From Flavobacterium kingsejongi (GTDB lineage Bacteria > Bacteroidota > Bacteroidia > Flavobacteriales > Flavobacteriaceae), in assembly GCF_003076475.1 (NCBI RefSeq), contig NZ_CP020919.1, positions 1,302,001-1,366,000 on the forward strand: a DNA stretch of 64,000 nucleotides, in the 5' to 3' direction. Below the pieces are notes generated by a model that saw only the letters and a program-made list of their open reading frames with translations, was not told the origin of the DNA and did no database searches. Below, in pieces: positions 1 to 64,000 of this stretch. The first letter of the stretch is position 1. Each line of letters starts with the position of its first letter. Made by a program: the position numbers and the translations under genes.

Positions 1-132
1 TATGAAAGGATTTCCTGCTTGAATATTTTTTTCTCTTCTGGCTTTTTCTTCTTTAGAAAGTTTTTCTTTTTTCTGAGCAGATACTGTTCCGATTGTGAAC
101 AAAATAAAAATTAATAAATAGTACTTCTTCAT
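1..132 (-). CDS. Partial secreted protein of unknown function (N-terminus only)
   Basis: The reverse strand reads an ATG at 130-132 followed by a typical signal peptide (MKKYYLLIFILF..., ending SAQ) and then a Lys/Glu-rich stretch up to the window edge. Only about 44 codons are visible, so function cannot be assigned. It starts 5 nt after the stop of the transglutaminase-like gene at 138 and is probably the third gene of that minus-strand operon. Confidence 0.6.
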   Translation of the reverse strand, partial: MKKYYLLIFILFTIGTVSAQKKEKLSKEEKARREKNIQAGNPFI

Positions 133-137
133 AAGAA

Positions 138-1181
138 TTAATTTTTGTTAAAGGTATTTAATTTTTTGTTTTCATATTTACTTCTTTCTTCTTTCAAAGA
201 AACTAACCAATTGAGGTACATATCTTCCGGCATATTTCTATACCCAATTTGATGAATATGTTCGTACTCTTTTTGTAAATCTTTAAAGAGTAAATCACGT
301 TTTATTTTATCTTCATTTTTTTCGATTTGCTTATAATGAGTCTCAGCTCTTAAAATCAAAGCAGTTGCAAAATTCGGATAGTTTTTAATTGCAGTTTCTG
401 TACACTTTAAGATAAACATTCCATCATTATTTGGAAATTTAGAATTGTAATTGTTTGCTAGATCAACCAATACTAAAGCTATACTTTCCTTATTATTTAA
501 AGCTTTCATATACACGCCGTTTGTTATTGCATCGACATGAACAAACCCCGAAGCCATTATCCACGCATCTATTGGAAACATCCTACTTGTCAATTCTGTA
601 TTGTACCAACCATCCTTTAAACTTCGATGTTTGATATAAATATGGTTTGGGGCTAATGCTAAATTGGCTTCAATACCAATTTCTTCACACAAGATTTTAT
701 ACAGATATGGCAATGAATGGCAATTACCTTTATGTGTTTTTACAAGTTTTGAAACGAAAAGATTTTCAGGAGCATTATGTCCGAAAACGTCATTGAAGTC
801 ATAACCAAATGGCTCGTATTTGTAAATTTTACCATCAATACTAAGTGGCAAAGTATCACATAATATTGAAAATATTGAAGCACGTTTGTTAACTACATCT
901 TTATCTCTTTCGGCATAATCAAGTTTTTTGCTATGTATGATTGAGTTGCTTAATACATGCATCAAGTTAATTTGTTTATCAACAAATGTAGTATCCAAAT
1001 TTCCATCTAAATATGCATTTTCAACTGAGAAAACGGCTTTCTTGAAACTGTAAGAGCTTTCATTTTGAATCATACTGCTCAGCAGGGTATAACTTTCTTC
1101 AAATAGTTTTTCCTTATTTTGAGCTATCGCATAAAACTTTGAAAACAATAGTAAAAGAAGTATGAAGGTGCTTTTTGTCAT
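138..1181 (-). CDS. Secreted transglutaminase-like protein (paralog 2)
   Basis: A 347-aa protein with an N-terminal signal peptide (cleavage near AIAQ, residue 21). The middle carries a Cys-His arrangement typical of transglutaminase-like cysteine folds: GNCHSLPYLY with Cys154, PNHIYIK with His180, and WYNTE with Glu196 where the third catalytic acid normally lies. The C-terminal third is helical and Lys/Glu-rich. It is clearly paralogous to the gene upstream (1184-2548), which shares GxCHSxPxLY, PNHxYIK and WYNxELT in the same order. The 2-nt gap between the two genes indicates one operon. Whether it cross-links, hydrolyses or only binds substrate cannot be read from sequence. Confidence 0.75.
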   Translation of the reverse strand: MTKSTFILLLLLFSKFYAIAQNKEKLFEESYTLLSSMIQNESSYSFKKAVFSVENAYLDGNLDTTFVDKQINLMHVLSNSIIHSKKLDYAERDKDVVNKRASIFSILCDTLPLSIDGKIYKYEPFGYDFNDVFGHNAPENLFVSKLVKTHKGNCHSLPYLYKILCEEIGIEANLALAPNHIYIKHRSLKDGWYNTELTSRMFPIDAWIMASGFVHVDAITNGVYMKALNNKESIALVLVDLANNYNSKFPNNDGMFILKCTETAIKNYPNFATALILRAETHYKQIEKNEDKIKRDLLFKDLQKEYEHIHQIGYRNMPEDMYLNWLVSLKEERSKYENKKLNTFNKN

Positions 1182-1183
1182 TA

Positions 1184-2548
1184 TTAGTTTTTAAATTTTA
1201 TTATCGTTCCTTTAAATTGTTTAGCCAGTTTTTCACTTTCTTCTTTATTCTTTGTTTCTTTTAATGAGTTTAGCCATTTTTCATAAGCATCTGCGGGCAT
1301 AAGTTGAAACCCTAAATCGTCAACTAACTTATATTGTGCGTGCATTTGTTGTAAAATTTCAATTGCCTGTGGATAGTTTAATATTTTATTTCTTCCATCC
1401 TGGGTTTGTGTATTTATTCCTAATTCTTTTACAACATATTTTAACCGTGCCTCATTATAATTTGCTTTAACCATATTAGCATTGATACTCGTTGGATATA
1501 ATTCAATGGCTTTATTAATTACTTTATCAACAAATTCATCATAGCCAAACTTATGGATGTAACCACTGGCTAAATCAGTATAAAATTGTGAAAGCACTTG
1601 TTGTTTTGTTAGATTTTGCATATAGATTTTATTCTGCATCGCTTCAGCAGTAATATATCCATTGTTTAAAATAAAAGATGAAACGGTAAGCATTCCGTTT
1701 GTCAGCTCTAAGTTATACCACTTGCTTTTTTCATCTTGAAATTTAATGTATGAATGATTTGGAGAAAGTGCTAAATAAGCTTCTGCGTCGATTGCTTCAG
1801 CAAGTATCAAATAAAGCAATGGCATTGAGTGACATTGTCCGGTATTTGTCTTTAAAAGTTTAGTTACAAACATTTTCGCCCAATTCTCTCTGCCCCAATA
1901 ATCCTCAAAATCATATTTGATTGGAAAGTGTTTTTCTTTAAATCCTTTAATCTGCATCGGTTGAGTAAAGAATTCGAAAAGCATAAAGTTTTTAGCTGTA
2001 TTACTATTGGCATCAAAGTTTCTCTCTTTCATTTTTGCCAAAATAAATTCAGCAGATTGTTTTATAACTTTGTCAAATTCTACTTTATCAAGTTTGTTTT
2101 CGAAATAAGCATTTTCAATATCGAAATTGACATCTTTCACCGAATAGTTGTCAACATCAATATGTAGCATCTTGTCAAACACTTCTCTGTAACGCTCGGT
2201 CCCAGGGATTTGTAACAGGGAGGGGAGGTCATATTGTATAGTAGACTGCAATTCTTCTATATCAGATTTCACACTATTCAAGGTCTCTATACGAAGCTTT
2301 TCATGCTGGTCTACCTCATTCATAATCTGCTCGTTCTGTCGTTGCTGATAATTTTTACCAGTAGATGGTAGTTGAGTTGCAGAAGGCGCCAGAAAACTAT
2401 CCATACCCGAAGGATAAATAGATGGTACTGGAGGTTTGATTTCTGGTAAACCAGGTGTCGTTATTGTTTGACCATTTAAATATACAGTAAACAGTACAAC
2501 GCTAAAGGTTATAAGCTTACGGATTGTTGAAAATTTATTATTTCTCAC
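1184..2548 (-). CDS. Secreted transglutaminase-like protein (paralog 1)
   Basis: A 454-aa protein with a signal peptide (VVLFTVYLNGQ) followed by a Pro-rich low-complexity stretch (residues about 30-65), a Gln/Glu-rich helical segment, then the Cys-His core: GQCHSMPLLY (Cys239), PNHSYIKF (His265) and WYNLELT (Glu281). This matches the spacing in the downstream paralog. It is the first gene of the minus-strand operon and is divergent from the XRE regulator at 2611, so the 62-bp gap must hold both promoters. The enzyme family assignment rests on motif order; substrate is unknown. It may act on the cell surface because it is exported. Confidence 0.75.
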   Translation of the reverse strand: MRNNKFSTIRKLITFSVVLFTVYLNGQTITTPGLPEIKPPVPSIYPSGMDSFLAPSATQLPSTGKNYQQRQNEQIMNEVDQHEKLRIETLNSVKSDIEELQSTIQYDLPSLLQIPGTERYREVFDKMLHIDVDNYSVKDVNFDIENAYFENKLDKVEFDKVIKQSAEFILAKMKERNFDANSNTAKNFMLFEFFTQPMQIKGFKEKHFPIKYDFEDYWGRENWAKMFVTKLLKTNTGQCHSMPLLYLILAEAIDAEAYLALSPNHSYIKFQDEKSKWYNLELTNGMLTVSSFILNNGYITAEAMQNKIYMQNLTKQQVLSQFYTDLASGYIHKFGYDEFVDKVINKAIELYPTSINANMVKANYNEARLKYVVKELGINTQTQDGRNKILNYPQAIEILQQMHAQYKLVDDLGFQLMPADAYEKWLNSLKETKNKEESEKLAKQFKGTIIKFKN

Positions 2549-2562
2549 TTTATTCCTAACTT

Positions 2563-2574
2563 GGACGTACGTCC
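2563..2574. promoter_or_regulatory. Perfect 12-bp palindrome between divergent genes
   Basis: GGACGTACGTCC is its own reverse complement and lies in the short gap between the transglutaminase-like operon and the XRE regulator. A candidate operator for the XRE protein encoded next to it. Confidence 0.45.
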
Positions 2575-2603
2575 TATAGTATTTATTATTAGAACTCTCA
2601 ATT

Positions 2604-2621
2604 TTGTCCTGTGCGGGACAA
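2604..2621. promoter_or_regulatory. Inverted repeat over the XRE start codon
   Basis: TTGTCC-N6-GGACAA is a perfect inverted repeat whose loop contains the GTG start codon of the XRE gene. It shares the GGAC/GTCC core with the palindrome 30 bp upstream, consistent with an autoregulatory operator pair. Confidence 0.4.
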
Positions 2622-2832
2622 AGACAAAGAATATTTACAAAATTTTGGAGCCAACCTTAAGAAAATTCGCGAAGACAAAGGCTTTACTCAAGCCCAGCTT
2701 GCTATTGACAGCGATTTGGATATCTCCTATATCAGCCGTATTGAAAACGGCAGGATTAGTCCGTCCCTAATCTATCTCAAATATCTTGCTGACGCACTTG
2801 GTGTGGATATGAAGCAATTAATTAGCTTTTAG
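2611..2832 (+). CDS. Small XRE-family HTH transcriptional regulator
   Basis: A 73-aa single-domain protein. Residues about 13-67 form a Cro/CI-type helix-turn-helix (NLKKIREDKGFTQAQLA, then YISRIENG, then LIYLKYLADALGV). The size resembles restriction-modification controller proteins and other stand-alone autoregulators, but no methylase or nuclease is visible nearby. The start is GTG; no in-frame ATG lies before the HTH. It is divergent from the transglutaminase-like operon and convergent with the polymerase cassette. Confidence 0.8.
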   Translation: MRDKDKEYLQNFGANLKKIREDKGFTQAQLAIDSDLDISYISRIENGRISPSLIYLKYLADALGVDMKQLISF

Positions 2833-2937
2833 TAGGTAAGACTTTTCCGAAGCGAACATACAAAATATTTTTTCTATATCCTTACGGAAAAACCTCAAAA
2901 AGTAAAAATAAGTATTTTTACGTGGTTTCTTTACTTA

Positions 2938-5900
2938 TCATCTTTCGGCATTTCCCATCTTATGTCTTGGCAGACCTATCTCATGCTCCTGCGGGTACGG
3001 CGCTCTATGGGTCATGCTTACATCTTCCCGAATATTTCTATGTATATCATACTGCTTCTCACTGCTTTGAGAATACCGCGGATCTGGAATAAAGGGCATT
3101 TTTGCCATCTTAATTATTGTTACTGTAGGAAAATGATAATCAACCTCAACATTTCCTAGCAATAGATAACATCCCCCGCCTTGAAAAGGGTACTTTTTAA
3201 GACTGTCTGTAAAATGTGCCGTATCAAAAAGCTCACCTTCAACATCTATCCATGTTCCGAAATACATTGCACCCATCTTGGTTGGAACATGCTTTCGGGA
3301 AATCAAATACGCCAGCATTTTTACTGTTTTTTTGTGATGCTTTAATAAGTCTTTTGCCATCACACTGCCTCTGAATTTTGTCTGCAACAGATTGAATGGC
3401 GTGCAGGAAACAGGAAAGCTTAATAATTCAATTTCATCGAAAGCATCCTCAAAGTTTGAACGTTCCAATACAGGGAGGCTGTATTCCTGTAGCGGTTCCT
3501 GAAGAAGCATCAAACTGCGATTTTCAGGTTTGAAATTTACCAGTATCAGCCTTGCAATGACTAATAACTGGTTCTTGGTTTTGCCTGTGAAACGAAACGC
3601 TCCGATAAATATTAATATTTGGATTCCCTCGATTCCAATCGGAATTCTATTTATAAAATCTTCCAGTGAAATATATTCCCCATTTAACTGACGCTCTGTA
3701 ACTATATGCTGAGCAATTTTAGCTTCCAATCCTTCCAGATGCATTAGCCCAAGGTAAACGTCGATGCCATAAAGCGTGGTTTCATATTCGCTTTTATTTA
3801 CGCATGGATTATGTATTATTGCACCTGACATACGGGCCTCATGCACATAAACTTCAGTTCTGTAAAAACCTCCCTGATTATTTATTACCGCAACCATAAA
3901 TTCAATTGGATAATGTACCTTAAGGTATAAACTCTGATAACTTTCTACAGCATAGGATGCAGAATGCGCTTTGCAAAAGGAATATCCTGCAAACGATTCG
4001 ATCTGGCGATAAATTTCCTGGCTAAGTTCCAAAGGATGGCTTTGACGCTCACAGCATTCAAAAAAGTTATCTTTTACTTTCTGAAGAGCGGATTTTGACC
4101 TTCCTTTTCCGCTCATTGCCCTGCGCAAAATATCACCGTCTGCCGCGGGAAGTCCTCCATAATGCAGGGCTATCTTTATTACGTCTTCCTGATATACCAT
4201 TATACCATACGTCTCACCGAGCTGCTCCTTAAATACGTCATGGAAGTACTCAAATAGGTCTGGATTATTATGCCTGAAAATATATTCCTTCATCATTCCA
4301 CTTTGGGCAACGCCCGGACGAATAATAGACGATGCGGCCACAAGGATCTTGTAGTTATTGCATTGTAGTCTTCTAAGAAGCCCGCGCATTGCAGGACTTT
4401 CGATATAAAAACAGCCGATAGTTTTACCACGACTTAAATATTGATTGCATAAAGCCTCATCTTTGGAAAGCGATGTGTCCCTAATATCGACATTGATGCC
4501 ACGGTTCTTACGTATCAGTTTGACACTATCATCAATATGGCCTATTCCGCGCTGGCTCAAAATATCGAATTTTTCAAAACCAATATCTTCTGCCACATGC
4601 ATATCGAACAGTGCGATTGGAAATCCTTTTGGTGGCATTTCCAGCACTGTAAAATTTGTAATAGGTTCTTCAGAAATGAGTATGCCACATGAATGCATAC
4701 TTCTTTGATTAGGGTATTTTTCAAGCAGCATTCCATATTCCTGTACTTGTTTCACCACTTTATTGGTGTCATGGAGTTCCATAGGGTTTTTAACCAGAAC
4801 ATCAAGTTCTTCTTTTGGAAGCCCGAATACTTTTCCAACCTCCCTGAAAATTGATCGGTATTTAAACTCGACATTGGTACCGCAAAAGGCTACATGTTCG
4901 GCTCCGTAGCGGCTGAAGATATATTCTAATATAATGTCACGTTCTTTCCATGACCAGTCAATATCGAAATCCGGAGGGCTCTTACGGTTTACATTTAAGA
5001 AACGTTCAAAATATAAATCCAGTTCGAGAGGACAGATATCGGTAATTCCCAAACAATATGCGATAATGCTGTTAGCCCCACTGCCGCGGCCAATATGCAT
5101 AAATCCCATGCTATTGCTGTAGCGAATAATGTCCCAAGTAATGAGAAAGTAACCGCTGAACTCTAGTTCTTCAATTACCTTCAATTCTTTTACTACTCGC
5201 TCCTTAGCGGCAGTATTATCCGCACCGTATTTTTTGACCATGCCTTGTTGGGCAATCTGTCTGAGGAGTTTCATATCCTCATTTCGATTTTTGGTGTAGT
5301 ATTTCTTATTACGTGGTATTCCGAATTCATATTCAAAATTGCACTGGTCGATGATACTTTGAGTATTTTGAACGATAGTTGGATAATGCGTATATTTTTC
5401 CAATATTTCTGAAAGAGGCAGCATTGTTTCTGAATCATTGCAATAATCCTCCGCAGTTAATTTTGACCCAAGCACGTTTAGATCGATAGCACGTAATATT
5501 TTATGAAGGTTATATTCTTTTTTATTCCTAATTGTAACAGGATGAAGCATCACCATTTTCTCTAACCTGTTTTTCCATTTTTCTTTATATAATATAAGAA
5601 GCTCTTCAGGCTTGATCCCGATGTATTCATTTTCTTGTAGGTTAGACGGGGCATTGCTGATAGGATAAATTACGATAACATTATCGAAAGCCGGCGCAAG
5701 GATTGGAAGCGGTGAATCCTCAAAATTATGCTTTGTCAAAAATCGGTTCATTTCTCCTAAGCCTTCGCGGTTTAGGGCTAGACCAATATATCGCAATGTA
5801 TGCTGGCACCGAAATTCAATTCCTACAAGTGGTTTTATAGATGCAGCTTTACATAACTTAATAAAATCGTAAATGCCTGTTACCGTATTGATGTCAGTAA

Positions 5901-6003
5901 GTGCCATAGATTCTGCTTTGCATTGAATCCCCAGCTGTACCAATTCTTCAACTGGTATAGTGCCATAGCGTAGGCTGTGAAATGAGTGGCAATTGAGGTA
6001 CAT
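2938..6003 (-). CDS. Error-prone DNA polymerase III alpha-like subunit (DnaE2-type)
   Basis: A 1021-aa C-family polymerase. The N-terminus is a PHP domain (NCHSFHSL near residue 4; LTDINTVTG near 36). The palm contains GRGSGANS and PPDFDIDW, which supplies the Asp pair of the catalytic centre, then SFCKAHSASYA of the fingers, a tandem HhH region and a C-terminal OB-fold-like segment. Length and lack of long C-terminal extensions fit the DnaE2/ImuC branch used in damage-induced translesion synthesis rather than the replicative enzyme (usually longer in this phylum). It starts 3 nt after the Y-family polymerase stop, so the two are cotranscribed, probably under the divergent LexA-like repressor. 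Confidence 0.88.
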   Translation of the reverse strand: MYLNCHSFHSLRYGTIPVEELVQLGIQCKAESMALTDINTVTGIYDFIKLCKAASIKPLVGIEFRCQHTLRYIGLALNREGLGEMNRFLTKHNFEDSPLPILAPAFDNVIVIYPISNAPSNLQENEYIGIKPEELLILYKEKWKNRLEKMVMLHPVTIRNKKEYNLHKILRAIDLNVLGSKLTAEDYCNDSETMLPLSEILEKYTHYPTIVQNTQSIIDQCNFEYEFGIPRNKKYYTKNRNEDMKLLRQIAQQGMVKKYGADNTAAKERVVKELKVIEELEFSGYFLITWDIIRYSNSMGFMHIGRGSGANSIIAYCLGITDICPLELDLYFERFLNVNRKSPPDFDIDWSWKERDIILEYIFSRYGAEHVAFCGTNVEFKYRSIFREVGKVFGLPKEELDVLVKNPMELHDTNKVVKQVQEYGMLLEKYPNQRSMHSCGILISEEPITNFTVLEMPPKGFPIALFDMHVAEDIGFEKFDILSQRGIGHIDDSVKLIRKNRGINVDIRDTSLSKDEALCNQYLSRGKTIGCFYIESPAMRGLLRRLQCNNYKILVAASSIIRPGVAQSGMMKEYIFRHNNPDLFEYFHDVFKEQLGETYGIMVYQEDVIKIALHYGGLPAADGDILRRAMSGKGRSKSALQKVKDNFFECCERQSHPLELSQEIYRQIESFAGYSFCKAHSASYAVESYQSLYLKVHYPIEFMVAVINNQGGFYRTEVYVHEARMSGAIIHNPCVNKSEYETTLYGIDVYLGLMHLEGLEAKIAQHIVTERQLNGEYISLEDFINRIPIGIEGIQILIFIGAFRFTGKTKNQLLVIARLILVNFKPENRSLMLLQEPLQEYSLPVLERSNFEDAFDEIELLSFPVSCTPFNLLQTKFRGSVMAKDLLKHHKKTVKMLAYLISRKHVPTKMGAMYFGTWIDVEGELFDTAHFTDSLKKYPFQGGGCYLLLGNVEVDYHFPTVTIIKMAKMPFIPDPRYSQSSEKQYDIHRNIREDVSMTHRAPYPQEHEIGLPRHKMGNAER

Positions 6004-6006
6004 GGC

Positions 6007-7197
6007 TTATTTTTTTCTCTTTAATATTTCATTTTTATTGTTGGGCTTGAAAATGGCACCACCTCCGCGCATTACGGCATCAAAGCCATAGCGTGTTTTC
6101 ATCCTGTCCATAGCCTGGTACAGCGAAAGCATTTCTTCGGTATCATCAAACATATTTATCTGGTAAGTACCACGTACCAGACCACTGAAGCGGATTCCGA
6201 TCAGGCGAAGACGCATTCTGCGCTGGAATAGTTTATTGAACAATTCCGTCACATTCTTTATCAGTATATGGTCTGCAGAAGTGTACTGTACCTTACACTG
6301 CTTGGTTTCCGTGTCGAAATTTGAATAGCGTATCTTAACGACTACCGTTGAGGTAAGCCATTCTTCAGACCGAAGCTGAAAGGCCAGTTTTTCAACCATG
6401 CCCTGTAGCACACTTTTAAGTTCGCCAAGATCTATAGTATCCTGCAAGAAAGTATGTTCTGTAGAAATGGATTTGCGTTCCGTGTAGGGTTCAACGGGAT
6501 TATTATCTATACCATTTGCTTTTTTCCATAACTCAATACCATTTTTGCCAATCATCTGCTGTAGTACCTCAGCCGGCATTTCGGAAAGTGTCTGGATATT
6601 GCGGACACCGATACGAGAAAGCAACTGGAAAGTAACATCGCCAACCATTGGAATTTTTTTTATGGACAGTGGATTAAGAAATGGTCTAACCATATTTTCT
6701 GGTATCTCAAGATTTCCTTTAGGCTTTCCTTCTCCGGTGGCAATTTTAGATACAGTCTTGTTAACAGACAACGCAAAACTTATAGGCAATCCCGTTTCCT
6801 TTGTAATGGATTGGGCAAGTTCATTGGTCCATATATAAGAACCATAGAATTTATCCATACCGGTGATATCAAGATAAAATTCATCAATACTGGCTTTTTC
6901 CACAACCGGTGCTTTCTCTTCAATAACTTCAGTTACGGCATGGGATAAGCGAGAATATAATTCCATATCACCTTTCATTACTTTTGCCTGCGGGCAAAGA
7001 CGCAGCGCCATCTTAATTGGCATTGCAGAACGTACTCCGAAAGTCCTAGCTTCATAAGAACATGAAGCAACGACACCTCTTTCACCTCCGCCAATAATCA
7101 GTGGAATACCATTCAATCTTGAATCAGTAAGCCTCTCGCAGGACACAAAAAATGTGTCCAGATCCATGTGCACAATTGCCCTTCCCATAACCTTCAT
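6007..7197 (-). CDS. Y-family DNA polymerase (DinB/Pol IV-like)
   Basis: About 396 aa when started at the ATG 7195-7197 (MKVMGRAIVHMDLD). An ORF extends upstream to 7296 but would overlap the divergent repressor gene and has no polymerase homology. Motifs: HMDLDTFFVSCERL (metal-binding Asp), SYEARTFGVRSAMP, KASIDEFYLDITG (catalytic Asp-Glu), the HhH region KIPMVGDVT and a little-finger domain. It inserts nucleotides opposite damaged bases and here partners the DnaE-like polymerase encoded 3 nt downstream. No ImuA/RecA-like gene is visible, so the cassette is a two-polymerase version controlled by the S24 repressor. Confidence 0.88.
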   Translation of the reverse strand: MKVMGRAIVHMDLDTFFVSCERLTDSRLNGIPLIIGGGERGVVASCSYEARTFGVRSAMPIKMALRLCPQAKVMKGDMELYSRLSHAVTEVIEEKAPVVEKASIDEFYLDITGMDKFYGSYIWTNELAQSITKETGLPISFALSVNKTVSKIATGEGKPKGNLEIPENMVRPFLNPLSIKKIPMVGDVTFQLLSRIGVRNIQTLSEMPAEVLQQMIGKNGIELWKKANGIDNNPVEPYTERKSISTEHTFLQDTIDLGELKSVLQGMVEKLAFQLRSEEWLTSTVVVKIRYSNFDTETKQCKVQYTSADHILIKNVTELFNKLFQRRMRLRLIGIRFSGLVRGTYQINMFDDTEEMLSLYQAMDRMKTRYGFDAVMRGGGAIFKPNNKNEILKRKK

Positions 7198-7217
7198 TTT
7201 TGTACCAAACAAAATTA

Positions 7218-7267
7218 GTACAGATTGTAACAAATAAATTATATTTGCTGATACAAATTGTAACAAA
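7218..7267. promoter_or_regulatory. Paired operator-like repeats between lexA-like and polymerase genes
   Basis: Two near-identical sites, TACAGATTGTAACAAA (7219-7234) and TACAAATTGTAACAAA (7252-7267), have the same orientation with a 33-bp period (about three helical turns). The second contains the perfect palindrome TACAA-A-TTGTA. A TATATTTG -7-like element (7239-7246) lies between them. Likely binding sites of the adjacent S24 repressor. Confidence 0.6.
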
Positions 7268-7273
7268 AATAAC

Positions 7274-8038
7274 ATGTCTTTATTTTCCGACAACATCAGA
7301 AGCCTAAGGCTTAAAAAGAAAATTTCTCAGGAAAAGGTCGCTATAAGCCTCCTAATAACACGTGGGAGGTATGCAAAGTATGAAGACGGGACTTCTGAAG
7401 CTCCTTATGAAATATTGAAAAGAATATCAAAATATTATCAGGTCAGTATTGACATTCTGCTATGTGTTGACGTAAGGAAAGTCAAAATTGATGAATTGGT
7501 TATGCTTGAGAATAACAGGGTTCTATTACCAGTTATAGTGAATAATGATGGTGAAAGTTTTATAGAAATTGTTACGCAAAAAGCCCAGGCTGGCTACATG
7601 AACGGATATTCTGATCCGGAATATATTGAAAGCCTGCCTCGTATTTCGCTGCCTTTTTTAGGTTCTGGCCTGCACAGGGGATTTACTGTTGATGGAGATT
7701 CCATGCCACCGCATGAGAACGGCGATGTAATTATCGCTAAATATATGGAAAGACTTAACGAGCTTGTTACGGGCAGGACTTATATTATTATGACTAAAAA
7801 TGATGGGATTGTCTATAAAAGATTGAACAAAAACAAGAAAAATGTATTGGCACTTGAATCTGACGAATCGTTTTATAATCCTTATGAAGTAAAGGCATCA
7901 GACATTGAACAGATATGGGAGTTTAAATGCAATTTGGGAAAAAAGGACACTAAGCGGGTAAAAGTTATACCGGGAAGTATTGAGGAAATGTTTTTGGAAT
8001 TAAAGAATGACATTCAGAAATTACAGCATAAGAAATAA
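7274..8038 (+). CDS. LexA/CI-like repressor (XRE HTH plus S24 peptidase)
   Basis: A 254-aa protein with an N-terminal XRE helix-turn-helix (residues about 5-62), a linker with a plausible self-cleavage Ala106-Gly107, and an S24 domain with the Ser nucleophile in DGDSM (Ser143) and general-base Lys in VYKRL (Lys182). This is the layout of RecA-stimulated self-cleaving repressors of the CI/LexA type. It is divergent from the two-polymerase operon, with repeated operator-like sites between, so it probably represses both itself and the mutagenesis genes until DNA damage. The HTH is XRE-type, not the winged helix of canonical LexA. Confidence 0.88.
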   Translation: MSLFSDNIRSLRLKKKISQEKVAISLLITRGRYAKYEDGTSEAPYEILKRISKYYQVSIDILLCVDVRKVKIDELVMLENNRVLLPVIVNNDGESFIEIVTQKAQAGYMNGYSDPEYIESLPRISLPFLGSGLHRGFTVDGDSMPPHENGDVIIAKYMERLNELVTGRTYIIMTKNDGIVYKRLNKNKKNVLALESDESFYNPYEVKASDIEQIWEFKCNLGKKDTKRVKVIPGSIEEMFLELKNDIQKLQHKK

Positions 8039-8062
8039 AAAACAAGAAATTTTTACAATTCG

Positions 8063-8085
8063 GCTGGCATATGTCAGCTTTTTTT
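8063..8085 (+). terminator. Rho-independent terminator after the S24 repressor gene
   Basis: GCTGGC-ATAT-GTCAGC stem followed by seven T residues, 24 nt after the repressor stop. The rest of 8086-8278 is AT-rich with no supported gene and probably holds the promoter of the MauE-like gene. Confidence 0.75.
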
Positions 8086-8278
8086 ATTTGAATTTCCTTA
8101 AAAAAATGAAAAAATGCTCGTTTTTTACAAATTTTGGATCGTTTTTGTTAACAATCCTTCAAATTTATTGTCATAATTTCGCTTTGTATAATACTTGTAC
8201 CGTGATAATTAAGTGATTAATACAATAATCCTATCGTGATTATTAATTATAAACGTCAACAGAGAAAAAGACTAAGAC

Positions 8279-9781
8279 ATGAAAATACCAGTTTCTTATA
8301 AAACCACTATCGTCTATATAATTTGCCTCCTTTATACTTTACTTTTTGTATATGCCGCAATGAGTAAAATACTCGATTTCGAAAACTTTAAGGTGCAATT
8401 GGGTCAATCTCCTCTATTAAGTGCTTATGCTGATTATGTTGCGCTTGCTGTACCAACTTTTGAATTAATAATATGCGGCTTGCTTTTGGTCCCTAAAAGT
8501 AGAGTCTTTGGACTTTTTTTCGCATATAGCTTAATGGTAATGTTTACAGCTTATATCTATATAATTCTCAATTTCAGTTCATTTGTACCATGTTCGTGTG
8601 GCGGAATTTTAGAAGATATGTCTTGGAGTCAGCATATGGTATTTAATCTGGTTTTCATTCTGCTTTCAATAATCGCAGTCTTGATATCACAGCCAAATTT
8701 AAAAAAAATTAATTTTATATTTATTGCATGTACTGGTCTACTTAGCATTGCATTCATTTTTGCATTATTCTACATGTCGGAAAATTTAATTCATCACAAT
8801 AACAATTTTACTCGGAGATTTCCACATTTTCCCGCAGTTCAGACACAAGAAATGGACTTAAAGGCTGATTCTTATTACTTTGTAGGTAGTAACAATGGCA
8901 AGATTTATCTCGGCAATTACACAGCCCCACTTCAGATTTTGGAAATGGACAACAAGTTGAAAACACAAACTATCCACAATTTAAAAATTAATAAAATGAA
9001 GTTGCCATTTACATCAATTCAGATTAAAATAGACGCACCTTATTTCTACTTGATAGATGGTAATGTACCATGTATCTTTAAAGGTACTATATCGAATTGG
9101 GAAGCATCTTACATTATGCGTGGCGATCCATATTTCTCACAATTCGTAGCAACAGATTCAAGTCATATTGCTTTCCGTACTATTTTAAAAAAAACAAAAA
9201 CAAATACGCTTGGCTTATTTAATTTAAACGATACAATAAATATCGCCTTTGAGCCAAAATTAATACAGAAGCAGATTGATGGTGTTTTTGACACGGATGG
9301 CCAGATGCTATAAGATAAAAGGTTTAAAAAAATAATATATATATACCGGTATAGAAACCAATATATTGTCACAGACCCAAATTTAAAACTTCTCTATCGT
9401 GGAAATACAATTGATACCACTACACATGCGAATATAAAGGTTGCAACGATCTCTGACTCTGGCGAAACAAAATTAGCAGCACCACCGTTAATCGTGAATA
9501 ATACCAGTGCTGTTTTTAGCAACCATTTGTTTGTTTCATCCAACTTACCCGGGAAATATGAAAGCTTGATAATGTGGAAGAAAGCCAGTATTATTGATTT
9601 GTATAACTTACAAAACCACAGTTACTTGTTAAGCTTTTATATCTACGATATTAATGGAAAAAAAATGCGCAGCTTTTATATCGATGATGATAATTTGTAT
9701 GCTCTTATTGGTTCAAAAATTGTCGCTTATAAACTTAGAAAGTCAGTTACCGAAAATTTCAAAACAAAAACTTTTCAATAA
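8279..9781 (+). pseudogene. MauE/DoxX-like redox membrane protein, interrupted by one in-frame stop
   Basis: The first 344 codons have about five membrane segments in the MauE/DoxX pattern (AAMSKILDF, then FVPCSCGG with a CxC pair) and then a periplasmic domain. TAA at 9311-9313 stops it, but the same frame continues open to 9781 and reads a plausible continuation (DKRFKKIIYIYRYRNQYIV... ending KTKTFQ). The intact protein would be 500 aa, and TAA is one base from Tyr TAT/TAC at a position where Tyr would fit. MauE-family proteins assist disulfide formation or electron transfer in the envelope. The two Cys-containing secreted peptides directly downstream may be its clients. Either a recent nonsense mutation or a sequencing error. 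Confidence 0.75.
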
Positions 9782-9858
9782 AAATATACCGGCCGGTTCA
9801 GGGATAAGATTGAAAACCTGTATAAAAGAGTAAATCATAACTTTTAAATTTTACGATT

Positions 9859-10122
9859 ATGAAAACTAAGTTTTTTAAATTCATCTTACCAATGGCAGTA
9901 GTCGCTTTTGGTTTGGCAGGTGCAGCTCATACAAATGCAATGGGCAAAACAGCAGTCGCTTTGGCTGACAGATGGGGCTACACGCACCTTGAAGGTCAAA
10001 ATTGTGTAATCACCAATGTGATGTGTAAAACTGATCCGGGAACTCCATGTAAACAAGGGTCTGCTCAGCTTTACGATTTTGTCAGCACTACAAGCTGCCC
10101 AAATCCTTTGAACAAAATTTAA
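9859..10122 (+). CDS. Small secreted Cys-containing protein (DUF6520-like)
   Basis: An 87-aa protein: a signal peptide (KFFKFILPMAVVAFGLAGAAH) and about 60 mature residues with four Cys (QNCVITNVMCKT, PCKQG, TSCPN). The size, signal and layout resemble the flavobacterial DUF6520 family, whose function is unknown. It sits 77 nt after the MauE-like redox gene, which could support disulfide bonding. A near paralog follows at 10230. Confidence 0.75.
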   Translation: MKTKFFKFILPMAVVAFGLAGAAHTNAMGKTAVALADRWGYTHLEGQNCVITNVMCKTDPGTPCKQGSAQLYDFVSTTSCPNPLNKI

Positions 10123-10146
10123 TTGATTAAATTTTGTTCAAATAGA

Positions 10147-10175
10147 AATGCAGCCCATTTGGGCTGCATTTTATT
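10147..10175 (+). terminator. Rho-independent terminator between the two DUF6520-like genes
   Basis: AATGCAGCCC-ATTT-GGGCTGCATT is a perfect 10-bp stem followed by a short T-rich tract. Confidence 0.75.
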
Positions 10176-10229
10176 AACAGGGTTATAGCCTTATCTATTA
10201 GTTAAAAGGTTAAAAAGTAATTAATAAAT

Positions 10230-10484
10230 ATGAAAAACAAATTTTTAAAATCGATAGCATCGGCCATAATTATAGTTTTTGGTTTATCCGGCGCATTACG
10301 CACCAATGCAATGAACAAAAAAGCAGTTGCTTTGGCCGACAGGTGGGGATATTATAATCTTGATGGTTTATGCCTTAGATCGAATACGTTATGCACAACT
10401 AATCCTGGTTTTGCGTGTAAAGAGGGAACATTGTTTCTTTATGATTTTGTAAGTTCTGTTAGTTGGAAAAACCGGTCAATTTGA
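10230..10484 (+). pseudogene. Second DUF6520-like secreted protein, C-terminus cut by the IS21-family element
   Basis: An 84-aa ORF closely paralogous to the gene at 9859: same signal peptide, KKAVALADRWGYYNLDG, CLRSNTLCTTNPGFACKEG and LYDFVSSVS. Identity stops at the codon matching the last Cys of the paralog, where the IS begins and supplies the final residues (WKNRSI). Beyond the IS right end, 13103-13118 would read Cys-Thr-Val-Arg-Thr-stop if joined in frame, which restores the fourth Cys. The gene is probably inactivated or altered only at its last few residues. Confidence 0.65.
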
Positions 10485-10562
10485 CCACCTAATTCCGGAG
10501 TAAATTGACCACCCGTTCCGGAGCAAACTGACCACCTAATTCCGGAGCAAATTGACCACCAA
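10471..10562. repeat. IS21 left-end multiple repeats
   Basis: Four units of the type TTGACCACCTAATTCCGGAG occur at about 23-bp spacing. Partner copies in inverted orientation lie at 13003-13100 at the right end. They serve as transposase binding sites in IS21 elements. Confidence 0.8.
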
Positions 10563-10643
10563 GTTTTGTGGTGAATTAAGTATTAAAAACTATTGATTTT
10601 TTCATGTTGTTAGAACCATACATTCGTTAAAAATTTACGGATT

Positions 10644-12191
10644 ATGGCAAACAAAATAACAGACATGAGTAAAATTAGAAAAGTAATTAAATTCTATTGT
10701 AATGGAAAGAGTAAGTTATTTATAAGTAGCTACTTATCCCTTTCAAGAAATACGGTAAAGAAATATATTTCTTTATTTGAAGTTCTCGAATTAAGCTTTG
10801 AATTAATCGACCAAAAAACCGATGCAGAGCTGGAACTTTTATTCTCCCAGACTAGTGTAGAGGCCATTAGCCCGAGATTACAGACACTTTATGATTTTTT
10901 TCCTAAAATGGAACGTGAACTAAAAAAAGTTGGCGTTACCGTACAGCATATGTGGGAACAATATATTGCTGTAAATCCTGATGGTTATCGAACTTCACAA
11001 TTTCATTATCATTACAATATATGGGGCAAACGAGTTAATCCGGTCATGCATATGAACCATAAGGCTGGTGATAAAATGTATGTTGATTATGCCGGAAAGA
11101 CACTCTCAATTATTGATATAGATACTGGAGAAGTCAAAGAAGTACAATTTTTTGTAGCAATATTGGGCGCTAGCCAATACACGTATGCTGAAGCTTCCAT
11201 GAGCCAGCAAAAGGAAAACTTTGTTGACTCGGTAGAAAATGCCATGCGCTTTTTTGAAGGCACTCCTGCCGCCATTGTTCCAGATAATTTAAAATCTGCC
11301 GTAATAAAAAGCAGTCGTTTTGAACCGACAATCAATGAAACCCTGGCTGATTTAGCAGAACATTACGAAACCACAATTTTACCTGCCAGAGCTTACAGGC
11401 CCAGAGACAAGTCACTAGTTGAAGGAGCTGTTAAGATATTATATCGAAGGATTTATGTAACCATAAAAGAAACTAAGTTCTTTTCTCTGGAAGAATTAAA
11501 CCAGCAGATCTGGGATTTACTTGACTCTCACAATAACAGAAAACTGACAGGACGCCCTTATTCCCGCTTTGAATTATTTTTAGAAGACGAGAAAGAAAAA
11601 CTGCGTCCACTCCCACAAGATCGTTTTGAAATTAAATACCAGTCTTTTGCAACAGTAATGCAAAACGGTCATGTTCAATTAAGCCAGGACAAAAACTATT
11701 ACAGCGTTCCGTATCAATATGTAAAGAAGAAAGCCAAGCTGTTATATACCAAATCAACAGTAGAGATTTATTATAAATACAATCGAATAGCTGTACATCC
11801 AAGAAACTACAAACCTTATGTCTATACAACAACTCCTGAGCATTTAGCCAGTACACATCAATTTGTAGCCCAATGGAGTGCTGCCCGCTTCATTGAATGG
11901 GCTAATAATATTGATGAGTCAGTAGGAGAATATATAATGCAGATAATCGAAAGCAGAAATCATCCAGAACAGGCTTATAAAAGCTGTTTAGGAATACTGA
12001 ATTTTGAAAAAAAGGTAGGCAGACAGCGATTAATAAATGCCTGCAGGCGGGCACTTGATTTTAAAATTTACAATTTTAAGACCATACAAAACATTTTAGA
12101 AAACAACTTGGATCATATTGATTTTGATCAAGAACCTGAGCAGGAACTTCCCGATCACAGTAACATAAGAGGAAAACACTATTATAACTAA
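10644..12191 (+). CDS. istA: IS21-family transposase IstA
   Basis: A 515-aa DDE transposase. It has an N-terminal HTH (residues about 10-40, YLSLSRNTVKKYI) and a catalytic core starting at MYVDYAGKTL, with PDNLKSAV supplying the second Asp and KSLVEGAVK the Glu region, followed by a C-terminal domain. Length fits IstA. The stop lies 16 nt before istB. It looks intact, so the element may still be active. Confidence 0.93.
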   Translation: MANKITDMSKIRKVIKFYCNGKSKLFISSYLSLSRNTVKKYISLFEVLELSFELIDQKTDAELELLFSQTSVEAISPRLQTLYDFFPKMERELKKVGVTVQHMWEQYIAVNPDGYRTSQFHYHYNIWGKRVNPVMHMNHKAGDKMYVDYAGKTLSIIDIDTGEVKEVQFFVAILGASQYTYAEASMSQQKENFVDSVENAMRFFEGTPAAIVPDNLKSAVIKSSRFEPTINETLADLAEHYETTILPARAYRPRDKSLVEGAVKILYRRIYVTIKETKFFSLEELNQQIWDLLDSHNNRKLTGRPYSRFELFLEDEKEKLRPLPQDRFEIKYQSFATVMQNGHVQLSQDKNYYSVPYQYVKKKAKLLYTKSTVEIYYKYNRIAVHPRNYKPYVYTTTPEHLASTHQFVAQWSAARFIEWANNIDESVGEYIMQIIESRNHPEQAYKSCLGILNFEKKVGRQRLINACRRALDFKIYNFKTIQNILENNLDHIDFDQEPEQELPDHSNIRGKHYYN

Positions 12192-12207
12192 ATTAAATCT
12201 TGAAAAA

Positions 12208-12945
12208 ATGAATGAATCCACAGTAACCAAAATGAAACAAATGAAGCTTTATGGCATGTTTAATGCTTTTAAAACAGCCATTGAAAGCGGGAAAACAGAT
12301 CATTATACCCTTGACCAGTTTGTATCGATGATTATTGATGCAGAATGGGATGAAAGGTACAATCGTCGTATTGAACGAAGTATCACTAATGCCAAATTCC
12401 ATTACAAATCAAATATTGAAAGTATCAATTTTGATGTATCACGTAACCTGGACCGAAACATGGTACTGCGTCTGGCAGAATGCGAATTTATAGAGAAAAA
12501 CGAAAACATTTTAATCACTGGAAGCACCGGTGTCGGTAAAAGTTATTTAGGTACTGCATTAGGTTATCAAGCCTGTATACAGGGTTTTAAGGTAAGTTAT
12601 TTTAATACCTCAAAATTGTTCGCTAGACTAAAAATGGCTAAAGCAGATGGTACTTATCTACGGGAACTTACCAAAATACAAAGACAGGATGTTATAATAC
12701 TTGATGATTTTGGACTCCAGGCACTTGACAGCCATAACCGAATTACTCTTTTAGAGATCATAGAGGACAGGCATAATAACGGCTCTATAATCGTGACATC
12801 ACAAATACCAGTTCAAGGCTGGTATGATATAATTGGAGAAAAAACGATAGCCGATGCAATATTAGACAGACTTATACACCAATCTCATAGGCTTGAATTA
12901 CATGGAGAATCCATGAGAAAGAAAAGAGGAATAAACAAAGAGTGA
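12208..12945 (+). CDS. istB: IS21-family helper ATPase IstB
   Basis: A 245-aa AAA+ ATPase with Walker A GSTGVGKSYLG (residues about 109-119) and Walker B VIILDDFG. It carries the DnaC-like fold of IstB, which assembles on target DNA and recruits IstA. Intact and directly downstream of istA. Confidence 0.93.
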   Translation: MNESTVTKMKQMKLYGMFNAFKTAIESGKTDHYTLDQFVSMIIDAEWDERYNRRIERSITNAKFHYKSNIESINFDVSRNLDRNMVLRLAECEFIEKNENILITGSTGVGKSYLGTALGYQACIQGFKVSYFNTSKLFARLKMAKADGTYLRELTKIQRQDVIILDDFGLQALDSHNRITLLEIIEDRHNNGSIIVTSQIPVQGWYDIIGEKTIADAILDRLIHQSHRLELHGESMRKKRGINKE

Positions 12946-13169
12946 TATTTTATTATATTTGAATACTAATTAACAGATGAAAAAATATAGTTTTTAATCA
13001 AAACGGAGGTGCTCACTTTGCACCGGAATTAGGTGGTCATTTTGAACTGGAATCAGGTGCTCACTTTAAAACGGAATGGGGTGATCAATATAACCGGAAT
13101 TTGCACAGTGAGGACTTAAAAGGAATGTCATTTTTTTTCAAGAATCGCAGATATAGCCGAATAGCATAT

Positions 13170-13210
13170 AAAAAAGCCCATGAAAATCATTGATTTTCAT
13201 GGGCTTTTTT
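13170..13210 (+). terminator. Strong hairpin terminator
   Basis: A long perfect stem (AAAAAAGCCCATGAAAATC pairing with GATTTTCATGGGCTTTTTT) with a 3-nt loop. It can act on both strands. Probably the original terminator of the DUF6520-like gene pair now separated by the IS. Confidence 0.8.
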
Positions 13211-13273
13211 AGAATAAGAGGTTGTTATGATGTCTGATTTTCAATATATTATAATTAATTTTTATCTTTAGCA

Positions 13274-13531
13274 ATGCGTTATATCTATCTCATACTCTGC
13301 TATTTCACAATACGAAGCATTAACACAACGCTAATAAAGATAGTCGTTGATAATGATGGTGATGTGCAGATTTTACAATCACATACAGCAGCCGAGCTTT
13401 ACGTAAAAATGAAGGATATATATGCTCCGGGTATATGGAATATAAATACTGTAACGGAAATGAGAGAAAATTATAAAGCACTGTCAGATTTTGATAAGGT
13501 ACTGAAGAAATCTAGCTTAAATAAAAAATAA
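13274..13531 (+). CDS. Small hypothetical protein
   Basis: 85 aa, beginning with a hydrophobic segment (MRYIYLILCYFTI) and continuing as a soluble region containing VVDNDGDVQIL and TAAELYVKMKD. No family recognised. It lies just after a strong terminator and among decayed fragments, so it may be a real accessory gene or a relic. Confidence 0.4.
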   Translation: MRYIYLILCYFTIRSINTTLIKIVVDNDGDVQILQSHTAAELYVKMKDIYAPGIWNINTVTEMRENYKALSDFDKVLKKSSLNKK

Positions 13532-14009
13532 AATTTACGCTTTTATATTTTTTTTCCAGTTCACCGGTCCATTAAGTGTTTCATCGTCATCACCTGAATA
13601 GTTGTTATCGTTTTCCATCAATTCCTTCATATCAAACAAAAACTCTTCTTTGAATTTTAAAGAAGCTTTACTTGACGGCTGACAACTGCTGGTTTTGTGG
13701 TAAATTGTTTACAGAAATGAGGGTCGACCTTATTATGATAAGCATGATGACAAGGAAATCATCTTCATTCTAAAAACAGCTTTTATGCTTTATCTTACTT
13801 GTACACGGGCTAATAAAAGTATTAAAGACATTTCGAAAATAGTATTTAATGGAAAAGCTGCATAATTTTTATACTGGGATTGGAAAGAGAGAGTTGTAAA
13901 GCCATTTACAGCCAAAATAGACTAGGGAATGCCAATTGGATAGAACTAAGCCGATCCTGCAATAAATTCGACAGTTGATTTATGTCGAACTATTAAATTA
14001 TGCAGGGTG
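13532..14009. other. Region of decayed gene fragments
   Basis: No intact gene is visible. On the minus strand, 13535-13690 reads an open stretch ending FDMKELMENDNNYS...NWKKNIKA-stop, with an internal ATG but no clear full-length start. On the plus strand, about 13715-13862 reads RPYYDKHDDKEIIFILKTAF...VFNGKAA-stop without a start codon. Both look like remnants of accessory genes left beside the recombinase. Families not recognised. Confidence 0.4.
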
Positions 14010-14168
14010 ATGGATGAATTTGAGTTAAAAAAGATTACGATAGAAGATGCCTTTCAGAGAATGAAGGACGCAGGAATGGAGGTGACATATGAAGAAGTAG
14101 TATTAATAATGAATTTCTTACATATATTAACATACTTTGTCATTAAAAAGCATTTCAAACTCCCTTAA
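14010..14168 (+). CDS. Very small protein upstream of the serine recombinase
   Basis: 52 aa: MDEFELKKITIEDAFQRMKD, then GMEVTYEEVVLIMNFLHIL and a basic tail. A similar layout (an ITIE-A---LK--G--V--EEA--I--FL pattern) is familiar from short proteins beside flavobacterial recombinases, as I recall; this is not verified here. It ends 62 nt before the recombinase start. It may be a recombination accessory factor or simply an uncharacterised peptide. Confidence 0.45.
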   Translation: MDEFELKKITIEDAFQRMKDAGMEVTYEEVVLIMNFLHILTYFVIKKHFKLP

Positions 14169-14230
14169 ATTATCTACCTTTAGCTACTGTAAGTATAAAG
14201 TTTACAGCATATTAATGAAATTTTCAAGCT

Positions 14231-15799
14231 ATGAAAAGTGCAATTTTATATATCCGCGTTTCAACTGATGAGCAGGCGGATAAAGGATACTCGCAGCGCG
14301 ATCAGGATGAGCGTCTGCGCAGATACTGCAGTACCCAAAATATACAGGTCGATACAGCTATTTTTGAAGATCATTCAGCAAAATCCTTTAAACGTCCAGA
14401 GTGGGAACGGCTCCTTGCCGGTCTGAAAAAAAGCAAGATAAGACCTGATTATATTCTCTTTACTAAGTGGGATCGTTTCAGCAGAAACGCAGGAGACGCA
14501 TATCAGATGATAAATACACTTAATGGTCTTGGTGTTGAACCACAGGCAGTAGAGCAGCCGCTTGACTTAACAATCCCAGAAAACAAAATGATGCTTGCGA
14601 TATATCTTGCGGCCCCGGAAGTTGAGAACGACAGGAGAGCACTGAATACCTTTTATGGTATGAGGCGCGCGAGAAAAGAAGGCAGGGTATTGGGGCTTGC
14701 GCCATATGGTTATATTAATCGTACAAAAGAAAATGGTAAAAAGTACATAGCTCTTAAAGAACCTGAAGCAAGCAATTTGCAGTGGGCTTTTAAAGAAATT
14801 GCTAAAGGGGTACTTGCTGCGGATCAGGTTCGACTTGCTATCAACAAAAGAGGCGGACGAAAAATAAGCAAGAGTGCTTTTCATGTATCGCTACGCAATG
14901 CTGTCTACTGTGGAAAGGTTTTTATTCGAAAATTTAAAGATGAAGACGCTCACTTTGTCCCTGGTCTGCATGAGCCTTTGATTACTGAGGCATTATTTTA
15001 TAAAGTTCAGAATATAATTGATGCCAATGTGAGGCATTCGCGGCCACAGACAAAAATATCGTCAGACGATAATCTTCCTCTACGAGGGTTTCTTGTATGT
15101 CCTGACTGTGGCAGAAACCTAACCGGCAGTGCCTCAAAAGGTTCAAAGGGAGGATATTACTATTATTATCACTGCATACCCAAATGCGGGTTTAGGAAAA
15201 GTGCTGTCAAGGCAAATGCAATATTTGAGAGTGATTTGGAAAAATATGAATTTCCTACTGTTATTCAAGAGATACTACATGATGCTATGATGCTTAATTA
15301 TAAAAACTTTGGCTCCGTATTCGAAAAAAGGAGAAGTGAAATTGCGATAGAAATTGATCGTTTTACAGTGAAACTTACAAAGGCACGAGAACTGCTACTA
15401 GCAGAGAAACTTGATGCAGAAGATTACAGAGAAATAAAAGAGGAGTGTAAAAAGAATATAGAAGGATTAGAAGATGAATTATCAGCTTATATGACTGAAG
15501 AAAAAACTCATGATATTAAGAAAAGCCTAAATGATGCACTAACATGCCTTTCAAAGCTGTCAAACGTATATAAAGAGGGAGATAGTGAGATTAAGAGAAA
15601 AATAATAAGTTCGATATACCCTGAAAAATTGATTTTTGATGGATACACGTATCGAACCCCGAGAACCAATGTTATTGCGGAAAGTATGTTGCTGATTAAT
15701 AAAGGCTTAGAGAATAAAAAAAACCGAACAAGTAAGTCGTTTTCTTACTTGTCCGGTGTAGTAGCCCCGCCAAGAATCGAACTTGGATCAAAAGTTTAG
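14231..15799 (+). CDS. Large serine recombinase (integrase)
   Basis: 522 aa. The resolvase catalytic domain (residues 1 to about 150) has the nucleophile in YIRVSTDEQ (Ser11) and the conserved Arg region WDRFSRNAGDAYQM. A recombinase domain (about 155-260) follows, then a zinc ribbon (CPDCGRNLTG ... YHCIPKCG) and a coiled-coil-rich C-terminal part (about 360-460). This is the architecture of enzymes that integrate and excise mobile elements. The last 12 codons run antisense through a tRNA-Arg gene (reading VAPPRIELGSKV) and the 13 or so before that through the tRNA's terminator hairpin, so the natural C-terminus may have been changed on integration. Confidence 0.9.
   Translation: MKSAILYIRVSTDEQADKGYSQRDQDERLRRYCSTQNIQVDTAIFEDHSAKSFKRPEWERLLAGLKKSKIRPDYILFTKWDRFSRNAGDAYQMINTLNGLGVEPQAVEQPLDLTIPENKMMLAIYLAAPEVENDRRALNTFYGMRRARKEGRVLGLAPYGYINRTKENGKKYIALKEPEASNLQWAFKEIAKGVLAADQVRLAINKRGGRKISKSAFHVSLRNAVYCGKVFIRKFKDEDAHFVPGLHEPLITEALFYKVQNIIDANVRHSRPQTKISSDDNLPLRGFLVCPDCGRNLTGSASKGSKGGYYYYYHCIPKCGFRKSAVKANAIFESDLEKYEFPTVIQEILHDAMMLNYKNFGSVFEKRRSEIAIEIDRFTVKLTKARELLLAEKLDAEDYREIKEECKKNIEGLEDELSAYMTEEKTHDIKKSLNDALTCLSKLSNVYKEGDSEIKRKIISSIYPEKLIFDGYTYRTPRTNVIAESMLLINKGLENKKNRTSKSFSYLSGVVAPPRIELGSKV
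15716..15756 (-). terminator. Terminator of the tRNA-Arg gene, inside the recombinase 3' end
   Basis: On the minus strand CCGGACAAGTAAG-N7-CTTACTTGTTCGG forms a 13-bp stem with one mismatch, followed by eight T. It directly follows the tRNA 3' end and overlaps codons of the plus-strand recombinase. Confidence 0.75.
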
Positions 15800-15833
15800 G
15801 AAACTCCCATTCTATCCGTTGAACTACGAGGCT
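15762..15833 (-). tRNA. tRNA-Arg (anticodon CCT)
   Basis: The reverse strand folds as a cloverleaf: acceptor AGCCTCG/CGGGGCT, anticodon stem GGAGT/ACTTT with loop TTCCTAA (anticodon CCT), T-arm CCAAG-TTCGATT-CTTGG and discriminator A. CCA is not encoded. The recombinase stop codon lies within the T-arm/variable region on the opposite strand, so this gene is a likely integration target. Confidence 0.9.
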
Positions 15834-15856
15834 GAAATTCTAAGGAACTGCAAATG

Positions 15857-15894
15857 TAAAAAAAAGCTCTCAATTCCGGGAAGAAATTGAGAGC
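15857..15894 (-). terminator. Terminator downstream of the SDR gene
   Basis: On the minus strand GCTCTCAATTT...GAATTGAGAGC forms a stem followed by nine T. It lies 50 nt after the SDR stop. Confidence 0.75.
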
Positions 15895-16432
15895 GAATTA
15901 TAGGAGATTATTAGATTGGACTATACCTTATTTATAAACTTCCACTCTTATACCAATACACCGCCACCATCGGTTATCAATACCTGGCCGGTGGTAAAAG
16001 GCTGCTGCATTAGGTAAAGGTAGGCTTTGGCAATATCCGACGCTGCACCAATCCGGCGTACCGGCAAGGAATGGCTCAGTTGATCGTACATGGCTTCGCG
16101 GTCGGTGTCGTTCATATTAGCCCACAAATTGGTCCGTACGATACCCGGAGAGACGATATTCACCCGTATGGGAGCCAACTCTACTGCCATAGCACGGGTA
16201 AAACCTTCCATAGCCGAACAGATGCTGGCACCTAATCCCCAACCCGATGCCGGGCGCACTGCTGCAATCCCACTGCTCAGCACAATAGAACCACCCGGAA
16301 GCAGGTGGGGACTGCCATATTTAACGGCTGTAAATGCGCCCCAATACCGCAGGTCAAAAAAGGCACGTGCCGTAGCCACTTCGGTTGCTGCTATCGTTCC
16401 CAGTTGGAGGCTTTCCCCTGCTGTAAAAACCA

Positions 16433-16440
16433 AATGGTCA
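16433..16440. repeat. 8-bp target-site duplication of the IS256-family element
   Basis: AATGGTCA at 16433-16440 is repeated exactly at 17823-17830, immediately outside the element ends. Confidence 0.92.
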
Positions 16441-17822
16441 GAGACTGGTCGAAATTTTGTGTAAACAGTTCTTAGTGTTTAATATTACACCTTTCTCCAA
16501 ATATGACCAAGAACTGATTCATGATTAATCCCCAGCTTGGTATTGCATTTATCCAGCTTTTTTCACAATTTTGTATTGCTAAATAGACTGATTTCTTGAC
16601 GCTTTTTTCATCTGGGAACTGCACTTTTGTTTTGGTATATTTTCTAATTCCCCTGTTTAAGTTTTCTATTGTATTTGTGGTGTACATTATTTTCCTGATT
16701 TCAGCAGGATAGGCCAAAAAAGGCATGAGATTTTCCCAATTCTTTTCCCAGGAGCAAACGGCATATTTATATTTTGCTTCCCAGTTTTTTTTAAATTCAG
16801 CCAGAGCTAAAACGGCTTCTTCCTGATTTATTGCAGTATATACTTCTTTCATTGCACTGCAAAATGCTTTTCTATCCTTAACTACTACAAACTTAAGGCT
16901 ATTCCTTATTTGATGAACAATGCAAAGCTGGGATTCTGTATTTGGAAAAACACCTCTGATAGCTTTTGTAAATCCGGTAAGGTTATCTGTACAGGCAATG
17001 AGAATATCCTTTACTCCACGAGATTTTATGTCAGAGAGTACAGTCATCCAAAATGAAGCCGACTCTTCTTTATTTAGCCACATTCCTAATACTTCTTTCT
17101 TACCATCTGTTTTTAGTCCGATTACAATGTAAATTGCATGGTTTTCATATTTCCCATCTGTTCTTACTTTCATATGCACAGCATCCATCCAAACAATCAG
17201 ATACTGTGGTTCTAAAGCCCTTTTAGTCCATAAATCAACATCAGCCAGTATTCTATCAGAGATGGTCGAAATCGTGGACTCACTTACTGATATCCCATAA
17301 ACTTCTTTAACTTGTTCTACAATATCACTACGGGTCATTCCACGACTGTACATTCCTAAAATAGCATCTTCAATCTTTTCACTCATCGATTGGCCTTTTC
17401 CGATGACCTGAGGCTCGAATTCACCATTTCTATCCCGGGGAATAGCCAGGACCATATTGCCCAAAGTCTCTGATTTTATATTCTTTGAGAAAGAACCATT
17501 ACGGCTATTGCCTGTATTGTATCCGTCAATATTATGCTTCTCATATCCCAGATGAGCATCCAATTCTCCCTGGAGTAGCTGTTCAATGCCTTGTTTATAC
17601 AGGTCTTGAAAAAAAGTATGGAAGTCTTCTTTGTTTTTAAATTGCTTTGCAAAATCTTTGGGTAATTTACCATCTTCGATCATAATCCGCTCTTTTTAAA
17701 TTATTTAAATGTAGTTCTTTTAAATTCTATACTTAATGATCTGTTGTTTTTTGGCTAAGCCTTAAAATCTCAAATCAAATTAAAATCAATTTCTACGTTT
17801 ACACAATCTAACGACTACTCCC
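16441..17822 (-). mobile_element. IS256-family insertion sequence (1382 bp)
   Basis: Imperfect terminal inverted repeats: left GAGACTGGTCGAAATTTTGT, right (reverse complement) GGGAGTAGTCGTTAGATTGT, both followed by GTAAAC. The element is flanked by an exact 8-bp duplication and contains one intact mutator-type transposase. Confidence 0.93.
16472..17683 (-). CDS. IS256-family (mutator-type) transposase
   Basis: 403 aa, full length for the family. DDE residues are visible in VWMDAVHMKV (first Asp), IACTDNLTGF (second Asp) and NTIENLNRGIRK (Glu), and the CIVHQIRNS motif between them is typical of mutator transposases. The N-terminal part includes ELDAHLGYEKH and SRNGSFSKNIKSE. The frame is intact; the insertion is likely recent given the perfect target duplication. 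Confidence 0.95.
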   Translation of the reverse strand: MIEDGKLPKDFAKQFKNKEDFHTFFQDLYKQGIEQLLQGELDAHLGYEKHNIDGYNTGNSRNGSFSKNIKSETLGNMVLAIPRDRNGEFEPQVIGKGQSMSEKIEDAILGMYSRGMTRSDIVEQVKEVYGISVSESTISTISDRILADVDLWTKRALEPQYLIVWMDAVHMKVRTDGKYENHAIYIVIGLKTDGKKEVLGMWLNKEESASFWMTVLSDIKSRGVKDILIACTDNLTGFTKAIRGVFPNTESQLCIVHQIRNSLKFVVVKDRKAFCSAMKEVYTAINQEEAVLALAEFKKNWEAKYKYAVCSWEKNWENLMPFLAYPAEIRKIMYTTNTIENLNRGIRKYTKTKVQFPDEKSVKKSVYLAIQNCEKSWINAIPSWGLIMNQFLVIFGERCNIKH

Positions 17823-18147
17823 AATGGTCAAAGGTTCCGGTATGGGTAAAAAGCTGTTCGATTTCCGCAGTATTGCTAAGGTCTACGACAAAAGTTTGAG
17901 TGTTGCCCGGCAATTCGGATGCAGCTTGTGCGAGTCGGTCGGGGTTACTGGAAACCAGGATGATTTCGGCACCCGCTGCTGCAGCGGCCTGTGCGGTGGC
18001 CAATCCAATTCCGGAGCTTCCACCCAGGATGATGACTTTTTTACCGTTCAGGTCATTGGAATTTTGTGTTTTCATAAGAAGTAATTTGATCACACAAAGT
18101 AGCGGACTTTCCGCTGCTGTAGAATTACCAAATGGTAAAAAGCATTT

Positions 18148-18720
18148 TTAGCGGTTGCTTTTCCGGATGCGGCTCAGCGATTGGGGCGTAATGCCGAGGT
18201 ACGATGCAATATCGCCCTGCGAAACCCGTAAGGCAATTTCCGGCTGTAGGATCAGGAACTGGTGGTAGCGTTTGGTCGCATCCAGCCCGTTATAGGCATT
18301 TCGTATGCGGATCTTTTCTAATAAAGATTCGTGCATTACGGCTTCAATCAGGTTTTTGAGATAGGGAAGCTGTCCATACAAATGCAGCAAATCGGTTTTA
18401 CGGATGGCGAGCACTTCGGTAGGACAGGCGGCCTGTATGCTCTCGTTGGCGTGTTTTTCTTTCTCAAAGCTGTCCAGTAAGGTACAAAACTGATTTTCTT
18501 TCAGGAAGAAATGTGTGACATCGGTACCCTTTTCATTGGGCACCATAATCCGGACGATGCCTACGCAAATAAAGAACAGCTCATCACAAATCTTGGGTGC
18601 CTTAAAGAGGTAATCGCCTTCCTCATACGACTTGTGCAGGAATGCTTTGGCAATAAGCGCACGGTCGCCATCCGGAATCTCCCGGAACAATTCAAAGAAG
18701 GATAATAGTTTGTGATGCAT
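18148..18720 (-). CDS. Crp/Fnr-family transcriptional regulator
   Basis: 190 aa with an N-terminal cyclic-nucleotide-binding-like beta barrel (residues about 10-115; YEEGDYLFKAPKICDELFFICVG is its core) and a C-terminal HTH ending VSQGDIASYLGITPQSLSRI. There is no cysteine cluster for an Fe-S sensor and no clear cAMP phosphate-binding signature, so the ligand is unknown. The SDR gene follows 72 nt downstream on the same strand and is probably its target. Confidence 0.88.
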   Translation of the reverse strand: MHHKLLSFFELFREIPDGDRALIAKAFLHKSYEEGDYLFKAPKICDELFFICVGIVRIMVPNEKGTDVTHFFLKENQFCTLLDSFEKEKHANESIQAACPTEVLAIRKTDLLHLYGQLPYLKNLIEAVMHESLLEKIRIRNAYNGLDATKRYHQFLILQPEIALRVSQGDIASYLGITPQSLSRIRKSNR

Positions 18721-18782
18721 CCCTTAAATGTACTGAAATTTTTTTTGTTTCTGGAAATTGCAATCCCTATTTCCAGTAACTA

Positions 18783-18817
18783 AAAAAGGCTGCCTCAACA
18801 AGAGAGACAGCCTTTAG
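18783..18817 (-). terminator. Terminator after the T9SS beta-propeller gene
   Basis: On the minus strand AAAGGCTGTCTC...GAGGCAGCCTTTTTT forms a stem with a T-run, 22 nt past the stop codon. Confidence 0.78.
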
Positions 18818-18838
18818 GAATCAGGGGGGATTTGTAGT

Positions 18839-21163
18839 TTAGTATTTAATAAGTCGCTGTGTAGTAGTGCTACCGGTGGTATCGGTTGCTTTAACAAGGT
18901 AGACGCCATTGCTTAGTCCGGAAATATCCAGGGTATCCAGGTTGGTTGTGGTAACCACCTCCTGCCCGGTAATGCTGTATACTTTTAATGCTGTCGCACT
19001 ACTGCCATTAGGCCATTTTACCGTTACAGTGCCACGGGAAGGATTAGGATACAGTGCGAATGTTGCTGTAGGATTTTCGAATCCCGGAGTACCTAATGTC
19101 GAAAAGCTCACCGTTTGTTTTAACAATCCCAGATCAGAAGAAGCCAGGTAAACATCGGCAGTTTCATCGTGAAATTTTACAGCACTCGAACTGATGATCG
19201 CATCATAAAGGGTAGTAGACAGGTTTTGGTTCCAGTTGATGCCTCCATCAGAAGAATACAGCACTTTTGGCGCTTCCATAACCGTAGTTTGTACTACAGC
19301 AACAATATGACCATTGGTTTTATCCGAATGATTTACGGTGTTTACAAAACCGTCATAGATTTTCGTCCAGCTGTCGCCATTGTTTATAGACGTATAAATA
19401 CCATCTGACGCAGCGAGGGTAAATTGTTGCGCATTCATTGGATTTTGCACTAATTGGATTCCGATATTCGGAAGTTCCAAACCTTCCAGACCATCCGTGA
19501 TAACCGTCCAGGTTGTTCCTGCGTCGGTAGAACGGTACATTTTATTTCCAACCGTCATACGGATGGTACCCGAAGCATCTATGTGAAGTGCCTGCAGGTA
19601 ATCTTCGTTTTCTGGCAGGGTAATTTCAGTTACCACCACATTGTTCACATCGGTAAAGTCTATTTTTCTCAGGTAGGCATTCACCCCATCAAAAAAGCTA
19701 AACCATCCTACGGTAGGTGTTACCGGATCGGTACAGGCCGCAAAAAGCCCCTGGTACGTAGTATAAATGTCCGTTTTGGTTGTGCCATGATCATCGCTAA
19801 CCTTTATTGTATTGCCCGAAAATCCCGGAGTATAAGTATATACTCTTCCCGGTAGTTTAGCATCGGTATACATTCTATAACTTCCTTGCCCATTAGGTAC
19901 CTCTCCTATAGAAAGTACATCGGTAGGCGTTTCAATATTGGTTTGCTGATCGCGGTGAATGTATCCCCAGCGTGCGCCATAATACAGGTGCTCCTGTGTT
20001 GGTATGTCTACGATATTCACATCTCCGGTAACCGTAAAAAAGGGGTTGGGGATGATGGTAGTAGTCGTACCGCCATCTACTGATTTTAGCGGATACATGC
20101 CGTTGTTGATGAATACATCGTTGTTGTTAAATGGGTTGATGGTACCTCCAGTACCATAATAGTAGTGCGAAATCTCCGGAACCGGTCCTCCGGGATATAC
20201 ATTGTTTTCCCAGGTCACTCCATTATCATGTGTAATCAGGATTTGGTCTTCTTCAAGAATGATGATGTTATTTGGATCTCCGGCATTAAAAATATAACCG
20301 TTGAAGTTTTTTAGCGGACCCATATCCGACCATTGTTCCCAGGTAATCGGCAAACTCGTCCAGGTTATACCACCATCCAGGGAACGGTATAATGCCTGGG
20401 ATTGTGTAGGCGTAGTCCATAAAACACCACTACCGGCAAAAATATCATTGGAATTGGCCGGGTTGATTGCCACGCTTTGTAAAACAAGGCCGTTTAGGGT
20501 TTCCGTCCAGGACTGTCCTCCGTCGTTAGAAATTAACAAGCCGCCCTTCACCGCTCCCGGACCATTATTTCTGGCCATGAAGATGCGCTGTCCGTTATTC
20601 GGGTCCAGTTGTACGTCATTTATCAGGACACCCGTGTGATCTTCAGCATCAAAAACGATGGACCAGTTGGTACCACCATCATTGGTATATACTACCTTAT
20701 CCTCACCATCCCCTCGGGAAAGGTAAACCAATGTGTCGAGGTTCTCATTATCAATAAGGGAATAGTCATTAAAGCTTGTTGCCGCTATGGAAGGCATGTT
20801 GTACTGCTTAATGGTTTGTTTCGTCTGCAGGTCGATTACCGTGATACGGTTCAGGCTACTGCCGTTTGCATAAAATTCGGCAAAACTCAACGCTGTGTTG
20901 TTTTTGGTCAGTCGTAGGTTTTTGATTTCCCCATCGTAATTAAAATACGGGAGCGTGTAAAAAACAGTCCAGTTAAGGCCGTTGTCTTCAGACACCATAA
21001 TGTGCTTGCTGAGTGTCGTGGCATAGATCCTGTTTTGTACTGTCGCATCGTACACAAAATTGGTCATTCGGCCATAGGCCTGGGAACCGTCAAATGTAGT
21101 TTGTGCTTCCATCTGGAATGTCGTGCTCGCCAGAAATAAAAGCAAAAGTGTAATTTTTTTCAT
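18839..21163 (-). CDS. Secreted beta-propeller (BNR/sortilin-like) protein with T9SS sorting domain
   Basis: About 774 aa when started at the ATG giving MKKITLLLLF, whose signal peptide ends MEAQ. The body has many repeats of the BNR/VPS10 type (ISNDGGQSWTETLNGL, RSLDGGITWTSL, SSDGGINWNQNL), i.e. a large beta-propeller. The last 75 residues form a type A T9SS sorting domain (FALYPNPSRGTVTV ... VYSITGQEVVT ... GLSNGVYLVKAT, basic end). It should be exported through T9SS and attached to or released from the cell surface. Similar proteins include glycosidases and adhesins, but no catalytic residues are evident. The TPR/LuxR-type regulator lies directly upstream. Confidence 0.9.
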   Translation of the reverse strand: MKKITLLLLFLASTTFQMEAQTTFDGSQAYGRMTNFVYDATVQNRIYATTLSKHIMVSEDNGLNWTVFYTLPYFNYDGEIKNLRLTKNNTALSFAEFYANGSSLNRITVIDLQTKQTIKQYNMPSIAATSFNDYSLIDNENLDTLVYLSRGDGEDKVVYTNDGGTNWSIVFDAEDHTGVLINDVQLDPNNGQRIFMARNNGPGAVKGGLLISNDGGQSWTETLNGLVLQSVAINPANSNDIFAGSGVLWTTPTQSQALYRSLDGGITWTSLPITWEQWSDMGPLKNFNGYIFNAGDPNNIIILEEDQILITHDNGVTWENNVYPGGPVPEISHYYYGTGGTINPFNNNDVFINNGMYPLKSVDGGTTTTIIPNPFFTVTGDVNIVDIPTQEHLYYGARWGYIHRDQQTNIETPTDVLSIGEVPNGQGSYRMYTDAKLPGRVYTYTPGFSGNTIKVSDDHGTTKTDIYTTYQGLFAACTDPVTPTVGWFSFFDGVNAYLRKIDFTDVNNVVVTEITLPENEDYLQALHIDASGTIRMTVGNKMYRSTDAGTTWTVITDGLEGLELPNIGIQLVQNPMNAQQFTLAASDGIYTSINNGDSWTKIYDGFVNTVNHSDKTNGHIVAVVQTTVMEAPKVLYSSDGGINWNQNLSTTLYDAIISSSAVKFHDETADVYLASSDLGLLKQTVSFSTLGTPGFENPTATFALYPNPSRGTVTVKWPNGSSATALKVYSITGQEVVTTTNLDTLDISGLSNGVYLVKATDTTGSTTTQRLIKY

Positions 21164-21274
21164 GATGTATTGCATATTGGTTAAAGCACAAAAGTTGGAA
21201 TAACCAAAAGAATGACCAAAAAAGCATACGGAAAAAACACGACATCGCTTTAGAAATAAGGCGACTATAACGGA

Positions 21275-22882
21275 TTAAAGTGTTGAAAGGTAGGTGTATA
21301 ACATCATGCTGTCTGCAATGCCCATTTTTTTGCAAATCCGTTCCCGCCTTTTCCGGCAGGCTTCGGGCGTAATGCTGAAAAGGGTCGCAATTTCCTTGAT
21401 GGAAAGGTTCATATAGGTGTACAGCAGGAAGCGGATGTCATTTGGGTTCAGGTCGGGGTGCTTCTCTTTCAGGTGGACGAGAAAACCGTGGTTGACTTCT
21501 TCAAAATGGGTCAGGAAATCATTCCATTCATTGTCATTCTGAAGGTGTTTCTTGAGTTGAAGCAAATGTTTTTTCAAGGTCTGGTTGCTGGCCAGTTCGG
21601 GTTGTTCGGAAAGGGAGTTGACGATATCCTCAATCAGCTCATTGCGGTTGGAGGTGTCCAGTGCTTTGGCCGCCAGTTTCCTGTTTTTAGCTTCAATCTC
21701 GCTTTTCAGTTGTTCCTGTTCCAAGAGTGCCAGGACTTCTTTTTCGCGTAATTGTTTTTCCAGTTCCAAAGTGATGATCTGCTGATTGCGTTCGGAGATG
21801 ATGCGCTTTTGACGGTATTTTACGGCATTATTGTAGAGTGCCCAGCCGATAGTAATAATGATGATCAGGCCGATGCCATTGAGGGTATAGCCAATTTTGC
21901 GTTCGGTAGCCATGCGTTGTTGGTTATCCGAAAGTTCCTTCTGGTACATCTGGAGTTCCAGTTTGATCTTGCTGTTGGTAAACAGGATTTTGTTCCTGAC
22001 GCGGCTCAGCGAATCTTTGGCACTAATGAGGGAATCTTTATAGGCAAATGCCTTGTTGTAGTTGTTCTCTTTTCGGTACAAGTCTGAAATCCGGTCTAAG
22101 ACTTCTATTTTTACCCGCTGGTCTTTATTGACTTTCAGCGCCTGAAAAGCCATCTGTAGTGCTTTCTCCGGATTGTGTTCTTTGGCTTCGTACACTTTGG
22201 AAAGGATCATCAATATTCCGGTTTTGTGCTGGGAATATTCAATATCATTTAAATGGGGCAAGAGCTCCAGCGCAGTTTTTTCAGCCAGATCGTATTCCTG
22301 GCGCAGGATCATATTCTCGGCGCGGGTGAGTTCCGTTTGTGCCAAAAGCCGGGGTTCATCCTTTGTTAGTGGCAAGGCAATATTCAGGTAGGCTTCCGAT
22401 TTTTCGACCTTTTTCATCACGTTGTATACTGCCGCAAGGTTGCCGGCATACATACCAATTTTATAATTGCTTTTATGCTGTCGGGCTATGGCATAGGCTT
22501 TCAGAAAATATTTTTCGGCTTCCTCCAGTTTGTTGTCATCCAGGTATAGTACTGCGATATTATTAAGTACGATCATCTCATAGCTGCTGTCCATTTTCAG
22601 CGCCAGTTCATAGGCACTAAAGTAATATTCGAGTGCTTCGCCATAGTCGAGCATGGAGTAGTAGTTCAGGCCGATGTTATTGGTAGCCAGGAAAAGTTGT
22701 TTTTGCCAGTGGTGGCTTTCCGCTGCTGTTTTCGCTTCGGTCAGCAGCTCCAGCGAACGGGCATATTTTTTAGTGTATAGCGCATCAATACCGGAAGCGA
22801 TCAGTTTGTCGCAGGCTTCCTGGGTTGTTTGGGCCTGTAGTTGCAGCACCAAAAAAAACAAAACGATACAATAGCGAATCAT
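21275..22882 (-). CDS. Membrane-anchored TPR protein with C-terminal LuxR-like HTH
   Basis: About 535 aa from the ATG giving MIRYCIVLFF, a signal peptide ending QLQAQ. Residues about 25-300 form TPR repeats (NNIGLNYYSMLDYGEALEYY, NNIAVLYLDDNKLEEAEKYF). A transmembrane helix (NGIGLIIIITIGWAL) and a coiled coil follow, then a cytoplasmic HTH (LNPNDIRFLLYTYMNLSIKE, EACRKRRERICKKMGI). This is the common Bacteroidota design of a periplasmic TPR sensor linked to a DNA-binding domain. Its 99-nt spacing from the T9SS propeller gene on the same strand suggests a local regulator or operon partner. Confidence 0.85.
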   Translation of the reverse strand: MIRYCIVLFFLVLQLQAQTTQEACDKLIASGIDALYTKKYARSLELLTEAKTAAESHHWQKQLFLATNNIGLNYYSMLDYGEALEYYFSAYELALKMDSSYEMIVLNNIAVLYLDDNKLEEAEKYFLKAYAIARQHKSNYKIGMYAGNLAAVYNVMKKVEKSEAYLNIALPLTKDEPRLLAQTELTRAENMILRQEYDLAEKTALELLPHLNDIEYSQHKTGILMILSKVYEAKEHNPEKALQMAFQALKVNKDQRVKIEVLDRISDLYRKENNYNKAFAYKDSLISAKDSLSRVRNKILFTNSKIKLELQMYQKELSDNQQRMATERKIGYTLNGIGLIIIITIGWALYNNAVKYRQKRIISERNQQIITLELEKQLREKEVLALLEQEQLKSEIEAKNRKLAAKALDTSNRNELIEDIVNSLSEQPELASNQTLKKHLLQLKKHLQNDNEWNDFLTHFEEVNHGFLVHLKEKHPDLNPNDIRFLLYTYMNLSIKEIATLFSITPEACRKRRERICKKMGIADSMMLYTYLSTL

Positions 22883-23011
22883 AGCTTCAAATATAGTATA
22901 TTTTTTAAGGGGAAAAAGCACTGAAAAATCGTCGCAGCCTTCCCGTCTTTTAGTTTGTCCTTACGACAGAAATGGTATTTTTGCCACAGTACTACTTCCC
23001 AATCATACTTT

Positions 23012-23446
23012 ATGACTTTATCTCATACACCACCACAATGTTATATCCTGTGCTGTTCCTCAGCAGTAGCGCTTGAGTGCTATCGCCAGGAACAGGGCCA
23101 AGGCATAGCGCTTAACCTGGGGGCTAATTCCCTTACTATTTCGGCCTATTGTGCACAAAACCAATTAAAAAAAGTGCCTCAGGGGCTGGCTTCCGCTTCC
23201 GATGTGCCACAACAATTGCTTGCTGCAGTATTGCATGGCGTTGAAGGGCACCAAAATTGTTATATTGGCCTTGCCGGGGTTTCGTATGAATCTGCGTTGG
23301 CGATTATACGTGCAGCCGAGGCCCGGGTACAAAATGTGGCTGTGTTTTTTGTGAGCTATACTGGGGAAGTACAACCTACAGTTGCCATTCCTACGGGAGC
23401 ATTGTCTGACGCAGCCGTAGTGGAGTTACTGAAAAGGGGGAGGTAA
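23012..23446 (+). CDS. Hypothetical protein
   Basis: 144 aa from the ATG giving MTLSHTPPQCYIL; the ORF extends upstream to 22955, but those codons overlap the divergent promoter area. It contains alternating hydrophobic stretches (AVALECYR, IALNLGANSLTI, ALAIIRAAEARV, VAVFFVSYTGEV) consistent with a small alpha/beta protein. No family recognised. Confidence 0.5.
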   Translation: MTLSHTPPQCYILCCSSAVALECYRQEQGQGIALNLGANSLTISAYCAQNQLKKVPQGLASASDVPQQLLAAVLHGVEGHQNCYIGLAGVSYESALAIIRAAEARVQNVAVFFVSYTGEVQPTVAIPTGALSDAAVVELLKRGR

Positions 23447-23472
23447 CAGTAACGAAAGACAAAGCTATGATT

Positions 23473-24012
23473 TTATAGTATAGTTATGGGGATAAATTTT
23501 AGTAGTTTCCATTCCTTATGAGATCGTGTAAGAATCCATAATGCAATCGTACCCTGATCTTTAACGGAGACAATAGCATAATTGCCATTTTTAGTATACA
23601 ATGGTTTTGAGATCGTATAATGACTTGAAGTATTTGTAATACTGATTTTGTTTTTAAGATGGGGTGGCATTTTTTCTACCTCCCATGTTTGCCTTTTGAA
23701 CTGACTTGACATGTAATTATAATTGGATACAGAAAAGACTTCTTTTAATAGCAGTGAATCATTTGTTCTTTTTGCTCCGGAATGTTCCGATAACCAAACA
23801 GCATTGGTTTCCTGTTTCAATAGTAAAGAGTCTTTAAAATTTTCCTCGAACAATGTTTTAAGGTATAGTGGTGTACTGGCATTTGGATTAAGAATTATGT
23901 TATCCTTATCCTTTAGTATAACTGTGAGTACCTCATAATCTTTAGTATTGTTTTCAAGAGTGCCAGATGGAAGTAATTGAGGGACGAGTAGTAAGAACAG
24001 TACTAACTTCAT
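23473..24012 (-). CDS. Secreted hypothetical protein at the end of the small-secreted-protein array
   Basis: 179 aa with a signal peptide (MKLVLFLLLVPQLLPSG). The mature part is predicted beta-rich and ends KEWKLLKFIPITIL. It does not clearly match either of the two small families upstream but lies in the same orientation, 25 nt after the previous gene, so it is probably the last gene of that operon. No known domain recognised. Confidence 0.65.
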   Translation of the reverse strand: MKLVLFLLLVPQLLPSGTLENNTKDYEVLTVILKDKDNIILNPNASTPLYLKTLFEENFKDSLLLKQETNAVWLSEHSGAKRTNDSLLLKEVFSVSNYNYMSSQFKRQTWEVEKMPPHLKNKISITNTSSHYTISKPLYTKNGNYAIVSVKDQGTIALWILTRSHKEWKLLKFIPITIL

Positions 24013-24037
24013 ACGATTTAATTTATTTACATTCTAT

Positions 24038-24415
24038 TTAATCTTCTACAATCCAAGTTTTTTCTACAGGATATAAAAAGCCAATTCCTGGATCTTCTTC
24101 TTTATAAATCCATAGGTCAAAAAAATCAGCGTAGTAGAAATCGGGATCCTTTTTTAGCCGGTTTTTTAGTTTTGCTTTTACAATAGCATTGAGATTTTCG
24201 ATTGTAGTGATATCATTTTTAATGTTAGAATAGGACTGGTTTTTTTTGAGTGCAGGCTGTTTTTTTATTTTAAAAGATTGGCCACCTATGTGGAATACCT
24301 CTTTTACCAATTTCATAGTTAGATTTTTAGTTTCAAAAACCAATACTTTCATTTCTTTTTGCTGCGCTATAGTGCTAAAAGAATATAATAAAAGGAGTAC
24401 TACTATTTTTTTTAT
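24038..24415 (-). pseudogene. Small secreted protein (family B-like) with ATA in place of its start codon
   Basis: An ORF with an internal ATG begins at 24352 (104 aa), but the same frame extends upstream into a convincing signal peptide, KKIVVLLLLYSFSTIAQQKE, which is preceded by ATA (24413-24415) where ATG is expected. No other ATG/GTG/TTG is available before it. The C-terminus (FFDLWIYKEE ... LYPVEKTWIVED) matches the YPVxW ending of family B. Either the start codon decayed, a rare ATA start is used, or the base is a sequencing error. Without the signal peptide the protein would stay cytoplasmic. Confidence 0.6.
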
Positions 24416-24427
24416 TTTGAAGTAATT

Positions 24428-24921
24428 TTATTCTACAGGGATAGCATCTACTTTCCAAATCAGGTATGTTCCTCGGGATATAGGATGTATAATAAATAAG
24501 TTTTTAGCATAAATGTATTTCAATTCATGGTTGATAAACTCTTCCCTGGTGATATAGGGGATATTGTTTATAGTGTTGGTCCGGATAGGTTTTTCAATAC
24601 TCCAATACTCTAATGATTTAACTATTGTATTTCGTTTGGAAAACATTGGTGGATTGTTTTTACATTTTCCAGAGTTTCTTTTTTTGGCTTTTTTCTTTCA
24701 ATGGCAGTTGCAGGGGTACTTTTGTTTTTCAGAGATCCTTTTCTATAAATTCCAAAAGAAGCTCTTGTACTATCCTTTGATATGGAATAAATTACTGTTT
24801 TGTCTAATTGTAGTAAGACATAAAGACTGTCCCGATTTTTTGCTAATGCTACACTTTGGTTCTCTTGCGAATAGCATAGGGCAGTAAAAGATAGTATATA
24901 AGCTATCAAAACTGTTTTCAT
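24428..24921 (-). pseudogene. Family A small secreted protein, frameshifted
   Basis: The first frame (24921 to 24622) encodes a signal peptide and DKTVIYSISKDSTRASFGIY, then runs off into QCFPNEIQ-stop. The downstream frame (to 24428) continues with NNPPMFSKRN, NIPYITREEF and TYLIWKVDAIPVE, matching the C-terminal halves of the paralogs. Adding one A to the A5 tract (plus-strand T-run 24657-24661) would rejoin the frames as VKNNPPMFSKR. The intact product would be about 164 aa. Same family as 24959, 25464 and 26879. Confidence 0.75.
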
Positions 24922-24958
24922 AATGATTTTAATTTACTAAGAAATAGTATAATCTCAA

Positions 24959-25441
24959 TTATTCCCTGGCCATTAAACTGGACTTCCATATTAAATAGTT
25001 GCCATAATTATCAGGCTGAATTATAAAAATGTGTTTTCTATAGAGGTACTTTTCCAGATCAGATACAAATTCATACCGCGTGATATAATTTAAGTTCTTT
25101 AATGAATGCACTTTTATCGGAGGATACATAGACCAAAAGTTTAATGTTTCTGAAATAGATAATGAGGATTTTTTTGTGACAAAAAGTGGCTTGCTGTTTT
25201 TTATATCTTGCCTGTCTTTCCTTTTAGGCATATTCGTGTTTACAGGATTTTTTTTTGGATATCCTTTTTTGTAAACTCCAAAAGAAGCCCTTGTGCTGTC
25301 TTTTGATATGGAGGAAATTACTGTTTTATCCAATTTTAATAAAAGATATAGTGTGTCCTGCTTTTTCTCCTGACTAAACAACATAGCATTGGACGAAATA
25401 ATTAGTAAAAAAACGACTCTTATTTTAAAGGTTATTGACAT
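24959..25441 (-). CDS. Family A small secreted protein
   Basis: 160 aa: signal peptide (VVFLLIISSNAMLFSQ), then LDKTVISSISKDSTRASFGV, a basic Lys-rich middle, LNYITRYEF, and FIIQPDNYGNYLIWK at the C-terminus. These landmarks (SKDSTxxSFxxY, NxxYITRxEF, FIIxxxxxxYLIWK) define family A in this locus. Function unknown. It lies in a minus-strand array headed by a metallopeptidase-like lipoprotein, so a partner, inhibitor or immunity role is possible but unproven. Confidence 0.72.
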   Translation of the reverse strand: MSITFKIRVVFLLIISSNAMLFSQEKKQDTLYLLLKLDKTVISSISKDSTRASFGVYKKGYPKKNPVNTNMPKRKDRQDIKNSKPLFVTKKSSLSISETLNFWSMYPPIKVHSLKNLNYITRYEFVSDLEKYLYRKHIFIIQPDNYGNYLIWKSSLMARE

Positions 25442-25463
25442 GATGTATTTTTATTTTGTTATA

Positions 25464-25967
25464 CTATTCATTAAGCTGCCATGGAGCCAATTGTACATTC
25501 CATAGTAGATAATCATTTTTGTCAGAACGGTGAATTATAAAATAGTTTTTTGTCCGGTCATATTCTAATGTTCCATTTATAAATTCTTTTCGTATGACAA
25601 AAGGAATATTTGTAATGGATTGCATATGATTTGGTTTTTCCCGACCAACGAAATAATAATAAAGCTTTAATGGTTTTTCTTGTTTTGGAGGATGTTTTTT
25701 AATCCACTCTAATTGCTTTTTAGCGACAGGACCATTTTTAGTCTTCTTTTGTCGAATGATTTGTGTTTCGTATTTCTCGGTATAAATACCGAATGAGAAT
25801 AATGTTGAATCTTTACTGAAAGAATAAAACGAAGATTTCTCCGGGTCGTCTAATTCCAACAAAATATATATTGTATCCGAACTTTTTTTCGATACCATTT
25901 CCTTTTCCTGCGAATGACATATTAGGGAAAGTAAAAACGTAATACTAATCGTTACAATAGCTTTCAT
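25464..25967 (-). CDS. Family A small secreted protein
   Basis: 167 aa. The signal peptide (MKAIVTISITFLLSLICHSQ) is almost identical to those of family B genes, whereas the mature part is family A: FYSFSKDSTLFSFGIY, WIKKHPPKQEK, NIPFVIRKEF, FIIHRSDKNDYLLWNVQ. This suggests exchange of 5' ends among array members. It starts 2 nt after the stop of... the next upstream gene (25970), indicating tight translational linkage. Confidence 0.72.
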   Translation of the reverse strand: MKAIVTISITFLLSLICHSQEKEMVSKKSSDTIYILLELDDPEKSSFYSFSKDSTLFSFGIYTEKYETQIIRQKKTKNGPVAKKQLEWIKKHPPKQEKPLKLYYYFVGREKPNHMQSITNIPFVIRKEFINGTLEYDRTKNYFIIHRSDKNDYLLWNVQLAPWQLNE

Positions 25968-25969
25968 AA

Positions 25970-26425
25970 TTAATCCGTTGCATTTTGATTTCTCCAGGTT
26001 ACGGGGTATACGACAAACTGTTTGTCGTTAATGATCTCAATTAGGAATGTTTTAAAAACGGCATTCCTATCAGATAAATTTATAAACCAGGTATATTTTT
26101 TAATGAGAGCCTCTTTGTTTCTATAATACCATTCTTTTTCCAATACATCTATTTTTGTAACAGGAGTAATTTTATAATTTTTTAATTTGGAAAGCGGGAG
26201 AGTGTCGGATTTCTGTTTATTCTTATAGAGTAAACTTACATTTTTATCCATAAGATTAAATACATATCCCTTTTCTTTCTCTCTATAAAATTTATAACCT
26301 AAATTCCGTACGGAATCCGTTTTGTTCTTTTCAAACAAAAAATAAACTGTTTTCTTTTTTAAGTTTTGTGAGTATCCTAAAATTGAAAAAAGAAACGTAA
26401 TACTAATTGTTACAATAGCTTTCAT
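25970..26425 (-). CDS. Family B small secreted protein
   Basis: 151 aa from the ATG giving MKAIVTISITFLFSILGYSQ; an ORF four codons longer exists but overlaps the previous gene. Mature part: KKKTVYFLFEKNKTDSVRNL, GYVFNL, KSDTLPLSKLKNYKITP, FKTFLIEIINDKQFVVYPVT ending WRNQNATD. Nearly identical to the gene at 30071 in the N-terminal two thirds and at the C-terminus. Function unknown. Confidence 0.72.
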   Translation of the reverse strand: MKAIVTISITFLFSILGYSQNLKKKTVYFLFEKNKTDSVRNLGYKFYREKEKGYVFNLMDKNVSLLYKNKQKSDTLPLSKLKNYKITPVTKIDVLEKEWYYRNKEALIKKYTWFINLSDRNAVFKTFLIEIINDKQFVVYPVTWRNQNATD

Positions 26426-26429
26426 AGTT

Positions 26430-26861
26430 TTAATCAATTACTCCCTGATTTCGCCAGGTAACTGGATATATGACAAATTCGCTGTTGTCAATGATTTCTA
26501 TGATATATGTTTTGAAATATGAGTTCTTATCATAAGAATAAGGGATTCTATTATATTTTTTTATAAGCCACTCCTTGTATTTATTTTCAAATTCTGCAAT
26601 TTGTAACGTATTGGAAATAGAATAGTTTTTTAATTGACTTATTGGGAGTGTATCTGGTCTTTGTTTGACTTCGTATAAGAAACTTTCACCTTTATTAGGT
26701 AAGTTAAAAACATATCCTTTTTCTTCTTTATTGAAGAATTTAGATACTCTATCTTTTTGTCTTTTTTCGAACATCACATAAATCGTTTTTTTTTCGATTT
26801 TTTGACCCTGACAGAAACATGAAAAAAGAAGCGTAATACTAATCGTTACAATAGCTTTCAT
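26430..26861 (-). CDS. Family B small secreted protein
   Basis: 143 aa: signal peptide MKAIVTISITLLFSCFCQGQ, then KKTIYVMFEKRQKDRVSK, GYVFNL, PDTLPISQLKNYSI, FKTYIIEIIDNSEFVIYPVT ending WRNQGVID. A diverged member of family B. The stop lies 4 nt before the next array gene's start and its own start is 17 nt after the preceding gene, consistent with one transcript. Confidence 0.72.
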   Translation of the reverse strand: MKAIVTISITLLFSCFCQGQKIEKKTIYVMFEKRQKDRVSKFFNKEEKGYVFNLPNKGESFLYEVKQRPDTLPISQLKNYSISNTLQIAEFENKYKEWLIKKYNRIPYSYDKNSYFKTYIIEIIDNSEFVIYPVTWRNQGVID

Positions 26862-26878
26862 ATTAGGTGATTTTAGAT

Positions 26879-27376
26879 TTATTCTACACTAATGACGTTT
26901 GCAGTCCATTTCAGGTAAGTACCATTATCTAATTTATGGATGATGTAGACTGGATTTGCAATTATGAAATTTTTATTACTGACTCTAAATGTTTCATCTG
27001 TAATATAGTTTAGTGTTGTTATATCATTTATTATTTCTGGTTTCTTAAAAGTTATAAAGTTGGTAGAAATAGGAATATATTCTTTACGGATTTTTGTGGG
27101 AGGGTGTTTCTTGATGTACTCTAAAGTATATTTTTTAGGTTTTTCCCTGACATAAAATGCATCTCTGGATTTTTGAGTTTCATATCCTTTTCGATAAATC
27201 GCAAACGAAGCACTGGTAGTGTCTTTTGAAAATTGAATTTTTGAAAAGGATTTATTAGTCAGATAAATGTTAGATACTTTTTCAGCAGATTCGTTTATCT
27301 GTGCAAATAACAATGAAAAAACTGCAGAGCTCAAATAAAGTACCATAATTGAGAAAATCTTGATTATTGTTGGCAT
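26879..27376 (-). CDS. Family A small secreted protein overlapping the metallopeptidase stop
   Basis: 165 aa from the ATG at 27374-27376 (MPTIIKIFSIMVLYLSSAVF); the longer ORF to 27451 lies within the upstream gene. It has QFSKDTTSASFAIYRKGYET, YIKKHPPTKIRKE, LNYITDETF and VYIIHKLDNGTYLKWTANV. Its start codon lies 13 nt inside the upstream lipoprotein gene, so translation is probably coupled. This makes it the most direct candidate partner of metallopeptidase copy 1. Confidence 0.75.
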   Translation of the reverse strand: MPTIIKIFSIMVLYLSSAVFSLLFAQINESAEKVSNIYLTNKSFSKIQFSKDTTSASFAIYRKGYETQKSRDAFYVREKPKKYTLEYIKKHPPTKIRKEYIPISTNFITFKKPEIINDITTLNYITDETFRVSNKNFIIANPVYIIHKLDNGTYLKWTANVISVE

Positions 27377-29145
27377 GGTAAATTTGTGTTTATATAATTT
27401 TTGATTGAATTGATGATTTGTATTCTTTCTGTTTGAGGTATATTTTGCCAAGCGACTGTTGGATTAGGAGGTAATCCAGTACTATCACTTATTTCTCCTT
27501 CTCCCATTAATCCGACCCAGGCTAACATCTGATATATTTCATTACTTAGGCCAGGTCTAAACTCCTGTAAAAATTGAACTATAACGTTTCTGTAATGTTG
27601 AGCCATCATCTGATGGTCAAGAACACCGGAATTGGTGGTGTTATATTCGTATCTGATGTAATAATCATAAAGACCAGGGAAATTATTACTGAGGTTATTC
27701 ATAAAATTAGTCCATTCCTGTAAATTGTAATTGTTAAAGTTTACGTGTGGCATGCCGGCAGCACCTAACAATTTTCTTAATATTTCAGCATGTATAATTT
27801 CATGCATGAAAGTACGGGCGATATCAAAAGCAGGTCGATTCAGTTTATTTAAATTAAATTCTATTTCGACTATATAATTATTCGATTGATGTGTGATTGC
27901 ATTTCTTTGATTTTCAGCAGGTAGCGTTTTTGCACTCAACTTCAAATGTGCTACAGAAAAATCACTATCAAAGTTACGAAGATAATTTTGGAAAGTAGGT
28001 GCGCCGCCGAGCTGGGTAAAAACACCCATAAGGCATTCGTTATCTTTAAAAGATTTGTCGATGATCACTTTGTAGGTAAAATCCACATCGCCTCCTTCCA
28101 TCAGCGCATCAAGGGCTTCGCGGGCGAATTCGGCAGCTTTATCAAAATTATCCGATTCAAGAAAATTACTAAAGAGCTGTTGCAATGCCGCCGGGGCATT
28201 CTGCCACCAACTTTTCTGTTCAGGAGTCAGGCTGAGTGTAAAGCGGCGCAATGGTGGAATAGTGGGTAGCGGTGAAGTCCAGGGATTTCCGTTTCCGTCT
28301 TCGATTCCCGGGGTTATTGGGGCATTTGGATCTGTAGGTTTTGGCGGCCCTCCCCCTTGTCCCGGATTCCCGGAAGAACCACTATTCCCTCCGGAAGAGC
28401 TTCCCGAAGACCCGGATGCAGAACCACCATTGGAACTTCCTCCGCCCTCATTACAAAATTTAAATACCAATTGTACAATGTCCGGGGTTGGCATTCCTGG
28501 TGTTCCATAATGCACACAGGTTTGCCCGTCCGTGATATTTTGCCAGGTATGCTCGTTACTGGCACACATGGAGCCGGGGGTAATGCTTTCACTCTAGGTA
28601 TTGCAGCCTCCGTCATCAATGGCCTTGGCACTGAATGCGGCAGCTTTGGATTCCCATCCGTTGAGTACTGTAATGGTTAAGGGGCGTTTAAAATCAAAAG
28701 CTTTTCCGTTGGCATATTCCAGTTGTGCGGCTTCGGTCATTTCGTATTGTAGCAGGTACACCTTATAACTGCCATCGGATTGGAGGGAAAGCAGGAGATT
28801 TTCCAGGAATCCATTGTTTTCTTCACGGTATAAAGGGAATGTAACCGAATGGTAATTGCCCTTATCAATCCATAAAAAGTTTGGCGTAGCAATGCCATAA
28901 CCGGAAGTGGCTGCCTGTTGTGTTGTAGGCTTGTTATTAGCAACAGGGAGCAATTGTAGCTCTTTTAGTTTTTGGAGCAGCTTGGGATGATCTTCCAGAT
29001 CTTCCCAATGGATCATGCGGTAGTGGGCAGGGGTTTCCTGTCCAGGTTTGGCTACAGGATTTTCTGTAGTGACATCATCATTTTGGCAACTGCCGGTTAT
29101 TGTGAGCAGTACTACGAGTATCATCCAATTGTAAAATTTCCCCAT
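27364..29145 (-). pseudogene. Metallopeptidase-like lipoprotein, copy 1, interrupted by an amber codon
   Basis: Started at MGKFYNWMIL (29145), with a lipoprotein signal ending TGSC. TAG at 28594-28596 follows GGCNT; the intact copy at 30501 has TGG (Trp) here (CTA versus CCA on the plus strand), so one G-to-A change split the gene. The downstream frame is open to 27364: a Gly/Ser-rich linker (about residues 230-265), PITPGIEDGNGNPWTSPLPT, LRRFTLSLTPEQKSWW, and a C-terminal domain with MHEIIHAEILRKL (HExxH zinc motif) and MMAQHYRN. Full length would be 593 aa. Nearly identical to copy 2 up to VAHLKLSA, then strongly diverged. Confidence 0.85.
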
Positions 29146-29169
29146 GCGAACATTGTTTTGGTTGTTCTT

Positions 29170-29177
29170 CAAAGCTA
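29170..29177 (-). promoter_or_regulatory. Candidate -7 element of copy 1
   Basis: Minus-strand TAGCTTTG fits TAnnTTTG and lies 25 nt before the MGKF start. The same element and about 120 bp of leader are conserved before copy 2. The -33 TTG is not obvious. Confidence 0.45.
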
Positions 29178-29289
29178 AGTAAGTTGAGAGACAGTACTAT
29201 ACCCCAATAAGTCATATTAGTATCAGAATAGGGTAAAAGGCAAAATAATTCGGGAGCAGGTAAAGGTGGGTGTAAAAAGTTAAGATTGC

Positions 29290-29605
29290 AATAGGATGCT
29301 AATCGTTATAAGTTATGTCATTTTGATTAATGCACAGTCTTTAATAACAATAGATATCCTCTTACTAATAAAAAGGGCTCCTCAATTTTATGAACCTTTG
29401 TTTCTGATTTTTTTGACTTTTGAGCACTCCTTTTCAGGATATTCCTTTTCTGTTTTGCCTGGTTGCGGTCAAACTTTGTGTTTATCTTTTATGATTGAAT
29501 CACCTACCAAATTATCCGATTGCGGAGTTAAAGCGCTATCCGGTATCTTCTGGAAATAAGAGTAGCTATAGAGGAATAGGACTGATTATTACAAATTGCT
29601 TTCAT
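29290..29605 (-). pseudogene. Strongly decayed member of the small-secreted-protein array
   Basis: The minus strand starts ATGAAAGCAATTTGTAATAA, a damaged version of the MKAIVTIS start common to the array. Short in-frame pieces follow in another frame (SYFQKIPDSALTPQSDNLVG, KTEKEYPEKE), with several stops. It sits 20 nt after the restored stop of the gene at 29626, at the position expected of a further array gene. An antisense ORF over it (29296-29559) has no support as a gene. Confidence 0.55.
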
Positions 29606-29625
29606 ACTTCTTAAGATTTAAATAA

Positions 29626-30068
29626 TTACTCAATTGCGTATATCCATTTTACAGGATATAGCATACCTTTTAAATCGCTTTTTTTCTCATAGATATATAT
29701 ATTATTGAAAATATCATCAAAATTATAGGGAGGATTTCTGATGATATTCCCTTTTTCTTTGTTGATTTTTCAAAAGCGGAAGCTTTTTTTTCTAAAATAG
29801 ATTTAACTTTCTGGTTTACCATTTCAATAGGAAGGAGTTTGTCCTTAATCTCTTTATAATAGATAGGTACCGCACCGTTTTTGACGCTGTCATAGATAAA
29901 GTAACTATTGTCAATTTTTGGTTTCAGATAAAAATATTTAAATTTCAAACTTTCCTTAATAGTATTGGTTGTGCTCTCTTCAAAGAGTATATAGATAGTT
30001 TCTTTTCCCTGAGAATGGCCTATCAGGGAAAGTAAAAACATAATACTAATCGTTACAATAGCTTTCAT
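29626..30068 (-). pseudogene. Family B-like small secreted protein, frameshifted near the C-terminus
   Basis: Starts MKAIVTISIMFLLSLIGHSQ and reads KETIYILFEESTTN, IYYKEIKDKLLPIE. The frame as written ends at 29670 in a hydrophobic tail (ILPIILMIFSIIYIS) unlike any paralog. One extra A in the A5 tract (plus-strand T-run 29752-29756) would instead give KGNIIRNPPYNFDDIFNNIY and LKGMLYPVKWIYAIE, matching the family B ending, with a stop at 29626. So the present C-terminus is probably a frameshift product of 132 aa. Confidence 0.72.
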
Positions 30069-30070
30069 AA

Positions 30071-30523
30071 TTAATCCGTTGCATTTTGATTTCTCCAGGT
30101 TACGGGGTATACGACAAACTGTTTATCGTTAATGATCTCAATTAAAAAGGTTTTGAAGACTATGTTTCTGTCCCTATAATGAAAAAGACCTTTTCCTTTT
30201 GTAATTACTTCATAATTGGTTTTGTACCATTCTTCCATCATTGCATCCAATTTGCTTATGGGAGTAATTTTATAATTTTTTAATTTGGAAAGCGGGAGTG
30301 TGTCTGATTTCTGTTTATTTTTATACAATAAAGTGATTCTTCTATCCATAAGATTAAATACATATCCCTTTTCTTTCTCTCTATAAAATTTATAACCTAA
30401 ATTCCGTACGGAATCCGTTTTGTTCTTTTCAAACAAAAAATAAACTGTTTTCTTTTTTAAGTTTTGTGAGTATCCTAAAATTGAAAAAAGAAGCGTAATA
30501 CTAATCGTTACAATAGCTTTCAT
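30071..30523 (-). CDS. Family B small secreted protein overlapping the metallopeptidase stop
   Basis: 150 aa: MKAIVTISITLLFSILGYSQ, KKKTVYFLFEKNKTDSVRNL, KSDTLPLSKLKNYKITPI, and the FKTFLIEIINDKQFVVYPVT ending. It starts 23 nt inside the 3' end of the intact metallopeptidase gene, so translation is coupled. Compared with 25970 it is nearly identical except in the segment between KITP and FKTFL, where the two differ. Candidate partner of copy 2. Confidence 0.76.
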   Translation of the reverse strand: MKAIVTISITLLFSILGYSQNLKKKTVYFLFEKNKTDSVRNLGYKFYREKEKGYVFNLMDRRITLLYKNKQKSDTLPLSKLKNYKITPISKLDAMMEEWYKTNYEVITKGKGLFHYRDRNIVFKTFLIEIINDKQFVVYPVTWRNQNATD

Positions 30524-32276
30524 TATTTATAATATTTGTTTGTTTTGATTTAATGTTACTTTGTTCATTTGTAGTAAGGTTGTTCCACGCTACAGTACCT
30601 TCTAGCCCTACCCAGGATAATGCTTCATAAAAATTGTCTTCATGTGTATTATTGTCGTAATTTTTTAGGGTTTGTTTTATAATATCCCGGTAATGTTGTG
30701 CCATTTGTTCATGCTGAGGACTAGTCGGAGTAGAATTAGAATTTTTATATCGCGTATAATAATCAAACAATCCAGGAAAATTAGGCATAAGGTTTTTTAG
30801 GAACGTATTCCATTGTTCTGGAGTATAATTATTTGGATTGAAATCGGCAAGCCCCTCAACACTTGATAATTTACGATATATTTCAGCATGTATCAGCTCA
30901 TGAATCAGAGCCAGGGCAGTATATATTTTAGGATAATTAATTAATGAACTTTCAAGGTTAGGGTCTATATTCATAATGATTTCAATAACATAATTATAGG
31001 TTCCAAAGGTTATTGCTCCTGAGGAAGGGTATTGAGGATAATTCACAAAAAAATTAGAGTCAGCACTCAACTTCAAATGTGCCACAGAAAAATCACTATC
31101 AAAGTTACGAAGATAATTTTGGAAAGTAGGTGCGCCGCCGAGCTGGGTAAAAACACCCATGAGGCATTCGTTATCTTTAAAAGATTTGTCAATGATCACT
31201 TTGTAGGTAAAATCCACATCGCCTCCTTCCATCAGGGCATCAAGGGCTTCGCGGGCGAATTCGGCAGCCGTGTCAAAATTATCCGATTCAAGAAAATTAC
31301 TAAAGAGCTGTTGCAATGCCGCCGGGGCATTCTGCCACCAACTTTTCTGTTCAGGAGTCAGGCTGAGTGTAAAGCGGCGTAATGGCGGTAGAGTCGGTAG
31401 CGGTGAAGTCCAGGGATTTCCGTTTCCATCTTCGATTCCCGGGGTTATTGGGGCATTTGGATCTGTAGGTTTTGGCGGCCCTCCCCCTTGTCCCGGATTC
31501 CCGGAAGACCCGCTATTTCCTCCGGAAGAGCTTCCCGAAGACCCGGATGCAGAACCACCATTGGAACTTCCTCCGCCTTCATTACAAAATTTAAATACCA
31601 ATTGTACAATGTCCGGGGTTGGCATTCCTGGTGTTCCATAATGCACACAGGTTTGCCCGTCCGTGATATTTTGCCAGGTATGCTCGTTACTGGCACACAT
31701 GGAGCCGGGGGTAATGCTTTCACTCCAGGTATTGCAGCCTCCGTCATCAATGGCCTTGGCACTGAATGCGGCAGCTTTGGATTCCCATCCGTTGAGTACT
31801 GTAATGGTTAAGGGGCGTTTAAAATCAAAAGCTTTTCCGTTGGCATATTCCAGTTGTGCGGCTTCGGTCATTTCGTATTGTAGCAGGTACACCTTATAAC
31901 TGCCATCGGATTGGAGGGAAAGCAGGAGATTTTCTAGGAATCCATTGTTCTCTTCACGGTATAAAGGGAATGTAACCGAATGGTAACTGCCTTTTTCAAT
32001 CCATAAAAAGTTTGGCGTAGCAATGCCATAACCGGAAGTGGCTGCCCGTTCTTTTGTAGGTTTGTTTTTGGCAGCGGGGAGCAATTGTAGCTCTTTTAGC
32101 TTTTGGAGCAGCTTGGGATGATCTTCCAAATCTTCCCAATGGATCATTCGGTAGTGGGCAGGGATTTCCTGTCCAGGTTTGGCTACAGGATTTTCTGTAG
32201 TGACATCATCATTTTGGCAACTGCCGATTATTGCGAGCAGTACTACGAGTATCATCCAATTGTAAAATTTCCCCAT
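30501..32276 (-). CDS. Metallopeptidase-like lipoprotein, copy 2 (intact)
   Basis: 591 aa. Lipoprotein signal MGKFYNWMILVVLLAIIGSC (lipid Cys20). Residues about 30-215 form a conserved N-terminal region with several Cys; a Gly/Ser/Pro-rich linker follows (about 230-265), then PITPGIEDGNGNPWTSPLPT and a helical region LTPEQKSWWQNAPAALQQLF. The C-terminal domain has HELIH (459-463), the HExxH zinc-binding and catalytic signature, and a conserved later His (QMAQHYRD, His528) that could be the third ligand. It is probably anchored to the outer membrane with the peptidase domain exposed. Function is not described to my knowledge; the modular layout and coupled small gene recall polymorphic effectors. 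Confidence 0.82.
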   Translation of the reverse strand: MGKFYNWMILVVLLAIIGSCQNDDVTTENPVAKPGQEIPAHYRMIHWEDLEDHPKLLQKLKELQLLPAAKNKPTKERAATSGYGIATPNFLWIEKGSYHSVTFPLYREENNGFLENLLLSLQSDGSYKVYLLQYEMTEAAQLEYANGKAFDFKRPLTITVLNGWESKAAAFSAKAIDDGGCNTWSESITPGSMCASNEHTWQNITDGQTCVHYGTPGMPTPDIVQLVFKFCNEGGGSSNGGSASGSSGSSSGGNSGSSGNPGQGGGPPKPTDPNAPITPGIEDGNGNPWTSPLPTLPPLRRFTLSLTPEQKSWWQNAPAALQQLFSNFLESDNFDTAAEFAREALDALMEGGDVDFTYKVIIDKSFKDNECLMGVFTQLGGAPTFQNYLRNFDSDFSVAHLKLSADSNFFVNYPQYPSSGAITFGTYNYVIEIIMNIDPNLESSLINYPKIYTALALIHELIHAEIYRKLSSVEGLADFNPNNYTPEQWNTFLKNLMPNFPGLFDYYTRYKNSNSTPTSPQHEQMAQHYRDIIKQTLKNYDNNTHEDNFYEALSWVGLEGTVAWNNLTTNEQSNIKSKQTNIINNESYCND

Positions 32277-32300
32277 GCGAACAGTGTTTTAGTTGTTCTT

Positions 32301-32308
32301 CAAAGCTA
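32301..32308 (-). promoter_or_regulatory. Candidate -7 element of copy 2
   Basis: Minus-strand TAGCTTTG fits TAnnTTTG, 25 nt before the start codon, in leader DNA that is almost identical to that of copy 1. Identity between leaders ends near GGAGCAGG (about 32392). Confidence 0.45.
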
Positions 32309-32379
32309 AGTAAGTTGAGAGACAGTACTATACCCCAATAAGTCATATTAGTATCAGAATAGGGTAAAAGGCAAAATAA

Positions 32380-32856
32380 TTCTGGAGCAGGAAACGGGAA
32401 CTGCCCGATGGGGCGATCTGGATGGACTGCTTTTGTACTGTGGCTCATGCAATGGATAGCAATTGGTATACCGCATCCATAATTATGGGAAGCGACAATG
32501 CAGTTGCTGTATTTGAGGGAAATTCCACTGTAAATAAAGGCAATGCTGTACATCTATAATCGGCTCTGCAGATTGTTTGCGGAATAACAAAAAGCAAAGA
32601 AGGCGCGACAAGAAGCAAAGAAGGCGCGACAAGAAGCAAAGAGGGCGTGACAAGAAGCATAGAAGGCGTGACAAGAGGTAAAGAAGGTGTGACAAGAAAT
32701 AAAGAAGGTGTGACAAGAAATAAAGAAGGTGTGACAAGAGGTAAAGAAGGCGTGGCAAGAAGCATAGAAGACGTGACAAGAGGTAAAGAGGGCGTGTCAA
32801 CAAGCATAGAAGACGTGGCAAGAGGTAAAGAAGGCGTGCCAATAATTATACAATAG
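32380..32856 (+). other. Open frame with an internal stop, ending in the tandem repeat (possible gene relic)
   Basis: The plus-strand frame from 32380 is open and reads protein-like sequence (GAIWMDCFCTVAHAMDSN, SDNAVAVFEGNSTVNKGNAV), hits TAA at 32557-32559, and continues in the same frame through 12 heptapeptide repeats to a TAG at 32854. There is no good start codon. It begins where the duplicated leader of copy 2 ends, so it may be the 3' remainder of an older gene displaced by the array. 32857-33096 is very AT-rich with no gene; it probably holds the promoter of the next gene. Confidence 0.35.
32593..32844 (+). repeat. Tandem repeat, 12 units of 21 bp
   Basis: Twelve contiguous 21-bp units of the type AGCAAAGAAGGCGTGACAAG-A. 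In the plus frame each unit encodes seven residues: SKEGATR, SKEGVTR, SIEGVTR, GKEGVTR, NKEGVTR, SIEDVTR and so on. Units vary at a few codon positions and become less regular at the right end. Confidence 0.92.
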
Positions 32857-33096
32857 ATCTAAAAGGGTAATAGTTTGTTATAAATGCTAATATAAAATGA
32901 ATATTTAGGCACATATAGTTCATTAATGCGCTAATGGTACTTTTTGTTTTATAAATAAACTTTAATGTTGTTTAAAATAAACAAAGTAGATTATTAGATG
33001 TTAATTATTTAAAAAATAAAATATAATCACAATAAAACATATTTTAATAAGTTTTATAAAAGATATATAACAATTGTAATCTTAAATTATTCCGAT

Positions 33097-34050
33097 ATGA
33101 ATCCAATTGAAGTTGTCCGTTTGTTTCCAGGATCTGATACCGCCATGACCGGTACCGCGAGGGTGATCCATGAGTTATTCCGTCAGGACCTTGCTGTCTT
33201 TATGGCTTTTGATGTGAGTTTGAATATTGATTTTGCAGAGGCTTTTTTAGCCAGTATCGAAGCCGCTGAAATAGTGGTAGCCGATAGTGCTATTATCGAC
33301 CAGCAGGTAAGCCTTACCGAGGATGCTTATGATGCTATGGACCAGGCGAGGATAAAGTACAATGAAGTGAAGTATTTTGTAGTAAAGGCTTTTCCGAGTG
33401 CCGGAGTACAGGGCGAGTTTGGCCTCAATGGCTATCCGAAAGCCCGCCGGAGCCGAAACCAGATGGCACAATTTCTCAATGAAATGCACTTGGCCTGTGT
33501 CAAATACCAGGAGGGCCTCATCGCTGCCGGATATAATGCCGAGGCTATCGCTGCTATCCTTCCGTTACGGAATGAGTTAATTGAAAAAAACACATCCCAG
33601 AAAATCTTTCGAAAACAACGCCCAAAGCTGACCGAAGACCGAATCAAGATACTGAATAGTTGTTATAAATACCTCAGCCAGATACTGGCGGCAGGGCAGT
33701 TAGTATTTCCCACCGAATATGCCAAACAAAAGCAATATGTGTATAAGCCGGTGAGCCGGAAAAAAGAAACGGAGGATTACAGCGATACCTTGTCACCGGG
33801 TAGTAGTGTAATGATAGCAACAGTAGCCTATACTCCGGAATCGTTACTTGTTTTTTATAATACCGGATTGGGGACAATGAGTTTTTGCCTGGCGTTGGAA
33901 GGGACAACGGAAGGCAATTGGGTGACCTTACCTTCCGGGGCGGAGATTACCAAAACCATGGCGCAGCTGCAGGAAGGCGGTACACAGCTTATGGTGCGCA
34001 ACGACGATTTGGACCGGGAAGGGAGTTATGCGCTGGAAATCCATTTTTAG
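33097..34050 (+). CDS. Conserved-looking cytoplasmic protein of unknown function
   Basis: 317 aa with no signal peptide. The first two thirds are mostly helical (DAYDAMDQARIKYNEVKYFV, NQMAQFLNEMHLACVKYQEG); the last third is predicted beta (SVMIATVAYTPESLLVFYNT, GTMSFCLALEG). GC content is higher than in the repeat and array region to the left, suggesting a return to resident DNA. No family recognised. A candidate structured RNA with a terminator follows 62 nt downstream. Confidence 0.75.
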   Translation: MNPIEVVRLFPGSDTAMTGTARVIHELFRQDLAVFMAFDVSLNIDFAEAFLASIEAAEIVVADSAIIDQQVSLTEDAYDAMDQARIKYNEVKYFVVKAFPSAGVQGEFGLNGYPKARRSRNQMAQFLNEMHLACVKYQEGLIAAGYNAEAIAAILPLRNELIEKNTSQKIFRKQRPKLTEDRIKILNSCYKYLSQILAAGQLVFPTEYAKQKQYVYKPVSRKKETEDYSDTLSPGSSVMIATVAYTPESLLVFYNTGLGTMSFCLALEGTTEGNWVTLPSGAEITKTMAQLQEGGTQLMVRNDDLDREGSYALEIHF

Positions 34051-34111
34051 GACTGGCCGGACTGAGTCCGCGAAAGAGTCCGGCCGGCGGAATTTCCGAA
34101 TAAAAATAAAA

Positions 34112-34242
34112 ATCTTGTGGTAGGTGACAGCACCCGAAAGGACTGTGATCCCCATATGTTTTAGGAGTTAGTAGCACCGTACGCCACAAGGATTCCAGGT
34201 AGCAGTACCTGGAATGGCGGCCCTGATTGGGCCGCCTTTTTT
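34112..34242 (+). ncRNA. Candidate structured RNA with intrinsic terminator
   Basis: A closing helix pairs ATC-TTGTGG (34112-34120) with CCACAA-G-GAT (34184-34193, one bulged G). Inside it, GGTG/CACC and ACAG/CTGT helices can form, the latter enclosing CC-GAAA-GG. A perfect 10-bp hairpin (ATTCCAGGTA-GCAG-TACCTGGAAT, 34192-34215) and a terminator follow. No ORF occupies the segment. It could be a small RNA or a 3'-UTR element of the 317-aa gene; the family is not recognised. Confidence 0.4.
34216..34242 (+). terminator. Rho-independent terminator
   Basis: GGCGGCCC-TGATT-GGGCCGCC stem followed by six T. Confidence 0.85.
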
Positions 34243-34763
34243 ATGGATATAAGTGATAAGTGGAGCTGGTTTTTTTGAGGGATAGGGAATAGTAAGTTAT
34301 AAATATTGGTAAATACGGTAGTGACAAAAACAGTACGAATGGATTATATTTACATATAAATCTCTTTTTGGGCTTAGAATCGTGATATAAATAAAAACAT
34401 TACAGGAATCTCACATGGATTCGTAAAATTTTTTTTTGGGTGGTGATTGGAGTTATCAAAAGAGACTTAATAGTATGGTCTTCTGGAGAAATAGATTATA
34501 ATAAGATTATTAAAAATAGACTTTTCCGTAATCAGGGAATTTTAAAAATGATAGATAAATCGTAAAGGACTCAAATTTAAAAATTAGTTTTGTATTCGAT
34601 TTTGAGTATAAAATCAATTTAAGAAAATTTTAGTTATGGCATTACCGAATTGAAAGCACGAGATATTAAATACTGATAAAATAAAAACTTTTGAGGTGTG
34701 ATTGAACTTTAAAGGAAATATAAAGCTAGATAAAGTACTAGCTTTATAAATATAGATTATAAT
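34243..34763 (+). other. Long non-coding leader before the Abi_2 gene
   Basis: About 520 bp without a supported ORF. It contains GAATC-N7-GATTC followed by a run of nine T (34406-34437), which could be a weak terminator, and an ACTCAAA/TTTGAGT inverted repeat (about 34569-34607). It may hold a non-coding RNA or simply be AT-rich spacer. Confidence 0.35.
34719..34748 (+). promoter_or_regulatory. Perfect 11-bp inverted repeat just before the Abi_2 start codon
   Basis: TATAAAGCTAG-N8-CTAGCTTTATA ends 15 nt before the ATG at 34764. As RNA it forms a stable hairpin beside the ribosome entry site; as DNA it could be an operator. Suggests control of a potentially toxic product. Confidence 0.5.
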
Positions 34764-35645
34764 ATGGGGATTAAAGCGACAACTGTAGAGGAACAGATTC
34801 AAAAACTTATTGGTAGAGGAATGGTTTTTGAAAATGGTCAAGAAATTGAGAAGGCAAAAGAGATTTTGTTAGATATAGGATATTATAGATTAGGTTTTTA
34901 TTGGAATCCTTTTGAAATAGATAAAAAACATAACTTTGCGAATGGAACTAAATTTTCTGATGTTGTCTGTTTGTATTACTTAGATGTAGATTTAAAAAAC
35001 ATCTTGAATAAAGCATTAAATAGGATTGAAATTAATTTAAGGACACAAATTATTTATCATGTGTCAAATAATTATTCGGATAATCCTACTTGGTTTGCAA
35101 GTAAAAAAGTGATGGTTTCAAAATTTGTTGACGAATTTCCTTTAAAGAGTTATACTGAAAAGTTTAAGGGGAGTAATAAACCTATAAAAAGACATCATAG
35201 TAATTATCCAAATGATATTTATGCACCTGCATGGAAGACTTTGGAATTTCTAACATTTGGAAGTATTTATACAATTTATTATTCTTTAAGAGATCCTGTT
35301 TTAAAAGGAGAAATCGCAAATTATTATGGTATAAAAAAGATAAAAGTTTTTGAAAATTTTTACAATACAATTGTTTTCATTAGAAATATTTGTGCTCATA
35401 GCGGTATACTTTATGATTCAAACACCCCAAAAGAAATTGAAACTACCCCATTGATTAAATTTAATAATAATAATAGACATTCTTTAGATTCCTCAATAAA
35501 AGTAATTTTGTATTTTCTTGAAAGGATTTCGCCGAGTAGAAAGAAAATAATTGAAGATGAAATAATTACCTTGTTTGATGCCTATGATCATAATCCAAAA
35601 ATCCAAAAAATAATAATTGAAAAAATTGGGTATTTGAAAAAATAA
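34764..35645 (+). CDS. Abi_2-family (AbiD/AbiF-type) HEPN-like abortive infection protein
   Basis: 293 aa with Abi_2 hallmarks: the N-terminal GYYRLGFYWNPF (residues 39-50), IEINLRTQIIYHV in the middle (about 88-100), and RNICAHSG near the C-terminus, an R-x4-H motif (Arg207, His212) typical of HEPN ribonucleases. Abi_2 proteins are phage-defence or toxin proteins, and recent work links the AbiF branch to cognate non-coding RNAs and to the ancestry of Cas13. The gene is AT-rich compared with its neighbours, sits alone with a long leader and its own terminator, and looks like a laterally acquired defence cassette. Confidence 0.85.
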   Translation: MGIKATTVEEQIQKLIGRGMVFENGQEIEKAKEILLDIGYYRLGFYWNPFEIDKKHNFANGTKFSDVVCLYYLDVDLKNILNKALNRIEINLRTQIIYHVSNNYSDNPTWFASKKVMVSKFVDEFPLKSYTEKFKGSNKPIKRHHSNYPNDIYAPAWKTLEFLTFGSIYTIYYSLRDPVLKGEIANYYGIKKIKVFENFYNTIVFIRNICAHSGILYDSNTPKEIETTPLIKFNNNNRHSLDSSIKVILYFLERISPSRKKIIEDEIITLFDAYDHNPKIQKIIIEKIGYLKK

Positions 35646-35743
35646 GTTAAAAAGCTTTTTTGCGCGTAACAAATAATATATTTTTGTAGTCAAGTGCCCA
35701 ACTAGTCATTAGCATTAGCGCTGCACTATAAAATAGTAAATAT

Positions 35744-35769
35744 AACCCAGACATGCTCTGGGTTTTTTT
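35744..35769 (+). terminator. Rho-independent terminator downstream of the Abi_2 gene
   Basis: AACCCAGA-CATG-CTCTGGGTT followed by seven T. The 98 bp between stop codon and terminator also holds AGTGC/GCACT arms and could be part of a small RNA. Confidence 0.8.
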
Positions 35770-35930
35770 ATGCAAATATTTGACCTGTAGTGTAATATTG
35801 GCTTGTGATACTGGTTAGGAAGTGTAAAAGGGTAATTGAAATAATAAGGAAGGCAATCCAAAAATGGGCTGCCTTTGTCTTTTACAGCCGTTCTGTTTTT
35901 ATAAACGTTTTGAATTGGGTATATTTGTTG

Positions 35931-36070
35931 TTCTTAAAATTACCACATTAAGAAACTAATAGATTTCCCTCGTACGATGCAGGCGGTATCGGAAACGACC
36001 GCGAATGCTGTGGTAAGCATTAAGACTGCTAAGGTATGAGGGTCTTTTAATTCTTAAAATTACCACATTA
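35931..36070 (+). repeat. 20-bp direct repeats exactly 120 bp apart around a structured segment
   Basis: TTCTTAAAATTACCACATTA occurs at 35931-35950 and 36051-36070. The second copy runs into the ATG of the following gene. The repeats bracket the candidate RNA at 35967-36042. Confidence 0.85.
35967..36042 (+). ncRNA. Candidate three-way-junction RNA upstream of the 110-aa gene
   Basis: Closing helix CCCTCGTAC (35967-35975) with GTATGAGGG (36034-36042), one G-U pair; GCAG/CTGC next; then hairpins GCGGT-AT-CG-GAAA-CG-ACCGC and AATGC-TGTGGTAA-GCATT. The fold is compact, GC-rich against an AT-rich surround, and ends 27 nt before the start codon. It could be a riboswitch-like leader, a small RNA, or a tiny mobile element, given the flanking direct repeats. 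Confidence 0.45.
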
Positions 36071-36402
36071 TGAATGCAGAGAAAAAATCCAAAGTGGCTC
36101 CATTCCATTGGGACACTTTAAAAGAGGCGGCAGGCTACCTAAGCCCGTTTAACACCGCCACCCAAAGCCAGGCTTTGGAAATCAGTTTTAATAATTACAC
36201 CGATCTTATGACTACCACCGGGAGCCTGTTGGAAACCTGTTGTAATGCTTTGCGCTTTGGTGGGAATACTCCGGAAAATCAACCGCAGGAAATCTGCCTC
36301 GATGTAGCGAATGTGTTGGAACTCGTCCAGAAGCTATTGCCGTTTTCCGAAATGGAATTCCTCGATCGGCTGACCCTAAGGGAAAGCAAACCGGAAGATT
36401 AA
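36070..36402 (+). CDS. Hypothetical protein, cytoplasmic
   Basis: 110 aa, acidic and helical (LKEAAGYLSPF, SLLETCCNALRFGG, ANVLELVQKLLPFSEMEFLD). No family recognised. The codon usage is typical of the resident genome and the gene is followed by a clear terminator, so it is likely real. The start ATG overlaps the second 20-bp repeat. Confidence 0.65.
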   Translation: MNAEKKSKVAPFHWDTLKEAAGYLSPFNTATQSQALEISFNNYTDLMTTTGSLLETCCNALRFGGNTPENQPQEICLDVANVLELVQKLLPFSEMEFLDRLTLRESKPED

Positions 36403-36416
36403 AGAGTAATACACTG

Positions 36417-36441
36417 AAAGCGGCTTTAAGGCCGCTTTTTT
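36417..36441 (+). terminator. Rho-independent terminator
   Basis: AAAGCGGC-TTTAAG-GCCGCTTTTTT, 15 nt after the stop of the 110-aa gene. Confidence 0.85.
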
Positions 36442-36486
36442 AGTTGTCCTTCTTTATGTTTTTGAAATGCCGTAATGTACTGTGAA

Positions 36487-37257
36487 TTAAAAACCTTTCT
36501 TCCCTGCATACGGGCTCTTAAAAGCAATCCATCCGGTAGTTTTTCCTGCTACCCCCGATGCCGTAGTAGGCGTAAAGCGCACTTTATAATTTCCGTTTTT
36601 CGAAAACGTAAAAGCCCCACTGCACATCCCATGGCCCACAATGATTTGGTTTTTGTCTGCAGCCAGGTAAAAGGTGGTGCTGGTATTGGTGTCCAGATCG
36701 ACCACTTCGGTTTTATACCACGATCCGGGAGCGGCAGGTGGATTGGAAATGCTAAATATAACAGTCGCCGCCGGACCACATCCGTAATATTCCACACTGG
36801 AACTGCTGTAGGTAATCTTAGGGGAAATATTCGGGAGGGACGTTTCGATACGGTCTGTAATCCAGTAGACAGGCTCTTTCTTTTTAGTATCCGGATTCCA
36901 CTGCAGGAGTTCGCGCTCCTCGTTTTGGGTCATGTTGGCATACTGTAAGATGTATTTGGTATTGGGTTGCAAGGTAGTGGCAGGTTTGAATAGGGCTTGG
37001 GTCTCGAACATTTGCCCTTTGAAAATGTTGACTACAGTAAGTGCAACGGTACTGCCGTCTGGTGCTTGCAGGAAAACACCCCGGTTTTTAAAGCTTTCAA
37101 TCGTTTCCTGGTTTTGCGAAAACCCCTGGATGATAAACAGTGTAATGGGGCTGATGTGTTTTTGCTGCGGGAAAAATGCCATACCGCTGGAAGTGCATTC
37201 GGCCCGGCTCATCTGGATTCCCAATACCATCACGAGCACAAAGAGTAGCTTTTTCAT
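36487..37257 (-). CDS. Secreted protein of unknown function
   Basis: 256 aa with a signal peptide (MKKLLFVLVMVLGIQMSRAE). The mature part is predicted beta-rich and may contain two Ig-like domains (QPNTKYILQYANMT resembles the strand pattern of Ig/FnIII folds; a second unit covers VEYYGCGPAATVIFSIS to the end). Four Cys could form disulfides. No T9SS tail or catalytic motif is seen. Confidence 0.7.
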   Translation of the reverse strand: MKKLLFVLVMVLGIQMSRAECTSSGMAFFPQQKHISPITLFIIQGFSQNQETIESFKNRGVFLQAPDGSTVALTVVNIFKGQMFETQALFKPATTLQPNTKYILQYANMTQNEERELLQWNPDTKKKEPVYWITDRIETSLPNISPKITYSSSSVEYYGCGPAATVIFSISNPPAAPGSWYKTEVVDLDTNTSTTFYLAADKNQIIVGHGMCSGAFTFSKNGNYKVRFTPTTASGVAGKTTGWIAFKSPYAGKKGF

Positions 37258-37345
37258 AAGGCAGTGTTTTGAATTGCCCTTTAAAAGTAAGAAATAAATG
37301 GATGAGGAATAGGGAAGTACAGGATCTTTTTGGGATCTTTACGGT

Positions 37346-37612
37346 ATGGAACATCTCGAAAATACCATCCTTGCTTTTGACCACTGGGAAAATCCCTGGA
37401 CCTTCCAGAAGTTTGTCCTGTCCCATCTTGATACCGATAACCGGAATGTCTTTAACCACTACTGGACCATCGCTACGGCTGCCGAACTCTGGAACCATTC
37501 CGATCTTATATTGGGATGTAAAGCCTGTCATAAACAACTCCGGAAGCAGACACCCCTAAGTGATGCAGCAATAGCAGCTATCGTAAGGGCGGTTTCTTAT
37601 GAGTGGAATTAA
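37346..37612 (+). CDS. Small hypothetical protein
   Basis: 88 aa: MEHLENTILAFDHWENPWTF, then SHLDTDNRNVFNHYWTIATA and GCKACHKQL. It is rich in Trp and His, has resident-like codon use and no signal peptide. Two other frames are open here, so the call rests on composition and on the lack of overlap with the flanking genes. No family recognised. Confidence 0.5.
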   Translation: MEHLENTILAFDHWENPWTFQKFVLSHLDTDNRNVFNHYWTIATAAELWNHSDLILGCKACHKQLRKQTPLSDAAIAAIVRAVSYEWN

Positions 37613-37634
37613 TTTCAGATTTTTTTATTCTAAT

Positions 37635-38576
37635 CTAAGATCTTTTCTTTCCCAAATAGAAATCCAATTCTTCTTCCAGTGAAGCCATATTTTCAGGATC
37701 CAAAAAAGGATCCGCGTCTTGTTGTACGGCAGTTAGCAATTCTTCCAACGCAGTGTGGTCTACATGATCGATAGTGCCGAGTTCCCGTAAGGAGCCGGAT
37801 AGTTGTTGTATGGTATAATGTAGCCGTGCTGTGGGGCTAAGGGTTTCGAAGTGGGTATAGTCCCAAGCGACATAGGCATATTCGTACCAGTTTTCGAGGG
37901 GGAATTGGATTTTGGCTTGTTCCAATGTTTCCGCAATACTAAAATAGATATGGGAATACAGTGGTGTATACAGCGGATGCTGTTTTAGGTTCCGGTGCAG
38001 CAGGTCGATCATCATGTTGAGGTACGGCAGTGCTGCAGGTGATTCCTTAAGGTCATACCTCCGGAATTCTTTTACTTTCTTTTTTAACTCCTTTTTGTGG
38101 TTCCGTCGTTGTTCGATCTGGCACTCCATCCACTTTAAATGGATTTGTGCGTCGAGGGCTTCGGTATTAGTGCTGTACTGTTTAAGTTCCGCTTCGGTTT
38201 GTGGCAGCAGGGGGCGTAAGGCCTCTAAATCTTTTTTAAGCAAGGCGATTTTAAAGTCCCTGTTGGGTACTTCAATACCGTCCACGCGATCGAGGCTCTC
38301 CAGGACGATTTCAAAAATAGTTTGAAAATTGAAGGTGTTCAGTTTGTTGTAATCGGGATCGGTAGGAGTATATGGGACAGTGATGTCGGCATATTTGTGG
38401 TACAGGAAGCGTTTTTTGAACTTTTGTGCCTTTTTGGGATGCTCGATAAGGGTAATAAAAATGGCCTGAAAGGTAATCCCATGATCAATCCCAATCAGGT
38501 GGTCGTTCAGGAACCGGGAAAGTGCCATCGTATTGGGGGAGCGGTTGCTTTTGTCAAAGTCTATTTCTATTCTCAT
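37635..38576 (-). CDS. Hypothetical cytoplasmic protein
   Basis: 313 aa from the ATG giving MRIEIDFDKSNRSPNTMALS; the ORF is open nine codons further up. It is largely helical and charged, with a Lys-rich helix (NHKKELKKKVKEFRRYDLKE) and conserved-looking aromatics (NWYEYAYVAWDYTHFE). No known domain recognised and no signal peptide. It stands alone between convergent neighbours. Confidence 0.65.
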   Translation of the reverse strand: MRIEIDFDKSNRSPNTMALSRFLNDHLIGIDHGITFQAIFITLIEHPKKAQKFKKRFLYHKYADITVPYTPTDPDYNKLNTFNFQTIFEIVLESLDRVDGIEVPNRDFKIALLKKDLEALRPLLPQTEAELKQYSTNTEALDAQIHLKWMECQIEQRRNHKKELKKKVKEFRRYDLKESPAALPYLNMMIDLLHRNLKQHPLYTPLYSHIYFSIAETLEQAKIQFPLENWYEYAYVAWDYTHFETLSPTARLHYTIQQLSGSLRELGTIDHVDHTALEELLTAVQQDADPFLDPENMASLEEELDFYLGKKRS

Positions 38577-38677
38577 GTAGGCTGCTTTAGGTCGGGTAAT
38601 CAAATATAGGAAAATCCCAATAAAACAGCCTAACCGAAAATTGTAGGGATTAAAGTTTCGGCATGGCTTAAAGCGAT

Positions 38678-39874
38678 TTACTTATATTCAGGAAGTTCGA
38701 TGTCGTCTTTTGTAACGTCTTTTTCTTTCTTGCTAAACAGCTTGCCAATTGCCTTGATGGGGCGGCTGGCCACGATACCCGCTACAGTATTGACTACGGC
38801 AACGCCAAATTTAGATTTTGGATGCGCAAGCCACGGAACGCCCGGAGGCAGTTTCTGTATCTTTTCAACAAACGGGCGCATCCGTTTTTCGTAGGCGGCA
38901 AAGGCTTCTTCATGGGTAGCATGGCGCGAAAGTTCGCCTGCCAAGAGATAGGCACCGACTATGGCTAAGGTCGTCCCCATTCCCGTAAGCGGGGTTGGGC
39001 AATAAGCAGCATCACCAATCATGCCTGCACGGCCATTGAACCATCGTGGGGCATGAACCTGGCTGATCCCATCGAAATACACATCATCGTTGGTTTCCAT
39101 TTCTTTCATCAGGCGTGCCTCTTCCCAGCCGGCTCCGGAAAGCTTATCCTTTAGTATTTTTTTCTGATCGTCGTTGGAAAGGTTCTGGTAACTTTTGTCA
39201 TCGGAAAGAAAACTGAATGAGGCTCTTGTCGTCCCATGATTATCGGGACGGAGCAACATCACCCTTGATCCGGGAGCAGTATACCAGCGTGCCCATCTGG
39301 TATCTCTTGCTGTTTTAGGAATGGTATACCAGGCATTATAAAGGCCCACAAATTTTATTTCGGGCTCTTCGCCAAAGAGTAACGTTCTGGTAGTAGACCG
39401 AACCCCATCAGCCGCGATCAATAAGTCAAACACTTCTTTTGTGTCATCACTAAAGGTCACCTCAACAGTGTTGGTATCCTGCTGTACTGCTGTGATGTAT
39501 TTGCCAAAGACATACTTTACCTCATTTTTAGTGCTGTTATATAAGATATTGACCAAATCCCCGCGGAGAATTTCAGCTTCGCTGGTAAAACTGCTGGCAC
39601 CGTCTGTTGGAAATGCAGCTTTGACCTCATTATTTCGGTTTACAAATTGCAGGCCTATCTCTCCGGTGTTGGCGGCAAGTATGTCCTGCTCAATCCCCAT
39701 CATTCTTACGATGGCGCGCCCGGCTCCCCTGATATCAAGGTTCTGGCCGCCCATTCGCAGAGCTTTGGAACGCTCCACTATGGTGACGTCAAAACCATAT
39801 TTTGCCAGCCAGAACCCCAGCGTTGGGCCGGCAATACTTGCGCCGGATACTATTACTCTCTTTTTACGTTCCAT
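38678..39874 (-). CDS. FAD-dependent monooxygenase (PHBH/FAD_binding_3 type)
   Basis: 398 aa. The Rossmann GxGxxG-like motif is VSGASIAGPTLGFWLAKYG (residues about 8-26), followed by the ribose-binding ERS at the end of the second strand. The DG motif is LIAADGVRSTTR and the GD motif MIGDAAYCPTPLTGMGTT. The family hydroxylates small aromatic or polyketide-like substrates with NAD(P)H and O2; relatives include tetracycline-modifying TetX, but substrate cannot be inferred. The C-terminal basic tail (KAIGKLFSKKEKDV) is unusual but modest. A single gene with no evident operon partner. Confidence 0.88.
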   Translation of the reverse strand: MERKKRVIVSGASIAGPTLGFWLAKYGFDVTIVERSKALRMGGQNLDIRGAGRAIVRMMGIEQDILAANTGEIGLQFVNRNNEVKAAFPTDGASSFTSEAEILRGDLVNILYNSTKNEVKYVFGKYITAVQQDTNTVEVTFSDDTKEVFDLLIAADGVRSTTRTLLFGEEPEIKFVGLYNAWYTIPKTARDTRWARWYTAPGSRVMLLRPDNHGTTRASFSFLSDDKSYQNLSNDDQKKILKDKLSGAGWEEARLMKEMETNDDVYFDGISQVHAPRWFNGRAGMIGDAAYCPTPLTGMGTTLAIVGAYLLAGELSRHATHEEAFAAYEKRMRPFVEKIQKLPPGVPWLAHPKSKFGVAVVNTVAGIVASRPIKAIGKLFSKKEKDVTKDDIELPEYK

Positions 39875-40007
39875 ACTGTTCCTTAATTATATTTCCCTGC
39901 CAGTCATTTGTAACGCCCGGAAGTGCGGTGCTTTAAGCCCGTTACTCAAATATAGGAAATTTGTGCTTTCGGGTACCTATGCGATCCTGTTGAAGAAGTT
40001 GTTTTAT

Positions 40008-40062
40008 GCTCCCTCTCCTGGGGTAGAATGAGGGATGTTCTGATTAACAGGCCGATGCCTGC
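40008..40062 (-). pseudogene. Decayed tRNA-Asn remnant
   Basis: GCTCCCTCTCCTGGGG, CTGATTAACAG and GATGC occur in the same order and spacing as in the intact tRNA-Asn(GTT) genes at 41489 and 43426, including the anticodon loop, but the T-arm and D-arm sequences are degraded and no cloverleaf can form. The rest of 39875-40202 holds no supported gene. Confidence 0.6.
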
Positions 40063-40202
40063 CGGCTTTCACCTAATGCCTGAATCTATTTTTATTAGGA
40101 ACTGCCAACGAAATCCTTTTAAATAGTTGTAGCGGTTTATTATTATCTATAAATTTAGTTACGTTTTTAGAGAATAGCTTCCTTACCTCAAAACAGCACT
40201 AT

Positions 40203-40322
40203 ATGAAAAACAGAATCAGCTATAGCATGCTATTACTTTTTTTGATAGGGCAGATAACAGCCTGTCAGCCTGGAACCAAAATGAGTGCTGTAGAAAATTT
40301 TCAGGCACAATGGGGTAATTGA
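40203..40322 (+). pseudogene. Truncated lipoprotein (39 aa)
   Basis: A clear lipoprotein signal peptide (SYSMLLLFLIGQITAC) is followed by only 21 residues and a TGA. Probably the start of a lipoprotein gene that lost its body. Another lipoprotein gene begins 63 nt downstream. Confidence 0.4.
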
Positions 40323-40385
40323 AAATTTAATAAACAATGCTTGTTGCAGGAACTTAAAAACGAATGAACATTTTTAATAAGAACT

Positions 40386-41375
40386 ATGAAGAAAAGCCAA
40401 TTGTTATGTAGTTTGTTACTTGTATTCGCTTGCGGATGCCAACAAAAATCGCCAACGTATACTACGGATCAGGTAAAAGAGGATCAGGAAAACCAACAGT
40501 CGGATGATGTGATGCACTATCGTGATAGCACAATGGAAGTTTATTCGGAAAGCGCGTATACTGCATTAGCAGATCGTAAGTATAAATTTCCATCAACAAC
40601 TGATTTTGAGCAAATAATCGAGGCGGTTTACCATATTAATGTTAAGAAAGCAAAATTTGATGATGTGTATTTATCAGAGGATAACGGACCCGTCCCGACA
40701 GCTGTGAGGCAGAAAAACTTTATTTATATATTTGATCACTATGCGGATGCCGAACCGAATGTGGATCATAATCTGACATTCAATTTGAATAATTACCTGT
40801 TTCATAAGAATATCGAATCCAGAAATGTATTGTTAAGCTCCGATAATGACAAAGAATACCTGTTTGATCTCGTAGAGCAGTATGGCTACGCAGATGACGA
40901 GTATTTGCTACACTATGTATTGGATAAAAAATATAAAAATGATAATTTCCAAAAGCTGGGTGCCCTTGTATTTATAAAAAAGCCGGATGGCAGTCTTGAG
41001 ATCAGAACGAAAATTTTAAACTTTACAGCCTCCAATGCTAATGAAAAGGATGTAGTCCTGGCAAGGAATATGCTGTTGTATTGTATCGACCTGATTGATA
41101 CGGATCCAGATGATGAGTTTTCAGCGGCTCAAAAGGCTAAAATAATTGCATTCGCATCCAATGCAATAGATCCGATCTATAAAAAATACCATCGGATTAA
41201 CGATCAGCATTGGGGAACTGCGTCCGTCCTGTCCTATTACATCGCTGCTGTAGGTGCGCAAAAATGGAATGAAACGGAAGCAGCCTACCTAAAAGAACAA
41301 TATTATAACCTGCCAAACTTAGCTGCAATGATAGCATATGCCAATGAATTTGATAGTATCGGTGCTCCGGATTAA
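40386..41375 (+). CDS. Lipoprotein of unknown function
   Basis: 329 aa with a lipoprotein signal (MKKSQLLCSLLLVFACGC, lipid Cys18). The mature part is acidic and helical, with repeated Asp/Tyr-rich segments (EYLFDLVEQYGYADDEYLLH) and a plausible C-terminal helix pair. No domain recognised. Probably outer-membrane anchored. Confidence 0.7.
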   Translation: MKKSQLLCSLLLVFACGCQQKSPTYTTDQVKEDQENQQSDDVMHYRDSTMEVYSESAYTALADRKYKFPSTTDFEQIIEAVYHINVKKAKFDDVYLSEDNGPVPTAVRQKNFIYIFDHYADAEPNVDHNLTFNLNNYLFHKNIESRNVLLSSDNDKEYLFDLVEQYGYADDEYLLHYVLDKKYKNDNFQKLGALVFIKKPDGSLEIRTKILNFTASNANEKDVVLARNMLLYCIDLIDTDPDDEFSAAQKAKIIAFASNAIDPIYKKYHRINDQHWGTASVLSYYIAAVGAQKWNETEAAYLKEQYYNLPNLAAMIAYANEFDSIGAPD

Positions 41376-41444
41376 GAGGAAGTGCGGAGAATAGGAAGGA
41401 GGTATAAAATGATGGTTGAAGCCGTCGTTTTCCCAAACTGTTTT

Positions 41445-41480
41445 AAAACAAAAAAGACGATCATTGCTGATCGTCTTTTG
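41445..41480 (-). terminator. Terminator of tRNA-Asn copy 1
   Basis: Minus-strand AAAAGACGATCA-GCAA-TGATCGTCTTTT plus T-run directly after the tRNA. Confidence 0.8.
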
Positions 41481-41488
41481 TTTTTGTG

Positions 41489-41562
41489 CTCCCCCTCTTG
41501 GGCTCGAACCAAGGACCCTCTGATTAACAGTCAGATGCTCTAACCAACTGAGCTAAGGAGGA
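41489..41562 (-). tRNA. tRNA-Asn (anticodon GTT), copy 1
   Basis: Cloverleaf on the minus strand: acceptor TCCTCCT/AGGGGGA, D-arm TAGCTCAGTTGGTTAGAGCA, anticodon loop CTGTTAA, T-arm CTTGG-TTCGAGC-CCAAG. CCA is not encoded. Identical in sequence to the copy at 43426. Confidence 0.95.
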
Positions 41563-41975
41563 AGGCGTTTGCCTTATAAAGCGCTGCAAATATAGGGAAA
41601 AAATTGATTTCTATGCATAAATCAGCAACCATTTTCTATTGGCCTGAGCTGTAAGTTTATAGGTGATTGTTCTGGGATAATTCCTGTTCGTGTAAGGATA
41701 GAATACAGCGTAGGGAATAGGTGTGACGGGATGAAAGGGTCGTTGGGTTGTCACGAATGAAATTAAGAGGTTGAACCGGTGTAAGAATGAAAAAGAAGGA
41801 ACGGTGTGTTGTAGCTTTTTTAGATTGTGGTACTCTTTAAAATGGTGGGAATGGGATTGAAAAGCGGTATTGGTTTTGGAAGGGTTAAAAAAACGTCGGG
41901 AGGTGGTGGATCAAGAACAAAACTTGGGGAGGAATGTCAAAATAAAATCAGAAATTTGCAATCTAAGAATTTGAT
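41563..41975. other. Intergenic stretch up to the ISL3-like element
   Basis: No supported gene. 41563-41899 is ordinary spacer between tandem tRNA-Asn genes; from 41908 it is the left end of the insertion sequence. Confidence 0.6.
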
Positions 41976-42323
41976 ATGACCCCTATAGAGCTATTGAAGT
42001 TTATGCTTCCTGATTTTTTAGTTGACCATTTTGAAGTGGTTTTTTCTACTAATACAGAAGAAATATTACACCTATACTTTGAAGAGAATGCCAAACCTCC
42101 GTCAGAATTTAATGGACTTCAGTTAATCTCAAAGGGTTTCCAGGATGAGATCACCATTCAGGACTTTCCTTTGAGAGGGAAGTTTGTGTATCTACACATC
42201 AAAAGACGTCGCTGGATCAATAAAGACACAAGTGAGATCGTTAAAAGAGATTGGAATCTAGTTGCCAAGGGAACCCGCATGACTCAGGAGTTTGCGGCTT
42301 TTTTAAAAGAAATTAATAGATAA
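41976..42323 (+). CDS. ISAon1-like transposase, N-terminal region
   Basis: 115 aa: MTPIELLKFMLPDFLVDHFE, FQDEITIQDFPLRGKFVYLH, KRRRWINKDTSEIVKRDWNL and TRMTQEFAAFLKEI. This is the separate N-terminal ORF typical of ISAon1 elements, which contacts DNA. It ends at TAA 42321-42323 while the catalytic ORF is open in the +1 frame from 42307, so the full transposase probably needs a frameshift in the A-rich overlap. Confidence 0.85.
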   Translation: MTPIELLKFMLPDFLVDHFEVVFSTNTEEILHLYFEENAKPPSEFNGLQLISKGFQDEITIQDFPLRGKFVYLHIKRRRWINKDTSEIVKRDWNLVAKGTRMTQEFAAFLKEINR

Positions 42324-43299
42324 AACTGCTACTGACTGTCGTACCATTGGAGGTTTCTTTGGAGTCAATGGGAAAAAGTTACAAAGACAATACAAAAAAT
42401 ATTTAAGCTCCTTTAGTACGTGGGCTCAACGTGAACATGCGCATGAGTGGATTATTTATCCTGAAAATATAGGTACCCACTTGTCAATTGATGAAGTAGC
42501 CTTGTCTCAGGGTGAGCTTTTTACTATTGTAACCAATAAGGAAGCTAGAGGTAAAAAAGGTTGCCTAGTTGCTATTATTGCAGGGACAAAGGCAGATCAG
42601 GTCATTGAACATATCTGTAAAATTGATTACAAAAAAAGAAGTTGGGTTCAAGAAATAACACTTGACATGGCTAATTCCATGAAGTTGATTTCCAAAAAAT
42701 GTTTTCCAAAAGCGGTACAGGTTACCGATAGATTTCATGTTCAAAAATTAGCTCTAGAAGCATTACAGGAGATTAGAATAAAATATCGTTGGGAAGCGAT
42801 GGATACTGAGAATCGATTCATATTACAAGCGAAAAAAGAAAACAAAACTTATCTCTCAGATCTTTTATCTAATGGAGACTCTGTAAAACAGTTGCTCGCC
42901 AGAAGTAGATATGTTCTTTATAAATCCCGCGATAAATGGACCGAAAGACAAAATGAACGAGCCCAATTGTTATTTGGCTTATATCCCGATATTAAAAAAG
43001 CATACAGTTTAACCCAACAACTACGAAGTATTTACAACAATCATAACAATAAACACGTTGCGATGACAAAACTGGCACATTGGTACAGGAATGTAGAGGA
43101 GTCAGGGTTTAAAAATTTTAATATCCTTTTAAATACTATAACGGTTAATTACCAGTCAATCTTAAACTATTTTGACAATAGAAGTACAAATGCTTCAGCA
43201 GAATCTTTTAATGCTAAAGTAAAAGCATTTAGGAGTCAATTTAGAGGAGTGCGTAAAGTAGATTTCTTCTTATTTAGATTATCTAATCTTTTTGGCTAA
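42307..43299 (+). CDS. ISAon1-like transposase, catalytic region
   Basis: The open frame starts at 42307 (KTATDCRTIGGFFGVNGKKL, then YPENIGTHLSIDEVALSQGE); the first ATG-like start in it is TTG at 42481. DDE-type residues are visible in LSIDEVAL (first Asp), VQVTDRFHVQKLA (second Asp) and TNASAESFNAKVKAFR (Glu), the ISL3 arrangement. It ends KVDFFLFRLSNLFG 23 nt inside the right end. Probably expressed by frameshifting from the 41976 ORF; the element appears intact. Confidence 0.85.
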   Translation, partial: KKLIDKTATDCRTIGGFFGVNGKKLQRQYKKYLSSFSTWAQREHAHEWIIYPENIGTHLSIDEVALSQGELFTIVTNKEARGKKGCLVAIIAGTKADQVIEHICKIDYKKRSWVQEITLDMANSMKLISKKCFPKAVQVTDRFHVQKLALEALQEIRIKYRWEAMDTENRFILQAKKENKTYLSDLLSNGDSVKQLLARSRYVLYKSRDKWTERQNERAQLLFGLYPDIKKAYSLTQQLRSIYNNHNNKHVAMTKLAHWYRNVEESGFKNFNILLNTITVNYQSILNYFDNRSTNASAESFNAKVKAFRSQFRGVRKVDFFLFRLSNLFG

Positions 43300-43383
43300 T
43301 CCCCAAGCTTTGCGTTTGATCCGAGGTGGTCCTGATGCGATGTGAAATGATTGGAAAAGCAGTTGTTTTTCGAAACTTTTTTA

Positions 43384-43418
43384 AAACAAAAAAGACGATC
43401 ATTTCTGATCGTCTTTCG
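43384..43418 (-). terminator. Terminator of tRNA-Asn copy 2
   Basis: Minus-strand AAAGACGATCA-GAAA-TGATCGTCTTT followed by T-rich sequence. Confidence 0.8.
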
Positions 43419-43425
43419 TTTTGTG

Positions 43426-43499
43426 CTCCCCCTCTTGGGCTCGAACCAAGGACCCTCTGATTAACAGTCAGATGCTCTAACCAACTGAGCTAAGGAGGA
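43426..43499 (-). tRNA. tRNA-Asn (anticodon GTT), copy 2
   Basis: Same 74-nt cloverleaf as copy 1, on the minus strand; flanking sequences are similar but not identical, so this is an old tandem duplication rather than a product of the IS insertion. Confidence 0.95.
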
Positions 43500-43583
43500 A
43501 GGCGATTTGCCTTGTAAAGGCGGTGCAAATATAGGGCTAAATTTGGTTTCTGCAAATAAATCTGCAAATAAATTCAAAAAAAA

Positions 43584-44927
43584 TTACCTGCTCGAAATTG
43601 CCCGATAAATATCGTTTCCGTTTGCAAAAAGTAAGAGTGCTATAAGCAACACAATGCCAACTATTTGTGCATGTTCTAGGAATTTATCACTTGGTTTTCT
43701 TCCTGTAATTATCTCGTATAATAAAAACATTACGTGTCCTCCGTCAAGGGCAGGAATAGGCAATAAGTTCATTACACCAAGCATAATGGAAAGCATCGCG
43801 GTACGTCCCCAAAAGATTTCCCAGCTCCAGCTTTGTGGAAAAATATCGAAAATAGCTTTAAATCCACCTACGCCTTTATAGGCTCCGGTTTCCGGATTAA
43901 AGATCGCTTTTAGTTGTTTCAGGTACCCTAATACCTCTTCTTTGCCTTTGTGTAATCCGGCAGGAAAAGATTCGGCAAACGAATAATGTTGGGAACTGAT
44001 TTTGAAATAATCCAGTTTGGCAAGATTGTCTGGAGTCAGGCCACCATAAAAGGCACCCAGTTTACCGTTTTGGTCTACTTTAAGGGATACCGTTTCTTCT
44101 TTATTGTCACGCAGTACAACAGCACTTACGGTTTTGTTTTTGTGTGCTTTCAGCAATTCGATCACCTGGTCGGCATAACGGGTTGGAGTTCCATCAAGGC
44201 TTAGTACCATGTCTTTCGCTTTTAGCGTTGCTTTATTCGCAGAGCTGTCGGCTACTTCGGCTACCATAAAAGGCATTCTCAGGTTGATAAAAGGCTTTTT
44301 CTCGCCTTTCATCAGTTGATCCAGCAGGTCAATAGGCATGTTCAGTGTTTGCTGCTGGCCATTTCTTTCGATTAATACCGTTTTGGCAAAAAGGATTTTA
44401 CCCGGGATATCATCAAACTTCAGCATTTTTACACCGTCTACTTCCAGGATCTTATCCCCTGTTTTCAATCCGATCTGTTCGCCTACCGGAGTAGTCACCC
44501 AGATGCCGTCTTTCAGTTCGCTGTTGGCAATATATTGGTCGCCATAAGCGTAAGCCATACCGATATAAATGATAAAAGCCAGTATAAAGTTTACGGTAAC
44601 ACCACCCAGCATAATGATCAGGCGCTGCCAGGCCGGCTTGGAACGGAATTCCCACGGTTGTGGTGGCAGGGCCATTTGTTCCTTGTCCATGCTCTCATCA
44701 ATCATTCCGGCAATCTTTACATAACCACCCAGGGGCAGCCATCCGATACCGTATTCGGTTTCACCTATTTTCTTTTTTAAAAGGGAGAATTTAACATCGA
44801 AAAAAAGATAGAATTTTTCGACTTTGGTTTTGAATAATTTGGCGGGGATAAAATGACCAAATTCGTGAAGTACAATCAGTAAGGACAAACTCAATAAGAA
44901 CTGACCGAGCTTAATAACTATTTCCAT
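43584..44927 (-). CDS. rseP: RIP zinc metalloprotease RseP (site-2 protease family)
   Basis: 447 aa, integral membrane protease. The N-terminal helix carries VLHEFGHF (His21, Glu22, His25; zinc and catalysis), two PDZ-like domains occupy the periplasmic middle (TGDKILEVDGVKM; AKDMVLSLDGTPT), and the C-terminal LDGGHVMF supplies the third zinc ligand. It cleaves transmembrane segments, classically of anti-sigma factors, to release envelope-stress regulators. It is full length, with a -7 element TACTTTTG 29 nt upstream of the ATG. Confidence 0.95.
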   Translation of the reverse strand: MEIVIKLGQFLLSLSLLIVLHEFGHFIPAKLFKTKVEKFYLFFDVKFSLLKKKIGETEYGIGWLPLGGYVKIAGMIDESMDKEQMALPPQPWEFRSKPAWQRLIIMLGGVTVNFILAFIIYIGMAYAYGDQYIANSELKDGIWVTTPVGEQIGLKTGDKILEVDGVKMLKFDDIPGKILFAKTVLIERNGQQQTLNMPIDLLDQLMKGEKKPFINLRMPFMVAEVADSSANKATLKAKDMVLSLDGTPTRYADQVIELLKAHKNKTVSAVVLRDNKEETVSLKVDQNGKLGAFYGGLTPDNLAKLDYFKISSQHYSFAESFPAGLHKGKEEVLGYLKQLKAIFNPETGAYKGVGGFKAIFDIFPQSWSWEIFWGRTAMLSIMLGVMNLLPIPALDGGHVMFLLYEIITGRKPSDKFLEHAQIVGIVLLIALLLFANGNDIYRAISSR

Positions 44928-44955
44928 TTTTTAATTTTAAAATTCGAATTACGCA

Positions 44956-44963
44956 CAAAAGTA
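44956..44963 (-). promoter_or_regulatory. Candidate -7 element of rseP
   Basis: Minus-strand TACTTTTG matches TAnnTTTG. The -33 TTG is not clear. Confidence 0.45.
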
Positions 44964-45065
44964 AGGTTTTCTGTGCAGTAATCTAATGATAATATTTTGA
45001 ACGGTTTTAAATGTTTGTTAATAATTAAAAAATACTGTGGCTGTTTATTTCAGGTATAGTAAATT

Positions 45066-45073
45066 TACGTTTG
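45066..45073 (+). promoter_or_regulatory. Candidate -7 element of the DoxX-led gene run
   Basis: TACGTTTG matches TAnnTTTG, 84 nt before the DoxX start, giving a fairly long 5' leader. Confidence 0.4.
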
Positions 45074-45157
45074 TCTTTTTTAGGCTATTTTAACCGAAAA
45101 GATCCTGGTTTTTTCGAATTCCCAACTCCATACCGAAGCAAATACCGCCCAATTATT

Positions 45158-45553
45158 ATGATAAAACCTTTACCTCTTTTATTTATCCGCCTTACTATTG
45201 CCCTGAGTTTTTTCGTCCACGGACTGGTGCGCATCCCTAAGATTGCGACTTTTACACAGTACATGCTCGCGCGGTTCGAACCTACGTTTTTGCCCAAGGG
45301 CATTATCATCCTCTTTAGCTATGCACTGCCTTTTGCGGAGTTTACAATCGGGTTGCTGTTGCTGCTTGGGTTGTTTACAAGGCAGGCACTGGCGCTGGGC
45401 TGTGTACTCATGTTGTGCTTAGTATGGGGAACGGCCCTAATCGAAGACTGGGCGTCACTGCCCACCCAATTCATACACATTGCCTTTATGGCTTTTCTGC
45501 TGAACGCGCTTCCGCAGAATAGTTATGCAATGGATAACCTTATTAAAAAATAA
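45158..45553 (+). CDS. DoxX-family membrane protein
   Basis: 131 aa from the ATG giving MIKPLPLLFI; the longer ORF to 45071 starts inside the leader. Four hydrophobic helices with the DoxX pattern (FFVHGLVRIPKIATF, PFAEFTIGLLLLLGLFTRQA). The family is linked to thiol or quinone redox processes but usually lacks a defined activity. It stops 4 nt before the OYE-like gene and heads a plus-strand run of oxidoreductase genes. Confidence 0.82.
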   Translation: MIKPLPLLFIRLTIALSFFVHGLVRIPKIATFTQYMLARFEPTFLPKGIIILFSYALPFAEFTIGLLLLLGLFTRQALALGCVLMLCLVWGTALIEDWASLPTQFIHIAFMAFLLNALPQNSYAMDNLIKK

Positions 45554-45557
45554 AACT

Positions 45558-46631
45558 ATGTCAGCAAAGTCATTTTCACCACTTACGATCCGGAGCCTTA
45601 CCTTAAAAAACAGGATCGCCATTTCGCCTATGTGCCAATACAGTGCCGTGGACGGATTTGCCAATAACTGGCATTTAGTACACCTGGGAAGCCGCGCCAT
45701 AGGCGGGGCGGGGCTGATTATCCAGGAAGCTACTGCGGTGACTCCGGAGGGCCGTATCTCGCAATACGATCTTGGGATCTGGAGCGATGAGCATACCGAA
45801 AAATATAAAGCCATTACTCAATTTATCCTGTCACAGGGTGCTATTCCCGGAATCCAGCTGGCACATGCCGGAAGGAAAGGAAGTACCGAAGCCCCCTGGA
45901 ATGGAGGCCGTAAAATCCTGATAGAACAGGGTGGGTATACCTGTGTTGCTCCGAGTGCTATCCCGTTTCGTGACGAGGAACCGGTTCCGGTAGCGATGGA
46001 AACTGCCGAAGTACGCCAGATGGTAGATCATTTTCGGGTGGCTGCACGCCGGGCACTGGAAGCGGGGTATAAAGTGATCGAACTGCATGCTGCACACGGG
46101 TATCTGATCCACCAGTTTATGTCGCCACTAAGCAACCACCGCAAGGATGAATACGGGGGTAGTTTTGAAAACCGTGTCCGTTTCCTTTTGGAAATTATCA
46201 CCGCCGTACAACTGGAATGGCCATCGGAACTGCCGATATTCGTCAGGATTTCCGCAACAGACTGGGCGGATGGCGGATGGAATGCCGACGAATCGGTACA
46301 GTTAGCAGTATTGCTTCGGTACAAAGGGGTAGACCTCATCGATGTTTCTTCGGGCGGGAATGTGCCGCACCAACAGATACCGGTAGGACCTTTGTACCAA
46401 TTGCCTTTTGCCGAAAGGATCAAAAGTGAAACCGGGATCCGTACCGGGGCAGTAGGACTAATTACCGAATCCCGTCAGGCCGAAGATATTATCGTAAAAG
46501 AACAGGCCGACCTGGTGTTCTTTGCCCGGGAATCCCTGCGCGACCCCAACCTGCCACTGACCTTCGCCCGGGAATTGAAAGCCGATATCAAATGGCCGAA
46601 TCAATATGAGCGTGCCCAGCTCAAATCATAA
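45558..46631 (+). CDS. Old yellow enzyme-like NADH:flavin oxidoreductase (YqjM type)
   Basis: 357 aa from MSAKSFSPLTIRSL. FMN-binding TIM barrel of the thermophilic-like/YqjM branch: ISPMCQYSAVDG (with the Cys that tunes FMN), GIQLAHAGRKGS, the substrate-binding ELHAAHGYLIHQFMSPLSN, and SGGNVPHQQIPVG. It reduces activated C=C bonds of alpha,beta-unsaturated carbonyls with NAD(P)H. Co-directional with DoxX and the Gfo/Idh gene (15-nt gap). Confidence 0.92.
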   Translation: MSAKSFSPLTIRSLTLKNRIAISPMCQYSAVDGFANNWHLVHLGSRAIGGAGLIIQEATAVTPEGRISQYDLGIWSDEHTEKYKAITQFILSQGAIPGIQLAHAGRKGSTEAPWNGGRKILIEQGGYTCVAPSAIPFRDEEPVPVAMETAEVRQMVDHFRVAARRALEAGYKVIELHAAHGYLIHQFMSPLSNHRKDEYGGSFENRVRFLLEIITAVQLEWPSELPIFVRISATDWADGGWNADESVQLAVLLRYKGVDLIDVSSGGNVPHQQIPVGPLYQLPFAERIKSETGIRTGAVGLITESRQAEDIIVKEQADLVFFARESLRDPNLPLTFARELKADIKWPNQYERAQLKS

Positions 46632-46646
46632 AAAATTAAGTATACC

Positions 46647-47690
46647 ATGCAAAAGATAAAAACAGCACTGCTGTCCTACGGAATGTCAGGAAAAGTATTT
46701 CATGCCCCGTTTCTGGAACTCCATGAGGGATTTGAACTCACGGGAGCCTGGGAACGCAGTAAGAAACTCATCCAGCAGGATTTTCCGGAGGTAAAAAGTT
46801 ATGCATCACTCGAAGAATTACTTGCCGATGATGCCACACTGGTCGTCGTGAATACACCGGTAGGCACACATTATGAATATGCCCGTCAGGCATTATTGGC
46901 GGGAAAAAATGTAGTGGTGGAAAAAGCATTTACCACTACGGTAGCCGAAGCGGAAGCGTTAAAACAACTAGCGGAAGAAAAAGGCCTGAAGCTGGCCGTT
47001 TTCCAGAACCGGCGTTGGGACAGTGACTTTAAAACCGTACAACAGGTGATTGCCTCAGGGGACCTGGGCGAAATTGTAGATGCCGAAATCCATTTTGACC
47101 GTTACAACCCGAAACTGAGCCCAAAACAACATAAAGAAACGGCCAATTCCGGAGCCGGGATCCTCAAAGACCTTGGCCCACATATTATCGACCAGGCCCT
47201 GTGCCTGTTTGGAAAACCGGACGCTGTTTTTGCCGATATCCGCATTACCCGTGACAACTCCCAGGTAGATGATGTACTGGATATCCTCCTGTACTATCCC
47301 AATACCCGCGTCAGGCTGAAAGCCTCTTTCTTTGTCAAAGAACCACTGCCGTCCTATATTTTCCATGGGCGTAAAGGTTCGTTCCTGAAAAGCCGTGGCG
47401 ACATACAGGAGGATGAGCTGAAATTGGGCAAAAAACCGGACACTACCGAAAACTGGGGCAAAGAACCCGAAGCACAATCGGGCTTGCTGCATACCGAAAA
47501 AAATGGAGTGGACATCCGCAGGACACTACCGACGCTTTCGGGGAATTACTATGCCTTTTATGACGGGATGTACCAGTCAATTGTGAACAATACCAAAGAG
47601 CCTGTCACTGCGACGGAAGGCGTACACGTGATGGAAATCATTGAAGCCGCTTTGCAAAGCAGTACCGAAAAAAGGAATATCATACTATAA
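46647..47690 (+). CDS. Gfo/Idh/MocA-family oxidoreductase
   Basis: 347 aa. N-terminal Rossmann fold (ALLSYGMSGKVFHAPFLELH), then VVNTPVGTHYEYARQALLAG and VVVEKAFTTTVAEAEAL, in which the usual EKP motif reads EKA. The C-terminal domain has the substrate-site GILKDLGPHIIDQAL. The family oxidises sugars, inositols or related alcohols with NAD(P). YdgJ/YhhX-like in its opening motif. The preceding gene ends 15 nt upstream and the AKR begins 34 nt downstream. Confidence 0.9.
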   Translation: MQKIKTALLSYGMSGKVFHAPFLELHEGFELTGAWERSKKLIQQDFPEVKSYASLEELLADDATLVVVNTPVGTHYEYARQALLAGKNVVVEKAFTTTVAEAEALKQLAEEKGLKLAVFQNRRWDSDFKTVQQVIASGDLGEIVDAEIHFDRYNPKLSPKQHKETANSGAGILKDLGPHIIDQALCLFGKPDAVFADIRITRDNSQVDDVLDILLYYPNTRVRLKASFFVKEPLPSYIFHGRKGSFLKSRGDIQEDELKLGKKPDTTENWGKEPEAQSGLLHTEKNGVDIRRTLPTLSGNYYAFYDGMYQSIVNNTKEPVTATEGVHVMEIIEAALQSSTEKRNIIL

Positions 47691-47724
47691 ACCGCAGCCC
47701 TTGGGCGAGAATACCGATACGATT

Positions 47725-48672
47725 ATGGAAAAAAGACAATTAGGGGCCACCGACTTACACGTATACCCGATCACGTTTGGCGGGAATGTATTCGGATGGA
47801 CATTAGACGAGAAAAAATCCTTTGAAATCCTGGACGGCTTTACCGGTGCCGGTTTCAATTTTATAGATACTGCCGATGTGTATTCCCGTTGGGCACCCGG
47901 AAATGAAGGGGGCGAATCGGAGACGATTATCGGGAATTGGATGAAGCAAAAGAAAAACCGAAAAGACATTGTATTGACAACCAAAGTGGGAAGCGATATG
48001 GGCAGCGGGAAGCAGCTAAAAAAAGCGTATATCCTGGAAGCGGTGGAAAAGAGCCTGAAACGCCTGCAAACGGATTACCTGGATTTGTACCAGACGCATT
48101 TTGACGATTTGGATACTCCGGTACAGGAAACCCTGGAAGCCTATGACCAACTAATTAAAGAAGGGAAAGTACGCTGGATCGGGGCTTCGAATATGTCGGC
48201 AGAACGCTTAAAGGAATCCCTTGAAACTGCTGTGGCTCATGGATTGCCGGAATACCAGACGTTCCAGCCGCATTACAACCTGTATGAGCGTAAAGCTTTT
48301 GAGGAGACATTAGAGCCAATCTGCCTGGGGCATAACCTGGGCGTACTGAATTACTATTCGCTGGAAAGCGGTTTCCTGACCGGGAAATACCGTACCAAAG
48401 CTGATTTAGGGAAAAGCCCGAGAGGTGCGGATATGGATAAATATTTTAATGAAAGAGGCCTGCGTATCCTGGCGGCACTGGATACTGTAGCGGCAGAATA
48501 CAAAACCACCCAGGCTACTGTAGCTCTAGCCTGGCTGATTGCACGCCCATCAGTAACCGCACCGATAGTGAGTGCCACAAGCCTGTCCCAACTGGATGCG
48601 ATCATCAAAGCCCCGGAACTGGTACTCGGTGAAGAAACACTGCGCATGCTGACTACAGCAAGTGCCTGGTAA
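47725..48672 (+). CDS. Aldo/keto reductase
   Basis: 315 aa from MEKRQLGATDLHVYPIT. Catalytic tetrad positions are visible: NFIDTADVYSRW (Asp, Tyr), LTTKVGSD (Lys) and LYQTHFDD (His), and the C-terminal cofactor segment PIVSATSLSQLD. It is the AKR11/YajO-like type that reduces aldehydes or sugars with NADPH. The upstream extension to 47641 overlaps the Gfo/Idh gene and is rejected. Confidence 0.92.
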   Translation: MEKRQLGATDLHVYPITFGGNVFGWTLDEKKSFEILDGFTGAGFNFIDTADVYSRWAPGNEGGESETIIGNWMKQKKNRKDIVLTTKVGSDMGSGKQLKKAYILEAVEKSLKRLQTDYLDLYQTHFDDLDTPVQETLEAYDQLIKEGKVRWIGASNMSAERLKESLETAVAHGLPEYQTFQPHYNLYERKAFEETLEPICLGHNLGVLNYYSLESGFLTGKYRTKADLGKSPRGADMDKYFNERGLRILAALDTVAAEYKTTQATVALAWLIARPSVTAPIVSATSLSQLDAIIKAPELVLGEETLRMLTTASAW

Positions 48673-48686
48673 ACAAAAAATAAATA

Positions 48687-48710
48687 AAGGCCCTGCTTCG
48701 GTGGGGCCTT
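48687..48710 (+). terminator. Hairpin after the aldo/keto reductase gene
   Basis: AAGGCCC-N10-GGGCCTT stem without a strong T-run; may act as an attenuator or RNA-processing site rather than a full terminator. Confidence 0.45.
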
Positions 48711-48729
48711 AACTATTAAATAGCATAAG

Positions 48730-49704
48730 ATGAAAGTATTTATCACCAGGGTAATTCCCGAAGCGGGACTGCAGTTATTGCGGGATGCCGGGATTACCAT
48801 TACACAATGGGAAGAGCCACGCGAACTGACCTCTGCCGAGCTGATCGAACACTGCCGTAATGCAGACGCTTTATTAACCGCAGGACGCTCTACAATTGAT
48901 GCGGCCTTCCTGGAGGCGTGCAGCCACCTGAAAGTGGTATCCTTATTTTCGGTAGGGTATGATAATGTGGCGATCGCAACAGCGACAAAACTTAAAATCC
49001 CGGTAGGGCATACACCGGATGTATTGAGCAAAGCAACAGCTGATGTGGCATTCCTGCTGATGCAGACCACGGCACGAAAAGCTTTTTACCACCATCAGCG
49101 GATCCTGGACGGGGAGTGGGATTTCTTTGAGCCCAAAGCCGGACTGGGTATCGATTTGCAAAACAAAACCTTAGGCGTATTTGGCCTCGGGAAAATAGGA
49201 TTTGAAATGGCGAAGTCCTGTAAAGGTGCTTTTGAAATGGACATCCTGTACCATAACCGCAGTACCAATGCGGAAGCGGAGGAGAAATTAGGCGCCCGTA
49301 AGGTTTCCTTTGACGAACTGCTGGCGCAAAGCGATGTGATCAGTGTGCACGCGAACCTGAGTAAGGAGACAAAGGAGTTGTTTAATAAGGCGACTTTTGC
49401 GAAAATGAAACCCAACGCGATATTTGTCAATACGGCACGGGGCGGTATTCACAATGAGGCGGATTTATTAGCCGCATTACAGCAAAAAACAATTTGGGGA
49501 GCCGGACTGGACGTAACCAACCCGGAACCGATGGATCCGGAGAATGCACTGCTGCGCCTGCCGAATGTGTGTGTATTGCCACACATCGGGTCTTCAACGG
49601 AAGGCACACGCGACCAGATGGCGATACTGGCGGCGAAAAATGTTATTGCCGGGCTGCGGAATGAAAAATTGCCGAAAGTAGTGAACCCTGAAGTATATGG
49701 GTAA
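48730..49704 (+). CDS. 2-hydroxyacid dehydrogenase (glyoxylate/hydroxypyruvate reductase-like)
   Basis: 324 aa D-isomer-specific dehydrogenase. NAD(P) motif GVFGLGKIGFEMA (residues about 146-158), catalytic Arg in VNTARGGIHNE, Glu region LDVTNPEPMDPENALL and His in LPHIGSST. Closest in layout to GhrB/GRHPR, which reduce glyoxylate or hydroxypyruvate. Downstream alpha/beta hydrolase follows by 21 nt. Confidence 0.92.
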   Translation: MKVFITRVIPEAGLQLLRDAGITITQWEEPRELTSAELIEHCRNADALLTAGRSTIDAAFLEACSHLKVVSLFSVGYDNVAIATATKLKIPVGHTPDVLSKATADVAFLLMQTTARKAFYHHQRILDGEWDFFEPKAGLGIDLQNKTLGVFGLGKIGFEMAKSCKGAFEMDILYHNRSTNAEAEEKLGARKVSFDELLAQSDVISVHANLSKETKELFNKATFAKMKPNAIFVNTARGGIHNEADLLAALQQKTIWGAGLDVTNPEPMDPENALLRLPNVCVLPHIGSSTEGTRDQMAILAAKNVIAGLRNEKLPKVVNPEVYG

Positions 49705-49725
49705 GACGAATTAAAATAAAAACAG

Positions 49726-50724
49726 ATGAAAAAATATATAGCAAGTGTATTGTTCCTGGGCGCAATCCTGATCGGTTTTGGACAGGAAAAAGACCTGAAG
49801 GTATCGGAAATCAATCTGGAAAACTTATCCTATCCCTATCCGGTCAAAGAAATAAAACTGGACATCCAGGGGCAATCCCTGATCATGGCCTATATGGATG
49901 TAGCCCCCCAAAAGCCCAATGGCAAGACGGTGTTGTTATTGCACGGGAAAAATTTTGCGGGCTACTACTGGAAACAAACCGCAGCCGATTTGGCAAAAGC
50001 CGGCTATCGTATCATCGTGCCGGATCAGATTGGATTTGGCAAATCGTCTAAGCCAACGACTATCCAGTACAGTTTCCAGTTGCTCGCCCAGAATACAAAA
50101 GCAATACTGGATGGGCTGAAAATCGATAAGGTCAATGTATTAGGGCATTCGATGGGTGGGATGCTGGCCACGCGTTTTGCACTGATGTACCCGGAAAGAG
50201 TAGAGAAACTGATCCTGGAAAACCCGATCGGACTGGAAGACTGGAAAACGGTAGTGCCCTATCAGTCGGTAGATGATTGGTACAAAGGCGAACTGAAACA
50301 GGATTATAAGAGTATAAAGGACTATCAGCTGAAATTCTACTATGATAACAAGTGGAAACCGGAATATGATGAAGGTGTTAATGTACTGGCAGGCTGGACG
50401 ATCAATCCGGAATATCCGGTGATTGCCAAAAATGCCGCCCTGACCTATGATATGATCTTTACCCAACCGGTAGTGTATGAATTTGAAAACATAAAAGCGC
50501 CTACCCTGCTGATTATCGGGCAACGCGACCGTACGGCACTGGCGAAAGGCAAAGCGCCCAAAGCGGTACAGGAACAGTTGGGAAATTATCCGGTTTTGGG
50601 GCGGGCGACTGCTAAAAAAATAAAAAATGCAACTTTGGTAGAAATTGATAATGTCGGACATTTGCCTCATATTGAAGCATACGATAAATTTATCGGCCCG
50701 CTTTTGAAATTTCTGAAAAAATAG
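49726..50724 (+). CDS. Secreted alpha/beta hydrolase
   Basis: 332 aa with a signal peptide (MKKYIASVLFLGAILIGFGQ). The oxyanion motif is LLLHGKNFAGYYW, nucleophile GHSMGG (Ser), acid IGQRDRTA (Asp) and base VGHLPHIE (His), so the triad is complete. Likely a periplasmic esterase or lactonase-type enzyme. The MFS gene starts 3 nt after its stop. Confidence 0.9.
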   Translation: MKKYIASVLFLGAILIGFGQEKDLKVSEINLENLSYPYPVKEIKLDIQGQSLIMAYMDVAPQKPNGKTVLLLHGKNFAGYYWKQTAADLAKAGYRIIVPDQIGFGKSSKPTTIQYSFQLLAQNTKAILDGLKIDKVNVLGHSMGGMLATRFALMYPERVEKLILENPIGLEDWKTVVPYQSVDDWYKGELKQDYKSIKDYQLKFYYDNKWKPEYDEGVNVLAGWTINPEYPVIAKNAALTYDMIFTQPVVYEFENIKAPTLLIIGQRDRTALAKGKAPKAVQEQLGNYPVLGRATAKKIKNATLVEIDNVGHLPHIEAYDKFIGPLLKFLKK

Positions 50725-50727
50725 AAC

Positions 50728-51885
50728 ATGCAACAGACTGAAACGACCACTAACCGGCTTCGCCTCCGGATTGCGGTGACCTTATTTTACTTTAGCCACG
50801 GATTGTGTTTTGCCACCTGGGCAAGCCGCATCCCGGATATCAAAACGATGCTCCACCTGAGTGATGGCAGCCTGGGGACTATTTTGTTTGCCCTGCCGGT
50901 AGGACAGTTGGTCATCATGCCGTTCTCCGGAGTGCTGGTCACGCGTTTCGGAAGCCATAAAACGCTAATTGTCTCCCTGGTTTTATATGCGCTTGCACTG
51001 ACGAATATGGGATTGGCCACCACGGCCTGGCAACTGGCACTGGCCTTATTTATTTTTGGACTTGCGGGCAATGTGACCAATATTTCGGTAAATACCCAGG
51101 GCGTGTATGCGGAAAACCTGTACGGGAAGATTATCATGTCTTCGTTTCACGGGGCATGGAGTATCGCAGGATTTACAGGCGCATTGATAGGGCTATTGAT
51201 GATTTCACTACAACTGACGCCTTATGTGCATTTCTGGATCATAAGCGGTGTAGTGTTCCTGATCATTGCGCTCAATTCGCATTACCTGCCGCGTGTGGAA
51301 GAGAAAAAAGAGGTGGAAAAGAAAAAAGGCTTTACCCGGCCGGACAGCTTCCTGATTTGGATCGGGATTATTGGTTTTTGCAGTATGGCGAGTGAAGGGG
51401 CGATGTTCGACTGGAGCGGTGTCTACTTTAAAGATGTCATCGGTGTAGACGGATCGCCGGTCATATTGGGTTATACATCCTTTATGATCATGATGGCCAG
51501 CGGACGGTTCCTGGGTGACCGCATGGTGCGTAAGGTAGGACGCAAAAGGCTGATGCAGGTGAGCGGTGTAATGATTTCAACGGGATTGTTCACCTCGGTA
51601 TTGTTTCCGTACATTATCCCTTCTACCATTGCCTTTATGATGGTAGGCTTGGGCGTATCGTCTATCGTGCCTATCGTCTATAGCCTTGCAGGCAGGAATG
51701 CTAAAATACCGCCGAGTATCGCACTGACGATTGTATCGAGTGTGAGTTTCCTTGGCTTCCTGATGGGGCCACCCCTGATTGGGCATATTGCAGCATTGTC
51801 AAGTCTTCGGATTTCATTCGCTGTGGTAGGGATTTTTGGCTTTTTTATCACCTTTATGGTGGGACGGATTAAAGGAATTGAATAA
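50728..51885 (+). CDS. MFS transporter (fucose permease/YbjJ-like)
   Basis: 385 aa with 12 predicted membrane helices. It has the MFS loop motif VLVTRFGSHKTLI between helices 2 and 3, its half-repeat GDRMVRKVGRKRLMQV between helices 8 and 9, and a YbjJ-type N-terminus (YFSHGLCFATWASRIPDIK). Substrate unknown. Tightly linked to the hydrolase upstream and the AKR downstream. Confidence 0.9.
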   Translation: MQQTETTTNRLRLRIAVTLFYFSHGLCFATWASRIPDIKTMLHLSDGSLGTILFALPVGQLVIMPFSGVLVTRFGSHKTLIVSLVLYALALTNMGLATTAWQLALALFIFGLAGNVTNISVNTQGVYAENLYGKIIMSSFHGAWSIAGFTGALIGLLMISLQLTPYVHFWIISGVVFLIIALNSHYLPRVEEKKEVEKKKGFTRPDSFLIWIGIIGFCSMASEGAMFDWSGVYFKDVIGVDGSPVILGYTSFMIMMASGRFLGDRMVRKVGRKRLMQVSGVMISTGLFTSVLFPYIIPSTIAFMMVGLGVSSIVPIVYSLAGRNAKIPPSIALTIVSSVSFLGFLMGPPLIGHIAALSSLRISFAVVGIFGFFITFMVGRIKGIE

Positions 51886-51907
51886 CAGTATAAAAAAAAT
51901 AAAGAGT

Positions 51908-52903
51908 ATGGAATATCGTAAAATAGGAAATTCAGATTTAGAATTATCAGCCATTACTTTTGGTGCCTGGGCTGCCGGAGGATGGATGTGGGGAAGTACA
52001 GATCGTAATGATGCCATCAAGGCGATCCAGGCTTCGTATGATGAAGGGGTCACATCTATTGATACAGCACCCATTTATGGACAGGGCGATAGTGAATCTA
52101 TTGTCGGGGATGCTCTGAAGGGGATTTCCAGGGATAAAGTACAGTTGGTGACCAAGTACGGCATGCGCTGGGATTTGGCCAAAGGTGATTTTGCCATGAA
52201 AAGCAAAGACAACAGCGGTAAAGATATCGATGTTTATAAATATGCCGGTAAAGAAAGCATCATCAAAGAATGTGAAGACAGCCTTCGCCGGTTAAAAACC
52301 GACTATATTGATCTGTACCAGATCCACTGGCCGGAATCGACGACGCCTATTGGGGAAACGATGGAAACGGTAGCACAACTGATCAAAGAAGGGAAAGTGC
52401 GCTATGCCGGAGTTTGTAATTATTCGGTAGACCAGATGAAGGAAGGCGATCGTTATGTGAACCTTATCTCCAACCAGGTGCCCTACAGCATGGTAAAACG
52501 GGAAATTGAAAAAGAACTGGTGCCGTATGCACTGGAAAACAACAAGTCAATTTTAGCTTATAGCCCGTTAGAAAGAGGATTGCTAACCGGAAAAATGAAA
52601 CCGGGGCATCAGTTTGCTGAAGGTGACCACCGTGCTGGACTCTATTATTTTAAAGACGAGAACCTGAGACGGACGAATGCATTCCTGAGCACAATAGCTC
52701 CATTGGCAGCGGATAAAAACGTATCCTTGTCCCAATTGGTACTGCGCTGGACGATTGAACAGCCGGCTATTACTATTGCTTTGGCGGGTGCCCGAAATGC
52801 ACAGCAATCGGTACAAAATGCAAAAGCGATCCAGGTACAGCTAACCAAAGCGGAAATCGACCTGATCACGAACGAACTCAACAAACTCGAACTGGTGAAG
52901 TAA
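51908..52903 (+). CDS. Aldo/keto reductase
   Basis: 331 aa from MEYRKIGNSDLELSAITFG. Tetrad motifs: SIDTAPIYGQGDSE (Asp, Tyr), VTKYGMRWD (Lys), LYQIHWPES (His), and VCNYSVDQM. C-terminal NADPH site IALAGARNAQQ. AKR of the YakC/IolS type. The longer ORF to 51836 overlaps the MFS gene and is rejected. A strong terminator follows, closing the run. Confidence 0.92.
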   Translation: MEYRKIGNSDLELSAITFGAWAAGGWMWGSTDRNDAIKAIQASYDEGVTSIDTAPIYGQGDSESIVGDALKGISRDKVQLVTKYGMRWDLAKGDFAMKSKDNSGKDIDVYKYAGKESIIKECEDSLRRLKTDYIDLYQIHWPESTTPIGETMETVAQLIKEGKVRYAGVCNYSVDQMKEGDRYVNLISNQVPYSMVKREIEKELVPYALENNKSILAYSPLERGLLTGKMKPGHQFAEGDHRAGLYYFKDENLRRTNAFLSTIAPLAADKNVSLSQLVLRWTIEQPAITIALAGARNAQQSVQNAKAIQVQLTKAEIDLITNELNKLELVK

Positions 52904-52940
52904 TTCTTTTTAAGATGTTTCACTACTGATCCAATTCAGG

Positions 52941-52970
52941 AAGGCGCTGTTTGTACAGCGCCTTTTTTTG
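52941..52970 (+). terminator. Strong rho-independent terminator closing the redox gene run
   Basis: AAGGCGCTGT-TTGT-ACAGCGCCTT plus six further T. Confidence 0.9.
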
Positions 52971-53037
52971 TGCCCGGAAGCCCATTGTTCCTAATTCTTT
53001 CCTATTTGCAGTTTTAGTTTTGACTCAAATACGATTG

Positions 53038-53862
53038 ATGATGCAAAAAATGATATTCCTGCTGTTTGCTTTAACAGCCACGCTTTCCGCTTACAGCCAA
53101 AGTGTTCCTGATACACTACACGTACAACCCCAAAAACTAAAATTACACCATGCCGAACCCTTATATCTGGATCTGATCCGGGATTTGGGTGCGCGTAAAG
53201 GGGAAAAGGAGCTTAATTTTGGAATGGGGATAGAAGATTATAAAAAGTACAACAGCTACTCCGGATTTGTGGAATATGAATTTGCCCCGGCAGATCGTCT
53301 GGGTGTGGAAGTGGAAATCCCGTTCCGGTTTTTTCAACGGGTCGATGGGGTGTCTACTACTGCAATGCCGCAGAACCGTATCGAGGGCGTAAAGCTGGCT
53401 ACGCAATATACGTTCCTGGTATCGAATAAATACCAGACTTCAATGGCAGTAGGCTACATACAGGAGTTTGAATTTTCCTCTTTTTCAACGATCGACCATC
53501 AGGGGAAATTCCTGGAAGGGACTTTATACAACCCGATTTTTATTGTAGCCAAACGTTGGACTCCTGCCATCCATACGTTGCTCTACACGGGACCAGTATT
53601 CGAACAGCATTTTACAAACAATAGGGTACATACCCTGGCACAGGTCAATGCCAATTTGCATTATGTATTTCCGGGAAGCGGTAATTTTGTAGGCCTTGAA
53701 ACCAATATGGAGTTTTCTGAAAATAAACCGTCAGTAATTTTCAGGCCCCAGATCAAACTGAAGATTTCAGATGGTGTGGCAATTGGTTGTCTTGCAGGCA
53801 TTCCGGCACGATCTTCCGAACGGGGGCTGAGTATTATGACCCGGCTGATCTGGGAACCTTAA
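53038..53862 (+). CDS. Outer-membrane beta-barrel-like protein (HAEPLY family)
   Basis: 274 aa with a signal peptide (MIFLLFALTATLSAYSQ). Just after it is HAEPLYLDLIRDLGARKGEK, a signature of a widespread family often mislabelled as a purine-synthesis enzyme. The rest alternates in a transmembrane beta pattern (YSGFVEYEFAPADRLGVEVE, TSMAVGYIQEFEF) with terminal aromatic residue, consistent with an outer-membrane barrel. The start could be either of two adjacent ATGs (53038 or 53041). Confidence 0.78.
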   Translation: MMQKMIFLLFALTATLSAYSQSVPDTLHVQPQKLKLHHAEPLYLDLIRDLGARKGEKELNFGMGIEDYKKYNSYSGFVEYEFAPADRLGVEVEIPFRFFQRVDGVSTTAMPQNRIEGVKLATQYTFLVSNKYQTSMAVGYIQEFEFSSFSTIDHQGKFLEGTLYNPIFIVAKRWTPAIHTLLYTGPVFEQHFTNNRVHTLAQVNANLHYVFPGSGNFVGLETNMEFSENKPSVIFRPQIKLKISDGVAIGCLAGIPARSSERGLSIMTRLIWEP

Positions 53863-53865
53863 TGT

Positions 53866-55785
53866 TTATTTTTTGATGAATTTAAGCTGTTGGTTTCCAG
53901 CTGAGGTGAGGATCGAGATAAAATGTACCCCCGATGCCAACCCCGAAATATTCCATTGGGTTTGTGATCCGGTTTCCAGTACGTTTTGTCCCAGTACATT
54001 TTGAAATACGGCTTTCTCCAATACGACACCTTGCGGCAGGCTGAGGTTCAGTTGTCCCGTAGCCGGATTTGGATACAGTTTTACCTCGGAAAGCATGGAG
54101 AAATCGGTATTGGAAAGTGTTGCGGTGCTATTGGCTGCAATAATATCAGCATTGACATTAAAAGCAATCGATGTTACTGTAAACGGAATGTCCCTGATAA
54201 ATACTTCGCCATTAACGGTATTGTCCAGCACAAAGTCCTGTTGCTGTCCGGCACTGCCAAAGGCTCTTACTGGCACTGGCAATTCGAAGAATGTATTCTC
54301 TGCAGGGATAGAGCTGGTTTGGTTTACTGTGAATTTCACCTGTCCGGGAGTATTGTTTTGTGCCGTGATGGTATATTTCGGATAACCCTGTCCATAGACC
54401 CAGTCATTGAAGAATGCCGTCAGGTTTTTTCCGGATACTGCTTCGAGGTGGGATTTCAGGTCTGGGGTTTTGGCATAACCATACGCAAGATTGGTATCGG
54501 CGAGGTAGTTGCGTAATCCCTGGTAAAAATGGGTATCGCCCAGGATATAGCGGAGCATGTGAACCACCATTGCGCCCTTGTTGTAACTCAGCCTGCTGCT
54601 GAAAATACGGTTGACACTGCTGAGGTCGGCATCCGAAAGGTATAGTGTTCCGCCGGGTAGGGACGTGATGTTATTAATGAGGCTCTTTTTCCAGTTGACA
54701 AAAGGAACGGGGCCATCTAAATGCTCGCGTACCAATCCGGAGAGGTAAGTTGCAAAACCTTCGTTGAGCCAAATGTCTTTCCAGGAACCACAGGTGATTT
54801 TGTCCCCGAACCATTGGTGCCCCAACTCATGCGCAATCAGTTCCCGATCAAAGCCGCCCATAAAAGAAACGGTGGTGTGTTCCATACCGCCACCCCAGCC
54901 AAATTGGGCATGACCATATTTTTCGGACGCAAAGGGGTAGGTTTCGAACAGGCTTTCATACAGGTTCATAATCGGTAGTGTAACGGCTAATTGCGTTTGT
55001 ACGGTAGCCATACTCTCCGGATAGATGTAGTTTACAATCGGGAAGTTATTTGGAGCGGTACCGGCTTGTTGCGTATAGATCTGGTAATTTGTTACGGCAA
55101 TAGCAATCAGGTAGGCCGGGATAGGGTAGTTGTGGCGGAAATGGGTTGTTTTTTGCCCATTGGCAGTCGTTTGCCCAACCTGAAGGCCGTTGGATACGCT
55201 GGTGTATTGTTGCGGTGCCGTAATATACACATCGATTGCATCGGCTTTATCAACCAAGTCCTGTTTGCAGGGCCACCAATCCAGTGCGCCATACGGTTCG
55301 GACAACGTCCATAAAATGGGAGTGCCGCTATGGGTGCTGGTGGCAAAGGAATCATTCCCAGTAGGCGGAGCTCCCTGGTATACAATTGTAACCGAATCCA
55401 ACACGCCTGTTGCCTGTTGTTGCGGTAGGGTGATGACTAATTCGTTATTGGTATTTTGGGTATACGCGAGTGTCGTATTCCGCTGTTTGACAGAACTGAC
55501 GGTAAGCTGGTTGGAAAGGTCAAAAGTTACGGTATTCATCGGCGTTACTGCCCTAAAATGCGTCGTTACATTCCCTTGTATGTTGTATTGTGCAGGATTA
55601 ACGGTAAATCGGAGGCGGTGGTATACCACATCGTAATTGGCAGTATTGGCATTGCTGGTAAAGTTGATCAGGGCGGAAGCAGCTTTGGCTTCAGCCTCGG
55701 CGATAGTGCCTGTTTTTTCCTGGATAGACTGCCCGGAACTAATTGTGGCAGAAAGCATCAGCAGGAAGTAGCATACTGTTTTCAT
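53866..55785 (-). CDS. M1-family aminopeptidase with T9SS sorting domain
   Basis: 639 aa. Signal peptide (MKTVCYFLLMLSATISSGQS), N-terminal beta domain, then the exopeptidase motif FGWGGGMEHTTV and zinc motif LIAHELGHQWFGD with the distal Glu in LNEGFATYLS. The C-terminal 80 residues form a T9SS type A domain (VKLYPNPATGQLNLSL ... GLASGVHFISIL, basic end). It is exported through the outer membrane and removes N-terminal residues from extracellular peptides. Ends 3 nt from the convergent barrel gene. Confidence 0.95.
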   Translation of the reverse strand: MKTVCYFLLMLSATISSGQSIQEKTGTIAEAEAKAASALINFTSNANTANYDVVYHRLRFTVNPAQYNIQGNVTTHFRAVTPMNTVTFDLSNQLTVSSVKQRNTTLAYTQNTNNELVITLPQQQATGVLDSVTIVYQGAPPTGNDSFATSTHSGTPILWTLSEPYGALDWWPCKQDLVDKADAIDVYITAPQQYTSVSNGLQVGQTTANGQKTTHFRHNYPIPAYLIAIAVTNYQIYTQQAGTAPNNFPIVNYIYPESMATVQTQLAVTLPIMNLYESLFETYPFASEKYGHAQFGWGGGMEHTTVSFMGGFDRELIAHELGHQWFGDKITCGSWKDIWLNEGFATYLSGLVREHLDGPVPFVNWKKSLINNITSLPGGTLYLSDADLSSVNRIFSSRLSYNKGAMVVHMLRYILGDTHFYQGLRNYLADTNLAYGYAKTPDLKSHLEAVSGKNLTAFFNDWVYGQGYPKYTITAQNNTPGQVKFTVNQTSSIPAENTFFELPVPVRAFGSAGQQQDFVLDNTVNGEVFIRDIPFTVTSIAFNVNADIIAANSTATLSNTDFSMLSEVKLYPNPATGQLNLSLPQGVVLEKAVFQNVLGQNVLETGSQTQWNISGLASGVHFISILTSAGNQQLKFIKK

Positions 55786-55947
55786 TTTAGGGAAATTTTC
55801 CCAAATGTACTATTATTTTGGTCATAACAACACGGGAGCATAAAAATATAAGTATTGCTGTACGCTTGTAAATCAGTGGTTTCCGGATGGTATCGCCCGG
55901 GTTTTCCAAATAATTACATTCGGTTCTTATTATAGAAAACAATTCGT

Positions 55948-55955
55948 TAAATTTG
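55948..55955 (+). promoter_or_regulatory. Candidate -7 element of serS
   Basis: TAAATTTG matches TAnnTTTG, 22 nt before the serS ATG. Confidence 0.5.
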
Positions 55956-55977
55956 CTGCCTTATAAAAGATAAACTT

Positions 55978-57249
55978 ATGTTACAGATTGCATTTATTAG
56001 AGAGAATCCTGAGAAAGTGATTAAGGCTTTAGCAAAAAGAAATATCGATGCTACAGCAATCGTGGAGGAAGTAATTTCGCTTGATGAACAGCGCAGAGCT
56101 GCACAGGTGGAACTGGACAACACGTTATCCGAATCTAATAAACTATCGCGGGACATAGGCGAATTGATGAAAAGTGGGGAGAAATCCAAAGCGGAAATCC
56201 TGAAAGTAAAAACGGCTTCTTTAAAAGAAAAAGGAAAAGCACTTTCTGAAAAAGCGGATGCATTGGCGGATGCCCTGACCCACAAATTGTATACGTTACC
56301 CAACTTGCCAGCCGAGATAGTCCCGGAAGGTAAAACTCCGGAAGAGAACCTGAATGTTTTTGAATCAGGAGCGGTTCCGGTATTGCATGAAGGTGCACAA
56401 CCGCACTGGGAGCTGGTAAAGAAATACGATATCATCGATTTTGAATTGGGAACCAAAATTGCCGGTGCCGGATTTCCGGTTTACAAAGGCAAAGGCGCCC
56501 GACTGCAACGTGCATTAATCGCTTACTTTTTAGATAAAAATACAGCCGCAGGCTATACAGAATACCAGGTACCACACTTAGTGAACGAAGCTTCAGGATA
56601 TGGAACCGGGCAATTGCCGGATAAAGAAGGACAGATGTACCATTCTACGGTGGATGACCTGTACCTGATTCCTACTGCTGAGGTTCCGGTAACGAATATG
56701 TTCCGCGATATGATCCTGGACGAAAAAGAGTTTCCGATATTGTGTACAGCGTATACACCTTGTTTCCGTCGTGAAGCGGGTTCTTATGGCGCACACGTAC
56801 GCGGGCTGAACCGCTTGCATCAGTTTGATAAAGTGGAAATCGTACGGATCGAGCATCCGGAGAAATCCTATGAAGCCCTGGATGGTATGGTAGAACACAT
56901 CAAGGAAATATTAACAGAATTACAATTGCCATACCGCGTTTTAAGGCTTTGTGGTGGCGATATGGGATTCACTTCAGCCCTGACTTATGATTTTGAAGTG
57001 TTCTCTACAGCACAGGACCGTTGGTTGGAAATCAGTTCTGTTTCTAATTTTGAGACGTTCCAGGCCAACCGATTAAAGCTGCGTTTCCGTGATAAAGATG
57101 GTAAAAACCAATTGGCACACACCCTGAACGGAAGTTCATTGGCCCTGCCAAGAGTGCTTGCGGGTATCCTGGAAAATTACCAGACTCCGGAAGGTATCGT
57201 AATACCGGAAGTATTGCGTTCGTATACCGGATTTGATATTATTGACTAA
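55978..57249 (+). CDS. serS: Serine--tRNA ligase
   Basis: 423 aa, full length. The N-terminal antiparallel coiled-coil arm (residues about 27-100) binds tRNA-Ser. Class II catalytic motifs follow: motif 2 region CFRREAGSYGAHVRGLNRLH and motif 3 NGSSLALPRVLAGILENYQ, with TAEVPVTNM for ATP/serine binding. Charges tRNA-Ser and tRNA-Sec in the cytoplasm. Housekeeping, single gene with its own promoter. Confidence 0.97.
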   Translation: MLQIAFIRENPEKVIKALAKRNIDATAIVEEVISLDEQRRAAQVELDNTLSESNKLSRDIGELMKSGEKSKAEILKVKTASLKEKGKALSEKADALADALTHKLYTLPNLPAEIVPEGKTPEENLNVFESGAVPVLHEGAQPHWELVKKYDIIDFELGTKIAGAGFPVYKGKGARLQRALIAYFLDKNTAAGYTEYQVPHLVNEASGYGTGQLPDKEGQMYHSTVDDLYLIPTAEVPVTNMFRDMILDEKEFPILCTAYTPCFRREAGSYGAHVRGLNRLHQFDKVEIVRIEHPEKSYEALDGMVEHIKEILTELQLPYRVLRLCGGDMGFTSALTYDFEVFSTAQDRWLEISSVSNFETFQANRLKLRFRDKDGKNQLAHTLNGSSLALPRVLAGILENYQTPEGIVIPEVLRSYTGFDIID

Positions 57250-57399
57250 ATACTATAGACAATAGTTTATAACGACAATGTACTGATTGAGGACAGAAAT
57301 TCTTATATTAGTACATTGTTTTTTTAAGCACAATTACAATCGGGCACCCTACCGATTCCCGATGGCGGGAGTAGGATACCGGGTATCGGTTTACAGCAA

Positions 57400-59178
57400 A
57401 TGAAAAAAATAATTCTCTATATCAGCCTTCTTTTTTCCGTGATAGCTTTCGCACAAAACGAACAGCTGGCACAGAATTATTTTGATAAAGGGGAATTTGA
57501 AAAAGCACTCACCCAATATGAGGAATTGTTCCGGGCACAACCGAATAATTCGACCTATTTCCAAAAGATCATATTGTCCTGCCAACAGCTGCAGCACTAT
57601 GATAAAGCCGAAAAACTGATACAGGAGCGCTATGAGAAGTACAAACTGCCCAATTTACTGGTAGAGTTAGGGTACAATTTCCAGCTTCGCAATAATCCCT
57701 CTAAAGCACAACAGTATTACGATAAAGCGATTGAAGGCATTCGGGAGAATCCATCAGCGGTATATGGTGTCGCCAATGCTTTTGAAACGAAAGTCCTGCT
57801 TGAAAACGCCTTAAAATCGTACAACCTGGGAACGACTTTGAATCCCAAAATGAATTTTGATTACCAAAAGGCATTGCTTTATGGTCAATTGGGGGACACG
57901 GGTAAAATGATCGATATGTTTCTGGATTATGCCTACAGCAATCCCGGTAACAGCGGTATTGTACAAAATCAGCTGGCTCGTTTTATAGGCGATGATGTAG
58001 ATGGTGTTTTTAGCGCTTCCCTGCGGAAGGCATTGTTGCTGAAAGTACAAAAAGACCAGGATATCTTCTGGAACGAATACCTGAGCTGGTTTTTTGTACA
58101 GCAGAAAGACTATGGTAAAGCTTTTATCCAGGAAAAAGCCATTTACAAGCGAAATCCCGAAAACTTTTATAATATCGTCAACCTGGGAGAACTCGCTAAG
58201 GAAGAGGAAGAAACGGAAACGGCCAAAGAAATACTGACTTTTGTATTGGAAAATACTCAGGATACGGACTTGCAGATACGCGCCCATCAGTTCCTGATGA
58301 AAATGAAAATAGACAAAGCTACGGCTAAGGATAATCCGGCGATACAGGCGGAGATGGAACTACTGTTGAAGAAATATGGCATTAGTCCCTATTCGATTGC
58401 ACTGCAGGAATTGTATGCCCATTTCCTGACATTTAACCTGAACAAGCCGGAAGAAGGGAAAAATGTGCTGAAAAAAGCTTTAGAGCTGCAACTGAACAAA
58501 TACCAAAGTGCTGAAATTAAGATGGAATTGGCCGATATATTGTTGTATGAGCAAAAATACAACCAGGCCCTGATCTATTATTCCCAGATTGAAAATGACC
58601 TTAAGAATGATGCGGTGGGGCATGAAGCCAGCCTGAAAGTCGCCAAAACCAGTTACTTTAAAGGGGATTTTGACTGGGCATTAAAACAGCTAAAAGAACT
58701 AAAATCGTCTTCTTCGCAACTGATTGCCAATGATGCGCTGGAATTGTATTTGCTGATTAACGATAATACCAAAGCCGATTCTACACAAACGGCATTGAAG
58801 AAATTTGCGAAAGCCGATTACCTCTTGTACCAAAATAAGCAAAAAGAAGCGTTGGTTCAGTTCCAGTCAATACTGACCGAAGATAAAGGCAATGCAATTG
58901 AAGATGCCGTGCTGCTAAAGATGGGTGGGATTTATGAGAAGCTGGGTGATTATACATCAGCTTTAAATCAATATCAAAGTATAATGAGTAACCATGCCGA
59001 AGGAATCTATATCGATGAAGCATTGTTTTTTGCGGCTGAAATTTACAACAAGCAACTCAAAGACCCGGAAAAGGCCAAGCCACTCTATGAGAAAATCCTT
59101 TTCAATCACCCGGATAGTATTTACTTTATAGAATCCAGGACCAAGTTCCGACAGCTTCGGGGAGATACCAATTTATAA
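57400..59178 (+). CDS. Exported tetratricopeptide repeat protein
   Basis: 592 aa with a signal peptide (MKKIILYISLLFSVIAFAQ). TPR repeats run through almost the whole length (AQNYFDKGEFEKALTQYEEL, ADILLYEQKYNQALIYYSQI, MGGIYEKLGDYTSALNQYQS, AAEIYNKQLKDPEKAKPLYE). Probably a periplasmic scaffold. A common neighbour of rsmA/serS in flavobacteria, as I recall. The 150-bp gap after serS contains a GC-rich inverted-repeat segment (57340-57388). Confidence 0.85.
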   Translation: MKKIILYISLLFSVIAFAQNEQLAQNYFDKGEFEKALTQYEELFRAQPNNSTYFQKIILSCQQLQHYDKAEKLIQERYEKYKLPNLLVELGYNFQLRNNPSKAQQYYDKAIEGIRENPSAVYGVANAFETKVLLENALKSYNLGTTLNPKMNFDYQKALLYGQLGDTGKMIDMFLDYAYSNPGNSGIVQNQLARFIGDDVDGVFSASLRKALLLKVQKDQDIFWNEYLSWFFVQQKDYGKAFIQEKAIYKRNPENFYNIVNLGELAKEEEETETAKEILTFVLENTQDTDLQIRAHQFLMKMKIDKATAKDNPAIQAEMELLLKKYGISPYSIALQELYAHFLTFNLNKPEEGKNVLKKALELQLNKYQSAEIKMELADILLYEQKYNQALIYYSQIENDLKNDAVGHEASLKVAKTSYFKGDFDWALKQLKELKSSSSQLIANDALELYLLINDNTKADSTQTALKKFAKADYLLYQNKQKEALVQFQSILTEDKGNAIEDAVLLKMGGIYEKLGDYTSALNQYQSIMSNHAEGIYIDEALFFAAEIYNKQLKDPEKAKPLYEKILFNHPDSIYFIESRTKFRQLRGDTNL

Positions 59179-59233
59179 GACAGCAGATGCTGATGTGCCG
59201 TAAGGCTTTTTAGAAAGATTAAAACAGATTATC

Positions 59234-59545
59234 ATGATAGTATACAATGTTACCTCCAATATAGATGAATCCATCCACGACCAATGGCTTGATTTCATGC
59301 AAAACAAACACATTCCAAGTATGTTGGCTACCGGAAAATTCTCTCAGGCGCGCCTGGTGAAAGTATTGGTAGAAGAAGAAATGGGTGGCGTTACATACTC
59401 CATTCAGTATACGGCTGCCAACAAGGAAGACCTGAGCCGTTTTTATGCGGAAGATGCCCCGGCATTGCGTCAGGAGATTCTGGCTTTGTTTGCCGATAAA
59501 GTGCTAACGTTTCGTACAGAGCTGGAAATTATCAGCGAGCACTAA
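59234..59545 (+). CDS. DUF4286-family protein
   Basis: 103 aa: MIVYNVTSNIDESIHDQWLD, HIPSMLATGKFSQARLVKVL, SIQYTAANKEDLSRFYAEDA, VLTFRTELEII. This is the ferredoxin-like-fold DUF4286 family found next to rsmA in many Bacteroidota. Function unknown. Confidence 0.85.
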   Translation: MIVYNVTSNIDESIHDQWLDFMQNKHIPSMLATGKFSQARLVKVLVEEEMGGVTYSIQYTAANKEDLSRFYAEDAPALRQEILALFADKVLTFRTELEIISEH

Positions 59546-59641
59546 CCGACCACTACACGTTTTGTATTCCCGGATCCTGAAGATTTCAATGATCCACAAG
59601 CCGATCGATCGAATTCCCGAAAGATCTAAAAAACTCCTAAA

Positions 59642-60421
59642 ATGGAAAAAGTAAAAGCTAAAAAACATCTCGGTCAGCATTTCCTGAACGATGAGAGCAT
59701 TGCTAAAGATATTGCCGACACGCTAACGCTAAAAGGCTACGATAAAATTTTGGAAATAGGTCCCGGAATGGGGGTGTTGACCAAATACCTTTTGGATAAA
59801 CCTACGACCACCTATGTGATTGAGATCGATACCGAATCGGTAACGTATCTGGAAGAACATTACCCAAAATTAGAAGGCAAGATTATTTCCAAGGATTTTT
59901 TACGCTATAATATCAAGGAGATTTTTGGTGAAGAACCTTTTGCTATTATTGGTAATTTCCCTTATAATATCTCCACCCAGATTGTATTCCGGGCTTTGGA
60001 GCTACGGGCACAAATTCCGGAGTTTGCGGGAATGTTTCAGAAAGAAGTAGCCCAACGGATCTGTGAGAAAAAAGGAAGTAAGGCCTATGGGATCTTATCG
60101 GTACTGGTTCAGGCATTTTACCATGCAGAATACCTTTTTACAGTTTCAGAGCATGTGTTTATTCCACCTCCAAAAGTAAAATCCGGGGTACTGCGTTTGA
60201 CCCGTAAGGAGAATTACCACCTCCCTTGCTCGGAGAAGTTGTTTTTTACTGTAGTAAAAACAGCATTCCAGCAACGTAGAAAGACCATGCGTAACAGTTT
60301 AAAATCATTAAATTTATCCGATAGTTTACGAGAAGATACTATCTTTGACCTGCGTCCGGAACAGCTGAACGTAGAGCAATTTATAGAACTTACCACAAAA
60401 ATACAGGCCGATGGAGTTTAA
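59642..60421 (+). CDS. rsmA: 16S rRNA (adenine1518-N6/1519-N6)-dimethyltransferase
   Basis: 259 aa. [11 protein letters not shown] at the N-terminus, SAM-binding [15 protein letters not shown], the adenine-site motif NFPYNIST (NxPY), and [13 protein letters not shown] near the C-terminus: all family signatures of KsgA/RsmA. It dimethylates two adenines in helix 45 of 16S rRNA during 30S maturation. Its last 11 nt overlap mgtE, so the two are translationally coupled. Confidence 0.97.
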
Positions 60422-61763
60422 AATCAGCAAAGAGCTTATTCTGCAGTTAGAACATTTAATTGACAGTAAAAATGACAGGGAACTGGAAATTTTACTGAAG
60501 GATATGCACCACGCTGATATCGCCGAAATCCTGGATGACCTGGATTTCGACGAGGCTACCTATATTTTCCGCTTGCTGGATAGTGAGAAGACTTCCGAAA
60601 TCCTCTTGGAATTAGAGGAAGACTTACGGGAAAATATATTAAGCCGACTGTCTCCCAAAGAGATTGCAGAGGAACTTGATGAACTGGATACCGATGATGC
60701 TGCCGATATTATAGGGGAGCTCTCGCAGGAGATCAAGAATGAGGTAATTTCAGAGCTGCTGGACGTAGAACACGCCAAAGACATTGTAGAGTTGCTCCGG
60801 TATGATGAAGATACTGCCGGGGGATTGATGGGTAAGGAATTGGTTCAGGTCAATGAAAACTGGAGCGTCCTGACCTGTGTGAAAGAAATGCGTTTGCAGG
60901 CAGAAAATGTATCCCGCATCCATTCCATTTATGTGGTGGATGAAGAAAACCGACTCAAAGGGCGATTGTCCTTAAAAGACCTGCTTACTACTTCAACCCG
61001 AACGCCAATTAGTGATGTGTATATCCGGAAGGTGGATTCGGTAAGTGTCGATACCAAAGATGTTGAAGTCGCGCGGATCATGCAAAAATATGACCTGGAA
61101 GCCATTCCGGTTGTCGATGAGCTGGGCCGTTTAGTCGGCAGGATTACCATTGATGATATCGTCGATGTCATCAAGGACGAAGCCGATAAAGATTACCAGT
61201 TGGCTGCGGGTATCTCCCAGGATGTGGAAGCCGATGATAGTATTATCGAGCTGACACGGGCAAGGCTTCCCTGGCTGGTACTGGCTCTCTTAGGCGGTTT
61301 TGTAACAGTAAAAGTATTGGGCCTTTTTGAAGGCGCAATGGAAGAGCACGGCCAGCTTTTCTTTTTCACGCCACTCATTGCTGCAATGGCAGGTAACGTA
61401 GGCGTACAATCTTCAGCAATTATTGTACAAGGGCTTGCTAATAATACCTTAAGTGGTTCCCTTTGGAACCGGTTGTTAAAAGAGGTTTCCCTCAGTTTGT
61501 TGAATGGGGTCATATTGGCAGCCATACTACTTGTAGGGAGTTATTTTTTACTCAATGTAGACATCTGGATTGGAATTACCGTTACTACTGCTTTGATCTC
61601 TGTAATTGTAATTGCCTCGCTAATCGGAACCTTTATCCCGATTACTTTGAATAAATTTGGAATTGACCCGGCATTGGCGACTGGCCCATTTATTACGACG
61701 AGTAATGATATTTGCGGAATCCTCATCTATTTTTCGATTGCCAAACTCATCCTCGGGTTCTAA
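60411..61763 (+). CDS. mgtE: Magnesium transporter MgtE
   Basis: 450 aa. The acidic N domain (residues about 20-125, [19 protein letters not shown]) is followed by two CBS domains ([40 protein letters not shown]) and five membrane helices with the selectivity region ([36 protein letters not shown]). The cytoplasmic domains sense Mg2+ and gate the channel. The rsmA-mgtE coupling is a common flavobacterial gene order. Confidence 0.96.
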
Positions 61764-61902
61764 AACCCTCGTTTTCCTTTCCATAGTAGGGGAAGATACA
61801 GTCTTTAAAAAGGCTTTACCACTTCAAAGAAATTGGTTACATTAGTACCGTAAAATCACAGATTATGCGGGCTGCCTTTATAATCAATTAAAATCTAACC
61901 CA

Positions 61903-63258
61903 TTGGAAACTACTATTAAAATTCTGCATATCGACAGTAATAATCCATTGCTACGCGTTCAATTGGAAGCTGCCGGATTTGAAAATCACGATGATTTCAC
62001 TTCGTCTAAAGAAGCCATTGAGGCAAAAATCCAGGACTACCAGGGAATCGTTATCCGCAGCCGTTTCAAAATTGATAAGACTTTTTTAGATAAGGCGACC
62101 CAACTTCAATTTATAGCACGGGTAGGCGCTGGACTGGAAAGTATCGACTCCGATTATGCGACGAGTAAAAATATCAAATTAATTGCAGCCCCGGAAGGCA
62201 ACCGTAATGCCGTAGGCGAACACGCCTTAGGTATGCTGCTTTCGCTATTCAATAACCTGAACAAAGCCGATCGGTCGGTGCGGGAAGGGAAATGGATTCG
62301 CGAAGGCCATCGTGGGCATGAATTGGATGGAAAAACAGTAGGAATCATCGGATATGGCAATATGGGAAAATCCTTTGCTAAAAAGCTACGGGGTTTTGAT
62401 GTAGAAGTATTGTGTTATGACATTCTCGAGGGCGTAGGAGACGGCAACGCCCGGCAGGTGACCCTGGCAGAATTACAGGAGAAAGCAGATGTATTAAGCC
62501 TGCATACGCCCTGGACCCCGGAAACGGATAAAATGATTAATACTGCTTTTATCGCTGCTTTTGCCAAACCTTTCTGGCTGATTAATACGGCACGGGGAAA
62601 TAGCGTTGTTACGGCAGATTTAGCTGCCGCACTTGCTGATGGAAAAATACTGGGTGCGGGGCTGGATGTCTTGGAATATGAAAAATCTTCCTTTGAACAT
62701 TTATTCCATGATACCCAAATCCCTGAGGCTTTTCAATACCTGCTGAATGCAGAAAATGTACTACTGACCCCGCATATTGCAGGCTGGACTTTTGAAAGCC
62801 ATGAAAAGCTCGCACAAACCATAGTGGATAAAATAAAGGAACTCTATTTTGGAGCCCCGGCTATTGTAAAGGAAGCGGCCGGCGTTACGGGTATAGGCGG
62901 GGTATTTTTTAAAGCGCAAAATCCTACTGCCCTATTGGAATGGTACCATAAAAATCTGGGATTGCCGACGAATGCTTATGGCTGTACGTTTCGATGGAAA
63001 GATGAGAAGGGCCAGGATTGCAGTACCCAATGGTCTCCTTTTAAGAGTGATACCACTTATTTCGAACCTTCGGTACAGCCGTTTATGCAAAATTTCAGGG
63101 TGGCTAACCTGGGCCGCCTGATTGAAACGTTGCAAGAAGCTGGAGTACCAATGGTAGGAACACCCGAATCCCATGAATATGGAAAATTTGCCTGGATCCT
63201 GGATCCTGAAAATAATAAGATTGAGCTTTGGGAGCCTATTGATGTGGTTTTTAAATAA
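61903..63258 (+). CDS. 2-hydroxyacid dehydrogenase fused to a VOC/glyoxalase domain
   Basis: 451 aa from a TTG start (61903), as the dehydrogenase fold needs residues from ILHIDSNNPL on. Residues about 1-318: D-isomer 2-hydroxyacid dehydrogenase with VGIIGYGNMGKSFAKKL (NAD), LINTARGNSVV (Arg), LDVLEYEKSSFEHLFHD (Glu region) and LTPHIAGWTFES (His). Residues about 325-451: a complete VOC-type domain (GIGGVFFKAQNPTALLEWYH, NFRVANLGRLIETLQEAGVP, WILDPENNKIELWEP). The junction VKEAAGVTGIGGVFFK resembles the normal start of stand-alone VOC proteins, suggesting fusion of two adjacent genes. Confidence 0.9.
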   Translation: METTIKILHIDSNNPLLRVQLEAAGFENHDDFTSSKEAIEAKIQDYQGIVIRSRFKIDKTFLDKATQLQFIARVGAGLESIDSDYATSKNIKLIAAPEGNRNAVGEHALGMLLSLFNNLNKADRSVREGKWIREGHRGHELDGKTVGIIGYGNMGKSFAKKLRGFDVEVLCYDILEGVGDGNARQVTLAELQEKADVLSLHTPWTPETDKMINTAFIAAFAKPFWLINTARGNSVVTADLAAALADGKILGAGLDVLEYEKSSFEHLFHDTQIPEAFQYLLNAENVLLTPHIAGWTFESHEKLAQTIVDKIKELYFGAPAIVKEAAGVTGIGGVFFKAQNPTALLEWYHKNLGLPTNAYGCTFRWKDEKGQDCSTQWSPFKSDTTYFEPSVQPFMQNFRVANLGRLIETLQEAGVPMVGTPESHEYGKFAWILDPENNKIELWEPIDVVFK

Positions 63259-63381
63259 AAACGACTAAAAAATAACTTAAAATATAATTATTTAAGGTTT
63301 TTTGTTGATATATTCGTGTAATAATCTAACCAAAGTGGAGTCAGAAACCACCAAAAACGAATTAATTAAAACTTATAACTT

Positions 63382-63762
63382 ATGATTGAATGGTACAAAA
63401 AAGTCGTTTTAGAAAATTACGCTAATTTTAACGGAAGAGCACGCAGAGCCGAATACTGGAATTTCGTATTGGTGAATTTAATTATATCCATCCTGCTTAT
63501 GGTAGTTGATAGTGTAATTGGAATACAGGTATTGTCCGGAATCTATTCGTTAGCGCTATTGATCCCTTCAATCGCAGCTGCGGTAAGAAGGCTTCATGAC
63601 CTTGATAAAAGCGGTTGGTTTTTGCTTTTAGCATTTATACCATTAGTGAATATCTGGTTAATTGTACTTTTGGCTTCAGAAGGAACAAGAGGACCGAACC
63701 AATACGGTGCAGATCCTAAAAACCAATTTGACGAAATTAACCATATTGGTAAAGAGTATTAA
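63382..63762 (+). CDS. DUF805-family membrane protein
   Basis: 126 aa: WYKKVVLENYANFNGRARRA at the N-terminus, three or four hydrophobic helices and RRLHDLDKSGWFLLLAFIPL, the DUF805 signature, ending in a short soluble tail. Inner-membrane protein of unknown function. Confidence 0.9.
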   Translation: MIEWYKKVVLENYANFNGRARRAEYWNFVLVNLIISILLMVVDSVIGIQVLSGIYSLALLIPSIAAAVRRLHDLDKSGWFLLLAFIPLVNIWLIVLLASEGTRGPNQYGADPKNQFDEINHIGKEY

Positions 63763-63782
63763 ATAGTAGCGTAAGACAGGAA

Positions 63783-64000
63783 ATGTATAAAATTAATAAT
63801 TATCCGGAATTTAAAGTTGATCCCATTGTTGTTTTTCTGTTAGGATTTGTGACTTGTGGCCTTTACCTGATTTATTGGAATATTAAAGTAGCGCAAGTTC
63901 TAAATGCAGTTGCGGAAAGAGAAGTCATTTCTCAGCCTGTGGCCATATTTTCAGGATGCTGTTTACCGGTAAATCTTTATTTCTATTATTTAGCGGGTAA
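63783..64000 (+). CDS. DUF4234-like membrane protein, 3' truncated by the window end
   Basis: ATG at 63783, 20 nt after the DUF805 stop. Reads MYKINNYPEFKVDPIVVFLL, TCGLYLIYWNIKVAQVLNAV, FSGCCLPVNLYFYYLAG. The glycine-containing hydrophobic segments with YLIYWxxK resemble DUF4234. The open frame continues past the window; function unknown. Confidence 0.6.
   Translation, partial: MYKINNYPEFKVDPIVVFLLGFVTCGLYLIYWNIKVAQVLNAVAEREVISQPVAIFSGCCLPVNLYFYYLAG

Follow-up and report, generated by a model that had tools for sequence, protein, structure and literature searches.

A probable polymorphic toxin/immunity locus on a lipoprotein scaffold in Flavobacterium kingsejongi

Two related lipoprotein genes of Flavobacterium kingsejongi encode proteins with a C-terminal HExxH motif (HEIIH in copy 1, HELIH in copy 2), and each heads a string of genes for small exported proteins. 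What joins a putative peptidase to such a string? A first-pass annotation of the window (the whole 64,000-nucleotide stretch of contig NZ_CP020919.1 that was analysed) had described this layout, and the open reading frames (ORFs) and their coordinates agree with it (Table 1). The locus probably encodes polymorphic toxins carried on a lipoprotein scaffold, together with their immunity proteins. In the best reading, a zincin-like, SprT-resembling peptidase acts as the toxin, and immunity is provided by a diverse set of exported inhibitors.

Table 1. Features of the locus, in positions of the window. Every gene of the locus lies on the minus strand.
Feature	Positions	Strand	Remark
Copy 2, intact 591-aa lipoprotein ORF	30501-32276	-	Proposed toxin
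Copy 2, variable C-terminus (from about residue 406 to the stop codon)	30501-31059	-	32.0% G+C; diverged from copy 1
B, 150-aa exported protein	30071-30523	-	23-nt overlap with copy 2; proposed cognate immunity protein
B-like exported protein, 3' end disrupted	29670-30068	-	B profile goes on in another frame
Decayed remnant, leader-like stretch at its start	29300-29612	-	Seen by eye only; no minus-strand ORF of at least 80 aa
Copy 1, second lipoprotein gene, single in-frame stop	27364-29172	-	C-terminal HExxH (HEIIH) domain open
A, 165-aa exported protein	26879-27376	-	13-nt overlap with copy 1; proposed immunity protein for the copy 1 domain
B family exported protein	26430-26861	-	Family match
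B family exported protein	25970-26425	-	83% identity to the 30071 product
A family exported protein	25464-25967	-	28-nt leader common to B genes
A family exported protein	24959-25441	-	Family match
A family gene, frame-broken	24434-24921	-	Profile match in two separate parts; a stop lies in one of them
B-superfamily gene, broken, subtype ending ...VEKTWIVED	24038-24418	-	One stop inside the match
Third exported small family, 179 aa	23473-24012	-	Relatives lie close to toxin domains in loci L007, L060 and L013

The product of copy 2 has a lipobox (IGSC-QNDD) and a polar/acidic export-type signal. These are followed by a Gly/Ser/Pro-rich linker, a helical segment and the C-terminal HExxH domain. 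The annotation was right that both genes carry the motif, but it lacked the in-frame stop of copy 1, which leaves two ORFs of 192 and 401 aa. Its gene order is borne out. Downstream of copy 2 lie a B gene, a B-like gene with a disrupted 3' end and decayed DNA; downstream of copy 1 lie A, B, B, A, A, a frame-broken A, a broken B-superfamily gene and another exported protein. With the last of these proteins as a third family beside A and B, the locus holds more than two small families, judged by sequence comparison. A whole-genome search (4.22 Mb) found these two lipoprotein copies only.

Compared in 60-nt blocks, the two copies are identical at 55-60 of 60 positions over a stretch that opens about 90 nt upstream of the start and ends near position 31105. 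Beyond this point identity in full blocks falls to 46/60 and then to 21-41/60, and at the same point G+C drops from 47% to 32-33%. Such likeness followed by sharp divergence is more than chance.

The annotation had assigned neither the lipoproteins nor the small proteins to a characterised family. Neither the lipoprotein ORFs nor five small proteins gave a Pfam or NCBIfam match over cut-off or a PADLOC match at E <= 0.1, and copy 2 and three small proteins gave no PHROG match at E <= 0.01. The only recurring resemblance of the domain is to the SprT-like family: 18 of the 65 domains match it at E <= 0.01 (best 1.6e-6). Against the SprT-like model (PF10263), copy 1 scores 13.3 bits and locus L003 15.4 bits, with a curated cut-off of 25.6; copy 2 gives no match at E <= 5. 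The domain differs from SprT-like/Spartan proteins in scoring below the Pfam cut-off where the cut-off is shown, in its exported context and in a C-terminal signature of its own, QHxxMAxHY ... W.GL. No Tox-MPTase model came up for either copy in Pfam at E <= 5; Tox-MPTase2 (PF15638), present in the library, matched neither copy at that threshold and none of the 65 domains at E <= 0.01. Copy 2 had no NCBIfam match at E <= 1 in a library holding TIGR02542 (T_forsyth_147), which we take to be TANFOR; the controls of that check gave no match either.

In the predicted structure (pLDDT 92.6), the domain adopts a zincin-like fold with the HExxH residues H160, E161 and H164 (model numbering) on a helix (151-175). 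The conserved H223 and H229, on a downstream helix (221-241), provide a candidate third ligand. The model has the HExxH helix and the downstream third-ligand candidate of a zincin; a prediction lacking both a zinc site and an interaction had been named as evidence against the proposal.

The same arrangement can be found in dozens of other loci, from 23 genera among those placed. A table of 81 loci was compiled, leaving out L044 and L084 (no HE..HAE ORF; no downstream gene in view) as well as L003 (Flavobacterium), L005 and L006; a 79-locus set also leaves out the near duplicates L080 and L087. Loci from the contig pattern search were picked by HAE and H..MA..HY, and invariance of those residues is not claimed from them. 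In all 81 loci the next gene lies on the same strand as the HExxH lipoprotein gene. In 71 it falls in the A or B cluster (12 A, 59 B; first 25 residues masked); a regular lack of such neighbours, which had been named as refuting the proposal, was not seen. All four properties of a partner (same strand, gap of at most 20 bp, 110-200 aa, signal-like N-terminus) are found in 75/79 next genes versus 2/69 upstream genes. L036 was counted as a miss, since its toxin gene is split and the next ORF is merely the remainder of that gene. Among 27 toxin-bearing loci, which overlap the earlier ones and hence are not independent, the strand agrees in 27 and all properties are present in 24. This next-gene linkage supports what had been proposed from a single locus, namely that a modular effector, diversified in its C-terminal domain, is followed by an immunity or inhibitor array.

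Within the genus, the HExxH domain occurs in at least 82 of 299 genomes (E <= 1e-6), and its presence, judged by these sequence matches, is patchy. The genome scan used the best 80 of 99 relatives. In the genome searches with the domain and with the partner profiles, at most 8 and 13 candidates, respectively, were scored per genome, and presence counts are lower bounds.

Is the partner tied to the domain or to the scaffold? The tree of HExxH domains predicts the partner family, with 19 changes versus 43.6 when shuffled. The N-terminal tree, which is weaker than the domain tree, does not. Partial and duplicate loci were left out, giving 74 rows, of which 73 were labelled and 49 had long N-parts. 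With the N-terminal 290 residues of copy 2 as query (E <= 0.001), both copies and one further protein were found, and because this search is nearly empty, database search alone cannot reveal the scaffold family. A profile of the 49 N-parts found more, including 29 ORFs without the HE..HA[ET] pattern (two rows being the same copy 1 piece). Ten were read: two have a JAMM-like motif, three a divergent HExxH, one is a cassette with DUF6973 and three have no assignment; a TPR protein was taken as a false positive. The remaining ORFs are mostly short N-terminal pieces. L005 and L006 are JAMM-like by eye. Other C-terminal domains, some of them without HExxH, sit behind related N-parts or linkers.

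Spare toxin cassettes occur in 15 and immunity arrays in 17 of the 79 loci (for example L013, L016 and L029), with up to five partner genes in a single locus. Partner genes without a detected toxin nearby also occur, their counts being an upper bound; in 11 of 14 orphan cases of the B superfamily, the roughly 3.4 kb read around each gave no toxin-domain match. In one case a distant version of the domain, matched in the genome search at E 1.6e-8, ends an RHS protein of 4342 aa; its best stretch scores 34.3 bits versus 8.5 for the best of 1000 shuffles. The 146-aa neighbour of this protein matches neither partner profile. Together, spare cassettes, arrays, orphans, other C-termini and the RHS-tip version point towards the toxin/immunity reading.

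These observations also bear on an unlikely alternative, in which the lipoprotein is a housekeeping or nutritional surface metallopeptidase that attacks no cells, and a dedicated exported inhibitor silences it during export. Strict one-to-one linkage, an exported partner and a retained catalytic motif all suit such a pair, which would not predict spare cassettes, arrays, toxin-less partner genes, patchy presence or swapped C-termini.

The partners themselves are diverse. With plain phmmer, all but four of the 81 first partners (77) clustered together, but a single family for nearly all of them was dropped: signal peptides can chain families, and the first 25 residues were therefore masked. Single-linkage clustering then gave the B and A clusters and small groups, B being part of a large superfamily and A lying in a separate cluster. 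Of the ten first partners outside A and B, nine are small with a signal-like N-terminus and one is a fragment of a split toxin gene. A first view that A and B are unrelated was withdrawn. They may be distant kin, since profile comparison gave a probability of 95.8 with signal peptides and 32.3 without, and the first partner at L074 (one of 81) matches both masked profiles.

It is quite improbable that the small proteins are chaperones, processing partners or substrates in an envelope remodelling or adhesion system. Co-assortment and gene overlap would suit any obligate partner, and the modelled B protein, for which no fold match and no solved relative were found, offers no relative to argue from. 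Against this, several groups unjoined by phmmer (the B superfamily, A, L007/L010/L012, L025/L026 and singletons) fill the same slot, and orphan partners and long arrays suit immunity better. Least probable of all is that the two operons are decaying paralogues that no longer have a function, the array being duplication debris: the copy 1 stop, at least three broken small genes and the decayed DNA between the copies fit, but both copy 2 and the B gene after it are intact, the arrangement recurs widely, and polymorphic toxin loci typically contain broken spare copies.

The toxin/immunity reading draws on four features of polymorphic toxins found here: exchangeable C-terminal domains behind a conserved N-terminal part for trafficking, a small gene directly downstream and linked to the C-terminal domain (the predicted immunity slot), spare cassettes with immunity arrays, and a domain common to a known delivery scaffold, RHS (one distant case). 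No description of this lipoprotein/partner family was found in the literature searched, mostly papers available without subscription.

Several known systems are similar in part. TANFOR-class polymorphic toxins (Jana, Salomon and Bosis 2020, PMC7073777) are likewise from Bacteroidetes, mostly have a signal peptide, a variable C-terminal toxin domain and an immunity gene directly downstream, and their downstream proteins, unfit for one alignment, were also grouped by similarity clustering. By comparison, they are large proteins with an N-terminal TANFOR domain, and the toxin assayed is a DNase; the available text of that paper has no words starting with lipoprotein or peptidase. SitA of myxobacteria is likewise a lipoprotein, located in the outer membrane; its C-terminal domain is polymorphic, its N-part is common to two of three proteins, and a cognate immunity gene, SitI, lies downstream (PMC5562445, as available). 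Its C-termini, however, are typically nuclease-like, act in the cytoplasm and are delivered by TraA/B outer-membrane exchange, whereas a predicted peptidase domain and exported partners are found here; that study, as far as its available text goes, found no homologues outside Myxococcales. Zhang et al. 2012 (PMC3482391, available sections) list Tox-MPTase1-5 and Tox-JAB-1/Imm65 among polymorphic toxin systems. C-terminal HExxH metallopeptidase toxin domains, an immunity protein of Bacteroidetes with signal peptide and lipobox (Imm65), and lipobox prodomains with polymorphic C-termini (Amoebophilus APD1/APD2) are the points of resemblance. Unlike the present domain, Tox-MPTases are typically on RHS scaffolds, with no immunity family in their rows in those sections.

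A mechanism can be proposed for the toxin/immunity reading. After export through Sec and lipidation, the lipoprotein would probably come to be displayed at the outer surface, where the linker would hold out the zinc-peptidase domain. This domain would harm related competitors, by contact or transfer, in or beyond their periplasm. The directly downstream gene would encode a signal-peptide protein that binds and blocks the cognate domain in the periplasm of the producer, making the small proteins candidate protease inhibitors. Recombination would swap the C-terminal half and the partner gene behind the conserved N-part, creating new specificities, and displaced cassettes and spare immunity genes would gather downstream. 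Of this picture, sequence and model show the modularity, the strict gene linkage, the co-assortment, the export signals and the zincin-like fold; toxicity, inhibition, the periplasmic site, surface display, delivery route and target are inferred.

VipA/TssB (PF05591), used as sole marker with a positive control in E. coli rather than in a Bacteroidota type VI system, was not found in the F. kingsejongi genome. More tentatively, lipoprotein-borne peptidase toxins may be widespread in this phylum, displayed on or exchanged between outer membranes and striking the envelope of relatives without a dedicated injection machine. Specificity would come from a zincin domain that is swapped fast and from an exported inhibitor matched to it, drawn from several strongly diverged families, possibly including a new fold; SitA would be the functional counterpart, with periplasmic proteolysis as the weapon here.

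Such a locus would represent a little-known class of rivalry system in Bacteroidota. The toxin literature contains little on peptidase toxins paired with exported immunity proteins, as far as the available parts of PMC3482391, PMC5562445 and PMC7073777 show. The family offers dozens of toxin/partner pairs sorted by specificity class, together with orphan partners, and these make target, delivery and inhibitor mechanism directly testable in laboratory strains. Among the candidates scored in the F. kingsejongi genome, all A and B matches at E <= 1e-6 lie inside the locus, and four further B matches have E values of 0.002-0.007.

The locus at 23473-32276 consists of two lipoprotein genes and a row of small exported-protein genes, all on the minus strand. 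The copy 2 lipoprotein is intact (591 aa), and the copy 1 gene is broken by one in-frame stop. The F. kingsejongi genome holds only one intact putative toxin of this type; a search of it found no lipoprotein copies beyond these two, and its strong matches to the small families A and B, among the candidates scored, are confined to this locus.

The near-identity of the copies begins some 90 nt ahead of the start codon and extends to roughly position 31105 in copy 2, with 55-60 of 60 positions matching per block. Past this point identity falls to 46/60 and then to 21-41/60 (full 60-nt blocks). The G+C content drops at the same place, from 47.3% to 32.0% in copy 2 and from 46.7% to 33.4% in copy 1; the window mean is 40.1%, and the small genes of the locus have 27.9-33.0%. 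Behind the break the first partners, the proposed immunity genes directly downstream, also differ: copy 2 is followed by a B gene (23-nt overlap) and copy 1 by an A gene (13-nt overlap). Immediately upstream of copy 2, a 21-bp unit is repeated in tandem (12.2 copies, 83% matches).

Features of the locus, its surroundings and related loci (window positions unless a locus is named)
Feature	Position	Strand	Remark
Copy 2 lipoprotein gene	30501-32276	-	HELIH
Copy 1 lipoprotein gene	27364-29172	-	HEIIH
B gene (example)	30071-30523	-	
A gene (example)	26879-27376	-	
28-nt leader	25940-25967, 26398-26425, 26834-26861, 30041-30068, 30496-30523		start of five small genes
Tandem array	32587-32842		
JAMM-like C-terminus, lipoprotein-type gene	L033:3787-5082		same scaffold kind, by eye
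JAMM-like C-terminus, lipoprotein-type gene	L028:4989-5978		same scaffold kind, by eye
JAMM-like C-terminus, lipoprotein-type gene	L005		same scaffold kind, by eye
JAMM-like C-terminus, lipoprotein-type gene	L006		same scaffold kind, by eye
317-aa ORF between locus and AbiD	33097-34050	+	
AbiD/Abi_2 abortive-infection gene	34764-35645	+	Pfam 1.7e-41, PADLOC 3.8e-48
tRNA-Asn	41488-41562		
tRNA-Asn	43425-43499		

As a database query, the C-terminal part, a zincin-like HExxH domain, retrieves 96 proteins, counting both window copies. Their named sources are Bacteroidota (among them Flavobacterium, Tenacibaculum, Polaribacter, Salegentibacter, Riemerella and Capnocytophaga) together with Gracilimonas, and 94 keep HE..HAE. 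Within the genus, the domain is matched at E <= 1e-6 in at least 82 of 299 genomes, the present one included.

The first-pass annotation proposed testing whether the small families consistently follow the lipoprotein, and in a wider sample they mostly do. It comprises the best 80 of 99 genome loci, one viral-contig locus, the related locus L004 and the window; the downstream side is readable in 81. The next gene is on the same strand in all 81, within 20 bp in 79 and overlapping in 48, and its product (median 149 aa) has a signal-like N-terminus in 78, genes and signals being called by custom scripts with a crude signal peptide rule, not SignalP. After two near duplicates were dropped, same strand, a gap of at most 20 bp, 110-200 aa and a signal-like N-terminus occur together in 75/79 downstream genes, compared with 2/69 upstream and 36/648 other adjacent gene pairs. 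With the first 25 residues masked, 59 of 81 first partners join B in one single-linkage superfamily and 12 join A; of the ten outside both clusters, nine are small proteins that begin with a signal-like sequence, and the tenth is a fragment of a toxin gene that is split. Masked profiles assign 56 to B only, 12 to A only, one to both and 12 to neither.

A quick-method tree with SH-aLRT support covers 74 domains, 73 of its rows being labelled by partner family; the family changes 19 times on it, against a shuffled mean of 43.6 and minimum of 39. Copy 2 sits in an 11-row group (support 97) whose loci have B partners, apart from one row without a visible partner. Copy 1 sits in a 10-row group (support 98) of loci with A partners, except L037, whose partner is outside both clusters. 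For 49 rows with long N-parts, partner changes number 14 on the C-domain tree (shuffles 28.7) versus 29 on the N-part tree (shuffles 28.6). Genus changes number 18 on the C-domain tree (0/300 shuffles as low) and 19 on the N-part tree (mean 21.3; 9/300 as low). Because the N-part tree is weak, the contrast is supportive rather than decisive for partner family tracking the C-domain rather than the N-part. From gene position and co-assortment, we infer an immunity role for the partners.

Exchangeable ends, spare cassettes, partner arrays, orphans and other scaffolds are counted as signs of a polymorphic toxin. Behind related N-parts or linkers, four loci show by eye a JAMM-like HxHP...SxxD or HVH motif; L035, L013 and L083 have a divergent HExxH end, and the L029 linker cassette bears DUF6973 (68.6 bits, cut-off 27). 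A small gene adjoins each; behind the JAMM-like genes it encodes 141 aa in L033 and L028 and is a DUF6705 gene in L005 and L006. The JAMM-like genes may form a sister toxin type that merits separate attention. The domain is also found on other scaffolds: L086 carries it on an exported protein of 864 aa that lacks a lipobox, and a distant version terminates an RHS protein of 4342 aa, whose gene is followed after 9 bp by one for 146 aa.

Two or more domain ORFs occur in 15/79 loci, some of these ORFs being short, signal-less pieces alternating with partner genes (L013, L016), and two or more partner-family genes, at most five, in 17/79. Outside the window genome there are 42 B-superfamily matches, of which 21 follow a domain at a distance of no more than 20 bp and 28 at no more than 2.5 kb; for the 18 A matches the numbers are 8 and 13. 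At most 14 B-superfamily and 5 A matches look like orphan immunity genes. Three orphans (L150, L151, L153), from three genomes of the genus, share one spot between facing 323-aa and 367-aa genes, with no toxin-domain match within the 3.4 kb read; this is a possible acquired-immunity site. A viral-collection contig (L087) has the toxin, partner and neighbour layout of a Flavobacterium MAG contig (L019), and may be a mislabelled chromosome piece.

The B superfamily has few constants, a Q following the signal peptide and a terminal Y-V-W motif. A forms its own cluster, and its profile comparison with B gives a probability of 95.8 with signal peptides included versus 32.3 without them (50 aligned columns, C-terminal end); the two may be very distant relatives. 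Four B-type genes and one A-type gene begin with a common 28-nt leader, which is exact in four of them, differs at one position in the fifth and is found nowhere else in the genome at up to 3 mismatches. Because diverged gene bodies stand behind this one leader, these sequences suggest that recombination shaped the small genes, and the leader may be an anchor for it. A 162-nt stretch from a B end through the next gene's start is 92% identical between the copy 1 and copy 2 strings, and the genes after it belong to different families. The 23473 product has kin near toxin domains in L007 (1.4e-6), L060 (2e-5) and L013 (5e-4), and so looks like a third partner family.

The proposed system would work like the SitA lipoprotein toxins (PMC5562445) and like the Bacteroidetes TANFOR toxins, which have a variable C-terminus and diverse downstream immunity proteins (PMC7073777); no feature tested supports membership in either class. 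The kind of system is already known, since toxins of the metallopeptidase type appear in Zhang et al. 2012 (PMC3482391), along with a single immunity protein that has a lipobox, Imm65. What appears to be new is the scaffold, domain and partner set, of which a literature search found no description.

The adjoining AbiD/Abi_2 gene has a G+C content of 26.2%. The 317-aa ORF has no match in Pfam, PADLOC or PHROGs and a weak one in NCBIfam (PQLLE family, 13.7 vs 80 bits). Farther along, two tRNA-Asn genes with identical anticodons stand about 1.9 kb apart.
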